A DNA stretch of 64,000 nucleotides, taken from Microbacterium sp. (lineage in GTDB: Bacteria; Actinomycetota; Actinomycetes; Actinomycetales; Microbacteriaceae). Positions within the stretch are counted from its first letter, which is position 1, and every line of letters begins with the position of its first letter. The stretch covers positions 1-64,000 of the forward strand of contig NZ_JAPLAI010000011.1 of assembly GCF_026393345.1 (NCBI RefSeq), read 5' to 3'. The translations under genes were made by a program, and so were the position numbers. Below are positions 1 through 64,000 of this stretch, one piece after another. The notes under the pieces were generated by a model. The model was not told where the DNA came from, ran no database searches, and was given only the letters and a program-made list of their open reading frames with translations.

Positions 1-1176
1 GTCGGAGATGTGCGCGAGCCAGACCATGTCGGCGTCGACGGACTTACCGTCGGTCTTGCCGCCGGCCATCCGCTCCTTGTACTTCCAGTGCGCGGCCACA
101 CCGTACTCGGCCTGCTGGTGCATCTCGTTGGTGCGGATCTGGATCTCCACCGTGCGGCCGCTGGGGCCGATGACGGTGGTGTGCAGCGACTGGTACAGGT
201 TGAACTTGGGGGTGGCGATGTAGTCCTTGAACCGGCCGGGCAGCGGCGTCCAGCGGGCATGGATCGAGCCGAGCACGGCGTAGCAGTCGCGGACCGTGCC
301 AACGATGACGCGGATGCCGATGAGGTCGTAGATGTCGTCGAACTCGCGGCCTCGCACGACCATCTTCTGGTACACGGAGTACAGCTGCTTGGGGCGGCCC
401 ACGACCCGGCCGCGGATGCGGAGCTCCCGCAGATCCGCCTCGACCGAGTCGATGACGTTCTGCACGTACTCCTCGCGCTGTGGCGTGCGCTGCTTGACGA
501 GGCTTTCGATCTCGGCGTACAGCTTCGGGTGCAGCACGGCGAAGGACAGATCCTCCAGCTCGGACTTGATCGCCTGGATACCGAGGCGGTGCGCGAGCGG
601 CGCGTAGATCTCGAGGGTCTCGGTGGCTTTCTTCGCGGCCTTCTCGGTCGGCACGAAGCCCCAGGTGCGGGCGTTGTGCAACCGGTCGGCGAGCTTGATC
701 ACGAGCACGCGGATGTCGCGCGACATCGCGACGATCATTTTCCGCACCGTCTCGGCCTGCGCGGCGTCGCCGTACTTCACCTTGTCGAGCTTGGTGACGC
801 CGTCGACGAGCATCGCGACCTCGTCGCCGAACTCCGCGGTCAGCTCGGCGAGTTCGTAGCCGGTGTCCTCGACGGTGTCGTGCAGGAGTGCTGCGGCGAT
901 GGCCTTCGGGCCGAGGCCCAGATCGGCGAGGATCTGCGCGACCGCGAGCGGGTGCGTGATGTACGGCTCACCGCTTTGCCGCTTCTGGCCGCGGTGCGCC
1001 TTCTCGGCGACCGCGTACGCGCGCTCGATGATCGTGAGGTCGCCGCGCGGGTGGTGCGTGCGGACCGTGCGGATCAGCTGGTCGAGGTCGTCACGGCGGA
1101 CCGCGCGGGTGAAGATCCGGGGAACCAGGCGCCGCAGACTCGACGACGGGGCGCCGGGAGGAGCGGTTTCGGTCAT
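1..1176 (-). CDS. relA: Bifunctional (p)ppGpp synthetase/hydrolase RelA/SpoT family (N-terminal part; gene runs off the left edge)
   Basis: Minus-strand translation from ATG at 1176: MTETAPPGAPSSSLRRLVPRIFTRAVRR...HRGQKRQSGEPYITHPLAVAQILADLGL...ALLHDTVEDT...KLADRLHNARTWG...; HD and RelA/SpoT motifs. Confidence 0.95.
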   Translation of the reverse strand, partial: MTETAPPGAPSSSLRRLVPRIFTRAVRRDDLDQLIRTVRTHHPRGDLTIIERAYAVAEKAHRGQKRQSGEPYITHPLAVAQILADLGLGPKAIAAALLHDTVEDTGYELAELTAEFGDEVAMLVDGVTKLDKVKYGDAAQAETVRKMIVAMSRDIRVLVIKLADRLHNARTWGFVPTEKAAKKATETLEIYAPLAHRLGIQAIKSELEDLSFAVLHPKLYAEIESLVKQRTPQREEYVQNVIDSVEADLRELRIRGRVVGRPKQLYSVYQKMVVRGREFDDIYDLIGIRVIVGTVRDCYAVLGSIHARWTPLPGRFKDYIATPKFNLYQSLHTTVIGPSGRTVEIQIRTNEMHQQAEYGVAAHWKYKERMAGGKTDGKSVDADMVWLAHISD

Positions 1177-1247
1177 ACGCCTGTCACCACCCTCTGCCGG
1201 ATCGCTTCATCCTATGCCCCGTACGACGCACCGGTTCCCGCGTTCGC

Positions 1248-2237
1248 TCAGGCCGGAATCTGGGCCTTGGCCCGCGCCGCCAGCACCCGGTCGTCCCGCG
1301 TCCGCACCGACTTCTCGTTCTCGCGGAAGAGCGAGTACAGCGGAGCCGCGACGAACAGCGTCGAGTAGGCCGCCACGATGGTCCCGACGAAGATCGACAG
1401 CGAGATATCCGTCAGGGTCTGCGCGCCAAGCGCGAACGCCCCGATGAAGAGGATGGCGCCGGTCGGCAGAACGGCGACGATCGTCGTGTTGATCGAGCGG
1501 ATCAGGGTCTGGTTCACCGCGAGGTTCACCGACTCACCGAACGTGCGCGCAGAGCTCTCGCCGTCGTCCCGGGTGTTCTCCCGAATCTTGTCGAAGACGA
1601 CGGTGGTGTCGTAGAGCGAGTAGGCGAGCACGGTGAGGAAGCCGATCACGGCCGCCGGCGAGATCGGGAACCCGCACAGCGCGTACACGCCGACCGTGAT
1701 GATGAGCACGTCGACAACGCCGATCATGGCGGCCGCAGACATCTTCCAGGTGCGGAAGTAGAGACCCAGGATGAGGAAGGTCAGCGCCAGGAAGATCGCG
1801 AGGCCCCACAGCGACTGCCGGGTGACATCGGCGCCCCAGACGGGCCCGATGAACGAGGCGGTGACCTCGTCGCTCTCGACGCCGTAGGTGTCGGCCAGCG
1901 CTCCGCGCACCGCCTGGGTGTCGTCGTTGCTCATCTGGTCGGTCTCGACGCGGACGCCGTCGGCACCGACGGTCGCGACCTTGACGGTGGCGCCCGGAAC
2001 GATGGACTGCACGGCGTCGGTGGCGAGTGCCTGATCCGGGTTGCTGAGTCCGGAGACGGTGAACTGCGATCCGCCCGTGAATTCGATCGACAGCTGGATC
2101 GGCTTGACCAGCGGAACCAGCGCCGAGGCGACGACGAGGACCGCGGCGATGATGAACCAGACGCGACGACGCCCCACAAAGGGGAACGAGGTCTTGCCGG
2201 TGTAGAGGTCGTTACCGACCTGACCCATCGTGCGCAT
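1248..2237 (-). CDS. secF: Protein translocase subunit SecF
   Basis: ORF 329 aa; IEFTGGSQF and multi-TM; follows secD. Confidence 0.96.
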   Translation of the reverse strand: MRTMGQVGNDLYTGKTSFPFVGRRRVWFIIAAVLVVASALVPLVKPIQLSIEFTGGSQFTVSGLSNPDQALATDAVQSIVPGATVKVATVGADGVRVETDQMSNDDTQAVRGALADTYGVESDEVTASFIGPVWGADVTRQSLWGLAIFLALTFLILGLYFRTWKMSAAAMIGVVDVLIITVGVYALCGFPISPAAVIGFLTVLAYSLYDTTVVFDKIRENTRDDGESSARTFGESVNLAVNQTLIRSINTTIVAVLPTGAILFIGAFALGAQTLTDISLSIFVGTIVAAYSTLFVAAPLYSLFRENEKSVRTRDDRVLAARAKAQIPA

Positions 2238-3955
2238 CAGTTGCCGGCCTCCTTCGTGTCGCGGGTGCCGGCATCGGATGCGGCGGCCTCAGCAGCCTTC
2301 CGTTCCGCGATGGTCTGCCGGCGGACCGCTTCGCCGCGGGAGCGAGAGGTGCGTCCGGGACGGGCAACGACCGGAGCCCGGAACTCCGCCCGACCGCGGT
2401 AGACCGCGCCGAGGGCGTTCGGGTCGAGACCGGAGAGCGGGTGACCGGAGCCGAAGAACCGGGTGCGGGCCAGCAGCTGCATCACCGGGTGGGTGAAGAG
2501 GATGAAGATGAGCACGTCGATCGCGGTGGTGAGACCCAGCGTGAACGCGAAGCCCTTCACCGTCGCATCCGCGAGGATGTAGAGCACCACGGCGGCGAGG
2601 ATGTTGATCGACTTCGAGATGTAGATCGTGCGCTTGGCGCGACCCCAGCCGTCCTCGACCGCGCCGGTGATCGACTTGCCGTCACGCAGCTCGTCCCGGA
2701 TTCGTTCGAAGTACACGATGAACGAGTCGGCGGTGAACCCGATCGTCACGATCAGACCCGCGACACCGGCGAGCGACAGGCGGAAGCCCATGCGCCAGCC
2801 GAGGATGCACAGCAGCAGGTAGGTGAGCACGCCCATCACCGCGAGCGACGCGATGATGACCGAACCGAGCGCGCGGTACACGAGGAGCGAGTACACGGCA
2901 ACGAGCGCGAGGCCGATGAGGCCGGCGATGAGGCCGATCTGCAACTGCTGCGAGCCGAGGGTCGCCGAGATCGTGTCGGAGCTCTGCACGCTGAAGCTGA
3001 GCGGCAGCGCGCCGTACTTGAGCTGGTCGGCGAGCGTCTGCGCGGTCGTCTGCGAGAAGGAGCCGGTGATCTGGGGCTTGCCGTCGGTGATGATCGCGTT
3101 CATCGACGGGGCGGAGAGCACATTGCCGTCGAGCACGAAGGCGAACTGGTTCTGCGGCGAGGTCAGGCCGTACAGGCGCTGGCTGATCGCGGTGAACGCA
3201 TCGGTGCCTTCAGAGTCGAAGACGATGTTGACGGCCCACTGGTTGTTCTGGCTGTTCAGGCCGGACGTGGCGTCCGAGATGGCCGAACCGTCGAGCTCGA
3301 CCGGACCGAGGATGTACTTCGCCGTACCGTCCGCCTCACACGTGATGAGAGGCTCGTCGGCGGGCTCGGATGCCGGGTCGTTCGACGCATCCGCGCAGTC
3401 GTAGGCGAGGAACTTCGCATACAGCGCATCCGTGATCCACGCCGGGTCGCTACCGCTGGTGGGGCTGGCGGTGGGAGTGGAGTTCAGCGTCGGTTCCGGA
3501 GTCGGGTAGGGCGTCTCCGTGCCGTCGTCGCCGACGAAAGTGCCGGTCACTTCGCCCGAGGCGTAGATGACCGCACGCAGCTGCAGCTGCGCGGAGGCCT
3601 CGATGCGCTGACGGGTCTCCTCGTCGGCCTCACCGGGGATCTGCACCACGATGTTGCGGCCGCCCTCGGTGGTGACCGATGCCTCACCGACGCCGGAGGC
3701 GTCGATGCGCTGGCGGATGATCGTGACCGCCTGGTCCAGCTGGTCACTGGTGGGGTCGGTGCCGTCGGGCGTCTCCGCCCCCAGGATGATCTGCGTGCCG
3801 CCCTGCAGGTCGAGCGCCAGCTCGGGGATCCACGAGCTCTTCTGGAACACGTGCACGCCCAGGGCGTTCACCCCGAAGAGCACAGCGACGATCGCCAGCA
3901 GACCGATCAGTGCCCGCCAGGCATGGCGGACGGGGCTTGATGTCGCCACGGACAC
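2237..3955 (-). CDS. secD: Protein translocase subunit SecD
   Basis: ORF 572 aa; LALDLQGGTQIILGA, C-terminal SecD/F TM domain. Confidence 0.96.
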   Translation of the reverse strand: MSVATSSPVRHAWRALIGLLAIVAVLFGVNALGVHVFQKSSWIPELALDLQGGTQIILGAETPDGTDPTSDQLDQAVTIIRQRIDASGVGEASVTTEGGRNIVVQIPGEADEETRQRIEASAQLQLRAVIYASGEVTGTFVGDDGTETPYPTPEPTLNSTPTASPTSGSDPAWITDALYAKFLAYDCADASNDPASEPADEPLITCEADGTAKYILGPVELDGSAISDATSGLNSQNNQWAVNIVFDSEGTDAFTAISQRLYGLTSPQNQFAFVLDGNVLSAPSMNAIITDGKPQITGSFSQTTAQTLADQLKYGALPLSFSVQSSDTISATLGSQQLQIGLIAGLIGLALVAVYSLLVYRALGSVIIASLAVMGVLTYLLLCILGWRMGFRLSLAGVAGLIVTIGFTADSFIVYFERIRDELRDGKSITGAVEDGWGRAKRTIYISKSINILAAVVLYILADATVKGFAFTLGLTTAIDVLIFILFTHPVMQLLARTRFFGSGHPLSGLDPNALGAVYRGRAEFRAPVVARPGRTSRSRGEAVRRQTIAERKAAEAAASDAGTRDTKEAGN

Positions 3956-3986
3956 TCAGCTTTCTCGTGGAAGAGACGGGGCGAAA

Positions 3987-4436
3987 TCAGGCGCTGGGCT
4001 TGGCCGGGTCTTCCGGCTCGTCCTTCGAGGCGGAGTAGCGCTTATCGTCGCTGATGGAGCTGACGTCACCGTCGGCGACGCCGGCGATGTACTCGGCCTC
4101 CGACGCCTCGGCCTCGATGAACTCGTCCTCGGTCACGACGCCCTCGGTGGGGTTCACGACGCGCAGGATCGCCTGGCTGTGGACCTTGATCTCCACACCC
4201 GGTGCGATCGCGACGACGGCCGGCTGGTCGAGATTCTCGGGGTCGAACTCGACGATGGTGCCGTACAGGCCGCCCTGCAACAGCACCTCGGCGCCGGGGA
4301 CGGTCTCGCGGGCCTTCTGCTCCTGCTCGGCCTTGGCCTTCTGCGTGCGCCGACGCGAGCTCCAGAACATGAAGACCAGCAGCAGCACCAGCAGGATGAT
4401 CAGGCCGTAATTGGCGAAGAAGTCGGCGAAGTCCAT
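3987..4436 (-). CDS. yajC: Preprotein translocase subunit YajC
   Basis: ORF 149 aa; single N-terminal TM then RRRTQKAKAEQ; adjacent to secD. Confidence 0.93.
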   Translation of the reverse strand: MDFADFFANYGLIILLVLLLVFMFWSSRRRTQKAKAEQEQKARETVPGAEVLLQGGLYGTIVEFDPENLDQPAVVAIAPGVEIKVHSQAILRVVNPTEGVVTEDEFIEAEASEAEYIAGVADGDVSSISDDKRYSASKDEPEDPAKPSA

Positions 4437-4513
4437 GGGGTGCGGGGCCTTTCGGGTGCGGCGCGCGTCAGAGCGCAGCCGGAAAAGTGAGTCGAGGCGA
4501 AAGCCTCCAGTGA

Positions 4514-5533
4514 TTATAGGTCATCGAATCGGAATGCCCCGTCCGGATGCGGCACCCCGAGGTGGGCGTATGCCTCCGGCGTCGCGACGCGGCCGCGGGG
4601 CGTGCGCCCCATGAACCCGATCCGTACGAGATAGGGCTCCACGACCGATTCGATGGTGTCGGCTTCCTCCCCCACTGCCACCGACAGGGTGCCGAGGCCC
4701 ACCGGGCCGCCACGGAAGCGACGAACGAGCATCTCGAGGACGGCGCGGTCCAGCCGATCGAGACCGATCCGGTCCACGTCGTACAACTCCAGCGCCGCAT
4801 CCACCGATGCGATGTCGGCTTCGCGTCCGCGGACCAGCAGGAAGTCCCGCACCCGGCGCAGCAGCCGGTTGGCGATGCGGGGTGTACCGCGAGAACGGCG
4901 GGCGATCTCAGTCTGGGCCTCCGTCGGCAGGTCGACGCCGAGCATCACTGCCGAGCGGGCGATGACCTGCTGCAGTTCGTGCGGCTCGTAGTACTCCAGG
5001 TGGGCGGTGAATCCGAACCGGTCACGCAGCGGGTTCGGGAGGAGCCCGGAGCGCGTGGTCGCACCCACGAGCGTGAAGGGCGCGAGATCGAGCGGGATGC
5101 TCGTGGCCCCGGCGCCCTTGCCGACCATGATGTCGATCCGGAAGTCCTCCATCGCGAGGTACAGCATCTCTTCGGCGGAGCGCGCCATGCGGTGCACCTC
5201 GTCGACGAAGAGCACTTCGCCCGGGGTGAGGCTCGACAGCAGCGCGGCGAGGTCGCCCGCGTGCTGGATGGCGGGGCCGCTCGACATCCGCAGCGGCCTC
5301 CCGCTCTCGTGCGCGACGATCATCGCCAGGGTGGTTTTGCCGAGTCCGGGCGGGCCGGACAACAGGATGTGGTCGGGTGAGCGCTGCTGCATCCGCGCGG
5401 CGTCGAGCAACAGCTGCAGCTGACCGCGCACCTTCTGCTGGCCGACGAACTCGGACAGCGACTGCGGGCGCAGCGCCCCTTCGATCGCGAGTTCGGACTC
5501 GTCGACGGGCTCCGGGTCGCGCAGGTCATCCAC
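4514..5533 (-). CDS. ruvB: Holliday junction branch migration DNA helicase RuvB
   Basis: [53 protein letters not shown] start chosen at 5533. Confidence 0.96.
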
Positions 5534-6143
5534 GGCCGGCCTCCGCCCGTGCGGGTCCGAGGTGCGCGAGCGCGCGGCGCAGCAGACCGGAGACCGTGTG
5601 CTCGGCGACAGGCGCGTCCGCGGCGACGGCGGTGACCGCCTCGGCGGCCACGCGTTCGGGCCAGCCGAGTCCCACAAGCGCCTGGACGACCTGCGCGTCC
5701 AGCGTCGCGGTGGCGACCGGCGTGGTGCCGCCGGTGCTGACGGTGACGTCGAGCTTGCCGGCGAGCTGCACCACGATGAGCTTGGCCGTCTTCGGACCGA
5801 TGCCCGACACCCGCCGGAACGGGGCGTCGTCTTCGGCGGTGACGGCCGCCGCGATCTGGGAGACGCTGAGCGAAGCCAGGACGCCGATCGCCGACTTGGG
5901 GCCGACGCCGGAGACGGCGACGAGCGCCGTGAACACGCCCAGCTCCTCGCGGGAGGGGAAGCCGACCAGCGACATGGCGTCCTCGCGGACGATGAGGTGC
6001 GTGTGCAGGTGCAGTTCGTCGCCCAGGTGCGCGCCGCGGGCGACGTCGGGGGTGACGGCCACGAGGTATCCGACGCCGGCGACGTCCAGCACGACGGAGT
6101 CGGGGCCGGTGTGCGCAACGGTGCCGCGCAGGGATGCGATCAT
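5526..6143 (-). CDS. ruvA: Holliday junction branch migration protein RuvA
   Basis: [28 protein letters not shown]; overlaps ruvB start. Confidence 0.95.
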
Positions 6144-6187
6144 GCTCCGAGCCTAACCGGGTTCGCAGATATGTTCGATCGACACGC

Positions 6188-6754
6188 TCAGCGTCGCACC
6201 GATCGTTCCGCATCCCGCCAGGCGCGCTGTGCGGGGGTCAGCGTCTCCACGCCGTCGGCCCGACCACTCGGTCCCGACCGCCATGCGTGACACAGGGCCA
6301 GCGCCAGCGCGTCCGCCGCATCCGCGGGCTGCGGCAGCTCGGCGAGGCGCAGGATGCGCGCCACCATGGTCTGCACCTGCAGCTTCTCGGCCGAGCCGTA
6401 GCCGGTGACCGCCGCCTTGACCTCGCTGGGGGTATGGGTGGCGGCGCTCATGCCGTGCTCGGCGGCGAGAAGGAGCGCGATGCCGCTCGCCTGCGCCGTG
6501 CCCATCACGGTGCTGCGGTTCTGCTGCGCGAACACCCGTTCCACGGCCATCACATGCGGCTCGTGGATGCGGATGGCGTCGCGGATGCCCGCGGCGATGG
6601 TCTTCAGCCGTTCGGCGATCGGGGCATCGGGTGCGGAGCGCACCACGCCCACGTAGACGAGGCTCGCGGAGCGGTCGGGACGCACATCCACGATGCCGAC
6701 ACCGCACCGGGTCAGGCCGGGGTCGATGCCGATCACGCGCAGCGGGGAGGTCAC
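6188..6754 (-). CDS. ruvC: Crossover junction endodeoxyribonuclease RuvC
   Basis: [41 protein letters not shown]. Confidence 0.96.
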
Positions 6755-6815
6755 TCCCCCACGCTACGACCGCCCCGGACGACGGGAGCGCAGGCGCGCC
6801 CGCCGTCCGCGCGGG

Positions 6816-7574
6816 TCACTCGTCGTTCTCGAGCTCCGCCTGCACTTCGGGCGTCAGATCGAAGTTGCTGTAGACGTTCTGCACGTCGTCGCTGTCCTCG
6901 AGCGCGTCGATGATGCGGAAGATCTTCCGCGCGGTCTCCGCGTCGACCTCGACCTTGAGGTTCGGGACGAACTCGACGTCCGCCGACTCGTACTCGATCC
7001 CCGCGTCGACCAGCGCGCTGCGAACGGCGACCAGTTCGGAGGCCTCGGTGATGACCGCGAAGCCGTCGCCGTGCGGCTCGACCTCTTCCGCCCCCGCTTC
7101 GAGGGCCGCCATCATGACGTCGTCCTCGGTGGTGCCCTCGCTCGAGACGACCACGACGCCCTTGCGGGTGAAGTTGTACGCCACGCTGCCCGGGTCGGCA
7201 AGCGTGCCGCCGTTGCGGCTGAGCGCCGTGCGCACCTCGGCCGCGGCGCGGTTCTTGTTGTCGGTCAAACACTCGATCATGAGGGCGACACCGTTGGGTC
7301 CGTAGCCCTCGTACATGATCGAGGTGTACTCGACGGCCTCGCCGCCGATGCCCGCACCCCGCTTCACGGCGCGATCGATGTTGTCCTTGGGGACCGACGT
7401 CTTGCGTGCCTTCAGGACGGCGTCGAACAGTGTCGGGTTGCCGGCCATGTCCGCGCCGCCGAGCTTGGCCGCGACCTCGATGTTCTTGATGAGCTTGGCC
7501 CACGACTTGGCACGACGGGAGTCGATGACAGCCTTCTTGTGCTTGGTGGTGGCCCACTTGGAATGACCGGACAT
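6816..7574 (-). CDS. YebC/PmpR family regulator
   Basis: [37 protein letters not shown] signature. Confidence 0.96.
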
Positions 7575-7676
7575 CGGCAGTGCCTCCTCGGTAGATCGCG
7601 GTCCAGTTTATGGGAGTCGCGGCATCGGCACACGTCCACCCTTGTCGCACCCCGGTGCCGGTGCGACACTGAGCGC

Positions 7677-9086
7677 ATGTCAGAGCGCTCCCGCGCGCTC
7701 GATGCCGCGCACCGAGCCGCATCCGATTTCCTTGCCTCGCTACCCGATCGACCGGTGTGGCCGCGCGCGTCGCTGGACGATATGCGGGACACGTTCGGCG
7801 GCCCGCTGCCGGACGCGGGCGAAGATGCCGAGGCCGTCGTGACCCGACTCGCCACGGACGCCGACCCGGGTCTGGTCGCGATCCCCGGCGGCCGCTTCTT
7901 CGGGTTCGTGATCGGCGGCACCCTGCCTGCCGCCCTCGCCGCGGACTGGCTGGTGTCGGCGTGGGACCAGAATGCCGGATCGAGCACCATGACGACCGCC
8001 GCGGTCGCCCTGGAGCGGGTCGCTGGCGAATGGATCCTCGACCTGCTCGGCCTCCCCGCCACCGCCTCGGTCGGCTTCGTCACCGGGGCGCAGATGTCGA
8101 ACTACGTGTGCCTGGCCGCGGCCCGTCGGGCGGTGCTGGAGCGGCTCGGCTGGGATCTGCTGCGCCGGGGCGCGCGCGAGGCGCCGCCCCTGACGATCGT
8201 CGTGGGCCGCCACCGGCACGGGTCGGTGGACCGGGCACTGCGCTTTCTCGGGATCGGCATCGACGAGATCACCGTGGTGGAGACGGACGGGGAGGGACGG
8301 ATGCTGCCCGACGCCCTCCGCGCGACCCTCCGCACTATCGCTCCGGGTCACGCGATCGTCTGCCTGCAGGCGGGTGAGGTCCACACCGGCGCGTTCGATC
8401 GGTTCGCGCAGCTCATCCCGGTGGCTCGCGAGCACGGTGCCTGGGTACACGTGGACGGTGCGTTCGGTCTGTGGGCCGCCGCATCCCCCGGCCTTCGTCA
8501 TCTGGTCGACGGCGCCGAGGGCGCGGACTCGTGGACCACGGATGCGCACAAGACGCTCAACGTCCCGTACGACTGCGGGATGGCTATCGTCCGGGATCCG
8601 GCGGATTCCGTCGCGATGTTCCGCGCCGGCGGCGACTACCTTATGTACGCGAGCCACGACCCGTGGGACGTGGGACCGGAGCTGTCCCGTCGTGCCCGCG
8701 GGGTGCCGGTGTGGGCGGCGCTGCGGAGCCTTGGCCGCACGGGGGTGTCCGAGCTCATCGGGCGGCTGCATGCGAACGCCGTGGACATGGCAGAGGGCCT
8801 CCGGCGGATCGACGGCGTCCGCGTCGTCAACGACGTCGACTACACGCAGGTGATGTTCCGGCTGCACGAGGACGAGGCGACCCGCGCTCTCGGCGAAGCG
8901 ATCCTCCGCGATGGCACCGCCGCCCTCACCGGTGCGGAGTGGGACGGGCATGCGGTGCTCCGCTGCTCGATGTCGTCGTGGGTGACGGACAGCGACGACA
9001 TCGCCCTGACCCTCACCGCGTTCGGGCGCCTCGTCAGCCGCGTACGGACTCCAGGAACAGTCGGTGGAAGCGGTACTCCCCGGTGA
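7677..9086 (+). CDS. PLP-dependent decarboxylase/aminotransferase-like protein (group II decarboxylase fold)
   Basis: [29 protein letters not shown]...[11 protein letters not shown]...[18 protein letters not shown] (PLP-lysine region). Confidence 0.85.
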
Positions 9087-9648
9087 CCTCCGGGTGGAAC
9101 GAGGTGCCGAGCAGGTTCCCCTGACGCACCGCCACCACACGGCCGTCGGGGAGCGCGGCGAGCGGTTCGACCGCCGCACCCACCGTCTCCACCACAGGGG
9201 CGCGGATGAACACCGCGTGCACCGGCGGGGCGCCGAGCACGGGCACCTCGAGGTCGGTCTCGAACGAGTCGACCTGACTCCCGAAGGCATTCCGGCGCAC
9301 CGTGACATCGAGCCCGCCGAAGCTCTGCTGCCCCGAGATGGCATCCGTGATCCGGTCGGCGAGGAGGATCAGCCCCGCGCAGGTGCCGTAGACCGGGAGC
9401 CCGCCGGCGATCGCATCCCGCAGCGGTTCCTGCATCCCGAACGCACGGGCGAGCTTGTCGATGACGCTCGACTCCCCGCCCGGGATCACGAGGCCATCGA
9501 CCGCCGCGAGTTCCTCCGGCCGTCGGACGAGACTCACCTCGGCGCCGAGGGAGGTCAGCACCTGGGCGTGCTCGCGCACGTCGCCCTGCAGGGCGAGGAC
9601 GCCGACGCGCCGCCGCCCTGCAGCGATGCCTGTGGTCTTACCAGCCAC
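9034..9648 (-). CDS. pdxT: Pyridoxal 5'-phosphate synthase glutaminase subunit PdxT
   Basis: [19 protein letters not shown]...[18 protein letters not shown]...[12 protein letters not shown]; probable GTG start at 9648. Confidence 0.94.
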
Positions 9649-10395
9649 GTTCGGCGAGGCGGTGCGGCGCCGGCAGGTCGGCGACATTGATGCCGACCAT
9701 GGCTTCGCCGAGGCCCCGGGACACTTCCGCGACCACCTTCGGGTCGTCGAAGAAGGTCGTGGCCTTCACGATCGCCGCAGCGCGCGCCGCCGGGTCGCCG
9801 CTCTTGAAGATGCCGGAGCCCACGAACACGCCGTCGGCGCCGAGCTGCATCATCATGGCCGCATCCGCGGGGGTCGCGACACCGCCGGCGACGAAGAGGA
9901 CGACGGGGAGCGTGCCGGTCTCGGCGACCTCGGCGACGAGGTCGTAGGGCGCCTGCAGCTCCTTCGCGGCGACGAAGTGATGCGCCGGAGCGCTTCGCCG
10001 AGGTTCGTGGCACCGCAGACGAACGGCACCGTGAAGCCCCACTTGTCGATGTGGTTGACGTAGTCGGCGGGCGAGAGCACCTCGGACTCGTCGATGTAGT
10101 CGACACCGAGCTCCTGCAGGATCTGCGCCTCGACGAAGTGCCCGATGCGGGCCTTCGCCATGACGGGGATCGAGACGGCCTCGATGATGCTGTCGATCAT
10201 GTCGGGGTCGCTCATGCGCGAGACGCCGCCCTGCGCCCGGATGTCGGCCGGCACGCGTTCGAGCGCCATGACGGCGACCGCTCCCGCATCCTCCGCGATC
10301 TTCGCCTGGTCGGCGGTGACGACGTCCATGATGACGCCGCCCTTGAGCATGTCTGCGAGACCGCGCTTGACGCGACCCGTACCTGTCGTGGACAC
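9638..10395 (-). pseudogene. pdxS: Pyridoxal 5'-phosphate synthase subunit PdxS, disrupted by an internal out-of-frame deletion (or assembly error)
   Basis: N-terminal part ([26 protein letters not shown]...[16 protein letters not shown]) is in one frame; C-terminal part ([32 protein letters not shown]...) is in another; about 40 codons expected between them are absent near 9980-9995. Confidence 0.88.
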
Positions 10396-10482
10396 GAGAA
10401 CTCCCTCTCGGCGCACCCCTGGCGCCGTCATGGTTTGACCTATGCCAGAAAATACCATGGCCTGAGTTGTAATGTGGACTGC

Positions 10483-11820
10483 GTGAACAGCGGTGACGTG
10501 GACGAGGCGATCTCGGGCACCTCCGCCGCCGAGATCGCCGACAGTGTCCGCTCGCTCGTCGACAATGGGCGCCTCTCCGCCGGCGAACCGCTCCCTCCGG
10601 TGCGTGCGCTCGCCGACCGCCTCGGCGTGAACCGCAACACGGTGGTCGCCGCGTACCGGCTGCTCGGTCAGGCCGGCACCGTGGTCACGCTCGGGCGTGG
10701 CGGCACGCGCGTCGCCGCACCGGTGCCGCTTGCGGCCGAGGGCTACGCGCAGGACAGCGTGCTGCGCGACGTCGGAGACGGCAACCCCGATCCCTCCCTC
10801 ATCCCTGATCTGTCCGCTGCCCTCACCTCCCTCGCGGGCCGGCCGGTGCTCTATGGCGAGCCCGTCATCGACCCCGAGCTGGAGCAGTGGGCGCGGGGCT
10901 GGGTCTCCCCCGATGTGCCCGATCCGGATGCGGTTCGCTTGACGATCACGGGTGGCGCGGTGGACGCGATGGAGCGGCTCCTCGCGCAGGCCCTGGTGCG
11001 CGACGACGCCGTGGCCCTCGAGGACCCGTGCTTCCTCTCCGCCATGCGCACGGTGCGGCTGGGTGGTTATCGCCCGGTGCCGATCCCGGTGGACGAGGAG
11101 GGCATGACCGTGGCGGGGCTCCGGACAGCCCTCGCCCAGGGGGTGCGGGCCGTCATCTGCACGCCGCGGGCCCAGAACCCGACGGGCGTCAGCCTCACCC
11201 AGAGGCGGGCGGCGGAACTGCGCGCGGTCCTCGCCGATCACCCGTACGTGCTCGTGATCGCGGACGACCACTATTCGCTCCTCACCCGTCGCCCGTACCA
11301 CTCGATCATCGGGCCGGGTCATCGACGCTTTGCATTGATCCGTTCGGTGTCGAAGTTCCTGGGTCCCGACATGTGCCTCGCCGTGACCGCCACCGACCCG
11401 GAGACCGCCGACCGGTTGGCGATGCACTTCAGCCCCGGGAGCAGCTGGGTGAGCCACCTGCTGCAGCGGCTCACCGTGGCCCTCGTCACCGACCCCGAGG
11501 TGATGGCCGCGGTGGACCGCGCCGGTGAGCACTATCTGGCACGGAACACCGCCTTCGCCGAGCGTCTCACCGCCCACGGCGTCCCCTGCACGGCGGGCGA
11601 CGGGCTCAGCCTCTGGGTCGATGTGGATGCGCCGTCGCGCGCCGTCGCCGAGCAGCTCATGCGCCGCGGCTGGCTCGCCCGCCCGGGCGACGAGTTCATC
11701 CTCGCCGACACCGGTGCCGCACGCCGCCTCCGTCTCACCGTCCACACCCTGTCGGATGCGGACGCCGACCGGCTGGCCGCCGATGTCGCCGCGGCCGTCC
11801 GTGCGACCGCATCCCGCTGA
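10483..11820 (+). CDS. MocR/PdxR-type transcriptional regulator (GntR wHTH plus aminotransferase domain)
   Basis: [45 protein letters not shown] then aminotransferase fold; GTG start at 10483; divergent from pdxS. Confidence 0.9.
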
Positions 11821-11872
11821 CTCCGCCGCATCCTGTGCTCCGCCGCATCCCGTTGAAAGAAGGTCACCGCCC

Positions 11873-12724
11873 GTGAAGATCCTGTCGATCCAGTCCGCCG
11901 TCGCCTACGGCCACGTGGGCAACTCCGCCGCCGTCTTCCCGCTGCAGCGGATGGGTGTCGAGGTGCTCCCCGTCTACACGGTGAACTTCTCCAACCACAC
12001 CGGCTACGGCGCGTGGCGCGGGCCACTGATCGCCCCGGACGACGTCCGCGACGTCATCACCGGCATCGAGGAGCGCGGCGTGTTCGGCGAGATCGACGTG
12101 ATCCTCAGTGGCTACCAAGGTGGCGAGGGTATCGGCGATGTGATCCTGGATGCGGTGGCCCGCGTTAAGGCCGCGAACCCGTCTGCCGTCTATGCGTGCG
12201 ACCCGGTGATGGGCAATGCGAAGTCCGGATGCTTCGTTGCCCCTGCGATCCCGGTGCTGCTGCGGGAGCGCGTGGTGCCGGCCGCCGACATCATCACCCC
12301 CAACCAGTTCGAGCTGGGCTTTCTCACCGACACCGAGCCCGCCGAGCTCGAGTCGACGCTCGCATCCGCCGACATCGCTCGCGCGATGGGCCCGCGCACC
12401 GTGCTGGTCACCAGTGTCGAGCGTCCCGACCGGCCCGAGGGCACGATCGAGATGATGGCCGTGAATGATGACGGCGCCTGGATCGTGCAGACCCCGCACA
12501 TCCCGATGAAGGCGAACGGCTCCGGCGACGTCACCGCCGCTCTCTTCAGCGCGCACTACCGCGAGACCGGGAGCGCGGCGGACGCGCTCGCCCGCACGAC
12601 CTCGAGCGTCTGGGATCTGCTCGATCTCACTCACTCGTCGGGCGAGCGGGAGCTGAAGCTGGTCGAAGCGCAGGAGTTCTACGCCCAGCCGCGGTTGCAG
12701 TTCGAGGTCACGCAGGTTCGCTGA
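11873..12724 (+). CDS. pdxY: Pyridoxal kinase (PdxY-like)
   Basis: [46 protein letters not shown]...CDPVMGN...TPNQFELG. Confidence 0.93.
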
Positions 12725-12767
12725 CCGCATCCGTCGCGGTTTCGCCCCGGCACACACCCCGCATCCG

Positions 12768-12840
12768 TGTCCCACTTTCTGCCGTTATGAGCACCCCAGA
12801 GCGGCAGAAAGTGGGACATATTCTGCAGAAAGTGGGACAT
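12768..12840. repeat. Intergenic three-arm palindromic element A
   Basis: TGTCCCACTTTCTGCCG (12768-12784), perfect reverse complement CGGCAGAAAGTGGGACA (12802-12818), third arm TCTGCAGAAAGTGGGACA (to 12839). Confidence 0.9.
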
Positions 12841-12890
12841 GGTGACGGATGCAGCACGAAGCTGCTGCGCCGCAGCGACGGCAGCGAGAA

Positions 12891-12927
12891 CAGCTACAGC
12901 TACAGCTACAGCTACAGCTACAGCTAC
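12891..12927. repeat. Hexanucleotide microsatellite (CAGCTA)6
   Basis: Six perfect CAGCTA copies 12891-12926, followed by degenerate CAGCCACAGCCACAG. Confidence 0.97.
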
Positions 12928-12959
12928 AACCTCAGCCACAGCCACAGCCTGAGCTAGGT

Positions 12960-13526
12960 CTAGGCGGGCCAGCCGTCGGCGACGGCCTGCCGGACCTCGC
13001 CGAGCAACTGCGGCAGCGCCTTCGTCTTGGCGATGATGGGGAAGAAGTTAGCGTCAGTCGCCCACCGCGGCACGATGTGCTGGTGCAGGTGCGCGGCGAC
13101 GCCGGCGCCGGCGACCTGGCCCTGGTTCATGCCGATGTTGAAGCCGTCACAGCGCGACACGGTGCGAAGCACCCGCATGGCGGTCTGCGTGAGCTCGGCG
13201 ATCTCCGCGGTCTCCTCCGGCGTCGCCTCGTCGTACAACCCGATGTGCCGATACGGGCACACAAGCAGATGACCCGAGTTGTACGGGAACAGGTTCAGCA
13301 GCACGTACGCGGTGCGCCCCCGGTGCACGATGAGACCGTCCTCGTCGGACTTGCCCGGCGCGGCGCAGAACGGGCACTGCTCCACGAGCGGCTCGGGACC
13401 CGCGGCGATGTACGCCATCCGGTGCGGCGTCCACAGCCGTTGGAACTCGTCCGGAACCCCCGGCAGCTCGGCGGCAGACACCAGCCCCGCGATCTGCTCG
13501 GGGCTCACGTCCGCCGACTCGCTCAT
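12960..13526 (-). CDS. HIT-family protein (AP4A phosphorylase/hydrolase-like)
   Basis: ...[29 protein letters not shown] motif HLHQHIV. Confidence 0.92.
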
Positions 13527-15529
13527 GCCAGGTCGTCCGCGGTGTTGACGAGGAGCTTCGCGGAAATCGCGCGATGGATGCGGTCGATCGCTTCGTCCAC
13601 CGGGATGCCGTTGGTCTGCGTACCGTCACGGAATCGGAACGAGACGGTCCCGGCGGAGCGGTCCTGCTCCCCCGCGATCAGCTGCACCGGCACCTTCTGC
13701 GTCGTGTGCGTGCGGATCTTCTTCTGCATCCGGTCGGCGGAGTGGTCGACCTCGGCACGGACGCCGTCCGCACGGAGCCGCGTGATGATGTCATCGAGGT
13801 AGTCGCCGAATTCCTCGGCGACCGGGATGCCGACGACCTGCACCGGCGACAGCCACACCGGGAACGCGCCGGCGTAGTGCTCTAGCAGGATGGCGAAGAA
13901 ACGCTCGATCGACCCGAACAGGGCGCGGTGGATCATGATCGGCCGGTGCTTCTCGCCATCCGGGCCGGTGAACTCGAGCTCGAACCGCTCGGGCAGGTTC
14001 ACATCGACCTGGACGGTCGACAACTGCCACACGCGCCCGAGGGCGTCACGGGTCTTCAGGTCGATCTTGGGGCCGTAGAACGCGGCCTCACCCGGCACCT
14101 CGGTGAGCTTCAGACCACTGGCGACCGCGACATTCCGCAGCGCGTTCGTGGAGTACTCCCAGAACTCGTCCGAACCGATCCACTTCGACTTCTCGTCGTC
14201 GCGCAGCGACAGTTCGAGCTCGAAGTCGTTCAGCCCGAAGTCGCGGAGCATCGAGATGACGAACTCCAGGACGCGGGTCGCCTCGGTCTCCAGCTGGTCC
14301 GGGGTGACGAACAGGTGCGAGTCGTCCTGCGTGAAGCCGCGGACGCGGGTGAGACCGTGCAACGCGCCGGAGAGCTCGTTGCGGTAGACCGTGCCGTTCT
14401 CCGCCAGCCGCATCGGCAGGTCGCGGTAGCTGCGCGCCCGCTCCTTATAGATGAGGATGTGCATCGGGCAGTTCATCGGCTTCAGGTAGTAGTCGTGACC
14501 GGCCTTGGTGATCTCACCGTCCGCGTCTCGCTCTTCGTCCATGACGATCGGGGGGAACATGCCCTCCCGGTAGGTCACCAGGTGGTTCGACTGCAGGAAC
14601 AGGTCTTCCTTGGCGATGTGCGGCGTGTACACGTAGGTGTACCCGTTCTCCACGTGGCGGCGACGGGCGTGCTGCTCCATCTCCATGCGGATGATGCCGC
14701 CCTTGGGGTGCCAGACGCTGAGGCCCGAGCCGATCTCATCCGGGAAGGAGAACAGGTCGAGCTCCTTGCCGAGCTTGCGGTGGTCTCGCTTCGCCGCTTC
14801 TTCCAGCCGCTGCTGGTAGGCACGCAGCTCATCCTTCGTCGGCCACGCGGTGCCGTAGATGCGCTGCAGCTGCGGGTACTTCTCGCTGCCGCGCCAGTAG
14901 GCGCCGGCGATGCGCTGGATGTCCCAGCCGTTGCCGATGAGGCGGGTGGTGGGCAGGTGCGGTCCGCGGCAGAGGTCCTTCCAGACCGTCTCGCCGTCCC
15001 GGTTGACGTTGTCGTAGATCGTCAGCTCGCCGGCGCCGACCTCGACGGACGCACCCTCGGCCGCTTCCTTGGTGCCGCCCTTCAGCCCGATGAGCTCGAG
15101 CTTGAACGGCTCGTCAGCGAGCTCGGCGCGTGCCTCGTCATCGGTGACGACGCGGCGGACGAAGCGCTGGTTCTCGCGAACGATGCGCTCCATCTCCTTC
15201 TTGATGGCCTTGACGTCTTCGGGGGTGAACGGGGTGTCGGTGCCGAAGTCGTAGTAGAAGCCGTCCGTGATGGGCGGGCCGATGCCGAGGTTCGTCTGCG
15301 GCTTGATGCGCTGCACCGCCTGCGCCATCACGTGCGCGGCGGAGTGACGGAGGATGCTGAGGCCGTCCGGGGAGTCGATCGTCACCGGTTGGACCGTGTC
15401 GGCATCCGTGACCGTGGTCGCGAGATCCTTCAGCTCACCGTTGACGCGCAGCGCGACGACGGAACGGTCGGGATAAAGGGCGAAGCCGTCGGTCGGATAG
15501 TCGACGTCGGCAGGGGTCACATCGGTCAC
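13523..15529 (-). CDS. thrS: Threonyl-tRNA synthetase
   Basis: TGS domain, [15 protein letters not shown]-like motif ([16 protein letters not shown]), [33 protein letters not shown] start at 15529. Confidence 0.97.
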
Positions 15530-15599
15530 AGGAACTCTCCAGAGGGTGGCTGCCATCAAGGCTACCGTTCCGCGCACGTCGGATCCCGCCGTCCGGGCC

Positions 15600-16757
15600 A
15601 TGATGGTCTCTGTGAAGCTGGCCCTGATCGGTGGCGTGCTGCTGCTGGTCGGCGCCGCGGCGATGGCGTTCGGCATCCTTCCCCCCGCGGACGCGCTGAC
15701 CATCGGCGAGCGGGTGTGGCCGATCCTGTTGTTCGTCGTGGCGATCACGATCGTGGCGGAGCTTGCGGCGGCGGCCGGTGTCTTCGACCTGGCCGGCGCA
15801 CTGCTGGCGCGTCTGGCGCGCGGGCGCACGGTCGTCCTGTGGATGCTGGTGGTCGCTCTCGGCGTGATCGCGACGGCGTTCCTCTCGCTCGATACCACCG
15901 CCGTGCTCCTCACCCCGGTCGTGATCGCTGTCGCCCGCGCGAACAAACTGCCGCCGATGGTGTTCGCCTTCACCACCGTGTGGCTGGCGAACACCGCATC
16001 CCTGCTCCTGCCGGTCTCGAACCTCACGAACCTGCTGGCGATGCACCGCCTCGACCTTTCGCCCGGGGGCTTTCTCGCGCTCCTGGGCCCGTCCGCGGTG
16101 ATCGCGATCGCGGTCACCGTGCTCCTGCTGTGGATCTCTCACCGCCGTGACCTCCGGGGACGGTATGTCCCCGTGCCGATCCCGCGCGCCGCGGACGCGC
16201 CACTCCTCGTCGCCACCGCTGTGATCGTTGTGGGGATGCTGCCGTTCCTGGTGTCGGGGCTCGAGCCGTGGATGCCGGCCGTGGTCGCGGCCGTGATGCT
16301 CCTCCTCCTGTTCGCGTGGCGGCACCCTCGGGCGCTGGGGCTCCGCCTGGTGCCGTGGAGCGTGCTCGTCTTCGCCGTCGGCCTCTTCCTCGCGGTCGGC
16401 GCCCTGGAGGCGACGGGAGCGTTGGATGCGGTCTCCGCCCTCGTCGGCGACGGGCCTGCCGGTCTCTGGCAGGCGGCGGGTCTCGGGCTCGTCGGCTCGA
16501 ACGCCATCAACAACCTGCCGGCCTACCTCGCGCTGGAGCCGTCCGCATCCTCCCCCGCGCTCCTGGGCGCGCTGCTGATCGGTGTCAATGCGGGGCCCGT
16601 CATCGCTCCGTGGGGGTCGCTGGCGACGCTGCTGTGGCACGAGCGACTGCGCGCCGCGGGCGTGGACGTGTCGTGGCGACGGTTCGTGCTGTGGGGGCTG
16701 CTCCTCGGCCCGCTGTCCGTGGCGCTGTCCGTGCTGCCACTGCTGTGGCGCCTCTGA
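15600..16757 (+). CDS. ArsB/SLC13-type anion permease
   Basis: Multi-[55 protein letters not shown]. Confidence 0.82.
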
Positions 16758-16763
16758 GGCCGC

Positions 16764-17270
16764 TCAGCGCAGTTCCAGCACCAGCCACAACACGAGGGTG
16801 GCGATCGGTGCCAGGAAGTCAAGGAAGAGGATCGGGCCGGCGTTGTTGATAGAGAAGTTGTGCTTCTTCACAATCTCGCGGATGTGGCCGACACCGGCGA
16901 GGACGAGGAAGACGAGCGCCGCGAGGATGGGGCCGAGCCAGGTGACCGGCGGGAACGCGGCCGCCATCACGATCGCGGCGATCCCGATGCCCAGATTGGC
17001 GGCACCGACTTCGAACTGGAACGGGCTCCCGGGTGCCCAGCCGATGGAGCGGGCGATAGCCGGCCCGAAGAAGAGGTGCGCGACGCCGCTGCCGAGGGCG
17101 GACGACCCCACCAGGAACAGCACCGCGTTCATGGTGGTCCACATGAGGAAGTCGGACGCCCCGCCCGCGATGAGCACCACCACCTCGGCGATGACGAAGA
17201 GGACGACCCCGCCGAATGGCAGCAGCCCCAGAAGAACCGATGGTTTCGTGGACGTGGTCGACGTGGACAT
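16764..17270 (-). CDS. Four-TM hypothetical membrane protein (DUF6790-like)
   Basis: MSTSTTSTKPSVLLGLLPFGGVVLF...IGWAPGSPFQFEVGAANLGIGI. Confidence 0.7.
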   Translation of the reverse strand: MSTSTTSTKPSVLLGLLPFGGVVLFVIAEVVVLIAGGASDFLMWTTMNAVLFLVGSSALGSGVAHLFFGPAIARSIGWAPGSPFQFEVGAANLGIGIAAIVMAAAFPPVTWLGPILAALVFLVLAGVGHIREIVKKHNFSINNAGPILFLDFLAPIATLVLWLVLELR

Positions 17271-17323
17271 GCGGCTCCCCCCGGATGGTGAGGGTGACAC
17301 TAGCGAACAGCGAACCGATGCCG

Positions 17324-17986
17324 CTAGAGGCGCTTCAGGGCTTCGCGGCGCGAGAGCGGACTCAGCTGATGCGTCACGACATAACCGCGCACCCAGTCCG
17401 GATCGACCCGGCCGCACTCTCGGAGCGCCCAGCCGATGGCCTTCCGCACGAAGAACTCGGGGTCGTCGCGGTTCGGTTCAATGGCCTCGGCCAGAAGGTC
17501 CCGGTCGACGCGAATGCGGCGGCCGAGCTGGGACAGGATCGCGAGGCGCCGCATCCAGACGTCCTCGTCCGTGCTCCACGCCCGCACGAGATCCGCAGTC
17601 CGGGCCGGGAACCGGTCATGCAGCTCGGCCATCCGATGCGCGAGCTCGTCGGTGACGTCCCACCACCGCCCGGTACGCACCATGTGCTCGATATCGGCCA
17701 CGAGATCCCAGCCGGGTTCGACCCGCCCGAGGAGCGCCATCGCCGCGTACCACTCCTCGCGATGGGTGGCCTCATCCCAGAGGATGCGGGACGCCGCCCG
17801 CCGCATCGCATCGTCCGCATTCGCGGCGGCGTTGATCGCGATCCGGCGCGACTCGGGCACCGCGACACCGAAGAACGGCAGCACCGACTTCATGTACGCC
17901 TGTTGTCCGGGGGCGCGCGCGGGGTCACCGGCAGCTCGCAGGGCCGCACGGATCCGCGCGACCAGCGTGTCGGTGGCGGTGCTCAC
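17324..17986 (-). CDS. DNA alkylation repair protein (AlkD-like HEAT repeats)
   Basis: MKSVLPFFGVAVPESRRIA...WWDVTDELAHRM...WMRRLAILSQL...RKAIGWALRECGRVDPDWV. Confidence 0.88.
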   Translation of the reverse strand: MSTATDTLVARIRAALRAAGDPARAPGQQAYMKSVLPFFGVAVPESRRIAINAAANADDAMRRAASRILWDEATHREEWYAAMALLGRVEPGWDLVADIEHMVRTGRWWDVTDELAHRMAELHDRFPARTADLVRAWSTDEDVWMRRLAILSQLGRRIRVDRDLLAEAIEPNRDDPEFFVRKAIGWALRECGRVDPDWVRGYVVTHQLSPLSRREALKRL

Positions 17987-18058
17987 CCGCCCAGCGTAGG
18001 ACCGCGGTCGCCACGGCTGTCAGTGGCCTGAAGCTCGTCGGAGAAGGAGCACTGCCCC

Positions 18059-18739
18059 TCAGCGCTCACGCGCTCCGAGGGCCTCTTCGAGGTGCTCCAG
18101 GAGGTCGGCGATATCCGCGTACACGGCGACAGCACCCGCGTCCCGGAGCTCGTGCTCACCGCGTCCGCCGGTGAGCACCGCGACGGTGTCGACGCCGGCT
18201 CGGCGGGCGGCCTCGACGTCCCAGCGGGTGTCGCCCACCATGAGCGCTTCCCCCGCCTCGACCCCGGCCTTCGACAGGGCGACGGCGATCAGATCGGGTT
18301 CGGGCTTCGCGGTGTCGACATCACTCGAACTCGTGGCGTCGTCGATCAGGTCATCGGCATCGAGCACCCGGAGCAGGATGTCGAGTTCCTCCTGCGGTGC
18401 CGAACTCGCGAGCACCACCGCCACGCCGCGTTCGCGAAGCGCCGTGAAGAGTTCATGCACGTCCGCGAATCGGCGGAGCCGGTCCGCGGAGGCGGTGTAG
18501 TACTCCCCGTGCAGGTCCTTCGCCCGGGCGACAGCGTCACTGTCGGCGCGCTCGCCGAAGAGTCGCTCGAGCAATTTCGCGGAGTCCAGGCCGATGCCCT
18601 CGTGCACCCGCGCCGCCTGCGCAGTCTCTCCGGCCTCAGCGATTCCCCGCATCCAGGCGTCGACGTGGAGGTAGTTCGAGTCGACCAGCGTGCCGTCGAT
18701 GTCGAACAGAACCGCTTTCACTCGGGATGTCTCACTCAT
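18059..18739 (-). CDS. HAD-family hydrolase
   Basis: VKAVLFDIDGTLVDSNYLHVDAW...VVLASSAPQEEL...MVGDTRWDVEAARRAGV. Confidence 0.9.
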   Translation of the reverse strand: MSETSRVKAVLFDIDGTLVDSNYLHVDAWMRGIAEAGETAQAARVHEGIGLDSAKLLERLFGERADSDAVARAKDLHGEYYTASADRLRRFADVHELFTALRERGVAVVLASSAPQEELDILLRVLDADDLIDDATSSSDVDTAKPEPDLIAVALSKAGVEAGEALMVGDTRWDVEAARRAGVDTVAVLTGGRGEHELRDAGAVAVYADIADLLEHLEEALGARER

Positions 18740-18832
18740 GTCCGCCACGCTAGCCGTGGCGAGCATCCGGCCGCCGGGGGTTGCGGCCTGCGGCGGGAAT
18801 GACATTTCTGCCCGGTGCGGCGGGGGCTGGTC

Positions 18833-19309
18833 CTAGGTCGTCCGGAGATACTGCCGCAGCTGCGCGACCACGAAAGCGTGATCGTCCGCCTGCGGCAAAC
18901 CCGACACTCCGACGGTCCCCACGACCCCCACGCTCGCGATCGTGATGGGGAACACCCCGCCGTGTGCGGCGTACTCGCGCGGGTCGAGCCGGGCTGCCGT
19001 GTCGAAGTCCTTGCCGGTCGCTCGGAACGACAGACCGACCCCGAACGAGGAGCGAGCGTAGCGGCGAGCGACGCGCGTCTTGCGATCGAGCCAGCCGTCG
19101 TTGTCGGCGCTCGACCCCGGCAGCGCGGTGTGGAACACCCGCGCCTCCCCCAGAGTCACGCCGATGACGATCGGCAGCTCCTCCCCCTGTGCCGCTCGGC
19201 GCATCTGCGTGCCGAGCAGCCACGCGTCCTCGAGCCCGAACCTCTCGAACACGATGTCGCGCTCCTCGGCGGTCACGCGGGCGAGAGTCTGTGCGGCGTC
19301 GTCGGTCAT
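18833..19309 (-). CDS. UPF0303/HbpS-like heme-binding family protein
   Basis: LPIVIGVTLGEARVFHTALPGSSADNDGWLDRKTRVARRYARSSFGVG...AAHGGVFPI. Confidence 0.8.
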   Translation of the reverse strand: MTDDAAQTLARVTAEERDIVFERFGLEDAWLLGTQMRRAAQGEELPIVIGVTLGEARVFHTALPGSSADNDGWLDRKTRVARRYARSSFGVGLSFRATGKDFDTAARLDPREYAAHGGVFPITIASVGVVGTVGVSGLPQADDHAFVVAQLRQYLRTT

Positions 19310-19441
19310 GCGACGAGGGTAGCCCGCGTCTGCGCCGGGTGCGTCGGATGAGGTGGACGCTCCACGTGGCACGAACGGCTGCTCGACCGGCGGGATCCCG
19401 CGCGAAGCGCGACGCGAGGACTCACCGCCTGGAGAAACAGA

Positions 19442-19465
19442 AAACCCCCGGTAAACCGGGGGTTT
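19442..19465 (-). terminator. Hairpin downstream of tRNA-Val(GAC)
   Basis: AAACCCCCGGTAAACCGGGGGTTT. Confidence 0.75.
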
Positions 19466-19469
19466 CAGG

Positions 19470-19544
19470 TGGTGCGCGATACTGGGATCGAACCAGTGAC
19501 CTCTTCCGTGTCAGGGAAGCGCGCTACCGCTGCGCCAATCGCGC
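19470..19544 (-). tRNA. tRNA-Val (anticodon GAC), CCA encoded
   Basis: GCGCGATTGGCGCAGCGGTAGCGCGCTTCCCTGACACGGAAGAGGTCACTGGTTCGATCCCAGTATCGCGCACCA folds as cloverleaf. Confidence 0.95.
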
Positions 19545-19568
19545 CTAAAAGGCTTTTCAGTTGTTGAG

Positions 19569-19642
19569 TGGAGGTGGCGACGGGATTCGAACCCGTGTAA
19601 ACGGCTTTGCAGGCCGGTGCCTAGCCGCTCGGCCACGCCACC
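19569..19642 (-). tRNA. tRNA-Cys (anticodon GCA), CCA encoded
   Basis: GGTGGCGTGGCCGAGCGGCTAGGCACCGGCCTGCAAAGCCGTTTACACGGGTTCGAATCCCGTCGCCACCTCCA. Confidence 0.95.
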
Positions 19643-19690
19643 GTGTGTGGTTCGACCCACGTGTCGTGTTCCCTAAGAAACTCGCACTCG

Positions 19691-19763
19691 AGCGGATGAC
19701 GAGACTCGAACTCGCGACCCCAACCTTGGCAAGGTTGTGCGCTACCAACTGCGCTACATCCGC
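19691..19763 (-). tRNA. tRNA-Gly (anticodon GCC)
   Basis: GCGGATGTAGCGCAGTTGGTAGCGCACAACCTTGCCAAGGTTGGGGTCGCGAGTTCGAGTCTCGTCATCCGCT. Confidence 0.95.
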
Positions 19764-19924
19764 ATGTCTTCCCGATCGCTCGGGGCAACAGATAAGACTT
19801 TAGCTGAGATTTGGGAACGCGCAAAACCGACGGCGCCCGCGCGTGTCCGCGCCCTCAGGGGCCGTTCGTGTTCGGATGCTGCCGCCTCATCCGGTATGCT
19901 CGTTTCTCGGCCCTGGTGGTCATT

Positions 19925-20000
19925 GGGCGATTGGCGCAGTTGGTAGCGCGCTTCCTTCACACGGAAGAGGTCGTCGGTTCGAGTCCGGCATCGCCCACCA
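19925..20000 (+). tRNA. tRNA-Val (anticodon CAC), CCA encoded
   Basis: GGGCGATTGGCGCAGTTGGTAGCGCGCTTCCTTCACACGGAAGAGGTCGTCGGTTCGAGTCCGGCATCGCCCACCA. Confidence 0.95.
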
Positions 20001-20002
20001 TG

Positions 20003-20028
20003 AAACCCCCGAGATTCTCGGGGGTTTT
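20003..20028 (+). terminator. Rho-independent-like terminator of tRNA-Val(CAC)
   Basis: AAACCCCCGAGATTCTCGGGGGTTTT. Confidence 0.8.
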
Positions 20029-20058
20029 CGACTCTTGGCCGCTTCGCAAGACGGCATC

Positions 20059-20661
20059 TCACGCCGGGTAGGACGCGATCCGCTCTACCGTGAACACCAG
20101 CGGATGCTGCGACACATCGCGTGCGCCGCCCGGCAGCTCGAAGACATCGAGCATGAGCTGCACCGGGTAGTCGATGCGCTGGGCCACGGTCTTCACCCAC
20201 CTGCCGTCGATGAAGAAGCGGAGCCGCTCCGCCGACCACTTGACTGCATAGTCGTGCATCGTGGTCAGGTCGCCCGTCACCCGGATCTTCTCGAAGTCAG
20301 TGTGCAGCCGTGGGTCGTGGTGCGCCTTCACACCGACGCCGACCCATCCGCCGCTGTCGTCGATGTCGGCCCCGAATATCTCCGCGACGCAGATCTCGCC
20401 GGACTCCCCCGGATGCTCCTCGAAGCCGATCGGCCAGAGCGCGACCATGGCCGCAGGACGACGGATGGCGGCGATACGTGCCGTGAGCACGCCGTGCGGG
20501 AGGAGCCAGCCCCGCCGCGTGGGTTGCTCTTCCCGCACGCGCAGGCCCTCCCGGAACCGATGCTGACCGATCGGTGAACCCACGGGACCGCTGAACTGCC
20601 CTGTCTGCAGGTGCGAGACCCGGACGCCGGGATCCCACCGGTGCAGGGTGACATCGACCAT
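20059..20661 (-). CDS. Glycoside hydrolase family 16/LamG-like beta-sandwich protein
   Basis: ...TMHDYAVKWSAERLRFFIDGRWVKTVAQRIDYPVQLMLDVFELP; GH16-like fold signature. Confidence 0.65.
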   Translation of the reverse strand: MVDVTLHRWDPGVRVSHLQTGQFSGPVGSPIGQHRFREGLRVREEQPTRRGWLLPHGVLTARIAAIRRPAAMVALWPIGFEEHPGESGEICVAEIFGADIDDSGGWVGVGVKAHHDPRLHTDFEKIRVTGDLTTMHDYAVKWSAERLRFFIDGRWVKTVAQRIDYPVQLMLDVFELPGGARDVSQHPLVFTVERIASYPA

Positions 20662-20700
20662 GGGTCGAAACTCTCACGCACCCCCGACACCGGGCCGGCG

Positions 20701-21252
20701 TCAGCGGCGCGGCTCCCCCGCCAGCCCGGCGAGCATGACATCCAGCAGCAGCGCACGGTCCGCGGGGCTCCCGAGCCTCACGGCGTGCTCCACGCCGCAC
20801 ACCAGATGGTGCACCTGGAGCACCGTGATGTCGGAGCGGATGACGCCTTCGCGCTGTGCGCGGGCGAGCGTGCCGGCGAATGCGGCGAAGATCTCCGCGC
20901 TCAGGGCCCGGTTCTCCTCGTTGCCCTGGGTCGCGGCGGTCAGAACGGTCTGCAGGCCACCGTTCTCGAGCTGCAGGGCGAGCGCCTCCGACAGGAAGGT
21001 GCGGATCGCCGACGCGGCGTCGGGATCCTCGCCCGCGCGCTCGGCGACCTCTCGGAGACGTCGCAGCGTGTCCAGGCTCAGCGCGCCCACCAGCGCCTCC
21101 ACGGTCGGGAAGTGACGGTAGACGGTGCCGACCCCCACTCCGGCCTCGCGAGCAACCTCGTTCAGCCGCAGCGACCGGACGTCGCAACCGCTGGCGGCCG
21201 CGAGGATCCGCTCACGGCTTCGGACCGCATCCGCACGAGCAGCAGGAGTCAT
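20701..21252 (-). CDS. TetR-family transcriptional regulator
   Basis: RSRERILAAASGCDVRSLRLNEVAREAGVGVGTVYRHFPTVEALVGAL. Confidence 0.93.
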   Translation of the reverse strand: MTPAARADAVRSRERILAAASGCDVRSLRLNEVAREAGVGVGTVYRHFPTVEALVGALSLDTLRRLREVAERAGEDPDAASAIRTFLSEALALQLENGGLQTVLTAATQGNEENRALSAEIFAAFAGTLARAQREGVIRSDITVLQVHHLVCGVEHAVRLGSPADRALLLDVMLAGLAGEPRR

Positions 21253-21270
21253 GCGAGCATCCTACGCCTA

Positions 21271-21323
21271 AACGGATGTGGTATCCGCTTGGGGTGTACG
21301 TTAAACGGATAGCTCATCCACTT
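21271..21323. promoter_or_regulatory. Pair of candidate TetR operators in the divergent TetR/SDR intergenic region
   Basis: AACGGATGTGGTATCCGCTT (21271-21290) and AACGGATAGCTCATCCACTT (21304-21323), both containing a CGGAT-N5-ATCC inverted motif. Confidence 0.65.
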
Positions 21324-21339
21324 CACCTTTGGAGGACCC

Positions 21340-22266
21340 ATGTCCTGGGACCCGTTGCACCTTCCCGACCTCCGCGGCCGCACCTACGCCGTCACCGGCG
21401 CGACCGCCGGGATCGGCTACTTCGCCGCAGAGCAGCTGGCGACCGCGGGCGCACACGTCGTGCTCGTCGGTCGCAGTCCCGCCAAGCTCGAGGCGGCCCG
21501 GGCGGCCCTCGCTACCCACGCCCCGGAAGGCAGTTCGGAGACGGTGCTGATGGATCTCGCCGACCTTGCCAGCGTCCACCGCGGCGCAGCGGAGCTCGCC
21601 GGGATGCCGCGCCTGGACGGCATCCTGCTGAACGGCGGAGCGATGGACACCCGGGGCGGGAAACTCTCCGCCGACGGTCATCCTCTGCTGCTGGCGACCC
21701 ATGTGCTCGCCCATCTCGCCCTGGTGACCGATGTGCTGCCGGTCCTCGCCGCGACCGGGACTCCGGACGACCCCGCACGCATCGTCCACACCTCGACCGG
21801 ATTCGTGCGGCGCTTCCCGCAGCGGGTGGACGACGTCCTGGCCGTGCCGCGCGTCACGGTCGTGGCCTACACGAAGGCGAAGACCCTCACCGAGGTCGCC
21901 GCGTACGAACTCGATCGCCGGCTCCGAGCGGAAGGGACGCCGGTGATCTCGCTCCTCTCGCGTCCGGGAGTGGGGGTGGATGCCAAGACGCCGCGGCGGC
22001 CAGGAATCCATGACGAGACCACTCCTCATCGCCGGAACCCGTACACGCCGTGGGCGCAGGGGAAGGACACCGCGGCGTGGTCGGCAGTCCGGGCGTTGAC
22101 CGATCCGTCCGCGCACGGCGGGGACTACTTCGCCCCCACCGGAGCGCTGCGGGGCGACCCAGTGCGCGATCACGAACGCTCGGCCGCCGCATCCCTCTCC
22201 CCCGCCGAGTCGGCGCGGGTGTGGGACGAGCTCTCCCGCCTGGCGGGGATCCGGGCAGCCGTATGA
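21340..22266 (+). CDS. Short-chain dehydrogenase/reductase
   Basis: LRGRTYAVTGATAGIGYFAAEQLATAGAHVVLVGRS; Rossmann TGxxxGIG motif. Confidence 0.93.
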   Translation: MSWDPLHLPDLRGRTYAVTGATAGIGYFAAEQLATAGAHVVLVGRSPAKLEAARAALATHAPEGSSETVLMDLADLASVHRGAAELAGMPRLDGILLNGGAMDTRGGKLSADGHPLLLATHVLAHLALVTDVLPVLAATGTPDDPARIVHTSTGFVRRFPQRVDDVLAVPRVTVVAYTKAKTLTEVAAYELDRRLRAEGTPVISLLSRPGVGVDAKTPRRPGIHDETTPHRRNPYTPWAQGKDTAAWSAVRALTDPSAHGGDYFAPTGALRGDPVRDHERSAAASLSPAESARVWDELSRLAGIRAAV

Positions 22267-22273
22267 GCGATCC

Positions 22274-22762
22274 TCAGCCGACCCGCCAGCCGTACCGCCG
22301 TCCAAGCTCCGCGGCCACCGTGGCATAACGCGTCCGGTCGAGCGCGGCCGCCTCGCGCCGCATCCCGCCCTCGTGCACGAGGTAGAGCTGGTCGAGGTCG
22401 ACCCATGACGGACGCCCCGCGGCGTCCCAGGTGCCGGACCCGATCGGCAGGAACTCTCGGTCTCCGTCGTGCGATCGGCTCGTCAGCTTCACCGCATACG
22501 CGCGGTGGGCGTCATGCCGGGCGATGACGAGCACCGGCCGGTCCTTGCCCCGGCCGTCGCGCTCGACATAGGGCACCCACGTCCACACGATCTCGCCCGC
22601 ATCCGGGGACCCGTCCTGGTGCGGCGCGTAGGCGAGGGTCAGGCCGCGGATGCGGTGCGGGTCGACCTCGACCGTGGCGACGGCGTCCCGGGGCGCCGCC
22701 GTGAGAGTCGACCGCGCCTTCCGGGAGAAGGGGGCGAGCAGGCGGCGAAGAAGCGAGGGCAC
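22274..22762 (-). CDS. PemK/MazF-like family protein (no adjacent antitoxin recognised)
   Basis: GEIVWTWVPYVERDGRGKDRPVLVIARHDAHRAYAVKLTSRSHDGDREFLPIGSGTWDAAGRPSWVDLDQLY. Confidence 0.72.
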   Translation of the reverse strand: MPSLLRRLLAPFSRKARSTLTAAPRDAVATVEVDPHRIRGLTLAYAPHQDGSPDAGEIVWTWVPYVERDGRGKDRPVLVIARHDAHRAYAVKLTSRSHDGDREFLPIGSGTWDAAGRPSWVDLDQLYLVHEGGMRREAAALDRTRYATVAAELGRRYGWRVG

Positions 22763-22850
22763 GCCGACACCCTAATCGCCAGGGCTCCCACGCATCCCAC
22801 TCTCGGTGCGGCCCACGCCCCCCGCAGGTGCGGCCGACCCCGCATCCGCC

Positions 22851-22934
22851 GTCACGAGATTCGGAGATGCCCCGAGATTCGGAGGAGTTCGGCCACAGTG
22901 CTCCGAATCCGACAGCATCCCCGAATCTCGCGAC
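22851..22934. repeat. Intergenic four-arm palindromic element D
   Basis: CGAGATTCGG at 22855 and 22873 (18 nt apart), then CCGAATC at 22903 and CCGAATCTCG at 22921 (18 nt apart); outer arms GTCACGAGATTCGGAGATGC / GCATCCCCGAATCTCGCGAC. Confidence 0.9.
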
Positions 22935-23042
22935 GTGCACATGAGCCACCGCGAGTGCGGTGGTACGGGATGCGGCGCACCGGGCATGCGACAGGGGCGC
23001 CGCGCGATGCGCGACGCCCCTGAAGTGCTGTGTTGCGGGAGA

Positions 23043-24269
23043 TCAGACCTGCTCGGCGAGCGAGTAGCCCTCTTCGCCGTGGACGGTGGTGTCCACGCCG
23101 GCGAGCTCGTCCTCGTTCTTGATCCGGAAGCCGATGGTCTTCTCGATCGCGAAGCCGATGATCCAGGCGACGACGAAGGAGTAGATCAGGACACCGAAGG
23201 CGGCGATCGCCTGCAGCACCAGCTGCTCGACACCGCCACCGAGGAAGAGGCCGGTCTCCGTGGCGAAGAAGCCGAGGAACAGGGTGCCGATGAGACCACC
23301 GACGAGGTGCACGCCGACAACGTCGAGCGAGTCGTCGTAGCCGAGCTTCCACTTGAGCTCGACGGCGAGGGCGCAGACGGCACCGGTGATGACACCGAGC
23401 AGGAGCGACCAGCCGGGGGTCAGGTTGGCGCACGACGGGGTGATCGCGACGAGACCGGCGACGGCACCGGATGCGGCGCCGACGGACGTGGCCTTGCCGT
23501 CCTTCAGCTTCTCGATGACCAGCCAACCGATGATGGCCGCAGCGGTCGCGCCGAGCGTGTTGACGATGATGAGGCCGACCGAGGAGTCCTCGGTGCCCAG
23601 CAGGCCGAACGTGCCCTCGGCGCCGGCGTTGAAGCCGAACCAGCCGAACCACAGGATCGAGGCGCCGAGCATGACGAGCGGCACATTGTGGGGCTTGGTG
23701 ATGCCCTTCTGGAAGCCGATGCGCTTGCCGAGGACGAGCGCCAGGGCGAGAGCGGCGGCACCGGCGTTGATGTGCACCGCGGTACCACCGGCGTAGTCGA
23801 TGACGCTGGTGGAGAAGCCGAAGGTGTCACCGAGGCTCATGATCCAGCCGCCACCCCAGACCCATGCGGCGACCGGGAAGTAGACGAGGGTGACCCAGAC
23901 ACCCGCGAAGATCATCCACGCGCCGAACTTGGCACGGTCCGCGATGGCGCCGGAGATCAGGGCGACGGTGATGATCGCGAAGGTGGCGCCGTAGGTGGCA
24001 CCGACCAGGGTGTCGCTGTCCGCGCCGCCGAGGCCGAAGTCGCTGAAGGGGTTACCGGCGAAGGCCCAGGGGGTCTCGACCGCGCTCATGTTGAAGCCGT
24101 AGAGGATCCAGAGGACGCTCACGAGCCCCAGAGCGCCGAAGCTCATCATCATCATGCTGATGACGCTCTTGGCCTTGACGAGTCCGCCGTAGAAGAACGC
24201 CACGCCCGGCGTCATGAAAAGCACCAGGGCCGTCGCAGCGACGGACCAGGCGAGATTTCCCGCATCCAT
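23043..24269 (-). CDS. amt: Ammonium transporter (Amt family)
   Basis: MDAGNLAWSVAATALVLFMTPGVAFFYGGLVKAKSVISMMMMSF; ATG at 24269 is preceded by GAGGAATCTT. Confidence 0.96.
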   Translation of the reverse strand: MDAGNLAWSVAATALVLFMTPGVAFFYGGLVKAKSVISMMMMSFGALGLVSVLWILYGFNMSAVETPWAFAGNPFSDFGLGGADSDTLVGATYGATFAIITVALISGAIADRAKFGAWMIFAGVWVTLVYFPVAAWVWGGGWIMSLGDTFGFSTSVIDYAGGTAVHINAGAAALALALVLGKRIGFQKGITKPHNVPLVMLGASILWFGWFGFNAGAEGTFGLLGTEDSSVGLIIVNTLGATAAAIIGWLVIEKLKDGKATSVGAASGAVAGLVAITPSCANLTPGWSLLLGVITGAVCALAVELKWKLGYDDSLDVVGVHLVGGLIGTLFLGFFATETGLFLGGGVEQLVLQAIAAFGVLIYSFVVAWIIGFAIEKTIGFRIKNEDELAGVDTTVHGEEGYSLAEQV

Positions 24270-24467
24270 AAGATTCCTCATCCATGTGTCGTGTTACTCA
24301 GTGACCCATAGCGGCCGCGTATGACGGGCGGTGCATTCGGGTGAGGTCAGTTTCCCGACTCGGGGTTTCCACGGGTAGTCGGGGTGTGTTTCTCGGGTGT
24401 TACAGCCGAGGGCGCGAGGTAAACATCAGGTTTCGCGGCACCGTGAAGGCGCTAGCGAAACCCTTGG

Positions 24468-25499
24468 TCAGGAGTGCGTGAGCGCGATGAGTCGCGATAT
24501 GGCGCGCAGATACTTCTTGCGGTAGCCGCCGGCGAGCATCTCGTCGCTGAACACACGGTCCAGGGTGATACCGGTCGCGCGGATCGGGATCTGCGCGTCA
24601 TACGCGCGGTCGACGAACGCAACCAGTCGGAGCGCCGCGGACTGGTCGGTGAGCACCGACACGTCGCGCAGCCCGATGACCTGAACGTCGTCGAGCAGTC
24701 GGATGTAGCGGGACGGGTGGACGCGCGACAGGTGCTGTACCAGCGCGTCGAGCGCGTCGTCGGAGACGACCTCGTGCGTGGCGGCGTCGGCAATCGCAGC
24801 GGCGTACTCGTCGTCGGTGAGCACGGCGGCATGCCCGTCGAACGCCCGCTGCCGGTAATCGACGCCGTCGATGCGGAGCGTCTCGAAGCTGGCCGACATG
24901 GCGCTGATCTCGCGCAGGAAGTCCTGCGCGGCGAACCGGCCCTCCCCCAGCGCGTTCGGCGGGGTGTTCGAGGTGGCCGCGAGCTTGGTGCCGGAGGCGA
25001 CGAGTTCACCGAGCAGCCGTGTCATGACCATCGTGTCGCCCGGGTCATCGAGCTCGAACTCGTCGATGCACAGCAGATCGGAACCCCGGAACAGCTCGAC
25101 GGTCTGCTTGTAGCCCAAGGCCCCCACGAGCGCGGTGTACTCGATGAAGGATCCGAAGTATTTCCGGCGTGCGGGCATGCCGTGGTAGATCGACGCGAGG
25201 AGGTGCGTCTTGCCGACGCCGAACCCGCCATCGAGGTAGACGCCGGGCTTGCGCTCGGGCAGCTTCGGTGCGCGCTTGAAGAAGCCGCGCTTCTCGGTCG
25301 CCGCCGGCGCCACACCGGAGAACGCGATCAGTGCGTCTTTGGTGTCCTGCTGCGATGGGTATGCGGCATCCGCGCGGTATGACTCGAAAGTGGCGCCGGT
25401 GAACTGCGGCGGCGGAACGAGCGCGGCCACCATCTCGGCGCCGGAAACCTGGGGCTGCCGGTCCGTCAGGTGCACGATGCCGGGGGTGGTCGCAGTCAT
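24468..25499 (-). CDS. zapE: Cell division protein ZapE / AFG1-like ATPase
   Basis: GVYLDGGFGVGKTHLLASIYHGMPARRKYFGSFIEYTALVGALG...LLCIDEFELDDPGD. Confidence 0.92.
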   Translation of the reverse strand: MTATTPGIVHLTDRQPQVSGAEMVAALVPPPQFTGATFESYRADAAYPSQQDTKDALIAFSGVAPAATEKRGFFKRAPKLPERKPGVYLDGGFGVGKTHLLASIYHGMPARRKYFGSFIEYTALVGALGYKQTVELFRGSDLLCIDEFELDDPGDTMVMTRLLGELVASGTKLAATSNTPPNALGEGRFAAQDFLREISAMSASFETLRIDGVDYRQRAFDGHAAVLTDDEYAAAIADAATHEVVSDDALDALVQHLSRVHPSRYIRLLDDVQVIGLRDVSVLTDQSAALRLVAFVDRAYDAQIPIRATGITLDRVFSDEMLAGGYRKKYLRAISRLIALTHS

Positions 25500-25620
25500 A
25501 CGGAGCAGTCCTGTGTCACATGTTTACGGAATGGATGCGTCGCCCACCGGTTGAATCTAGGGTCGATGCGGACGGTCCCACCCTAGCCGTCACGCACCCG
25601 TCACCGATCCGAGGAGCATC

Positions 25621-26523
25621 ATGGCCGTCGAGCCCGACAGCACGTCCGAGAAGTTCGCCGCCTACGCCCACCCCGACCGGTTGGTGACCACCGAGTGGCT
25701 CGCCGAGCGCCTGGGACAGCCCGGCCTCGTTGTCGTCGAATCGGACGAGGATGTGCTCCTTTACGAGACCGGGCACATCCCCGGCGCCGTCAAGGTCGAC
25801 TGGCACACCGAGCTCAACGACCCGGTCGTGCGCGATTACGTGGACGGCGAGGGCTTCGCGGCCCTGCTCAGCCGCAAGGGCATCTCCCGCGACGACACCA
25901 TCGTCATCTACGGCGACAAGAACAACTGGTGGGCCGCCTACGCGCTGTGGGTGTTCTCGCTCTTCGGTCACGACGACGTGCGCCTGCTCGACGGCGGGCG
26001 CGACCGCTGGATCGCCGAGGGACGCGAACTCACGACGGATGCCACCACCCGCGAGGCGACCGAGTACCCGGTCGTGGAGCGCGACGACAGCGTGCTGCGC
26101 GCCTACCGCGAGGACGTGCTGGCTCACCTCGGCAATCCGCTCATCGACGTGCGCTCCCCCGAGGAGTACAGCGGGGCACGGACCACGGCACCCGCCTATC
26201 CCGAGGAGGGCGCCCTGCGCGCCGGTCACATCCCGTCGGCGCAGAGCGTGCCGTGGGCGCGAGCGGTCGCCGAAGACGGCACCTTCAAGTCTCGCGAGGA
26301 GCTCGACGCGATCTACCGCGGCGAGGCCGGTCTCGCCGACGGTGACGCCGTCGTGGCGTACTGCCGCATCGGTGAGCGCTCCAGCCACACCTGGTTCGTG
26401 CTGCAGCATCTGCTCGGCTTCGAGAACGTCCGCAACTACGACGGCTCCTGGACCGAATGGGGCAGCTCCGTGCGCGTCCCGATCGTGACCGGCGCCGAAC
26501 CGGGCGAGGTCCCCGCCCGCTGA
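25621..26523 (+). CDS. Thiosulfate/3-mercaptopyruvate sulfurtransferase (tandem rhodanese)
   Basis: [30 protein letters not shown]...[23 protein letters not shown]. Confidence 0.95.
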
Positions 26524-26557
26524 TCCCGCGGGCGCGGGGCGTGGAAGGATGGAGGGG

Positions 26558-26995
26558 ATGACCGACATCCTGCTTCCCGACACACTCGCCGAGATCCGTG
26601 ACGAGTTCCTGGAACTCGACGAGCCCGAACGCCTGCAGCTGCTGCTGGAGTTCTCCCGCGAGCTGCCCGAGATGCCCGCCGTCTACGCGGACAGCCCGGA
26701 AGCGTGCGAGCGGGTCGCGGAGTGCCAGTCGCCGGTGTTCATCGTGCTCGAGGTCGACGGTGCCGGCATCGTCACGATGCACGCCTCCGCCCCGCCCGAG
26801 TCGCCCACGACCCGTGGCTTCGCCAGCATCCTCGTCCAGGGCCTGTCCGGTCTCACCGCCGACGAGGTCCTCGCGGTTCCCGACGACTTCCCGCAAAGCA
26901 TCGGGCTCACCCGCGCGGTGTCGCCGCTGCGCATCGCCGGCATGACCGGGATGCTGCTGCGCGCGAAGCGTCAGGTGCGCACGAAGCGCCCCTGA
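26558..26995 (+). CDS. SufE-family protein
   Basis: RLQLLLEFSRELPEMP...ERVAECQSPVFIVLEVDG; adjacent to rhodanese. Confidence 0.92.
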   Translation: MTDILLPDTLAEIRDEFLELDEPERLQLLLEFSRELPEMPAVYADSPEACERVAECQSPVFIVLEVDGAGIVTMHASAPPESPTTRGFASILVQGLSGLTADEVLAVPDDFPQSIGLTRAVSPLRIAGMTGMLLRAKRQVRTKRP

Positions 26996-27087
26996 CCTTC
27001 GACGCCCCGCGCTCGCCCAGCCGAGCCCACACCGCGCTGGCCGCTGGCTGCTCACCGCTCACTGAGCGGAGCCCATCCCCCGGTGCA

Positions 27088-27160
27088 TGTCCCATTTTCT
27101 GCCGCTATAGGTGCACCAAAGCGGCAGATTTCGGGACATGTTCTGCCGAAAACGGGACAT
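27088..27160. repeat. Intergenic three-arm palindromic element B, homologous in architecture to element A
   Basis: TGTCCCATTTTCTGCCG (27088-27104), CGGCAGATTTCGGGACA (27122-27138), CTGCCGAAAACGGGACA (27143-27159); arm start offsets 34 and 21, the same as element A. Confidence 0.9.
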
Positions 27161-27184
27161 GCTGGCGGGGGTACCCGTGAACGA

Positions 27185-28396
27185 TCAGGCGTCGGTGGTG
27201 GCGGGGACGATGCCGGTGCGCGCGAGCCAGCCGCGGATATCCGCGTTCCAGCGGTTCTGGTCGTAGTTCCACAGCTTGGTGTGCCGCGCGCCCGTGAACA
27301 CGTCAAGCTGCACGAGGTCGGGACGCGCGTCTGCCAGGGCGTGTGACGCATCCGAGGGCACGAATCCGTCGTCGTCCGAGTGCAGGATGAGCACCGGCAC
27401 CTTCAGTTCGTCGGCGCGAGCCACGACGTCGAGGTCGTCGAACGGGATCGGCGCCCCGGCACCCGTGAACGCGGTGCCCCAGGCGGAGCCCAGCGTCTCG
27501 AGCGCGAGGTTCGTGATCGGATGCGGCAGCCGCATCTGCTGCGCCTGGTAGTCGAGCACCACGCGCCAGTCGACGACCGGCGAGTCGAGGATGATGCCGT
27601 CGATGCGATCCCGGTGCGCGGAGCGGAGTGCCAGCTGGAGGCAGATCGCGCCGCCCATGGACCACCCCATCAGCAGGATGCGTTTCGCTCCGGCACGACG
27701 GGCGAACCCGATGGCCGCATCCACGTCCCGCCATTCGGTGGCGCCCAGGGCGTAGGTGCCGTTACGGCTCCGGGGCGCTTCGCCGTCGTTGCGGTACGAC
27801 ACGAGCATGGTCGGGAAGCCGAGGGAGTGCAGCAGCGGCACGGCGCGGAGGCACTCCGCCCGGGTCGTCCCGCGCCCGTGCACCTGGATGCACCAGGTGT
27901 CGGATTCCCCGGGGAAGACCCAGGCGGGGCACGGACCCACCGCGGAGCCGATCAGTTGCGAGGTGTACGGCAGGTGCAGCTGCTCCGGCCGGTCGTAGTA
28001 CCAACCGCTGAAGGCGGCATCGGCGGAGAGCCGGGACTGCGCACCGATCTCCGTGAGGAGCTTCCGGGTCACCGAGGTGGCGTCCTGCGAGAGGACACTG
28101 CCGAGCTTGACGTAGTCCTCGGTGCCGCGGGTGAACAGACCGTAGCGACCGGGCAGCTCGGTGTCCGGGGTGCGCGACAGGGTGATCGTCTGCGCGGCCG
28201 TGTCGAGGGCGAGGATGCGGGTGTCCGCCCGCCGGGCGGCGGGCGTCACCACGAGGCGTGCGACGCGGACAGCGGCGCCGCCGCACGCGGCACCGACGAG
28301 ACCGAGGGCTGCGGACAGACCGACGATCGCGGTCCGTAGACCGGTGCGGAACGCGGGGGATGCGCCGAAACCGGCGGCGCGCCTGGGGGCCATCAT
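27185..28396 (-). CDS. Alpha/beta hydrolase
   Basis: ILLMGWSMGGAICLQLAL (GxSxG), VLILHSDDDGFVP, GARHTKLWNYD. Confidence 0.9.
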   Translation of the reverse strand: MMAPRRAAGFGASPAFRTGLRTAIVGLSAALGLVGAACGGAAVRVARLVVTPAARRADTRILALDTAAQTITLSRTPDTELPGRYGLFTRGTEDYVKLGSVLSQDATSVTRKLLTEIGAQSRLSADAAFSGWYYDRPEQLHLPYTSQLIGSAVGPCPAWVFPGESDTWCIQVHGRGTTRAECLRAVPLLHSLGFPTMLVSYRNDGEAPRSRNGTYALGATEWRDVDAAIGFARRAGAKRILLMGWSMGGAICLQLALRSAHRDRIDGIILDSPVVDWRVVLDYQAQQMRLPHPITNLALETLGSAWGTAFTGAGAPIPFDDLDVVARADELKVPVLILHSDDDGFVPSDASHALADARPDLVQLDVFTGARHTKLWNYDQNRWNADIRGWLARTGIVPATTDA

Positions 28397-28421
28397 CGAG
28401 GCATCACTCTAGTCTGTCGCC

Positions 28422-29006
28422 GTGGCAATCCACCGTCCTGAACCGGCGCAGACGTTCGCAGACGCCGTCGAGGCGGTCTCGGCGACGCGTTTCCGTGCCG
28501 ACCTCCTCGTGCGGGAGATCCCCGCGCCCGTAGGCCTCGCACCCGAGGCATACGCTCTCGCCGCCGACGTCCGCCCCGAACCGGGCGTCGAGGACTCCCC
28601 CTACGGCACGGGTCGGTTCGTGCTGCTGCACGACGACACCCACCCCGACGCGTGGGATGGCCCCTGGCGCATCGTCTGCTTCGCGCAGGCGCCGCTCGAG
28701 ACCGACATCGGCACGGATCCCCTCATGGCGGACGTGACCTGGTCGTGGCTCGTCGACGCGCTCGCCTCCCGCGGTGCGGGGTTCCACTCGATCTCCGGCA
28801 CCGCCACGAAGACTCTCTCCAAGGGCTTCGGCGGGCTGGCGGCCGAAGGCGACGGAGCACAGGTGGAATTGCGGGCCTCCTGGTCCCCGACCGATGATGT
28901 CGGTGCGCACGTCGAAGCCTGGGCGGAACTGGTCTGCATGTTGGCGGGGCTCCCACCCGGGTCGGAGGACGCCCCCTTGCTGCGGGCGCACGGAAGGAAC
29001 TTGTGA
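28422..29006 (+). CDS. DUF3000 family actinobacterial protein
   Basis: FADAVEAVSATRFRADLLVREIPAPVGLAPEAYALAADV...ADVTWSWLVDAL. Confidence 0.8.
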   Translation: MAIHRPEPAQTFADAVEAVSATRFRADLLVREIPAPVGLAPEAYALAADVRPEPGVEDSPYGTGRFVLLHDDTHPDAWDGPWRIVCFAQAPLETDIGTDPLMADVTWSWLVDALASRGAGFHSISGTATKTLSKGFGGLAAEGDGAQVELRASWSPTDDVGAHVEAWAELVCMLAGLPPGSEDAPLLRAHGRNL

Positions 29007-30199
29007 GCGGTTATACGGTCATCGACGACGAAGAGGCGTTTGTCGCCGCGATGGCAACCCTGGCGGGCGGGTCCGGCCCGTTCGCGGTCGACGTGGAACG
29101 GGCCTCCGGATTCCGCTACTCGCAACGGGCCTATCTGGTGCAGATCTGGCGCGAAGGCGCCGGCGTGCTCCTCATCGACCCGCCGGCGCTCACCGACGTC
29201 GACCGGCTGCAGCCGATCCTTGCGGAGGACGAATGGATCCTCCACGCCGCCAGCCAGGACTTGCCGTCGCTGCGTGAATTGGGACTCGAGCCGCCTCGGA
29301 TCTTCGACACCGAGCTCGCCGCGCGACTGCTCGGCCATGACCGGGTCGGGCTCGGTGCGGTCGTCGAACGCACGCTCGGCATCACTCTGGCCAAGGAGCA
29401 TTCGGCGGCGGACTGGTCCACCCGGCCTCTCCCCCAGTCCTGGCTCGAATACGCCGCCCTGGATGTCGTGCATCTGCGTGCGGTCCGTGACGTCCTGGTG
29501 GCGGAGCTCGCCGAGCAGGGCAAGACGGTGCTGGCGGCCGAGGAGTTCCAGGCGGTCATCGATCGGCCGAGCAAACCGCTGCGGACCGATCCGTGGCGAC
29601 GTCTCACCGGACTGAATTCCCTCCGGGGGCGCCGCGCGTACGCGATCGCCCGTGAGCTGTGGAACGCCCGCGAGGAGCTCGCCCAGTCCACCGATACCGC
29701 GCCCGGGCGTCTGGTGCCCGACCGCTCGCTCGTCGCCGCGGTGGCCGCGAACCCGGCGACCAAACGGGATCTCTCCGCACTGAAGGCCTTCAATGGCCGC
29801 GCGAGCCGGAGCGAACTCGACCGCTGGTGGGCGGCGATCGAACGCGGCCGGGCGACCGAGGATCTACCACCCGAGCGGGTCCCGAGTGACACACTGCCGC
29901 CGCCCCGTGCCTGGGTGGACCGCAATCCCGAAGCGGATGCGCGGCTGAAGGCCGCTCGCCCCGTGGTGGAGGAGCGCGCCGCATCCTTGCACATGCCCAC
30001 GGAGAACCTGCTGACGCCCGAGATCCTGCGGCGGCTGGCCTGGTCGCCGCCGCAACCGATCACCGCCGTGACGATCTCGATCGCCCTCGCCGAAGCCGGC
30101 GCCCGCGGCTGGCAGATACTCGAAACCTCACAGCTGATCGCGGATGCCTTTGTCGATTCCGTGCAAACGGTCGAGAGCCGTCCGGAAGCCGCTTCGTAG
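29003..30199 (+). CDS. rnd: Ribonuclease D / HRDC-domain 3'-5' exonuclease
   Basis: PFAVDVERASGFRYSQRAYLVQIWREGAGVLLIDPPAL...FDTELAARLLG...EYAALDVVHL. Confidence 0.92.
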   Translation: MSGYTVIDDEEAFVAAMATLAGGSGPFAVDVERASGFRYSQRAYLVQIWREGAGVLLIDPPALTDVDRLQPILAEDEWILHAASQDLPSLRELGLEPPRIFDTELAARLLGHDRVGLGAVVERTLGITLAKEHSAADWSTRPLPQSWLEYAALDVVHLRAVRDVLVAELAEQGKTVLAAEEFQAVIDRPSKPLRTDPWRRLTGLNSLRGRRAYAIARELWNAREELAQSTDTAPGRLVPDRSLVAAVAANPATKRDLSALKAFNGRASRSELDRWWAAIERGRATEDLPPERVPSDTLPPPRAWVDRNPEADARLKAARPVVEERAASLHMPTENLLTPEILRRLAWSPPQPITAVTISIALAEAGARGWQILETSQLIADAFVDSVQTVESRPEAAS

Positions 30200-30270
30200 A
30201 TTCGACCCAACCGATTCCGGGCGCCTGCACCCGCTTCCTAGGCTGAGGGAAACCTAACCTTGGAGGCAGA

Positions 30271-31476
30271 GTGGCCGAGATTTCGGACGTCTTCTTCGTC
30301 GATGGCATGCGCACCCCGTTCGGGCGCGCCGGCGAAAAGGGCATGTACTGGAACACGCGCGCCGACGATCTGGTGGTCAAGGCCATCATCGGCGTGATGG
30401 AGCGGAACCCGCAGGTTCCCGGTGACCGTGTCGACGACGTGGCGATCGCCGCGACGTCGCAGACGGGCGATCAGGGCCTGACGCTGGGTCGCTCCGCGGC
30501 GATCCTCGCCGGATTGCCGATGACCGTTCCCGGATTCGCGATCGACCGTATGTGCGCCGGCGCGATGACGAGCGTGACCACCATGGCCGGTTCCATCGGC
30601 GTGGGCATGTACGACGTGGCCCTCGCCGGCGGCGTCGAACACATGGGACACCACCCCATCGGCGGCAACGCCGACCCCAACCCCCGCTTCGTGGCCGAGA
30701 AGATGGTCGACCCGGGCGCCCTGAACATGGGCGTGACGGCCGAGCGCATCTTCGACCGGTTCCCGCACCTCACCAAGGAGCGCAGCGACCGGTTCGGGAT
30801 GCTGAGCCAGCACAAGGTTCAGGCGGCATACGACGCCGGCAAGATCCAGCCCGACCTGGTGCCCGTCGCCATCAAGGACGCGAGCGGAGCCTGGGGCCTC
30901 GCCACCGAGGACGAGGGTCGGCGCCCGCAGACGACCATGGAAGACCTCGCGGCGCGCAAGACGCCGTTCCGTCCCCACGGCCGTGTCACCGCCGGCACCT
31001 CCTCCCCTCTCACCGACGGCGCCACCATGGGCCTGCTGGCCAGCGGCCGCGCGGTGAAGGATCTGGGCCTCGCGCCCAAGATGCGCCTCGTCTCGTTCGC
31101 GTTCGCGGGCGTCCAGCCGGAGATCATGGGCATCGGCCCGATCCCGGCCACCGAGAAGGCACTGAAGAAGGCCGGGCTCACGATCAACGACATCGGGCTG
31201 TTCGAGCTGAACGAGGCGTTCGCCATCCAGGTGATCTCGCTCCTCGACCACTTCGGCATCGCCGACGACGACCCACGCGTCAACCCGTGGGGTGGTGCGA
31301 TCGCGTTCGGGCACCCGCTCGCCGCATCGGGTGTGCGCCTCATGATCCAGCTCGCCGCGCAGTTCAAGGAACGTCCGGACGTCCGGTACGGTCTGACCGC
31401 GATGTGCGTGGGTCTCGGGCAGGGTGGCTCCGTCATCTGGGAGAACCCGTATTTCGACGGCAAGAAGCGGAAGTAA
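30271..31476 (+). CDS. fadA: Acetyl-CoA C-acyltransferase (thiolase)
   Basis: FFVDGMRTPFGRAGEKG...DRMCAGAMTSV...NPWGGAIAFGHPLAASGVRL. Confidence 0.93.
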   Translation: MAEISDVFFVDGMRTPFGRAGEKGMYWNTRADDLVVKAIIGVMERNPQVPGDRVDDVAIAATSQTGDQGLTLGRSAAILAGLPMTVPGFAIDRMCAGAMTSVTTMAGSIGVGMYDVALAGGVEHMGHHPIGGNADPNPRFVAEKMVDPGALNMGVTAERIFDRFPHLTKERSDRFGMLSQHKVQAAYDAGKIQPDLVPVAIKDASGAWGLATEDEGRRPQTTMEDLAARKTPFRPHGRVTAGTSSPLTDGATMGLLASGRAVKDLGLAPKMRLVSFAFAGVQPEIMGIGPIPATEKALKKAGLTINDIGLFELNEAFAIQVISLLDHFGIADDDPRVNPWGGAIAFGHPLAASGVRLMIQLAAQFKERPDVRYGLTAMCVGLGQGGSVIWENPYFDGKKRK

Positions 31477-31483
31477 GGCGGCC

Positions 31484-33622
31484 ATGACGAACTACGACGA
31501 CATCGATTTCTCGTCCCTCGACGCGTTCGCCGACGACGAGGTCGTCACGCACTCCCCCGTGCGCGACGTTCGCCTGCCCTCCGGCAAGGTCCTCGCTCTC
31601 ATCACGCTCGACAACGGACGCGACCACACCCGACCGAACACCCTGGGTCCGGCCACGCTGAAGGAGCTCGGTGAGACGCTCGCGGGTCTCAAGGCGCGCG
31701 CCGCGGCCGGCGAGATCCAGGCGGTCGGCATCACCGGCAAGCAGTACATCCTGGCCGCCGGCGCCGATCTGTCGGATGTATCCCGCCTCCCCTCGAAGGA
31801 TGCGGCGAAGCTCATCGCGCAGCTCGGCCACAAGGTGCTCGGTTCGCTGTCCGAGCTCGGCGTGCCCTCCTTCGCCTTCGTGAACGGGCTCGCGCTCGGC
31901 GGCGGCGTGGAGATCGCGCTGAACTCCACCTACCGCACGGTGGACGCCTCCGCCGCGGCGATCGCGCTCCCCGAGGTGTTCCTCGGCCTCATCCCGGGAT
32001 GGGGCGGTGCGTACCTGCTGCCGAACCTCATCGGTATCGAGAACGCCCTCGAGGTCGTCATCTCGAACCCGCTGAAGCAGAACCGCACGCTGAAGCCCCG
32101 CCAGGCGTACGAGCTGGGCATGTTCGATGCGATCTTCACCCCCGCGAACTTCCTCGAGGAGTCGCTGCTGTGGGCGGACGGCGTCCTCGGCGGCAGCGTC
32201 AAGGTGGTGCGCAAGAACGAGCCGGGCAAGGTGGAGCGGCTGACCAAGTGGCCGATCGCCATCAAGGTCGCCCGGAACATGCTGGAAAGCCGCATCGGCA
32301 CCGTTCCCCGTTCGCCGTACCTTGCGCTGGAGCTGCTGGAGAAGGCGAAGAGCGGCACGAAGGCCGAAGGCTTCGCTCGCGAGGACGAGGCGCTCAGCGA
32401 GCTCATCGTCGGCGACCAGTTCGCCGCATCCATGTACGCCTTCGATCTCGTGCAAAAGCGCGCCAAGCGCCCGGTCGGGGCCCCCGACAAGTCGCTGGCG
32501 AAGAAGGTCACCAAGGTCGGCATCATCGGCGCCGGTCTCATGGCCAGCCAGTTCGCGCTGCTGTTCGTCCGGAAGCTCCAAGTGCCGGTGCTCATCACCG
32601 ACCTCGACCAGGCGCGCGTCGACAAGGGCCTGGCGTACATCCACGAAGAGATCGGCAAGCTCGAGGCCAAGGGTCGCCTCGACGGCGACGCCGCCAACCG
32701 GCTCCGTGCCCTCATCCACGGCACGACCGACAAGAGCGAGTACGCGGACTGCGACTTCGTCATCGAGGCCGTGTTCGAAGAGGTCGGCGTCAAGCAGCAG
32801 GTGTTCGCGGAGATCGAGCCGATCATCGCCCCGGACGCGATCCTCGCCACCAACACCTCGTCGCTGTCGGTCGAGGAGATCGGTGCGAAGCTCGCTCACC
32901 CGGAGCGCCTGGTCGGTTTCCACTTCTTCAACCCGGTCGCGGTCATGCCGCTGATCGAGATCGTGAAGACCCCGACGACCGACGAGCAGTCGCTCGCCAC
33001 CGCGTTCGTGGTGGCGCGTGGACTCGGCAAGAACGCCGTGCTCACCGCGGACGCGCCCGGATTCGTGGTCAACCGGCTGCTGGCGAAGGTCATGGGCGAG
33101 GCCGCTCGTGCCGTGTACGAGGGCACTCCCCTCCTCACGGTCGAGAAGGCGTTCGCGCCGCTCGGTCTGCCGATGACACCATTCCAGCTGATCGATCTGG
33201 TCGGCTGGAAGGTGGCTGCGCACGTGCAGGACACCATGGCTCACGCCTTCCCCGACCGGTTCTTCGCGTCGGAGAACTTCCACGAGCTCGCGGAACTCCC
33301 GCAGGTCGTCGAGAAGGACAAGAGCGGCAAGGTCACGGGCTGGAGCAAGGCTGCGCAGAAGGTGCTCAAGACCGACAAGAAGCCGGTCTCCGAGGACGAG
33401 ATCCTCCGCCGCGTGCAGGAGGGGCTCGCCCAGGAGATCAAGATCATGCTCGACGAGGGCGTTGTCCCCGAGGTACAGGACATCGACCTCTGCCTCATCC
33501 TCGGTGCGGGGTGGCCGTTCATCGACGGTGGGGCGACGCCCTACCTGGATCGGTCCGGCGCGTCCGAGCGCGTGTTCGGCGGTACGTTCCACACTCCGCC
33601 GGTGCGCGGCATCGGCGCCTAA
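31484..33622 (+). CDS. fadB: 3-hydroxyacyl-CoA dehydrogenase/enoyl-CoA hydratase
   Basis: Crotonase domain (NGLALGGGVEIALNSTYR) plus HAD domain (KVGIIGAGLMASQFALLFVRK; TNTSSLSVEEI). Confidence 0.95.
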   Translation: MTNYDDIDFSSLDAFADDEVVTHSPVRDVRLPSGKVLALITLDNGRDHTRPNTLGPATLKELGETLAGLKARAAAGEIQAVGITGKQYILAAGADLSDVSRLPSKDAAKLIAQLGHKVLGSLSELGVPSFAFVNGLALGGGVEIALNSTYRTVDASAAAIALPEVFLGLIPGWGGAYLLPNLIGIENALEVVISNPLKQNRTLKPRQAYELGMFDAIFTPANFLEESLLWADGVLGGSVKVVRKNEPGKVERLTKWPIAIKVARNMLESRIGTVPRSPYLALELLEKAKSGTKAEGFAREDEALSELIVGDQFAASMYAFDLVQKRAKRPVGAPDKSLAKKVTKVGIIGAGLMASQFALLFVRKLQVPVLITDLDQARVDKGLAYIHEEIGKLEAKGRLDGDAANRLRALIHGTTDKSEYADCDFVIEAVFEEVGVKQQVFAEIEPIIAPDAILATNTSSLSVEEIGAKLAHPERLVGFHFFNPVAVMPLIEIVKTPTTDEQSLATAFVVARGLGKNAVLTADAPGFVVNRLLAKVMGEAARAVYEGTPLLTVEKAFAPLGLPMTPFQLIDLVGWKVAAHVQDTMAHAFPDRFFASENFHELAELPQVVEKDKSGKVTGWSKAAQKVLKTDKKPVSEDEILRRVQEGLAQEIKIMLDEGVVPEVQDIDLCLILGAGWPFIDGGATPYLDRSGASERVFGGTFHTPPVRGIGA

Positions 33623-33635
33623 CGGACACCGTTCG

Positions 33636-33669
33636 CGCAGCGGCCCCGGGCTTCGGCTCGGGGCCGCTG
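33636..33669 (+). terminator. Hairpin downstream of fadB
   Basis: GCAGCGGCCCCG-GGCTTCGGCT-CGGGGCCGCTGC, 12-bp stem. Confidence 0.7.
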
Positions 33670-33703
33670 CCGTGTTCGCGCCCTGGCCGGATAGGCTCGC
33701 AGG

Positions 33704-34255
33704 ATGCCCGAGCCGCTGCCACCGATCATCGTCGTAAACGCGGCCTCCAGTGCGGGCGGCACGACCATCGCCCGGAAACTGCAGAACGTCCTTCCCGATG
33801 TCCGTCTGCTGCTCGGCGTGGATGCCTTCCTAGACGCGCTCCCCGATTGGGCGGTGCGCGATGACGTCGGTATCCGCTTCGCCGCGGACGGCGGCATCGA
33901 AGTCGCCCCCGACTACCACGCCCGTGAGGACGCCTGGTACCGGATGCTGGCCGATCTCGCCCGCAACGGACAGCCCTTAGTGCTCGACGAGGTCATGCTC
34001 AACGGCGGCGCCGGGCAGGAGCGGCTACGGGGGCTGTTCGCGGATGTGTCCTCGTTCTGGGTCGGTGTCCGATGCGATCCGGACGTCGCCGAAGCCCGCG
34101 AGGCAAAGCGACCCGATCGCGTCACCGGGATGGCACGGGACCAGTTTGAGCGCGTGCACGCGGGCGTCGGCTACGACGTCGTCGTGGACGGCGGGACTGA
34201 CACGCCGGACGACGCGGTGGATGAGATCCTGACGGCGCTCCTCCGCAATGGGTGA
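33704..34255 (+). CDS. Chloramphenicol phosphotransferase-like (CPT family) P-loop protein
   Basis: IIVVNAASSAGGTTIARKLQNVL...LLGVDAFLDALPDW...WVGVRCDPDVAEAREAKRPDRVTGMARDQFERVHAGVGYDVVVD. Confidence 0.82.
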   Translation: MPEPLPPIIVVNAASSAGGTTIARKLQNVLPDVRLLLGVDAFLDALPDWAVRDDVGIRFAADGGIEVAPDYHAREDAWYRMLADLARNGQPLVLDEVMLNGGAGQERLRGLFADVSSFWVGVRCDPDVAEAREAKRPDRVTGMARDQFERVHAGVGYDVVVDGGTDTPDDAVDEILTALLRNG

Positions 34256-34316
34256 CGCTCCGGCGGCCCTCCCCGCGTGCTGACCGTCGCGGGCCGCTCC
34301 GGGTCGGGCGCGCCCG

Positions 34317-36281
34317 TCAGTCGCTGCGCTCGTGCCGATCCGCGGTGACGTCCTGCGCATCCGCGGCCCACACCTGCTGTTCGGTCTGGCGGGCCACCGG
34401 GATGCGGGTGCCCAGCACCTGCGCCACCACGTCCTGCGCGATCTTGGCCGGGGTGAGCCCGGCGTCGGCCAGGATCTGCTCCCGTGAGGCATGGTCGATG
34501 AACGCATCCGGCACGCCCAGCTCGTCCACCGCGGTGTCGACGCCGGCCTCACGCAGCACCTGGCGGATGCGGGTGCCGATGCCCCCGACGCGGATACCGT
34601 CCTCGATCGTGATGACGAGCCGGTGGGTCGCGGCGAGGTCGACGAGCGAACGTGCGACCGGGATGACCCAGCGCGGGTCGATCACGGTGGCACCAATGCC
34701 CTGATCACGCAGCCGCGCCGCCACGTCCATCGCCACGTGCGCCATGGAACCGATGCCGACGATGAGCACGTCCTGCGCGTCCGAACGGGCGAGGACGTCC
34801 ACACCGTCTGCGAGCCGCTCGACGGCGGGCAGGGGCGCCGCGACACTGCCCTTGGGGTAGCGGACCACGGTGGGGGCGTCGGCGACGGCCACCGCTTCAC
34901 GCAGCTCCTCCTGCAGACGCTCGGCGTCTCGGGGTGCGGCGATACGGATACCCGGCACGATCTGCAGCATCGCGAGGTCCCAGATGCCGTGGTGGCTCGG
35001 GCCGTCCGGCCCGGTGACCCCGGAGCGGTCGAGCACGAACGTCACCCCGGCACGGTGCAGAGCCACGTCCATCAGCATCTGGTCGAAAGCGCGGTTCATG
35101 AACGTGGCGTAGACGGCGACCACGGGATGCAGGCCGCCGTAGGCGAGTCCCGCGGCTGAGGTGACCGCGTGCTGCTCAGCGATGCCGACGTCATACACCC
35201 GGTCGGGGTGACGCTCGGCGAACGGCAGCAGACCCGTGGGCCGGAGCATGGCGGCGGTGATGGCGATGACGTCGTCACGCTCGTCTCCGATCCGCACGAG
35301 CTCCTGCGCGAACACGTCCGTCCATGCGGTGCCGGCGGCCCCGCCCAGGGTCTCCCCCGTGATCGGGTCGATCTTGCCGACGGCGTGGAACTGATCCGCC
35401 TCGTCGTCGATGGCGGGCTGGTAGCCGCGGCCCTTCTCGGTGATGACGTGCACGATGACCGGGGCGCCGTAGTTCTTCGCCAGCTGTAGCGATTCGGTGA
35501 GGGCGCGGATGTCGTGTCCGTCGATCGGTCCCAGATACTTGATGTCGAGGTTGGAGTACAGCGCCTCGTTATTGGTGAGTCGCGACAGGAACCCGTGCGT
35601 GCCGCCGCGCACACCGCGATAGAGCGCGCGTGCCGCCGGTCCGAGTTTCGCGGAGATGCTGCGGGAGCTGTGGTGCAGGTTCCGGTAGGTCTCGGCGGTG
35701 CGCACCTTGTTGAGGAACCGTGCCATGCCACCGATGGTCGGGGCGTAGGAGCGGCCGTTGTCGTTGACGACGATGACGAGGTTCCGGTCGTTGTCGTCGG
35801 AGATGTTGTTGAGCGCCTCCCACGTCATCCCGCCGGTGAGCGAGCCGTCGCCGACGAGAGCGACCACGTGGCGGTCGCGGCGACCGGTGCGGGCGAAGGC
35901 GCGGGAGATGCCGTCGGCCCAGCTCAGGGAGCTCGAGGCGTGCGAGGACTCGACGATGTCGTGCGGGCTCTCCGAACGCTGCGGGTAACCCGCGAGTCCG
36001 CCGCGGGAGCGCAGCTGGCTGAAATCGCGCCGCCCGGTGAGGATCTTGTGCACGTAGGACTGGTGCCCGGTATCGAAGATGAAGGGATCCTGCGGGGACT
36101 CGAACACCCGGTGCATCGCGATCGTGAGTTCCACGACGCCGAGGTTCGGGCCGAGGTGACCTCCGGTGCGTGACACGTTCTCGATGAGGAACGCCCGGAT
36201 CTCGCTGGCCAGCTGCTCGAGCTGGGCGACGCTCAGGGCGTCCAGATCACGGGGGTCCGAGACGGAGTCGAGGATCGACAT
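34317..36281 (-). CDS. dxs: 1-deoxy-D-xylulose-5-phosphate synthase
   Basis: TGGHLGPNLGVVELTIAMHRVFESP...GDGSLTGGMTWEALNN...GYGPIDGHD-like (YLGPIDGHD). Confidence 0.97.
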   Translation of the reverse strand: MSILDSVSDPRDLDALSVAQLEQLASEIRAFLIENVSRTGGHLGPNLGVVELTIAMHRVFESPQDPFIFDTGHQSYVHKILTGRRDFSQLRSRGGLAGYPQRSESPHDIVESSHASSSLSWADGISRAFARTGRRDRHVVALVGDGSLTGGMTWEALNNISDDNDRNLVIVVNDNGRSYAPTIGGMARFLNKVRTAETYRNLHHSSRSISAKLGPAARALYRGVRGGTHGFLSRLTNNEALYSNLDIKYLGPIDGHDIRALTESLQLAKNYGAPVIVHVITEKGRGYQPAIDDEADQFHAVGKIDPITGETLGGAAGTAWTDVFAQELVRIGDERDDVIAITAAMLRPTGLLPFAERHPDRVYDVGIAEQHAVTSAAGLAYGGLHPVVAVYATFMNRAFDQMLMDVALHRAGVTFVLDRSGVTGPDGPSHHGIWDLAMLQIVPGIRIAAPRDAERLQEELREAVAVADAPTVVRYPKGSVAAPLPAVERLADGVDVLARSDAQDVLIVGIGSMAHVAMDVAARLRDQGIGATVIDPRWVIPVARSLVDLAATHRLVITIEDGIRVGGIGTRIRQVLREAGVDTAVDELGVPDAFIDHASREQILADAGLTPAKIAQDVVAQVLGTRIPVARQTEQQVWAADAQDVTADRHERSD

Positions 36282-36381
36282 CGCTCTCCTTTCCGCCGGT
36301 TCGGGGGACATCGACGAGGATGTCCGTCCGATCCAGTGTAGTTCGCAGCATCCGCCCCGACGGTCGCCGGTGGATGCAGGA

Positions 36382-36414
36382 ACCCCCGGCATCCAAAGGC
36401 AGGATGCCGGGGGT
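36382..36414 (-). terminator. Terminator hairpin downstream of acnA
   Basis: ACCCCCGGCATCC-AAAGGCA-GGATGCCGGGGGT, 13-bp perfect stem. Confidence 0.8.
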
Positions 36415-36432
36415 CCGCTCTGCCGGGATCGC

Positions 36433-39300
<2,868 letters not shown>

Positions 39301-39412
39301 GATCGTCTCCTTCGTCGGCGAGGACGGGCGTTTCACCCGTCCCGATTTCCCCATCATCCCTCCCCTCCACGGTGGGAGGCTAGGAAGGCGTGCCTTACTG
39401 CAGGCCGGGGAA

Positions 39413-39436
39413 ATTTATCTTGATGTCAAGATAAAT
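39413..39436. promoter_or_regulatory. Perfect palindrome, candidate repressor operator upstream of acnA
   Basis: ATTTATCTTGA-TG-TCAAGATAAAT; 11-bp perfect arms. Confidence 0.75.
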
Positions 39437-39439
39437 GTA

Positions 39440-40219
39440 TCACTCGCCAACGGACGCGGAGGGGTCCGGCGCATCCGCATCCACCCGTGCATAGAGCGAA
39501 CGCGATGCCAGCCAGGTGACCGCGACCAACGGGGCGAACAGCGGCAGCCCCATGGCGATCTTGGATGCGCCCAGGAGTGCGACCTCCCCCGCGGCGTAGA
39601 GCGGCAGCTGCACGACGAGGCGGAGCGCGAACAGACCCGCCCAGGCGAGGGACAGCCAGCCGAACACCCGACGCTTGCGCCGGTCCTTCCGCCACGCCAC
39701 CCCGTCGTTCATGAGCCACCCGACGGCAAGGCCGATGAGCGGCCAGCCGATCAGCGCCGAGACGAGGAACACCGTGCCGTAGGCGCCGTTGGTCACGAAA
39801 CCGAGGACGAAGTTGTCCTGGCCGCGCCCGGTCCACAGCGCCAGGGCGGCCGCGGCGGCCGCGGCGATCAGACCGCCGAATGCTGCGGTGACGGGCGTCC
39901 GGGAGATGAGGCGGACGACAGTGAACACTGCCGCGAGACCCACCGAGAGCCCGAGGGACAGCCACAGGTCTCCCTGCCCGGTGTCGGGATCGATCGTGAT
40001 GGTGAAGACGATGACGAAGACGAGACTCGGCAGCACCGACTCGAGGACGCCGCGCCACCCGCCCATCGCTCGCCACACCACATGACCCGCGGATGTCTGC
40101 GCGGCCGGATCGAGGCCGGCGCGGAGCGCGGCGGCCCCGAGAGCCTGACCGAGAACCTCGGATGCGGGCGGAGGCGTGAGATCGGGTCGCTCCGGCTCCG
40201 CCGGGCGCTCGTCGGTCAC
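39440..40219 (-). CDS. DUF3159 family membrane protein
   Basis: SEVLGQALGAAALRAGLDPAAQTSAGHVVWRAMGGWRGVLESVLPSLVFVIVF; GTG start at 40219. Confidence 0.88.
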   Translation of the reverse strand: MTDERPAEPERPDLTPPPASEVLGQALGAAALRAGLDPAAQTSAGHVVWRAMGGWRGVLESVLPSLVFVIVFTITIDPDTGQGDLWLSLGLSVGLAAVFTVVRLISRTPVTAAFGGLIAAAAAAALALWTGRGQDNFVLGFVTNGAYGTVFLVSALIGWPLIGLAVGWLMNDGVAWRKDRRKRRVFGWLSLAWAGLFALRLVVQLPLYAAGEVALLGASKIAMGLPLFAPLVAVTWLASRSLYARVDADAPDPSASVGE

Positions 40220-40809
40220 GCGGTACCCGGCGTGGCGGGCATCTTCAGCGGGATGAGGTCGCGCGGCGGCATCGGTGTCGTGCCCCGTACCACCACCAGG
40301 GATCGGAAGAGGTCCTCGATCTGCGCCGCGGCCTCGACATCGCTGGTCGCCGCTCCCCCGATCACGCCCCGCAGGAACCAGCGGGGTCCGTCGACGCCGA
40401 CGAACCGGGCGAGCCGCATCCCGGGCGTGCCGTCCTGGCCCGCCGCGACGGGCACTTCGGCGAGGAGTTCGGGCCCGAGGGGGCCTGAACGCTCCTCGAC
40501 ACGGCCGCCCTGCTGACGCACCTGCTGGCGGATCTGCTCCCGCGTCTCGTCCCACAGGCCCGTGGACCGCGGTGCGGCGAAGGCCTGCACCTGCAGCGTG
40601 GAGCCGGCGTAGTCGAGCCCCACGGCGACGATGCGCTTGGTCTGCTCCTCTACCTCGAGGCGGAGGTTCAGTCCCTCTCGGGGCAGCACCTTGACCGCAC
40701 CCAGGTCGATGTAGGGGCGGACCGGATTCACCTCGCTCTCGTCGAACGGGCCGTCGACGGCGCGCGTGTCGGGAGCGGACTTCGAGGCGGGGATCGATGC
40801 ATCCGTCAT
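40216..40809 (-). CDS. DUF3710 family protein
   Basis: YIDLGAVKVLPREGLNLRLEVEEQTKRIVAVGLDYAGSTLQVQAFAAPRSTGLWDE. Confidence 0.9.
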   Translation of the reverse strand: MTDASIPASKSAPDTRAVDGPFDESEVNPVRPYIDLGAVKVLPREGLNLRLEVEEQTKRIVAVGLDYAGSTLQVQAFAAPRSTGLWDETREQIRQQVRQQGGRVEERSGPLGPELLAEVPVAAGQDGTPGMRLARFVGVDGPRWFLRGVIGGAATSDVEAAAQIEDLFRSLVVVRGTTPMPPRDLIPLKMPATPGTA

Positions 40810-41261
40810 GCGCGGGTGCCTCCATTCGTGGCGTAGCCGGTGGAGCCGAAGCCGCCTTCGCCACGCGTGCTCTCAGGGAGGACCTCGACCGGAACGAAGC
40901 GTACCGGGGGAACAGCCATCACGATGAGCTGTGCGATGCGGTCACCGACGGCGACGTCGTACGCCTCGGACAGGTCGGTGTTCAGCAGCGAGACCTTGAT
41001 CTCGCCGCGGTAACCCGCATCCACGGTCCCCGGGGAGTTCACCACGGTGATGCCATGCTTGGCGGCCAGACCGCTGCGCGGCACCACGAACGCGACATAC
41101 CCGTCGGGCAGGGCGATCCGCACGCCCGTGCCGATCAGGGCGCGATGCCCGGGCTCGAGTCGCACGGCCTCCGCGGCGATGAGATCTGCACCCGCATCGC
41201 CCGGATGGGCGAAGACTGGAGCAGCGGACGCGATAATGGGGACATCCACGCTTTCCGTCAC
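40806..41261 (-). CDS. dut: dUTP diphosphatase
   Basis: HPGDAGADLIAAE...VPRSGLAAKHGITVVNSPGTVDAGYRGEIKVSLLNTD...GEGGFGSTG. Confidence 0.97.
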   Translation of the reverse strand: MTESVDVPIIASAAPVFAHPGDAGADLIAAEAVRLEPGHRALIGTGVRIALPDGYVAFVVPRSGLAAKHGITVVNSPGTVDAGYRGEIKVSLLNTDLSEAYDVAVGDRIAQLIVMAVPPVRFVPVEVLPESTRGEGGFGSTGYATNGGTRA

Positions 41262-41282
41262 CCATCGAGGGTAATGCAGAAC

Positions 41283-41756
41283 ATGAACCCCAGCGCCCGC
41301 CCCTATCGCGAACGCCTCGCACCCTCTCTGTGGATGCTGGTGGCGGCCGCTGTCTGTGCCCCGATGGCGGTGCTGGTGCTGGCACCGGCAGGAGCAGTGA
41401 TCGCGTTGATCGTGGGCGTCGTCGTCGCCGCCGTCATCGTGACCGCGATGGTCGCGACCGCACCGGTGGTGTCGGTCAACGGCTCGACGCTTCGAGCGGG
41501 GCGCGCGCACATCGATGTTTCGCTGCTCGGGGATCCCACGGCACTCACCGGTGCGGACGCAAGGGATGCGCGTGGACCGAAGTTGTCGGCTCGCGCCTGG
41601 CACCTGCTTCGTGGGGGAATCGACGGGCTGGTGGTCGTCCCGGTCATCGACCAGGACGACCCGACTCCGGCGTGGGTGATCTCCACGCGCACGCCGGATC
41701 GTCTTGCGGCGGCTGTCCGCCGCGCTCAACTCAGGCCGAGCACTCCGCGCAGATAG
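41283..41756 (+). CDS. DUF3093 family membrane protein
   Basis: MNPSARPYRERLAPSLWMLVAAAVCAPMAVLVLAPAGAV; position between dut and DUF4193. Confidence 0.88.
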   Translation: MNPSARPYRERLAPSLWMLVAAAVCAPMAVLVLAPAGAVIALIVGVVVAAVIVTAMVATAPVVSVNGSTLRAGRAHIDVSLLGDPTALTGADARDARGPKLSARAWHLLRGGIDGLVVVPVIDQDDPTPAWVISTRTPDRLAAAVRRAQLRPSTPRR

Positions 41757-42024
41757 GGCCGAAGGACTCTTCGTGGTCCAGCTGCGAACGGTGCTTCACG
41801 AGGAAGCAGCTGACGCAGGTGAACTCGTCTTCCTGCGCCGGGAGCACGACAACGTCGAGCTCCAGGTCGGAGAGGTCGGCACCGGGCAGTTCGAAGCCTG
41901 CAGGGTTGTCCGCGTCCTCGACGTCGACCGACCCCGAGAGCTTGTCGGGGACGCGCTCCTTGAGCGCCTCGATCGACTCGCTGTCGTCCTCGGTCTTGCG
42001 GGGGGCGTCGTAATCCGTTGCCAT
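41731..42024 (-). CDS. DUF4193 family protein
   Basis: MATDYDAPRKTEDD...ELDVVVLPAQEDEFTCVSCFLVKHRSQLDHE. Confidence 0.92.
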   Translation of the reverse strand: MATDYDAPRKTEDDSESIEALKERVPDKLSGSVDVEDADNPAGFELPGADLSDLELDVVVLPAQEDEFTCVSCFLVKHRSQLDHEESFGPICAECSA

Positions 42025-42234
42025 TCGTCCGTGTCTCTTATTTCTTCGGGTGGAGCGCACCGCCTCGGGGCGGGCGGCCATAGTTTGCATGACGGCCTCG
42101 CATTTAGCAAATGCGACTACTGCGTGCGATCCGACCGACAAGACCGAAACCCGCGGCGCGCCCCGAATATTCCCCGAGTCGGCGGGGGCGTGTGTGAGCA
42201 TGGGCGTACACCGCAGATCGGAGGCGCGTCTCGC

Positions 42235-43227
42235 ATGGAACAGCTGAGAGTGATCGGCACGGAAGATGGCGCACTGGTCCTGGCCACACAGGGCGGTGAT
42301 CGCTATACCCTGCCGGTCGATGACGTGTTGCGCGCAGAACTTCGGCGTGTGCGCCGCGATCGTGAGAGCGCGCCGGTCACAGCGAAGCCCAGCCCGCGCG
42401 AAGTGCAGGCCCAGATCCGCGGCGGATTGTCAGCGGAAGAGGTCGCCCAGCTCCTCGGTGCGAGCGTCGAGGACGTCCGCCGCTATGAGGTCCCGGTGCT
42501 CGCGGAGCGAGAGTTCATCGTCGGCCAAGCGCTGTCGGTTCCCGTTCTCATGGGCGCGGACTTCGACGATTCGCCGTCCACGACGTTCGGCACCGCGGTG
42601 CGCGCAAAGCTCGATGAGGCCGGCGCCACGGGTGAACGGTGGACGAGCTGGAAGGATGCGTCGGGCTGGATCGTCAAGCTGACGTTCGTCGCCGGCGAGG
42701 TCGAGCGGGACGCACGCTGGTCGTTCGATCCCCGGCGCAGCACCCTCTCCCCCCTCAACGCGGACGCCACCCAGCTGTCGCGCCAGGGGTCACTGCCGGA
42801 CGGACTCATCCCGCGGCTCCGTGCTCTCGACGCCCCCGGCTTCAAGGACGACACCCGCTTCGACAGCGGTGCCTTCGGCGCTCGCGGGTCCATGGAACCC
42901 GTCACCGATCCCGCACGTCATACGGCGCAGGATGCGGCCATCAAGCGCGCCCCGGATGCCCCGGTGACCTCGCCGGAGACCGCCGACCTGCTGGAGGCGC
43001 TCCGTCGCCGCCGGGGTCAGCGCACACCCGCGCCCACGGGCGAGGCCGAGGACCGGAAGATGGCGCCTGTCGCACTGTTCGATACACCGGAGCCCGGCGA
43101 CACCGAGCCCGCTCCCGAGCCGAGCGGCTCGCGTCCGGATGCGGCAGAGCCCTCCCGGCGCAAGGGTCGAACCTCGATGCCGTCGTGGGACGAGATCGTC
43201 TTCGGCGCCCGCACCGACGAGAGCTGA
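42235..43227 (+). CDS. sepH: Septation protein SepH (DUF3071)
   Basis: MEQLRVIGTEDGALVLATQGGDRYTLPVDDVLRAELRR...PREVQAQIRGGLSAEEVAQLLG. Confidence 0.92.
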   Translation: MEQLRVIGTEDGALVLATQGGDRYTLPVDDVLRAELRRVRRDRESAPVTAKPSPREVQAQIRGGLSAEEVAQLLGASVEDVRRYEVPVLAEREFIVGQALSVPVLMGADFDDSPSTTFGTAVRAKLDEAGATGERWTSWKDASGWIVKLTFVAGEVERDARWSFDPRRSTLSPLNADATQLSRQGSLPDGLIPRLRALDAPGFKDDTRFDSGAFGARGSMEPVTDPARHTAQDAAIKRAPDAPVTSPETADLLEALRRRRGQRTPAPTGEAEDRKMAPVALFDTPEPGDTEPAPEPSGSRPDAAEPSRRKGRTSMPSWDEIVFGARTDES

Positions 43228-44355
43228 TCAGCGAGCGAAGGCACCGAGCCGGATGAACGGGACCGCAGTCTCCTCATCGGTCAGCGAACCGTGCTGTCCC
43301 ACCATGCGGCGCGGGGAGGTGTCTGCCACGCGGTCGTCGTAGTAGGCGTACCGCCCCCTCGCCGCCACGAGCACGTCGCCGATGCGGGCACGCACCGCAT
43401 CCGCGACCACCGGGCCAAACACGCCCGCATCGATCGCCTCGTCGCGCGCCATCACCCAGGCGCGCGACGACTCGTCGAGCCAGGCGGTGTGCAACGCGCC
43501 GGCGGCCCCCGGCTCGGCGTACAGGTGCAGCATCCTGGGCTCCCCGCCGACGTCCTGCAGTCCCGCGGTCAGCGGCCCGTCGCCGAACAGCACCTGACGG
43601 TGGGCGGGCACGTCGACCATGCCGTGATCCGCGGTGACGATCACGCCCACCTCACTGCCCGCCGCCTCGTGCAGCCGACGCGCCCCGGCGTCGAGCGCTT
43701 CCAGCGCGAACGCCCACTCGTCCGATTCCGCCCCACGCCGATGGCCGACCGTGTCGAGCTCGGGGGCATACAGGTACGTGAGCGAGCCGGGCGTCGTGCG
43801 CGCGATATGCGCAGCCAGGTCGATGCGGTCGTCGAGGGATGCGACGCCGTGGATCTCTGCGCCGCGGAGCGTGGCGCGGGTGAAACCGGAATCCGCGTAC
43901 TCCGGCTTCGACACCGCGAAGCACGGGCGGCCCTGAGCCGCGTCCGCCGCGAACAGCGGCTCGGCGCGCTGCCAGGTCATCGGATCGAGCGAGCCGTCGT
44001 CCCACCCGTTGAGCTGGTTGACCACCTCGCCGGTCTCGGGCACCCGGGCGCGGTATCCCACGACCCCGTGCTCGCCGGGCCACGTGGCAGTGAGCAGCGA
44101 CGTCAGTGCCGCCGCCGTCGTACTGGGGAAGACCGTGCGGGCGACGTCACGGCGGGCCATCGCCGCGGCGAGGAAACGGCCGTGCGCGCGGCGGGCCGAG
44201 AGGTTCCGTGCGCCGAGGCCGTCGACGACGAACACGATGCCCGATCGGGCGGGCGGCAGTTCGGAGGATGTCCCGCCCAGAGCGTCGCGGACGATCGGCA
44301 CGACGTCGGTGAGGCTCCGGGCATCGGCGGGCTGCGCCGGTAGGCTGAGAGACAT
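43228..44355 (-). CDS. Alkaline phosphatase / nucleotide pyrophosphatase family protein
   Basis: [14 protein letters not shown]...[29 protein letters not shown]...[13 protein letters not shown]. Confidence 0.92.
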
Positions 44356-44412
44356 CGGGGCCAGTCTGGCACACACGTCGACGGCCGCCACCGACCCGAG
44401 GTCTTCCTGCCC

Positions 44413-46878
44413 ATGACACCCACGCGTTCCGTCCCGTCCCCCGCGCCCGAAGGCCGCATCGAGGACATCGACCTGTCCACCGAGATGCAGGGCTCGTTCC
44501 TCGAGTACGCCTACTCGGTGTTCTATTCGCGCGCCCTCCCCGACGCCCGCGACGGGTTGAAGCCCGTGCAGCGCCGCATCCTGTACCAGATGGCGGAGAT
44601 GGGGCTTCGTCCCGACCGCGGCCACGTGAAAAGTGCGCGCGTCGTCGGCGAGGTGATGGGAAAGCTGCACCCGCACGGTGACGCGCCCATCTACGACGCC
44701 CTCGTGCGTCTCGCGCAGCCGTTCTCGCTCCGCGTCCCGCTCGTGGATGGGCACGGCAACTTCGGCTCGCTCGACGACGGTCCGGCCGCGCCCCGCTACA
44801 CCGAGGCCCGGCTCGCTCCCCCGGCGCTCGCGCTGACCGAGAACCTCGACGAGGACGTCGTCGACTTCATCCCGAACTACGACGGCCAGTTCCAGCAGCC
44901 CGAGGTGCTCCCGGCCGCGTTCCCGAACCTGCTCGTCAACGGCACCACCGGCATCGCCGTCGGCATGGCCACGAACATGGCACCGCACAACCTCATCGAG
45001 GTCGTCGGCGCCGCCACGCACCTGCTCGAGAATCCGGACGCGACGCTCGAAGAGCTGATGGAGTTCATCCCCGGCCCTGACCTGCCCTCCGGGGGCATCA
45101 TCGTGAGCCTCGACGGCATCAAAGACGCGTACGCCACCGGCCGCGGCTCGTTCAAGACCCGGGCGAAGACGTCGATCGAGCAGCTCGGCCCGCGCAAGAC
45201 CGGCATCATCATCACCGAGCTGCCGTACTCCGTCGGTCCGGAACGCGTCATCGAGAAGATCAAGGATGCGGTCGGCTCGAAGAAGCTGACCGGCATCTCG
45301 GACGTCACCGACCTGACCGATCGCAATCACGGCCTCCGCATGGTCATCGGGGTGAAGACGGGCTTCGACCCCGCCGCCGTGCTGGAGCAGCTGTTCCGCC
45401 TCACCCCGCTCGAGGACTCGTTCGGCATCAACAACGTCGCCCTCGTCGCGGGCCAGCCGCAGACCCTCGGGCTGAAGGAGCTGCTGCGCGTCTACGTCGA
45501 CCACCGCATCGAGGTCGTTACCCGGCGCAGCCGTTTCCGGCTCGGTAAGCGCAAGGACCGGCTGCACCTGGTTGAGGGTCTGCTCATCGCGATCCTCGAC
45601 ATCGACGAGGTCATCCAGGTGATCCGCACCTCGGACGACTCCGAGCAGGCCCGCACCCGGTTGATGGACGTCTTCGACCTGTCGCATCTGCAGGCCGAGT
45701 ACATCCTCGAGCTGCGGCTGCGCCGCCTCACCAAGTTCTCCCGCGTCGAGCTCGAAGCCGAGCAGGACGCGCTGAAGGCCGAGATCGCGGCGCTCGAGGA
45801 GCTCCTCGGCAGCGAGATGCTGCTGCACGCACAGGTGGCACGCGAGTTGGATGCGGTCGCGGAGGCCTACGGCACCCCGCGCCGCACCGTGCTCCTCGAC
45901 GGTCCGGTGGCGTCACGTTCGCGCAGCGTTCGCGCGGCCGCGGACCTGCAGCTGGCCGACGACCCGTGCCGGGTGTTCCTCTCTGCCACGGGTCGCATGG
46001 TGCGTGCGGCGCTCCGTGCCGGTGCGGACGACAGCGATCCCGCCGGCATCCTCGCCCCCACCCGTCGCGCGAAGCACGATGCGGTCCGAAGCGTCGCCGA
46101 CACCACGGTGCGCGGCGAGCTCGGCGCGGTGACCAGCACCGGGCGCATCATCCGCTTCTCCCCCGTCGACCTGCCCTCCGTGCCGGGCAACTCGGTGCAG
46201 CTGGCCGCCGGAACCCGGGCAGACCAGTACCTGGGCCTCAGCGGCTCGGAGCACGTCGTCGCGATCGTGCCGCTGGTCGATGAGCCGGTGATCGCGCTCG
46301 GCACCGTCCAGGGTGTCGTAAAGCGCGTCGCTGCGAGCGAACTCCCTGCCAACAAGCACGACGTCGAGATCATCTCGCTGAAGCCCGGTGACCGGGTCAT
46401 CGGCGCGGCGCCCGCACCCGACGGCACCGAGCTGGTGTTCGTCACGACCGATGCGCAACTGCTGCGGTTCGACGCCGCATCCGTCCGCCCCCAGGGACGC
46501 TCCGCGGCGGGAATGGGCGGCATCCGCCTCAACGCCGGTGCCGCCGTGGTGTCGTTCGGCGTCGTGGACCCGGAGCAGGAGAACGTCGTGGTCACCGTCG
46601 CCGGGTCGACGCAGGCGCTCGTCGGGGCCGACCCGGGCTCGGCGAAGGTGTCGCCGCTGTCCGAGTTCCCCGCGAAGGGCCGTGCCACCGGCGGGGTGCG
46701 CGCGCAGCGCTTCCTGAAGGGCGAGGATCAGATTTCGCTGGCCTGGGTCGGTGCGGATCCCCGCGCGGTGGGCACCGACGGCGCGGTGCGTCAGCTCCCC
46801 GAGACCGGTGCGAAGCGCGACACCTCCGGACAGCCGCTGGATGCCGTGATCGGCGCCATCGGCACCGCGATCGCCTGA
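44413..46878 (+). CDS. parC: DNA topoisomerase IV/gyrase subunit A (ParC-like)
   Basis: [57 protein letters not shown]; no QRRGGKG GyrA box seen. Confidence 0.9.
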
Positions 46879-46883
46879 GCAAC

Positions 46884-46957
46884 GCGCGAGACCACATCCG
46901 TTGCGCGAGACCACATCCGATCCGATGTGGTTTCGGTGGATGGATGTGGTCTCGGCG
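46884..46957. repeat. Intergenic four-arm palindromic element C between parC and parE
   Basis: GCGCGAGACCACATCCG at 46884 and 46903, then CCGATGTGGTTTCGGTG at 46922 and TGGATGTGGTCTCGGCG at 46941; all starts 19 nt apart, order F-F-R-R. Confidence 0.92.
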
Positions 46958-46993
46958 GGGCGCGTCGGCGACGTTTCGGTCGCCGACCGCGGG

Positions 46994-49072
46994 TCAGGCG
47001 TCGATACGCTCGCGCGCGAGGCTGTCGCTCGATGACACGATGAAATCGCGGCGCGGGGCGACTTCGTTGCCCATGAGCAGCTCGAACACGGATGCGGCCG
47101 CCTCCGCGTCCTGCACCCGCACACGCCGCAGGGTCCGCCCGGCGCGATCCATCGTCGTCACGGCCAGCTGCTCGGCATCCATCTCACCAAGTCCCTTGTA
47201 GCGCTGCACCGGCTCCTGCCACTTCCTGCCGGACTTGGTGAGCTTCGCCAGCAGCTGGTGCAGCTCCTGCTCGCTGTACGTGTAGATCGTCTCGTTCGGC
47301 TTGCTGCCCGGGTTGATCACCACGACCCGGTGGAGCGGCGGGACGGCCGCGTACACGCGTCCTTCTTCGACGAGCGGCCGCATGTAGCGGAAGAACAGCG
47401 TGAGCAGCAGCGTCCGGATGTGCGCGCCGTCGACGTCGGCGTCGCTCATCATGATGATCTTGCCGTAGCGCGCCGTGTCGATGTCGAACGAGCGGCCGGA
47501 GCCGGCGCCGATGACCTGGATGATCGAGGCGCACTCGGCGTTGGAGAGCATGTCGCTCACCGACGCCTTCTGCACGTTCAGGATCTTGCCGCGGATCGGT
47601 AGCAACGCCTGGTACTCGCTGTTGCGGGCGAGCTTCGCGGTGCCGAGCGCAGAGTCACCCTCCACGATGAACAGCTCGGAGTCGTTGACGTCGTTGGAAC
47701 GGCAATCGACGAGCTTCGCCGGCAGCGACGACGACTCCAGCGCGTTCTTGCGGCGCTGCGTCTCTTTGTGGCTGCGCGCCGAGATGCGCGCCTTCATCTC
47801 CGAGACGACCTTGTCCAGCAGCAGTGCCGTCTGCGCCTTGTCGTCGCGCTTGGCAGACGAGAACCGGGCTGCCAGCTCCTTCGTCACGACCGAGGCGACG
47901 ATCTGCTTGACCGCGGGGGTGCCGAGCACCTCCTTGGTCTGACCCTCGAACTGCGGTTCCGAGAGGCGCACGGTGAGCACCGCGGACATGCCGGCGAGGA
48001 TGTCGTCCTTGTCGAGCTTGTCGTTGCCGACCTTGAGTCGGCGTGCGTTCTGCTCGACCTGGGTGCGCAGCACCTTCATGAGCCCCTGCTCGAAACCTTG
48101 CTGATGCGTGCCGCCCTTGGGCGTCGCGATGATGTTGACGTACGACCGGCACACGGTCTCGTAGCCGGTGCCCCAGCGGAGGGCCACATCGACGTGGCAT
48201 TCGCGTTCCACGTCCGTCGGGATCATTGCGCCGGTGGGCTGGAGCACGGGCACCGTTTCGGTGAACGTGCCGGTGCCGGTCAGTCGCCAGGTGTCGGTGA
48301 TGGCGGTGTCGGGGGCGAGGAACTCCACGTACTCCGAGATGCCGCCGTCATAGCGGTACACCGACTCGACGCTCTCCTCGCCGCGCTCGTCGCGGACGAC
48401 GATCTCGAGACCCGGCACCAGGAACGCGGTCTGGCGCACCCGCTGCACCAGTTCGTCCGAGGTGAACGACGCATCCTTCGTGAAGATCTGCCGGTCGGCC
48501 CAGTACCGGATGCGGGTGCCCGTGACACCCTTCTTGGCCTTGCCGACCACGCGCAGCTCGCTGCGATCGCGGAACGGGGTGAAGGGGGAATCTGGGCGTG
48601 GCTCGCCCGAGTCGGCGAACAGCCCCGGCTCACCGCGGTGGAACGACATGGCCCAGGTCTTGCCGCCGCGGTCGACCTCGACGTCAAGTCGCTCGGACAG
48701 TGCGTTCACGACGGACGCGCCGACACCGTGCAGACCACCGGATGCGGCGTACGAGCCGCCGCCGAATTTGCCACCCGCGTGCAGCTTGGTGAACACGACC
48801 TCGACACCGGACAGGCCGGTGCGCGGTTCGATGTCGACAGGGATGCCGCGCGCCTGGTCGCGCACCTCGACGCTGCCGTCGCGGTACAGCACGACGTCGA
48901 TGCGGTTGCCGTGGCCACCGAGCGCCTCGTCGACGCTGTTGTCGATGATCTCCCAGAGGCAGTGCATGAGGCCGCGGGAGTCGGTGGAGCCGATATACAT
49001 ACCGGGGCGCTTGCGAACGGCCTCGAGCCCCTCCAGGACCTGCAGATGGTGGGCGGAATATTCGGCTGTCAC
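46994..49072 (-). CDS. parE: DNA topoisomerase IV/gyrase subunit B (ParE-like)
   Basis: VTAEYSAHHLQVLEGLEAVRKRPGMYIGSTDSRGLMHCLWEIIDNSVDEALGG; GTG start at 49072. Confidence 0.92.
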   Translation of the reverse strand: MTAEYSAHHLQVLEGLEAVRKRPGMYIGSTDSRGLMHCLWEIIDNSVDEALGGHGNRIDVVLYRDGSVEVRDQARGIPVDIEPRTGLSGVEVVFTKLHAGGKFGGGSYAASGGLHGVGASVVNALSERLDVEVDRGGKTWAMSFHRGEPGLFADSGEPRPDSPFTPFRDRSELRVVGKAKKGVTGTRIRYWADRQIFTKDASFTSDELVQRVRQTAFLVPGLEIVVRDERGEESVESVYRYDGGISEYVEFLAPDTAITDTWRLTGTGTFTETVPVLQPTGAMIPTDVERECHVDVALRWGTGYETVCRSYVNIIATPKGGTHQQGFEQGLMKVLRTQVEQNARRLKVGNDKLDKDDILAGMSAVLTVRLSEPQFEGQTKEVLGTPAVKQIVASVVTKELAARFSSAKRDDKAQTALLLDKVVSEMKARISARSHKETQRRKNALESSSLPAKLVDCRSNDVNDSELFIVEGDSALGTAKLARNSEYQALLPIRGKILNVQKASVSDMLSNAECASIIQVIGAGSGRSFDIDTARYGKIIMMSDADVDGAHIRTLLLTLFFRYMRPLVEEGRVYAAVPPLHRVVVINPGSKPNETIYTYSEQELHQLLAKLTKSGRKWQEPVQRYKGLGEMDAEQLAVTTMDRAGRTLRRVRVQDAEAAASVFELLMGNEVAPRRDFIVSSSDSLARERIDA

Positions 49073-49238
49073 AATCCTCAAGCGTATCCGGGGCCTCCCC
49101 CACGACGGCGCACAGACACGGGCCGGTCGGGGTCGGATACGCGCACAGCGAAATGCCGGTGGATGGCGGCATTCTGCCCAGGTGCGCGTGGTTGTATGTC
49201 GTGACACGCACCGAACGCACCTTGAGGGAGGTCCAGCG

Positions 49239-49460
49239 ATGAACATGACATCGACATCCGGCGAGCAGGCCGTTCTCGACTACCGTCTCAGCGCCGCGGA
49301 CCGCTGCGACTCGTGCGGCGCGCAGGCGTACATCGCCGCGGAAGTGAACGGCAGTGAGCTGCTGTTCTGCGCACACCACGGACGCAAGTACGAAGAGAAG
49401 CTGCGCGCTGTCGCCACCAGCTGGCACGACGAGACCGCGCGCCTCGTCGACGCGAACTGA
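49239..49460 (+). CDS. Small DUF7455-like protein with Cys/His ligands
   Basis: MNMTSTSGEQAVLDYRLSAADRCDSCGAQAYIAAEVNGSELLFCAHHGRKYEEKL; located between sigA and parE region. Confidence 0.85.
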   Translation: MNMTSTSGEQAVLDYRLSAADRCDSCGAQAYIAAEVNGSELLFCAHHGRKYEEKLRAVATSWHDETARLVDAN

Positions 49461-49536
49461 CCTCCGGGCGACACCGGGACCGGTGACCGCGGCGGCCTAG
49501 ACTGTCGGGGTCCCCGATCCCCACCCCGGAGCACGT

Positions 49537-50553
49537 ATGCCCTCTCTCGGTCTCGCCCCTCGTCTGCGCTATCTCGTCGGACGCGCCCGTCGCATCGACG
49601 TCGGCTCACTGATGGAGCGCGCCAAGACCGCGGCGACCCTGCACCACCGCAACACCGCGGTCATCGCGGCAGACATGCTCGTCCAGGCAGGCTTCCGCAA
49701 CGTCGGATTCCAGGACTACGCCGACTACGACTTCGCCATCCTCAGTCGCGCCGAGCGTGCGACGTACATGACACACCCGGTGTCGAACCAGCTGTCGCAG
49801 AAGTACGACGACCCGGCGTACCGCCCGCAGTTCCACGACAAGATCGCGTTCAACCGCGTCTTCGCCGACCACCTGCATCGCGCCTGGCTCATCGTGACCC
49901 CCGACAACGCCGACGAGGTGCGCGCCTTCGTCTCCGGCCAGGGCACCGTCGTCGCCAAGGAGCCGGTCGGCCAGGCCGGGACGGGCGTACACCGGTACCG
50001 CGCCGAGGAGATCGATGACTGGGATGCGTTCCATCGCGGTCTCGTGGAGCGCGGCGAGCTGCTGCTCGAGGAGGTCATCGTGCAGCATCCGGACCTCGCC
50101 GCGGTCTGCCCCGGCACGGTGAACACCACCCGCGTGACCGCGTTCTTCGACGGCACGCGAACGCACATCCTCGCGGTCGCCCAGAAGTTCGGACGCGGCG
50201 CGGTGAGCGACCAGATGACCTATGGCGGGTTCTACTCGATGCTCGACGACACCGGTCACTCCGTCGGCAAGGGGTACGACTCGCACGACAACATCCACGA
50301 ATTTCACCCGGAGTCCGGGGTGAAGATCGCCGACTTCCAGCTGCCGATGTACGACAAGGTCGTCGCGTTCGTCGACCGGGTCGCGCGCGTCGTGCCGCAG
50401 ATCCAGTACGTCGGCTGGGACATCGTGGTGACGCCGAACGGCCCGGTGCTCGTCGAGGGCAACTGGGCGGCCGGCGTGTACGAGAACAAGCCCACTGCGA
50501 CCGGCATCCGCACCGGCCACAAGCCCCGTTACCGCGCTGCCATCGGGTTCTGA
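49537..50553 (+). CDS. ATP-grasp protein (sugar-transfer-associated type)
   Basis: DKIAFNRVFADHLHRAWLIV...VVAKEPVGQAGTGVHRY...LLLEEVIVQHPDLAAVCPGTVNTTRVTAFF...YVGWDIVVTPNGPVLVEGNWAAGV. Confidence 0.82.
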   Translation: MPSLGLAPRLRYLVGRARRIDVGSLMERAKTAATLHHRNTAVIAADMLVQAGFRNVGFQDYADYDFAILSRAERATYMTHPVSNQLSQKYDDPAYRPQFHDKIAFNRVFADHLHRAWLIVTPDNADEVRAFVSGQGTVVAKEPVGQAGTGVHRYRAEEIDDWDAFHRGLVERGELLLEEVIVQHPDLAAVCPGTVNTTRVTAFFDGTRTHILAVAQKFGRGAVSDQMTYGGFYSMLDDTGHSVGKGYDSHDNIHEFHPESGVKIADFQLPMYDKVVAFVDRVARVVPQIQYVGWDIVVTPNGPVLVEGNWAAGVYENKPTATGIRTGHKPRYRAAIGF

Positions 50554-50570
50554 CCCGGCCGGACACGCAC

Positions 50571-50600
50571 GAAGCCCCCGCACCGGATGACCGGGCGGGG
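50571..50600. terminator. Hairpin between convergent ATP-grasp and CofE-like genes
   Basis: AGCCCCCGC-ACCGGATGACCGG-GCGGGGGCT. Confidence 0.7.
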
Positions 50601-50620
50601 GCTGTCGTCTTCGTAACGGC

Positions 50621-51331
50621 TCAGGCGGGACGCACGACACCGAGTGGCGTCGACTGGTGACCCTGACCGAGCGGATTGTCCTTGAGGATCGCGACGAGGC
50701 GCTTCTCCCCCGCCTTGTCGAGGGTCGAACCGAGAATGTTGCCACCTAGGTCGTTGATGTCGACCACGGCCACCTCAACGCCCGCGGGGAGCAGGCTCTG
50801 CAGGTGACGGGCGACCTCGGTGGGTCGCTCCGGGCCGAGCACGACGGCCTTGTTGTACGGCGGGATCGTGCCGCTGGTCGGGCCGTCGATGGCGCGGGCC
50901 TTGTCACCGGCGATGCGGTAGAAGTCGCCCTTGCGACCGAACGCCTTCGTCACAGCGGACACGGCGGCAGCGAGCAGGATGCGGGGCGTCCCGCACTCGC
51001 GCAGCGCCATCTCCATCGTCTCGGGCATGCCGAGACCGATGCCGTGCGGGGTGCGGGTGACGTACTTCGAGAGGAACAGCGCCAGCTTCCGCGGCGCAAT
51101 GTCCTCCACCAGGTACGAGCGACCCTGCGTGATCGCGACGATCTTCTCGGTCACGAACAGCAGGTCACCCGGCTGCACCACGGGGGCGGCGTACTCGGTC
51201 ACGAAGGGGTCGAGCTCATCGCCCGGAAGCACCACGCGGGTGCGGATCGGGATCCGCATGTAGCGCGCGCCGTCGGTTTCGACGGTGAGCGCTTTGCCCT
51301 CGTTCGCCTCCGGCGTGCCGGCCTCGCTCAC
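50621..51331 (-). CDS. F420-0:gamma-glutamyl ligase-like (CofE-like) protein
   Basis: [49 protein letters not shown]...[26 protein letters not shown]. Confidence 0.8.
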
Positions 51332-52692
51332 TCGAGGTAGTCCCGCAGCGACTGCGACCGCGAGGGGTGGCGAAGCTTCGCCATGGTCTTCGACTCGATC
51401 TGGCGGATGCGCTCGCGTGTCACGCCGAACGTGTCGCCGATCTGGTCGAGGGTCTTGGGCTGTCCGTCTCCGAGGCCGAAGCGCATCCGGATGACGCCCG
51501 CCTCGCGCTCGCTGAGCGAGTCGAGGAGCGATTCCAGCTGACGCTGCAGCATGGTGAAGCCGACGGCGTCGGCAGGAACGACCGCCTCAGTGTCCTCGAT
51601 GAGGTCACCGAACTCGCTGTCGCCGTCTTCACCGAGGGGCGTGTGCAGCGAGATGGGCTCGCGCCCGTACTTCTGCACCTCGATGACCTTCTCCGGGGTC
51701 ATGTCGAGTTCGCGGCTCAGCTCTTCGGGCGTGGGCTCGCGGCCCAGGTCCTGCAGCATCTGCCGCTGCACGCGGGCAAGCTTGTTGATGACCTCGACCA
51801 TGTGGACGGGGATGCGGATGGTGCGCGCCTGGTCGGCCATGGCGCGCGTGATCGCCTGGCGGATCCACCACGTCGCGTAGGTCGAGAACTTGAAGCCCTT
51901 GGTGTAGTCGAACTTCTCGACCGCACGGATGAGGCCGAGGTTCCCCTCCTGGATGAGGTCGAGGAACTGCATGCCGCGGCCGGTGTAGCGCTTGGCGAGC
52001 GAGACGACGAGGCGGAGGTTGGCACCGAGCAGGTGGCTCTTGGCGCGCTGGCCGTCGCGGGCGACCCACTGCAGGTCGAGTCCCATCTGGCTGGACTTCT
52101 CGGCCGCCGACATCTTCGACAGCTTCTCTTCGGCGAACAGGCCCGCCTCGATCCGCATGGCGAGCTCGACCTCTTCGGCCGCGTTCAGCAGCGGAACCTT
52201 ACCGATCTGCTTCAGGTAGTCCTTGACCGGGTCGGCTGTCGCGCCGGTGATCTGGGTCGAGTAGACGGGGACGTCGTCCTCGTCGTTGGACGAGATGACG
52301 ATGGCGCCGGTCGGAAGCGGCTCGGAGAACTTGGGCTTCGTGTTCTCGTCGTCGTCATCGTCGTCGTCGGCTGCCTTCGCCTTGTCCTTGGCCGGAGCGG
52401 CCGAGTCATCGGCGTCGTCAACGACGACCTCGTCGACGATGACCTCATCGTCGATCTCGGCGTCGTCCTCGAAGTCGTCATCGCCCTTCACGGGCTTCTT
52501 GGTGCTCTTCTTCGCCGGAGCGGCCTTCTTGGCCGTCGCGGCCTTCGTGGTCGCGGCCTTGGTCGTCGTGGCGCGCTTCGCAGGAGCCTTCTTCGGCGCA
52601 GCGGCGGCCACCGCCTCTTCGACCACGGCCTCCGCCGGAGCGGTATCGGTCGCGGTGCGCGAGCGGTTGTCGGTCTTCGTGCTCGGAGTCAC
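51328..52692 (-). CDS. sigA: RNA polymerase principal sigma factor
   Basis: [63 protein letters not shown]; Lys/Ala- and Asp-rich N-terminal extension. Confidence 0.97.
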
Positions 52693-52876
52693 GGTTCGCC
52701 TTTCACCGGGTGTGTGTGCCGCGATCGATCTCGGACACTAGTAAGACCCTTGTCAAGTCCGCAGCGAGCGGATCGCTGCGAGTGACAATGGGTCGGTCCT
52801 CTATTGTCGCATACGCGGACGGAGATCTTGTCGACCCCGCAGAGGGCACAACATCCGAGCCCGATCGGGCATTCCC

Positions 52877-53806
52877 TCAGGCCAGCGGACCGGGACGCTC
52901 CTCGTCACCGTGTCCGCGGTTCGCCAGGAACCGCTCCAGTTCGGCGGCGATCTCGTCGGCGCTGGGAAGGTCGGCCTCGTGCAGCAGCGCGGTCGCCTGT
53001 GTGGAGCCCGCCATGTAGGAGTCGTATCGCTCCTCGAGACCATGCAGCATCCGCTCCAGCTCATCGCTTGCGGCGATCTGCTCCGACACCTTGCCGAGGA
53101 ACTCCTCGTTGTCATCGCGCAGGGAGTCGATACCGAACACGAGTCCGGTGCCGGCGGTGATGCTGTCAAGCGCCGCGATTGCCGCGCCCGGGTACTCGGT
53201 GTCGCCGAGGTAGTGCGGGATGAGGAGCACGAATCCCGCCACGGCGACGCCCGCCTCGGCCAGGCGGTACTCCAGGAGATGACCGGCGGTGGCGGGCACC
53301 TGCGTGTGCGGCTTCCACACCGAGTGGTCCTCGGCGAGCGAGGTCCGGTTCCCCGACACCGTGGCGCCGAGCGGGCGGGTGTGCGGCACCGGCATGCCGA
53401 TGGCGTGCACCCAGGTGACCGATGAGACCGCCGCGGACTGCACGAACTCCGCCACCGAGGCGACGAAGCTGTCCCAGGCGAAGTCCGGCTCGTAGCCGGC
53501 GAGGACGAGAAACGGCTGGCCGAGAGCGTCACGGGTGAGAGTGAGCTCTAACCGCGGCGGGCGGTAATCGGTGAGGTGGTCGCTCTCGAAGGAGATGAGG
53601 GGACGACGTGCGCGGTAGTCGAGCAGCACGTCGTTCTCGTAACGGCGCACCATGGCGTGGGTCAGCTCGTCCCGCAGGTAGGAGACCGTCTGCGAGACAG
53701 CGGAACCCGCATCCGTGAATCCCGTCAGCAGGACCACCAGCGGGAGACCCGCAGGCACGACCGGCGCCGGCTCCGCGGGCTCGAACACGGGGATGTCGAA
53801 GGGCAT
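52877..53806 (-). CDS. PAC2 family protein
   Basis: PLVVLLTGFTDAGSAVSQTVSYLRDEL...VTWVHAIGMPVPHTRPLGATVSGN...VLLIPHYLGDTEYPGAAIAALDSI. Confidence 0.9.
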   Translation of the reverse strand: MPFDIPVFEPAEPAPVVPAGLPLVVLLTGFTDAGSAVSQTVSYLRDELTHAMVRRYENDVLLDYRARRPLISFESDHLTDYRPPRLELTLTRDALGQPFLVLAGYEPDFAWDSFVASVAEFVQSAAVSSVTWVHAIGMPVPHTRPLGATVSGNRTSLAEDHSVWKPHTQVPATAGHLLEYRLAEAGVAVAGFVLLIPHYLGDTEYPGAAIAALDSITAGTGLVFGIDSLRDDNEEFLGKVSEQIAASDELERMLHGLEERYDSYMAGSTQATALLHEADLPSADEIAAELERFLANRGHGDEERPGPLA

Positions 53807-53871
53807 ACCACCATGCTACGAGGCGCACGCATACCTGCGGGCGGTTCGCAGGCTCGGCCTACGATGGGGGG

Positions 53872-55325
53872 ATGCCGTATCCCGCGCTGTCCGTGACCGA
53901 TTCCGACCTGCGCACCACCGGTGCCGATGCCGCCCTCCTGGTGATCCCGCCGCCGGCGGATCCGTTCTATGAGGACAAGACCTGGTCGGGCCTGGGCGCC
54001 CTGCTCGGCCGCGTCGGGTTCTCCGGCGCCGTAGGCTCCTACCTCCGGGTCGACGCCCCCGACGTCTTCGACGGCCCGCTCGCGGTCGTCGGATCCGGCA
54101 GCGACGCGGATGCGGCGGCCCTTCGCACCGCGGCGGGCTCCGGCATCCGACAGCTCACCGGCTTCGAGACGGTCGCGATCCTCGCCCCCGTGGCTCCCGA
54201 CGCGGCGCCCGCGCTGCTGGAGGGCGCAGGCCTCGGCGGCTACCGGTTCGAGGGATACAAGCGCAGCGGGCCCGCGGGCCGCGCGTCGCGCGTGGTCGTG
54301 GTGGCGCCGCAGGCCTCCGCCGCCGATGCCACCGCCGCCGAGGTCGTCGCCTCCGCCGTGGCGCTGGTGAAGGACCTCACCTCGATCCCCGCCGAATGGC
54401 TCGGCCCGGACGACCTCGCCCGTCGCGCGGTCGCCGAAGTCGCCGACAGGTCACCGTCCTCGACGAGGTCGCGATGGCCGAACAGGGCTTCGGCGGCATC
54501 CTGGGCGTCGGTCAGGGATCCGATCGCCCGCCGCGCTTCGTGCGGCTCGACTACCGCCCGGCGGGCGCCGCGCGCCGCGTCGCCCTTGTGGGCAAGGGCA
54601 TCACCTTCGACACCGGCGGGCTGTCGCTGAAGCCCGCCGCCTCGATGGTCGGCATGAAGGACGACATGTGCGGCGCCGCGGTGGTGCTCGCGGTGCTCCG
54701 AGCCGCCGCCCAGCTGGAACTGCCGGTCGGCGTGACCGCCTACCTCTGCATCTCGGACAACATGCCGTCGGGACGCGCGACCCGCCCGGGCGATGTGCTC
54801 CGGATGCTGGACGGCACCACCGTCGAGGTGTTGAACACGGACGCCGAGGGCCGCCTCGTGCTCGCGGACGGGCTCGTCGCCGCGAGCCGCGAGCAGCCGG
54901 ACCTCATCGTCGACGTCGCCACCCTCACCGGCGCCATCATCACCGCGCTCGGCACCCGGCTCACCGGCGTCATGGGTGCGGACGACGCGGTCGCCGCCTA
55001 CCTCGACGCCGCCGAGCGAGCCGGTGAGCCCTCGTGGCGACTGCCCCTGCCGGAGTACATGGAGGACGAGCTCGACTCCCCCATCGCCGACCTCGTGAAC
55101 GCGAAGATCGGCGACCCTGCCGCCGGCTCGCTGTTCGCCGGCCTCTTCCTGCAGCGCTTCGTCGGCCGCGCGTCGGACGCGGACGACGCGCCTCGCATCC
55201 CGTGGGTGCACCTTGATATCGCCGGGTCCGGATGGCACAAGGGCGGCGCCTACGGATTCACCGAGAAGGGTGCCACCGGGGCCTCGGTCCGCGCGCTCAT
55301 CGAGCTCCTCCGCGGGCAGGCCTGA
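53872..55325 (+). pseudogene. pepA: Leucyl aminopeptidase (PepA, M17), frameshifted near 54450 (or sequencing/assembly error)
   Basis: N-terminal part in frame 53872 through VKDLTSIPAEWLGPDDLARRAVAEVAD; remainder (QVTVLDEVAMAEQGFGGILGVGQGSDRPPRFVRLDYRP...NTDAEGRLVLADGL) in another frame to 55325. Confidence 0.88.
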
Positions 55326-55326
55326 C

Positions 55327-56691
55327 ATGGCAACCGACATCATCGTCCTCGGCGGCGGCAGCGCCGGGTACGCCGCCGCCCTCCGCGCCGCCGAACTCGG
55401 CAAGCAGGTCGTCCTGATCGAGCGCGACAAGGTGGGCGGCACGTGCCTCCACCGCGGTTGCGTGCCCACCAAGGCGCTGCTGCACGTCGCCGAGGTCGTC
55501 GACACCGTCGGCGAGGCCGCATCCGTCGGCGTGCGCGCGACCCTCGAGAGCGTTGACGTCGAGGCGATGCAGGCGTTCCGCCGCGGGATCGTCGCGAAGA
55601 AGCACAAGGGCCTCGAGGGGCTCCTCGCCGCCCGCAAGATCACCGTCGTCGTCGGCGACGGCCGGCTGGAGCAGCCGGGACGCGTCCGGGTCGGCGACGA
55701 GGTGTTCGAGGCACCCGACGTCATCGTGGCGACCGGCGCCCGCACGCGCGACCTGCCCGGCGTGACGACAGGTGGCCGCGTGCTCACCAGCGAGACCGCA
55801 CTGGAGCTCGACGAGATCCCGGCCCGCGTCGTCGTGCTCGGCGGCGGCGTCATCGGCGTCGAGTTCGCCAGCATGTGGCGCTCGCTCGGCGCCGACGTCA
55901 CGGTCGTCGAGGCGCTGCCGAGCCTCGTGCCGAACGAGGACGAGACGCTGCGGAAGGGCCTCGAGCGTGCGTTCCGCAAGCGCGGCATCATCGCCCGCAT
56001 CGGCACACGGGTCGCGTCGGTGGCACAGACGGACACCGAGGTGACCGTCACTCTCGAGGATGACTCGGTCCTCACCGCCGACTACGTCCTCGTCGCGATC
56101 GGTCGCGTGCCCGCGATCGACGGGATCGGACTAGAGGAGGCCGGCGTCGGCGTCGAGCGGGGCTTCGTCGTCGTCGACGAGCAGCTGCGGACCGCCGCGC
56201 CCGGGGTGTGGGCGGTCGGCGACATCGTCGCCGGTCCGCAGCTCGCACACCGTGGTTTCCAGCACGGCATCTTCGTCGCGGAGCAGATCGCCGGCACGAA
56301 CCCGACTGCGGTCCCCGACGAGAACGTCCCCCGCATCACGTATTCGCAGCCCGAGCTCGCCGCCGTCGGCCTCACCAAGGCGCAGGCCGAGGAGCGATTC
56401 GGGGCGGATGCGGTGGCGGTCGTCGACTACAACCTGGCCGGGAACGCGCGCAGCGAGATCCTCGGCACCGCCGGGAGCGTCCGTGTCGTCCGCCGTGTCG
56501 ACGGGCCCGTCGTGGGCGTCCACATGATCGGTTCCCGCGTCGGGGAACTCATCACGGAGGCCCAGCTCATCATCGGATGGGAGGCGCATCCCGAGGACGT
56601 GAAGCCGTTCCTCCACGCGCACCCGACCCAGAGCGAAGCACTCGGCGAGGCGCTTCTGGCCCTCGCCGGGTCGCCGTTGCACACGCTCTGA
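55327..56691 (+). CDS. lpdA: Dihydrolipoyl dehydrogenase
   Basis: DIIVLGGGSAGYAAALRAAELGKQVVLIERDKVGGTCLHRGCVPTKALLH. Confidence 0.96.
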   Translation: MATDIIVLGGGSAGYAAALRAAELGKQVVLIERDKVGGTCLHRGCVPTKALLHVAEVVDTVGEAASVGVRATLESVDVEAMQAFRRGIVAKKHKGLEGLLAARKITVVVGDGRLEQPGRVRVGDEVFEAPDVIVATGARTRDLPGVTTGGRVLTSETALELDEIPARVVVLGGGVIGVEFASMWRSLGADVTVVEALPSLVPNEDETLRKGLERAFRKRGIIARIGTRVASVAQTDTEVTVTLEDDSVLTADYVLVAIGRVPAIDGIGLEEAGVGVERGFVVVDEQLRTAAPGVWAVGDIVAGPQLAHRGFQHGIFVAEQIAGTNPTAVPDENVPRITYSQPELAAVGLTKAQAEERFGADAVAVVDYNLAGNARSEILGTAGSVRVVRRVDGPVVGVHMIGSRVGELITEAQLIIGWEAHPEDVKPFLHAHPTQSEALGEALLALAGSPLHTL

Positions 56692-56743
56692 CCTGCACAG
56701 ATCACTAAGCTAGACAGACATCGTTTTAGAAGGAGCAAATGCC

Positions 56744-58498
56744 ATGAGCACTTCCGTGGTCCTCCCCGCTCTCGGCGAGAGCGTCACCGAGGGAACGGTC
56801 ACCCGCTGGCTCAAGAACGTCGGCGACACCGTCGCGGTGGACGAGGGCCTGCTCGAGATCTCGACCGACAAGGTTGACACCGAGATCCCCTCGCCGGTCG
56901 CCGGCGTCATCGAGGAGATCCTCGTGCAGGAAGACGAGACGGTGGAAGTCGGTGCGATCCTCGTGAAGATCGGCGACGGCTCTGGCGCCGCCTCCGAGCC
57001 TGCCGCGCCCGCCGAGGAGCCCGCCGCCGCCGCGGAGGCTCCGGCCGAGCCCGAGCCCGAGGCCGCCCCCGAGCCCGAGCCCGCTCCTGCGCCTGCCGCT
57101 CCCGCTCCCTCCGCATCCGGTGGCCACGAGATCGTGCTTCCCGAGCTCGGTGAGAGCGTCACCGAGGGCACCGTGACCCGCTGGCTCAAGCAGGTCGGTG
57201 ACGAGGTCGCCGTCGACGAGCCGATCCTCGAGATCTCGACCGACAAGGTCGACACCGAGATCCCGTCGCCCATCGCCGGCGTGCTGCAGGCGATCCTGGT
57301 GCAGGAAGACGAGACCGTCGAGGTCGGCGCCGCGCTCGCCCGGATCGGCGATGCCGCGCCCGCCGCGGCCGAGGCAGCCCCCGAAGCGCCCTCCACGGAG
57401 AAGCCTGTCGAGGTCGAGCAGGCCGAGGCGCAGTCCGCCCCGGCGACGGCCGCACCGGCTGCTGCTCCTTCGCCTGCCGCGACGCCCGCACCCGCTGCCG
57501 CTCCTGCGCCTGCTACGCCCGCCACTCCCGCCCCCAGCGCGTCTGCTCCTGCCGCAGCGCCGGCAGACGCGGACGACGACGGCCCCACCTACGTCACGCC
57601 CCTGGTTCGCCGCCTCGCGCAGCAGCAGGGCGTCGACCTCGCGACGGTGAAGGGCTCCGGCGTCGGCGGTCGCATCCGCAAGGAGGACGTGCTGAAGGCG
57701 GCCGAAGCCGCATCCGCTCCGGCCGCATCCGCTGCTCCCGCCGAAGCCGCCACACCCGCCGCGCCCACGCTCGAGGTCTCGCCGCTGCGCGGCACGACCC
57801 AGCCGATGTCTCGACTGCGGAAGGTGCTGGCCGAGCGTGCCGTCGCCTCCATGCAGCAGACCGCGCAGCTGACCACGGTCGTCGAGGTCGACGTCACCAA
57901 GCTCGCGAACTACCGCGACCAGGTGAAGGGCGATTTCCTCGCCAAGACCGGCGACAAGCTGTCGTTCCTGCCGTTCTTCGCCCTCGCTGCCGCAGAAGCC
58001 CTGAAGGCGTACCCGGTGATCAACTCCACCGTCGACGGCGATCAGATCGTCTACCCGGCCTCGGAGAACCTGTCCATCGCGGTCGACACCGAGCGTGGCC
58101 TGCTCACGCCGGTCGTCCGTGATGCGGGTGACAAGACCATCGCGCAGATCGCTCACGAGATCGCCGATCTCGCCGCCCGGACGCGGTCGAACAAGCTGAA
58201 GCCGGACGAGCTCGCCGGTGGCACCTTCACACTGACCAACACGGGTTCGCGCGGCGCGCTGTTCGACACCCCGGTGGTCTTCCTGCCGCAGTCCGCCATC
58301 CTCGGCACCGGCATCGTGTACAAGCGCCCCGGCGTGGTGACGGTCGATGGCAAGGACGCGATCTCGATTCGCTCCTACGTGTACCTCGCGCTGTCGTACG
58401 ACCACCGTGTCGTCGACGGTGCGGATGCGGCCCGCTTCCTGTCCGCCGTCAAGGCGCGTCTGGAAGCCGCGGACTTCGCCGGTTCCCTCGGCGCCTGA
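56744..58498 (+). CDS. sucB: 2-oxo acid dehydrogenase E2 / dihydrolipoamide acyltransferase with two lipoyl domains
   Basis: Two lipoyl domains (EISTDKVDTEIPSPVAGV; EISTDKVDTEIPSPIAGV), Ala/Pro linkers, catalytic LALSYDHRVVDGADAARFL. Confidence 0.94.
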   Translation: MSTSVVLPALGESVTEGTVTRWLKNVGDTVAVDEGLLEISTDKVDTEIPSPVAGVIEEILVQEDETVEVGAILVKIGDGSGAASEPAAPAEEPAAAAEAPAEPEPEAAPEPEPAPAPAAPAPSASGGHEIVLPELGESVTEGTVTRWLKQVGDEVAVDEPILEISTDKVDTEIPSPIAGVLQAILVQEDETVEVGAALARIGDAAPAAAEAAPEAPSTEKPVEVEQAEAQSAPATAAPAAAPSPAATPAPAAAPAPATPATPAPSASAPAAAPADADDDGPTYVTPLVRRLAQQQGVDLATVKGSGVGGRIRKEDVLKAAEAASAPAASAAPAEAATPAAPTLEVSPLRGTTQPMSRLRKVLAERAVASMQQTAQLTTVVEVDVTKLANYRDQVKGDFLAKTGDKLSFLPFFALAAAEALKAYPVINSTVDGDQIVYPASENLSIAVDTERGLLTPVVRDAGDKTIAQIAHEIADLAARTRSNKLKPDELAGGTFTLTNTGSRGALFDTPVVFLPQSAILGTGIVYKRPGVVTVDGKDAISIRSYVYLALSYDHRVVDGADAARFLSAVKARLEAADFAGSLGA

Positions 58499-58507
58499 CG
58501 CATCCGA

Positions 58508-59728
58508 TCACGGCTGGTCCGCGACGTCATAGACGTCGCGGACCAGCCATTTTCCGTCTCGGGCGACGATGAGAACGATCTGACCTGCCGCGTCGGCATC
58601 GACACGGACCACCGCGATGCCGCCGAGATCATCGATGAGCGTCGCCTGCGCATCGACCGCGTCGACGGCGGGACCGGCAGGGAAGGTCTTCGCCGGATCT
58701 TCCACCAGCCCCGCGCGGCAGGAGGCGTCGTTCCCGCAGGCGCGCAGCCCGGACATCAGTGTCATGGCCACCGCGGCGAGATCGTCGCCGGCGGTGGCCG
58801 CCACACCCGATGGGGCCGCATCATCCGCCGACTCCCCGGTCGCCTCCGGTTCGGCGGCTTCGCCCGGCCGGGCCGGGCTGGGCGAAGCAGAGACGGCGAC
58901 CTGTTGCGGCGCCGGCGACCGCTCCGGCCACGTGAGGCCTACCCCGAGGACGATCATCGCCGCGACCGCCGCGGTGCCGATCACCAGGGGCCGCCGGCGT
59001 AGCCGTGAGCGCCGAACCATCCGCCACAGCCCGGTGCCCGCATCGGACATGCGTTCTCGCGCGCCTCGGGCGCGGACCCGGGCGGGCCGGGATGTCGGCG
59101 CGCCGGATGCGGATGCGGCGCCGCGTCTCCGGTCCCGGCGCGACGATCCCGGTGCGTCCGGTCGGGCCCGCACCGCGCTCGCACGACCGAGGGTGAACAC
59201 CCGCTCTTCCCACCCGGTGAGCGGAAGCGGGTCCGAGTCCTCCAGCTCCGCGGCGAGCTGATCGAAGAGCGGCTGATCGTCGCCTATGCCGAGGGCCCGG
59301 AGCAGGTCCGCAGCGGCGGGACGAATCGGCTGCGCTCCCGCGACCGGGACGAACAGCGGACGACCCTCCGGGCTCAACCACCATTGCCCGGTCATCTCCG
59401 GATCTGCCGCAGCGATGCCGCGGAGCATGCTGATCGCCAGCGTGATCGCGCCGCCGATCCCCTCGACCGGGACGGGGAGCGCCGGGAGGGCGACCGGCGG
59501 CATGAGCACCAGGTGGCCCGTCGGCGTGCGGAAGACCTCCGTCGGCCGGGCGAGGTGGTCGGCCGGCGCCCCGAACGCGCCGGATGGCAGCAGTTCCGCA
59601 TCCACGAGCAGTGCCGTGGTCTCCCCGACGCGGACCATCCCCGCCGGCCAGGGCGCGGCAGGCGGGCCGACGTGCCGCAGGATTTGCGGCACACCGGCGG
59701 CCAGCGGGTCGACCGGGGCAGCATCCAT
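58508..59728 (-). CDS. Hypothetical actinobacterial protein with a single central TM segment
   Basis: MDAAPVDPLAAGVPQILRHVGPPAAPWPAGMVRVGETTALLVDAELLPSGAFG...LVIGTAAVAAMIVLGVGLTWP...GKWLVRDVYDVADQP. Confidence 0.75.
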   Translation of the reverse strand: MDAAPVDPLAAGVPQILRHVGPPAAPWPAGMVRVGETTALLVDAELLPSGAFGAPADHLARPTEVFRTPTGHLVLMPPVALPALPVPVEGIGGAITLAISMLRGIAAADPEMTGQWWLSPEGRPLFVPVAGAQPIRPAAADLLRALGIGDDQPLFDQLAAELEDSDPLPLTGWEERVFTLGRASAVRARPDAPGSSRRDRRRGAASASGAPTSRPARVRARGARERMSDAGTGLWRMVRRSRLRRRPLVIGTAAVAAMIVLGVGLTWPERSPAPQQVAVSASPSPARPGEAAEPEATGESADDAAPSGVAATAGDDLAAVAMTLMSGLRACGNDASCRAGLVEDPAKTFPAGPAVDAVDAQATLIDDLGGIAVVRVDADAAGQIVLIVARDGKWLVRDVYDVADQP

Positions 59729-59850
59729 CACTCCGTCAGGCTGCGTCGCCGTGCGCCGGATGCGGGGACGGGCGGCCGCATCCGTGCACGATCGACATCC
59801 CGTCACCGACTGGGGAGGAGAGGTGGGCGCCGCGCCGGTAGGCTGGAGGT

Positions 59851-60558
59851 ATGGCCCGCAGCACGACCCCGGAGAAGCGTCCTGGCTTCTTCTCTCAGCT
59901 CAAGACCCTCTTCCGATTCACGAAGGAGGAGTACAGCTGGCTGCCCTGGCTGCTGGCGGGCATCCTCGTCGTCGGCGTCGCCCTCGGCGTCGCGGTGGGA
60001 TCGTTCATCCCGCCCTTCGCCATCTGGAGCATCATCCTCTGGGGCGTCACCGGCCTGCTGGTCGGTGTGCTTGCCGCCCTCATGACCATGACGCGGCTGT
60101 CGACCACCGCGATGTACCGCAAGATCGACGGCATGCCCGGCGCCGCGGGTCACGTGCTGAGCACCTCCCTCGGACGCAACTGGCAGTCGAGCGAGATGCC
60201 CGTCGGTGTGAACCCGCGCACGCAGGAAGCGGTCTACCGCGCCATCGGCCGCGGCGGCGTCGTCGTCGTCGGCGAAGGCGCCCGCGGACGTCTGACCCGC
60301 CTGGTCGCCGACGAGCGGTCCAAGGTCACCCGCGTCGCCTCCGGTGTCCCCGTGACCGTCATCTACGTCGGACACGGCGAAGACGAGGTCGAGATCAGCC
60401 AGCTCGCGAAGACCATCAAGAAGCTGCCGAAGGCCATCGACCGCACCACCATGGCGGCCGTCATCAAGCGCGTCGAGTCGGTCTCGCAGTCGCTGTCGTC
60501 GCTGCCGATCCCGAAGGGCATCGACCCCACCAAGGTTCGCGCGCCGCGACCCCGCTGA
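59851..60558 (+). CDS. DUF4191 family membrane protein
   Basis: FFSQLKTLFRFTKEEYSWLPWLLAGILVVGVALGVAVGSFI; next to RDD and glnA. Confidence 0.9.
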   Translation: MARSTTPEKRPGFFSQLKTLFRFTKEEYSWLPWLLAGILVVGVALGVAVGSFIPPFAIWSIILWGVTGLLVGVLAALMTMTRLSTTAMYRKIDGMPGAAGHVLSTSLGRNWQSSEMPVGVNPRTQEAVYRAIGRGGVVVVGEGARGRLTRLVADERSKVTRVASGVPVTVIYVGHGEDEVEISQLAKTIKKLPKAIDRTTMAAVIKRVESVSQSLSSLPIPKGIDPTKVRAPRPR

Positions 60559-60586
60559 GCCGAGTCTCCCCCGGACTCGCCGCGGG

Positions 60587-60988
60587 TCAGCCGCGGATGA
60601 GGACGGTTCCTGCGGCCTTGTCGTGCAGGCCCCGCTGATCCGCGTCCCAGATCACCGCCGGGATCACCAGCACCAGCAGGACGGTGCGGACGATGGGGCG
60701 CCACAGGCCCACCCAGGCACCGTCGACGCGCACCAGGCGGAGGCCCAGGATGCGGTGGCCCGGGCTCCCGCCCAGCAGCGGCAGGAACACGACCTGGACG
60801 ATCGCGAAGATCGCCATCGTCGCCCAGCTGTCGTACGAGAAGAACGCGATCGAGATGATCGTCGCGCAGGCCCAGTCGATCGCCAGCGCCCCGAGACGGC
60901 GCCCGACCCGGGCGACACTCCCCCGTCCGGTGTTCGGAAGACCCAGTCGTTCGCCGGGATAGCTGGATTCTGCGGGGGTTTCGGGCAC
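60587..60988 (-). CDS. RDD family membrane protein
   Basis: RVGRRLGALAIDWACATIISIAFFSYDSW...GHRILGLRLVRVDG. Confidence 0.92.
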   Translation of the reverse strand: MPETPAESSYPGERLGLPNTGRGSVARVGRRLGALAIDWACATIISIAFFSYDSWATMAIFAIVQVVFLPLLGGSPGHRILGLRLVRVDGAWVGLWRPIVRTVLLVLVIPAVIWDADQRGLHDKAAGTVLIRG

Positions 60989-61121
60989 GGAGTCAGCCTA
61001 AACCGGCACGCGTAACATGCCGGAAACATAAGAGACACCGCCGGGCAATGCCCCCCGGATACGGTCGAGGGAGCCCGCCCTGGCGGGCGGAATTCCCGAA
61101 TGCCCTACCTCTGGAGTCTCC

Positions 61122-62546
61122 ATGTTCAGTGATTCATCCGAGGTGCTCAAGTTCATCAAGGACGAGGACGTCAAGTTCCTCGACATCCGGTTCACGGATC
61201 TGCCTGGTGTCCAGCAGCACTTCAACATCCCCGCATCGACTGTCGACGAAGAGTTCTTCACCGTCGGCCAGTTGTTCGACGGTTCCTCCATCCGGGGATT
61301 CGCGAACATCCACGAGTCGGACATGCAGCTGATTCCGGACGTGTCGACGGCGTACGTCGACCAGTTCCGCGAGGCGAAGACCCTCGTGATGATCTTCGAC
61401 ATCTACAACCCGCGCAACGGCGAGATCTACCACAAGGACCCGCGTCAGGTCGCCAAGAAGGCCGAGAAGTACCTGGCCTCCACCGGCATCGCCGACACCG
61501 CGTTCTTCGCCCCCGAGGCCGAGTTCTACATCTTCGACGACGTCCGCTACGAGGTCACGCAGAACTCGAGCTTCTACAAGGTCGACTCCGAAGAGGGCGC
61601 CTGGAACACGGGTCGTGAAGAAGAGGGCGGCAACCTCGCCAACAAGACCCCGTACAAGGGTGGCTACTTCCCGGTCAGCCCGGTCGACAAGACCGCCGAC
61701 CTGCGCGACGACATCACGCTCAACCTGATCGAGTCCGGGTTCATCCTCGAGCGCTCGCACCACGAGGTCGGCACCGGTGGTCAGCAGGAGATCAACTACC
61801 GCTTCGACACCATGGTCCACGCGGCGGACGACATCCTGAAGTTCAAGTACATCGTCAAGAACACGGCCGACCAGTGGGGCAAGGTCGCGACCTTCATGCC
61901 CAAGCCGCTCTTCGGCGACAATGGCTCGGGCATGCACTGCCACCAGTCACTTTGGAAGAACGGCGAACCTCTATTCTACGACGAGCGTGGTTACGGAGGC
62001 CTATCCGACACAGCGCGCTGGTACATCGGTGGCCTGCTGCATCATGCACCGTCGCTGCTGGCATTCACCAACCCGACGGTCAATAGCTACCACCGTCTGG
62101 TGCCTGGCTTTGAGGCGCCCGTGAATCTGGTCTACTCAGCCCGCAACCGCTCCGCTTGCATCCGAATCCCCGTAACCGGGAATTCGCCCAAGGCCAAGCG
62201 CATTGAGTTCCGCGTGCCGGATCCGTCCAGCAATCCTTATTTGGCCTTCTCCGCCCAGTTGATGGCTGGTCTGGACGGCATAAAGAACCGGATCGAGCCA
62301 CACGCACCCGTCGACAAGGATCTCTACGAGTTGCCGCCCGACGAGATGGCGAACATCCCTCAGGTGCCCGGCTCCCTGCCTGCCGTCCTTGACGCTCTCG
62401 AGGCCGATAGCGAATACCTGCAGGCTGGCGGGGTCTTCCCAGCCGACCTGATCGAGACGTGGATCGACTACAAGCGCACCAATGAGATTGATCCCATCCG
62501 GTTGCGTCCGCATCCGCACGAATTCGAGCTCTATTACGACATCTAG
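61122..62546 (+). CDS. glnA: Type I glutamine synthetase; possible mosaic, with a composition switch near 61.92 kb
   Basis: [37 protein letters not shown]...[21 protein letters not shown]...[11 protein letters not shown]; single intact 474-aa ORF. Confidence 0.97.
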
Positions 62547-62610
62547 TTCCCTTCGTTCAGCAATCCCACAGGTTCCCTTTCGCGTCGATTCGCCTCGCGC
62601 CCAAGGGGAA

Positions 62611-62648
62611 GGGGGGCGGGTCATTTCGGTGGCCCGCCCCCCTTTTTA
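62611..62648 (+). terminator. Rho-independent terminator downstream of glnA
   Basis: GGGGGGCGGG-TCATTTCGGTGG-CCCGCCCCCC then TTTTT. Confidence 0.88.
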
Positions 62649-62716
62649 ACTGACCTGGAATCGTCAAGGTATTCCCCCGATGACAAGTCGGCGGTTGGCT
62701 GGGGGATGATCTGATT

Positions 62717-64000
62717 ATGAACCGGCGAACCATCGGTTGGATGCTAGTCGCAGTACAGGCGCTGATGCTTGTGGTTCTCCTCATCCTGCCCTTGCGGCCA
62801 TGCACTCCCCCGTGGCTTGTCGTCGGAGGCCTGCTGTTCATCGGCGGGGTGGCGATCGGGATTCTCGCCCTCCGGCAACTCGGGCCAGCCCTCACCCCCA
62901 CGCCAGTGCCGAAACCGGCAGCCGATCTGCAGACCGAGGGTATCTACCACTGGGCTCGGCACCCGATCTATTCAAGCGTCATGGTGCTCACCCTTGGTCT
63001 GGTCGTGGCCGCCGGTTCCGCATGGAGCCTATGTTGGTGGGTACTGCTGGTCTGTTTCTTTGCCATCAAATCCCGCTGGGAGGACACCCTCCTAGCCGAA
63101 GGTCACGGCCAGGCTTGGCTTGATTGGGCGGAGAAGACCGGGCCCTTCTTCCCGCACCTCCCCCGAGCCATCACCAGAGGACTGCTCATCACTCTCACGG
63201 TCATCGTATGGAGCTCATCCTTCTGGACAGGTTTCACTTTCCAGCAGACCTACGCAGAATCCGATGGCGAGCCCAAGGAGGTGATTATCGCCACGTGGAT
63301 GAGAGACAACAATATGGGCCCCGTGGTGGCCCAACTTGAGAATCTCTACTACACCTACATCAACACTCCGCAAATCGGCGGACAACCGACTGTCTCAGCT
63401 GACCTGACAGCCGAGGATTCTGCCGGTGTCGAACCTATGCAGCCTGTGCCCAGTGCCTCTGCGCAGGCAACTGTTGCACCTGAGGTTAAGCACCTCGACC
63501 CCCCGCCACCGATCATCTCCCCGGTCAGCATGCCAGAGCCAAAGGAGGGGCTGTGGCAGCCGGTCGGCAGCCATGTTGCTGGAATCCCTGCCATCTATGT
63601 CACCCGAGTCCGCGCCGATGACGTCCACACCAGTTATTTCGCCTCTGCTATGTGGATCGACACTACCCTCGCAACCGCCATGTTTATCCCGGGTTATCAG
63701 GAACCCGGTGGGCCAAACCCCTTTGATGGAGCACTGCCCAAGGAGGACTGGCCCATTGTGCTGGCGAACTTCAACGGGGCATTTCGTCTTGCCGACACTA
63801 TGGCGGGGTACTATTACGGAGGGGAGATGGTCAAGCCGCTGGTAAACGGCAAGGCGAGTACGGTTATATACAAGGACGGCAGCATCAAAATCGGCAAATG
63901 GGGCCACGGTCTCCAGATGAGTGATCAGGTGCAGTCCGTACGTCAGAATCTGAATCTCATCGTCGACAAGGGTGAGTCCAAGGTCTCGAGTGCGACCGAC
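62717..64000 (+). CDS. Membrane protein: isoprenylcysteine carboxyl methyltransferase-like N-terminus followed by phosphodiester glycosidase (NAGPA/DUF2233)-like C-terminus (runs off the right edge)
   Basis: Manual translation from ATG 62717 stays open to 64000: MNRRTIGWMLVAVQALML...LQTEGIYHWARHPIYSSVMVLTLGLVVAAG...FAIKSRWEDTLLAEGHGQAWLDW...IIATWMRDNNMGPVVAQLENLYYTYIN...PIVLANFNGAFRLADTMAGYYYGGEMVKPLVNGKASTVIYKDGSIKIGKWG. Confidence 0.78.
   Translation, partial: MNRRTIGWMLVAVQALMLVVLLILPLRPCTPPWLVVGGLLFIGGVAIGILALRQLGPALTPTPVPKPAADLQTEGIYHWARHPIYSSVMVLTLGLVVAAGSAWSLCWWVLLVCFFAIKSRWEDTLLAEGHGQAWLDWAEKTGPFFPHLPRAITRGLLITLTVIVWSSSFWTGFTFQQTYAESDGEPKEVIIATWMRDNNMGPVVAQLENLYYTYINTPQIGGQPTVSADLTAEDSAGVEPMQPVPSASAQATVAPEVKHLDPPPPIISPVSMPEPKEGLWQPVGSHVAGIPAIYVTRVRADDVHTSYFASAMWIDTTLATAMFIPGYQEPGGPNPFDGALPKEDWPIVLANFNGAFRLADTMAGYYYGGEMVKPLVNGKASTVIYKDGSIKIGKWGHGLQMSDQVQSVRQNLNLIVDKGESKVSSATD

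Follow-up and report, generated by a model that had tools for sequence, protein, structure and literature searches.

A three-armed element between convergent genes

We analysed a window of 64,000 nucleotides from a Microbacterium contig, in which a pyridoxal-kinase-family gene and a HIT-domain gene converge on an intergenic region holding three related arms, here called element A. A second element of the same build, element B, lies further along. The features are as follows.

11876..12724, forward strand: pyridoxal-kinase-family (pdxY-like) gene (PF08543, E 9.9e-15), a neighbour only
12768..12818, forward strand: element A, 51-bp core of 23+5+23, with inverted half-sites F (12768-12790) and R1 (12796-12818)
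12768..12784, forward strand: arm F of element A, TGTCCCACTTTCTGCCG
12802..12818, reverse strand: arm R1 of element A, starting 34 nt after F and matching its reverse complement perfectly
12825..12839, reverse strand: arm R2 of element A (15-nt arm), outer half-site 21 bp (two helical turns) past R1
12960..13526, reverse strand: HIT-domain gene (PF01230, E 6.7e-14), a convergent neighbour only
27088..27138, forward strand: element B, 51-bp core; R1 (27124-27138) is the GAAAT variant, and its pairing with F (ATTTT) is broken
27145..27159, reverse strand: arm R2 of element B, outer half-site

All three arms described in an earlier sequence-only reading of this DNA were located: F, its perfect reverse complement 34 nt on, and a near-identical third arm, which as a 17-nt arm spans 12823-12839, starts 21 nt after the second and carries one mismatch. 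Measured on the conserved 15-nt arms, R1 starts at 12804 and R2 at 12825, which gives offsets of 36 and 21. The same reading placed the element between convergent pdxY and HIT genes, and the neighbours do match PF08543 (labelled as the pyridoxal/phosphomethylpyrimidine-kinase family; forward strand, ending at 12724) and PF01230 (reverse strand). Scanning the window with the arm at up to three mismatches returned four matches against 0.12 expected, a number that none of 100 shuffles reached; the fourth match is part of element B (27088).

Element A is adjoined in the pdxY-HIT gap, at 12890-12949, by a short tandem ACAGCT/ACAGCC array (a CTACAG-type microsatellite). The octamer GGATGCGG/CCGCATCC is common in the flanks of the elements; it occurs 76 times in the whole window against 7.3 expected, a word bias.

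Copies and architecture in the genome

The genome from which the window comes (G000) is a Microbacterium MAG of 2.9 Mb in 81 contigs, 88.9% complete. Searching it with the arm at up to two mismatches gave 77 matches, which resolve into 28 elements. In every one of them the inverted R1 stands at +36 from F (15-nt arms), giving a total of 51 bp, and the outer arm R2 lies 21 bp past the core, on either side. This step holds in nearly all 28 copies, the exceptions being one with a step of 22 bp and another (L031) in which R2 has decayed. The element measures 51 bp as a core and about 74 bp with the outer arm, and its approximate consensus reads CATGTCCCACTTTCTGYCGTTATGAG-N6-YCATAACGGCAGAAAGTGGGACATGTTCTGCAGAAAGTGGGACATG. 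Half-sites are conserved, loops and flanks are not, and the flanks of the 28 copies are mutually unrelated. All 28 are intergenic according to a simple codon-bias gene caller, with 10 between convergent, 13 between codirectional and four between divergent genes and one close to a contig end; the convergent share (10/28) is not clearly above that of the window's own gaps (6/31). This anatomy of inverted plus outer half-sites fits a multimeric protein site, one of the possibilities that the third arm had suggested. Rfam held no credible match for the element (best E 0.012, every score far under the gathering scores), and no report of the repeat, or of DUF559/AbiEi-linked repeats, was found in the open-access literature searched, most subscription papers and all preprints lying outside it.

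Arms as probable half-sites on duplex DNA

The arms fall into variant classes at positions 7-11 (ACTTT, ATTTT, GAAAT, GATTT and GTTTT) and further in (TTATG, CTCTG and GAATG). Likeness between F and R1 of one element was 0.852, compared with 0.853 when arms were shuffled across elements, and no compensatory change between the arms was seen in the 28 copies, F/R1 pairing being no better than shuffled; this covariation test has limited power because copies inside one genome are alike. In element B the stem is broken, with ATTTT facing GAAAT. At element A, no intrinsic terminator (a GC-rich stem followed by a T-run) was found. The predicted RNA folding of the element exceeds that of shuffles (z -6.2) and is strong on either strand, which is trivial as the arms are inverted.

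The element might instead act as RNA, as a bidirectional terminator or an alternative-hairpin switch. The strong predicted folding of either strand and the several copies between convergent genes would agree with this, but the arms show no covariation, block changes break the stem, there is neither a T-run terminator nor a credible Rfam match, and direct outer-arm arrays make no sense for a hairpin. We consider this explanation very improbable and rejected the hairpin or terminator reading on the missing covariation, the stem-breaking block changes and the missing T-run. The alternative hairpins that had been offered as the purpose of the third arm lost their footing with the independence of the arms and the lack of compensatory change, a terminator function found no counterpart at element A, and the covariation between arms that had been looked to as a check was not seen. 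Given that neither arm covariation nor a terminator was found, protein half-sites on duplex DNA are favoured over RNA hairpins. The arms appear to vary independently, as the half-sites of a DNA-binding protein do, pointing to such a protein, with selection on an RNA stem unsupported.

Distribution, gain and loss

A degenerate form of the core, TGTCCCRNW-N33-WNYGGGACA, is present in 106 of 369 Microbacterium genomes at up to 81 copies per genome, with two hits for the reversed-pattern control. The sequence-only reading had staked itself on further copies, and these exist both in the genome (28) and in its relatives. Among 292 other genomes of the family, including five congeners, we found one single variant copy (G282). 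The inner arms are species-specific (CTGCCG, CGGTCG, TTGCCG, TGGCTG and CGCCGGG). In other species, extra arms extend outward from the core, mostly in steps of 21-22 bp, in a layout (F)n-[F..R]-(R)m, of which the third arm of element A is the shortest case. Whole element units, flanks included, are locally duplicated in other species as well.

At L097-L106 (G463, G300), units and flanks are tandemly duplicated in steps of about 115-270 bp, suggesting local amplification. Two contigs of a virus collection matched the degenerate core; one of them, L117, carries unrelated phage-type genes, and we therefore took its match to be due to chance.

The pdxY-HIT gap of 28 congeners holds no counterpart of element A. 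Elsewhere in the genus, this gap contains other palindromic direct-repeat arrays (L206, L208, L216, L217, L228 and L229) with different feet, e.g. CAGGTGATCGGCCGGGAA with an 18-bp period; these are possibly sites of paralogous nucleases. For element A, the nearest congeners (about 85% protein identity) are too distant to provide a clean empty site, so we used the sister species G475 and G559. They share all ten cores of G559, as judged by near-identical core sequence, and G475 carries three more. Two of the extra cores are absent at the G559 loci, where the flanks are 93-99% identical and the gaps around the element measure 225 and 158 bp, exceeding the size of the element. One gap is flanked on both sides by CCGGCG, as would be expected equally of an insertion with duplication or of a slippage deletion. 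The third extra copy (L275) has no orthologue in the stretches compared. Elements have been gained or lost between these two species.

A nuclease gene bracketed by elements at the pfkA locus

The mobile, REP/BIME-like unit proposed by the sequence-only reading held in so far as the element is dispersed and polymorphic between sister species, and failed in its RAYT partner. The suggested RAYT/TnpA_REP transposase did not turn up, as PF01797 (Y1/HUH transposase) went unmatched in G000 at its 88.9% completeness. The linked enzyme, encoded on another contig, is an AbiEi-like plus Vsr/EDxHD-type nuclease. Its gene (about 307 aa) lies between two element copies at a fixed pfkA/prolyl-oligopeptidase locus on contig C70 of the genome. 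Paired elements about 1.1 kb apart surround the gene in the window's own genome (L051/L126), G300, G352, G368 and G559, and the proteins of these five were used to build a profile. Element pairs about 1.2-1.9 kb apart in G432 and G402 had also seemed like bracketing but enclose unrelated genes, so only the pfkA-locus pairs were kept.

The profile (E ≤ 1e-60) detected the nuclease gene in 137 of 369 Microbacterium genomes. The best 30 protein hits, chosen by score alone, all adjoin pfkA, and for 28 of them a core lies no more than about 250 bp away, in most cases on each side of the gene. The gene is present in 54 of 58 genomes with at least five cores versus 83 of 311 others (odds ratio 37, p 2e-22, uncorrected for phylogeny). 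Four genomes with at least five cores are without a strong homologue of the pfkA-locus subfamily, and one of these four, G636, gave no homologue even at 1e-25 with a wider profile. Ten genomes combine a strong protein match with no 51-bp core. Nine of these have a full-length locus, and TGTCCC arms stand beside the nuclease gene in all nine; at most of these loci inverted TGTCCC arms occur at other spacings, spanning about 47-81 bp. In M. marinilacus (L185), direct TGTCCC arms upstream of the gene are spaced at 32 bp (three helical turns), not 21.

Cores beside the nuclease gene are far closer to the dispersed cores of their own genome than to those of other genomes (similarity 0.725 versus 0.519 ± 0.038, p < 5e-5, 20,000 shuffles), and in seven of nine genomes their best match is to their own genome's dispersed cores. 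A single nuclease gene would explain the dispersed elements.

Insertion-sequence ends offer another origin. Ends of the IS21 type begin with TGT and can bear repeated arms. The element could be what remains of the ends of a known insertion sequence, of this type for example, or a miniature version of one; its TGT start and repeated arms would fit, and the window's own genome contains one strong IstB homologue. Against this, IstB and the elements do not occur together: several of the genomes rich in elements have weak ATPase-type matches only. Besides, the 51-bp core is of constant length and has no interior, and the gene that the elements flank is a different one. No parent insertion sequence for a MITE was identified. 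We set IS21 ends aside because IstB genes do not follow the elements, and rate this origin as barely credible.

The nuclease gene is a free-standing chromosomal gene with elements on both sides. Its neighbours are pfkA and an S9 peptidase gene, with no nucleotidyltransferase toxin gene (AbiEii-type) next door and no recognised defence genes beside it. No homologue was found in phages, and on plasmids the homologues were confined to a Nonomuraea fragment and to proteins with 31-36% identity that large Arthrobacter replicons encode. Homologues in assemblies titled Stenotrophomonas maltophilia P13 and Planococcus sp. APC 4015 (L173, L190) resemble Microbacterium DNA; these assemblies may be contaminated or misnamed.

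The protein and its predicted docking site

The protein fuses an N-terminal AbiEi-like, winged-helix DNA-binding region to a C-terminal Vsr/EDxHD-type nuclease domain. Its fold was taken from the AlphaFold2 model of the M. hominis homologue (mean pLDDT 92), not of the window genome's own protein. With this model, the best solved match in Foldseek was Rv2827c (1zel, E 5.9e-4), an AbiEi-family antitoxin, and the C-terminal domain resembled the catalytic domain of the EDxHD homing endonuclease I-Bth0305I (3r3p, TM 0.80) as well as NGO0050 (3hrl, TM 0.79). PADLOC gave a weak AbiEi match (E 9e-5). Pfam MTES_1575 (PF18741) matched with a best E of 5e-6 and with 19 of 23 members at E ≤ 0.01, and DUF559 was also matched; the Pfam nuclease-domain scores are under the curated cut-offs for the members shown. 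Five residues, E198, D231, E242, H248 and D258 (M. hominis numbering), are invariant in 23 homologues. Judged by their order, E198, D231, H248 and D258 may stand at the E-D-H-D positions.

In S. agalactiae, AbiEi occupies a pair of 23-bp inverted repeats separated by 3 bp, and in M. tuberculosis Rv2827c binds repeat pairs with 13 bp between them, four repeats together; such operators lie upstream of their own gene and take one molecule per repeat, and AbiEi-family proteins autoregulate (PMC7319586). The target of I-Bth0305I, on which it dimerises, is nearly 60 bp long (PMC3943268).

We propose that the element is probably a duplex-DNA docking site for the AbiEi-like plus Vsr/EDxHD-type nuclease, the two forming a predicted partnership of the REP/RAYT kind. 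This reading draws on dispersal, geometry, bracketing, co-occurrence, the matching of flanking to dispersed sequences, the fold and the presence/absence polymorphism, all observed computationally; from these we infer binding, cleavage, autoregulation and mobilisation by the nuclease. The site would consist of an inverted pair of half-sites, each about 23 bp long and separated by 5 bp, with optional half-sites two helical turns outward. The AbiEi-like domain is likely to bind with one molecule per arm, outer arms are likely to add further bound molecules in phase, and the upstream element copy is likely to repress the nuclease's own gene, all of which have good support. With moderate support, the nuclease may cut or nick the bound sites, and repair would then spread the palindromes and drive their turnover in intergenic DNA, a plausible route of mobilisation by the nuclease. 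The nuclease gene itself would remain a single, vertically inherited copy.

Alternatively, the main role of the protein, as a descendant of an AbiEi-like antitoxin, could be that of a transcription factor or a nucleoid-type protein, the copies being selected operators or architectural sites and the nuclease domain acting elsewhere or in regulation. AbiEi-family autoregulators do bind repeats of such a kind, all copies are intergenic, and half-sites are conserved where loops and flanks are not. However, few copies lie between divergent genes and many between convergent ones, where promoters are unexpected; copy number runs from 0 to 81 across congeners; the element is missing from the orthologous pdxY-HIT gap in 28 congeners; copies are gained or lost between sister species; and the presumed catalytic residues are strictly conserved. 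We regard such a regulon as unlikely.

A nuclease fused to an AbiEi-like region, akin to a phage-defence antitoxin family, in genomes with many sites could also suggest self-marking or addiction, in which the enzyme is restrained on chromosomal sites and attacks site-free DNA or acts upon site loss, so that sites protect the host and accumulate. Against this, the neighbours are pfkA and a peptidase gene rather than recognised defence genes, and the number of sites differs between close species without loss of the gene. This seems to us improbable, and the docking site with spread by repair is the reading that we carry forward.

Relatives of the nuclease carry private palindromes

More distant homologues are bracketed by different palindromes: TGTCTC in M. 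barkeri and M. oryzae, TTGAGTGTCC and CTCCCGTCGCGAAA. Around paralogues, one private palindrome often recurs on each side of the gene (TTCGAGGAGCGATGTTTGCTC, GTTCACTTGCGCTGAACGTAC, TTGACTTGCCCTGGATGTAC, GCTCGCTGGTCGCGA and GTTCATCCGTCACC), and the homologues found in Actinomycetales RI_321 (32% identity) and in Nocardioides (35%) are likewise flanked by palindromes of their own. Two of three Arthrobacter plasmid homologues (35-36%) are bracketed by their own palindrome, one imperfectly, and at one bracketed homologue three direct arms precede the inverted arm. A 9-mer palindrome common to both flanks was found at 40 of 71 family loci compared with 0 of 51 window genes, and at 1 of 58 genes at element-selected loci. 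Fifteen of the 71 family loci fail the automatic two-flank test, its looser form included; some of these show arms beside the gene on inspection. Two other palindromes, searched genome-wide, are also dispersed, mostly as arm pairs with fixed spacing. Across the group, most of the nuclease relatives examined appear to stand between copies of a site version private to each.

We consider it evenly balanced whether these systems make up an undescribed selfish or domesticated class in Actinomycetota, in which proteins with an AbiEi-type DNA-binding region and a Vsr/EDxHD-type nuclease would each have a long palindromic operator of their own, with two copies around the gene and tens of others seeded genome-wide, and in which operator and protein would co-evolve and diversify inside one genus as REPs and RAYTs do, by way of double-strand recognition and a homing-type nuclease. 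A common uncharacterised actinobacterial family, the DUF559/MTES_1575-type nucleases with AbiEi-like N-termini, would thereby gain a partner sequence. Many paralogues are flanked on each side by their presumed recognition sequence, which allows dozens of protein-site pairs to be read directly from genomes, and these make binding specificity, the spreading of sites and the reason why genomes keep REP-like repeats directly testable.

Comparison with known systems

The N-terminal half of the protein and the arrangement of its sites recall AbiEi-family antitoxins, which share the fold of the winged helix plus second domain and have paired 23-bp inverted-repeat operators upstream of the gene (PMC7319586). 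The spacing of the operators is 23+3+23 in AbiEi and 23+13+23 in Rv2827c, compared with 23+5+23 in the core of our element. Unlike these antitoxins, the protein carries a fused nuclease domain, its gene has no AbiEii-type toxin gene as a neighbour, and its sites also lie downstream and are scattered through the genome. In the C-terminal fold and the conserved acidic and histidine residues, the protein is like the EDxHD homing endonuclease I-Bth0305I (PMC3943268), whereas its gene is not tied to an intron, an intein or a phage but is free-standing in the chromosome at a fixed locus, and its predicted target is a dispersed inverted repeat. The C-terminal domain also matches the Pfam MTES_1575 (PF18741)/DUF559 nucleases, under the curated cut-off; the open-access literature searched gave neither a function nor a linked repeat for these. 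AbiEi-type operators paired with a Vsr/EDxHD-type nuclease seem not to have been described in that literature, most subscription papers lying outside it.

Dispersed palindromes with a dedicated nuclease are a known kind, from REP/RAYT systems, of which the present element is not a member. As in REP/REPIN and RAYT systems (PMC3116915, PMC3733652), the palindromes are dispersed and mostly extragenic, occur in tens of copies and form inverted pairs of fixed spacing; a single-copy, vertically inherited nuclease gene is bracketed by its own palindromes; and there are several private pairs of repeat and enzyme, as well as local clusters. The enzyme of REP/REPINs is a Y1/HUH transposase, whereas here it is an AbiEi-like plus Vsr/EDxHD-type nuclease; their foot is GTAG or CGTC, whereas here it is TGTCCC (TGTCTC and others in relatives); and they form a hairpin of 20-40 bp, whereas here a 51-bp core of duplex half-sites is extended by further half-sites in direct array. 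Membership of REP/RAYT was rejected on these grounds, namely the lack of a Y1 transposase match in the 88.9% complete genome, the different foot and the different size. With its different enzyme, the element seems to be a so far undescribed equivalent of the REP repeats of bacteria, which suggests that REP-like colonisation of genomes arose with an unrelated enzyme too.
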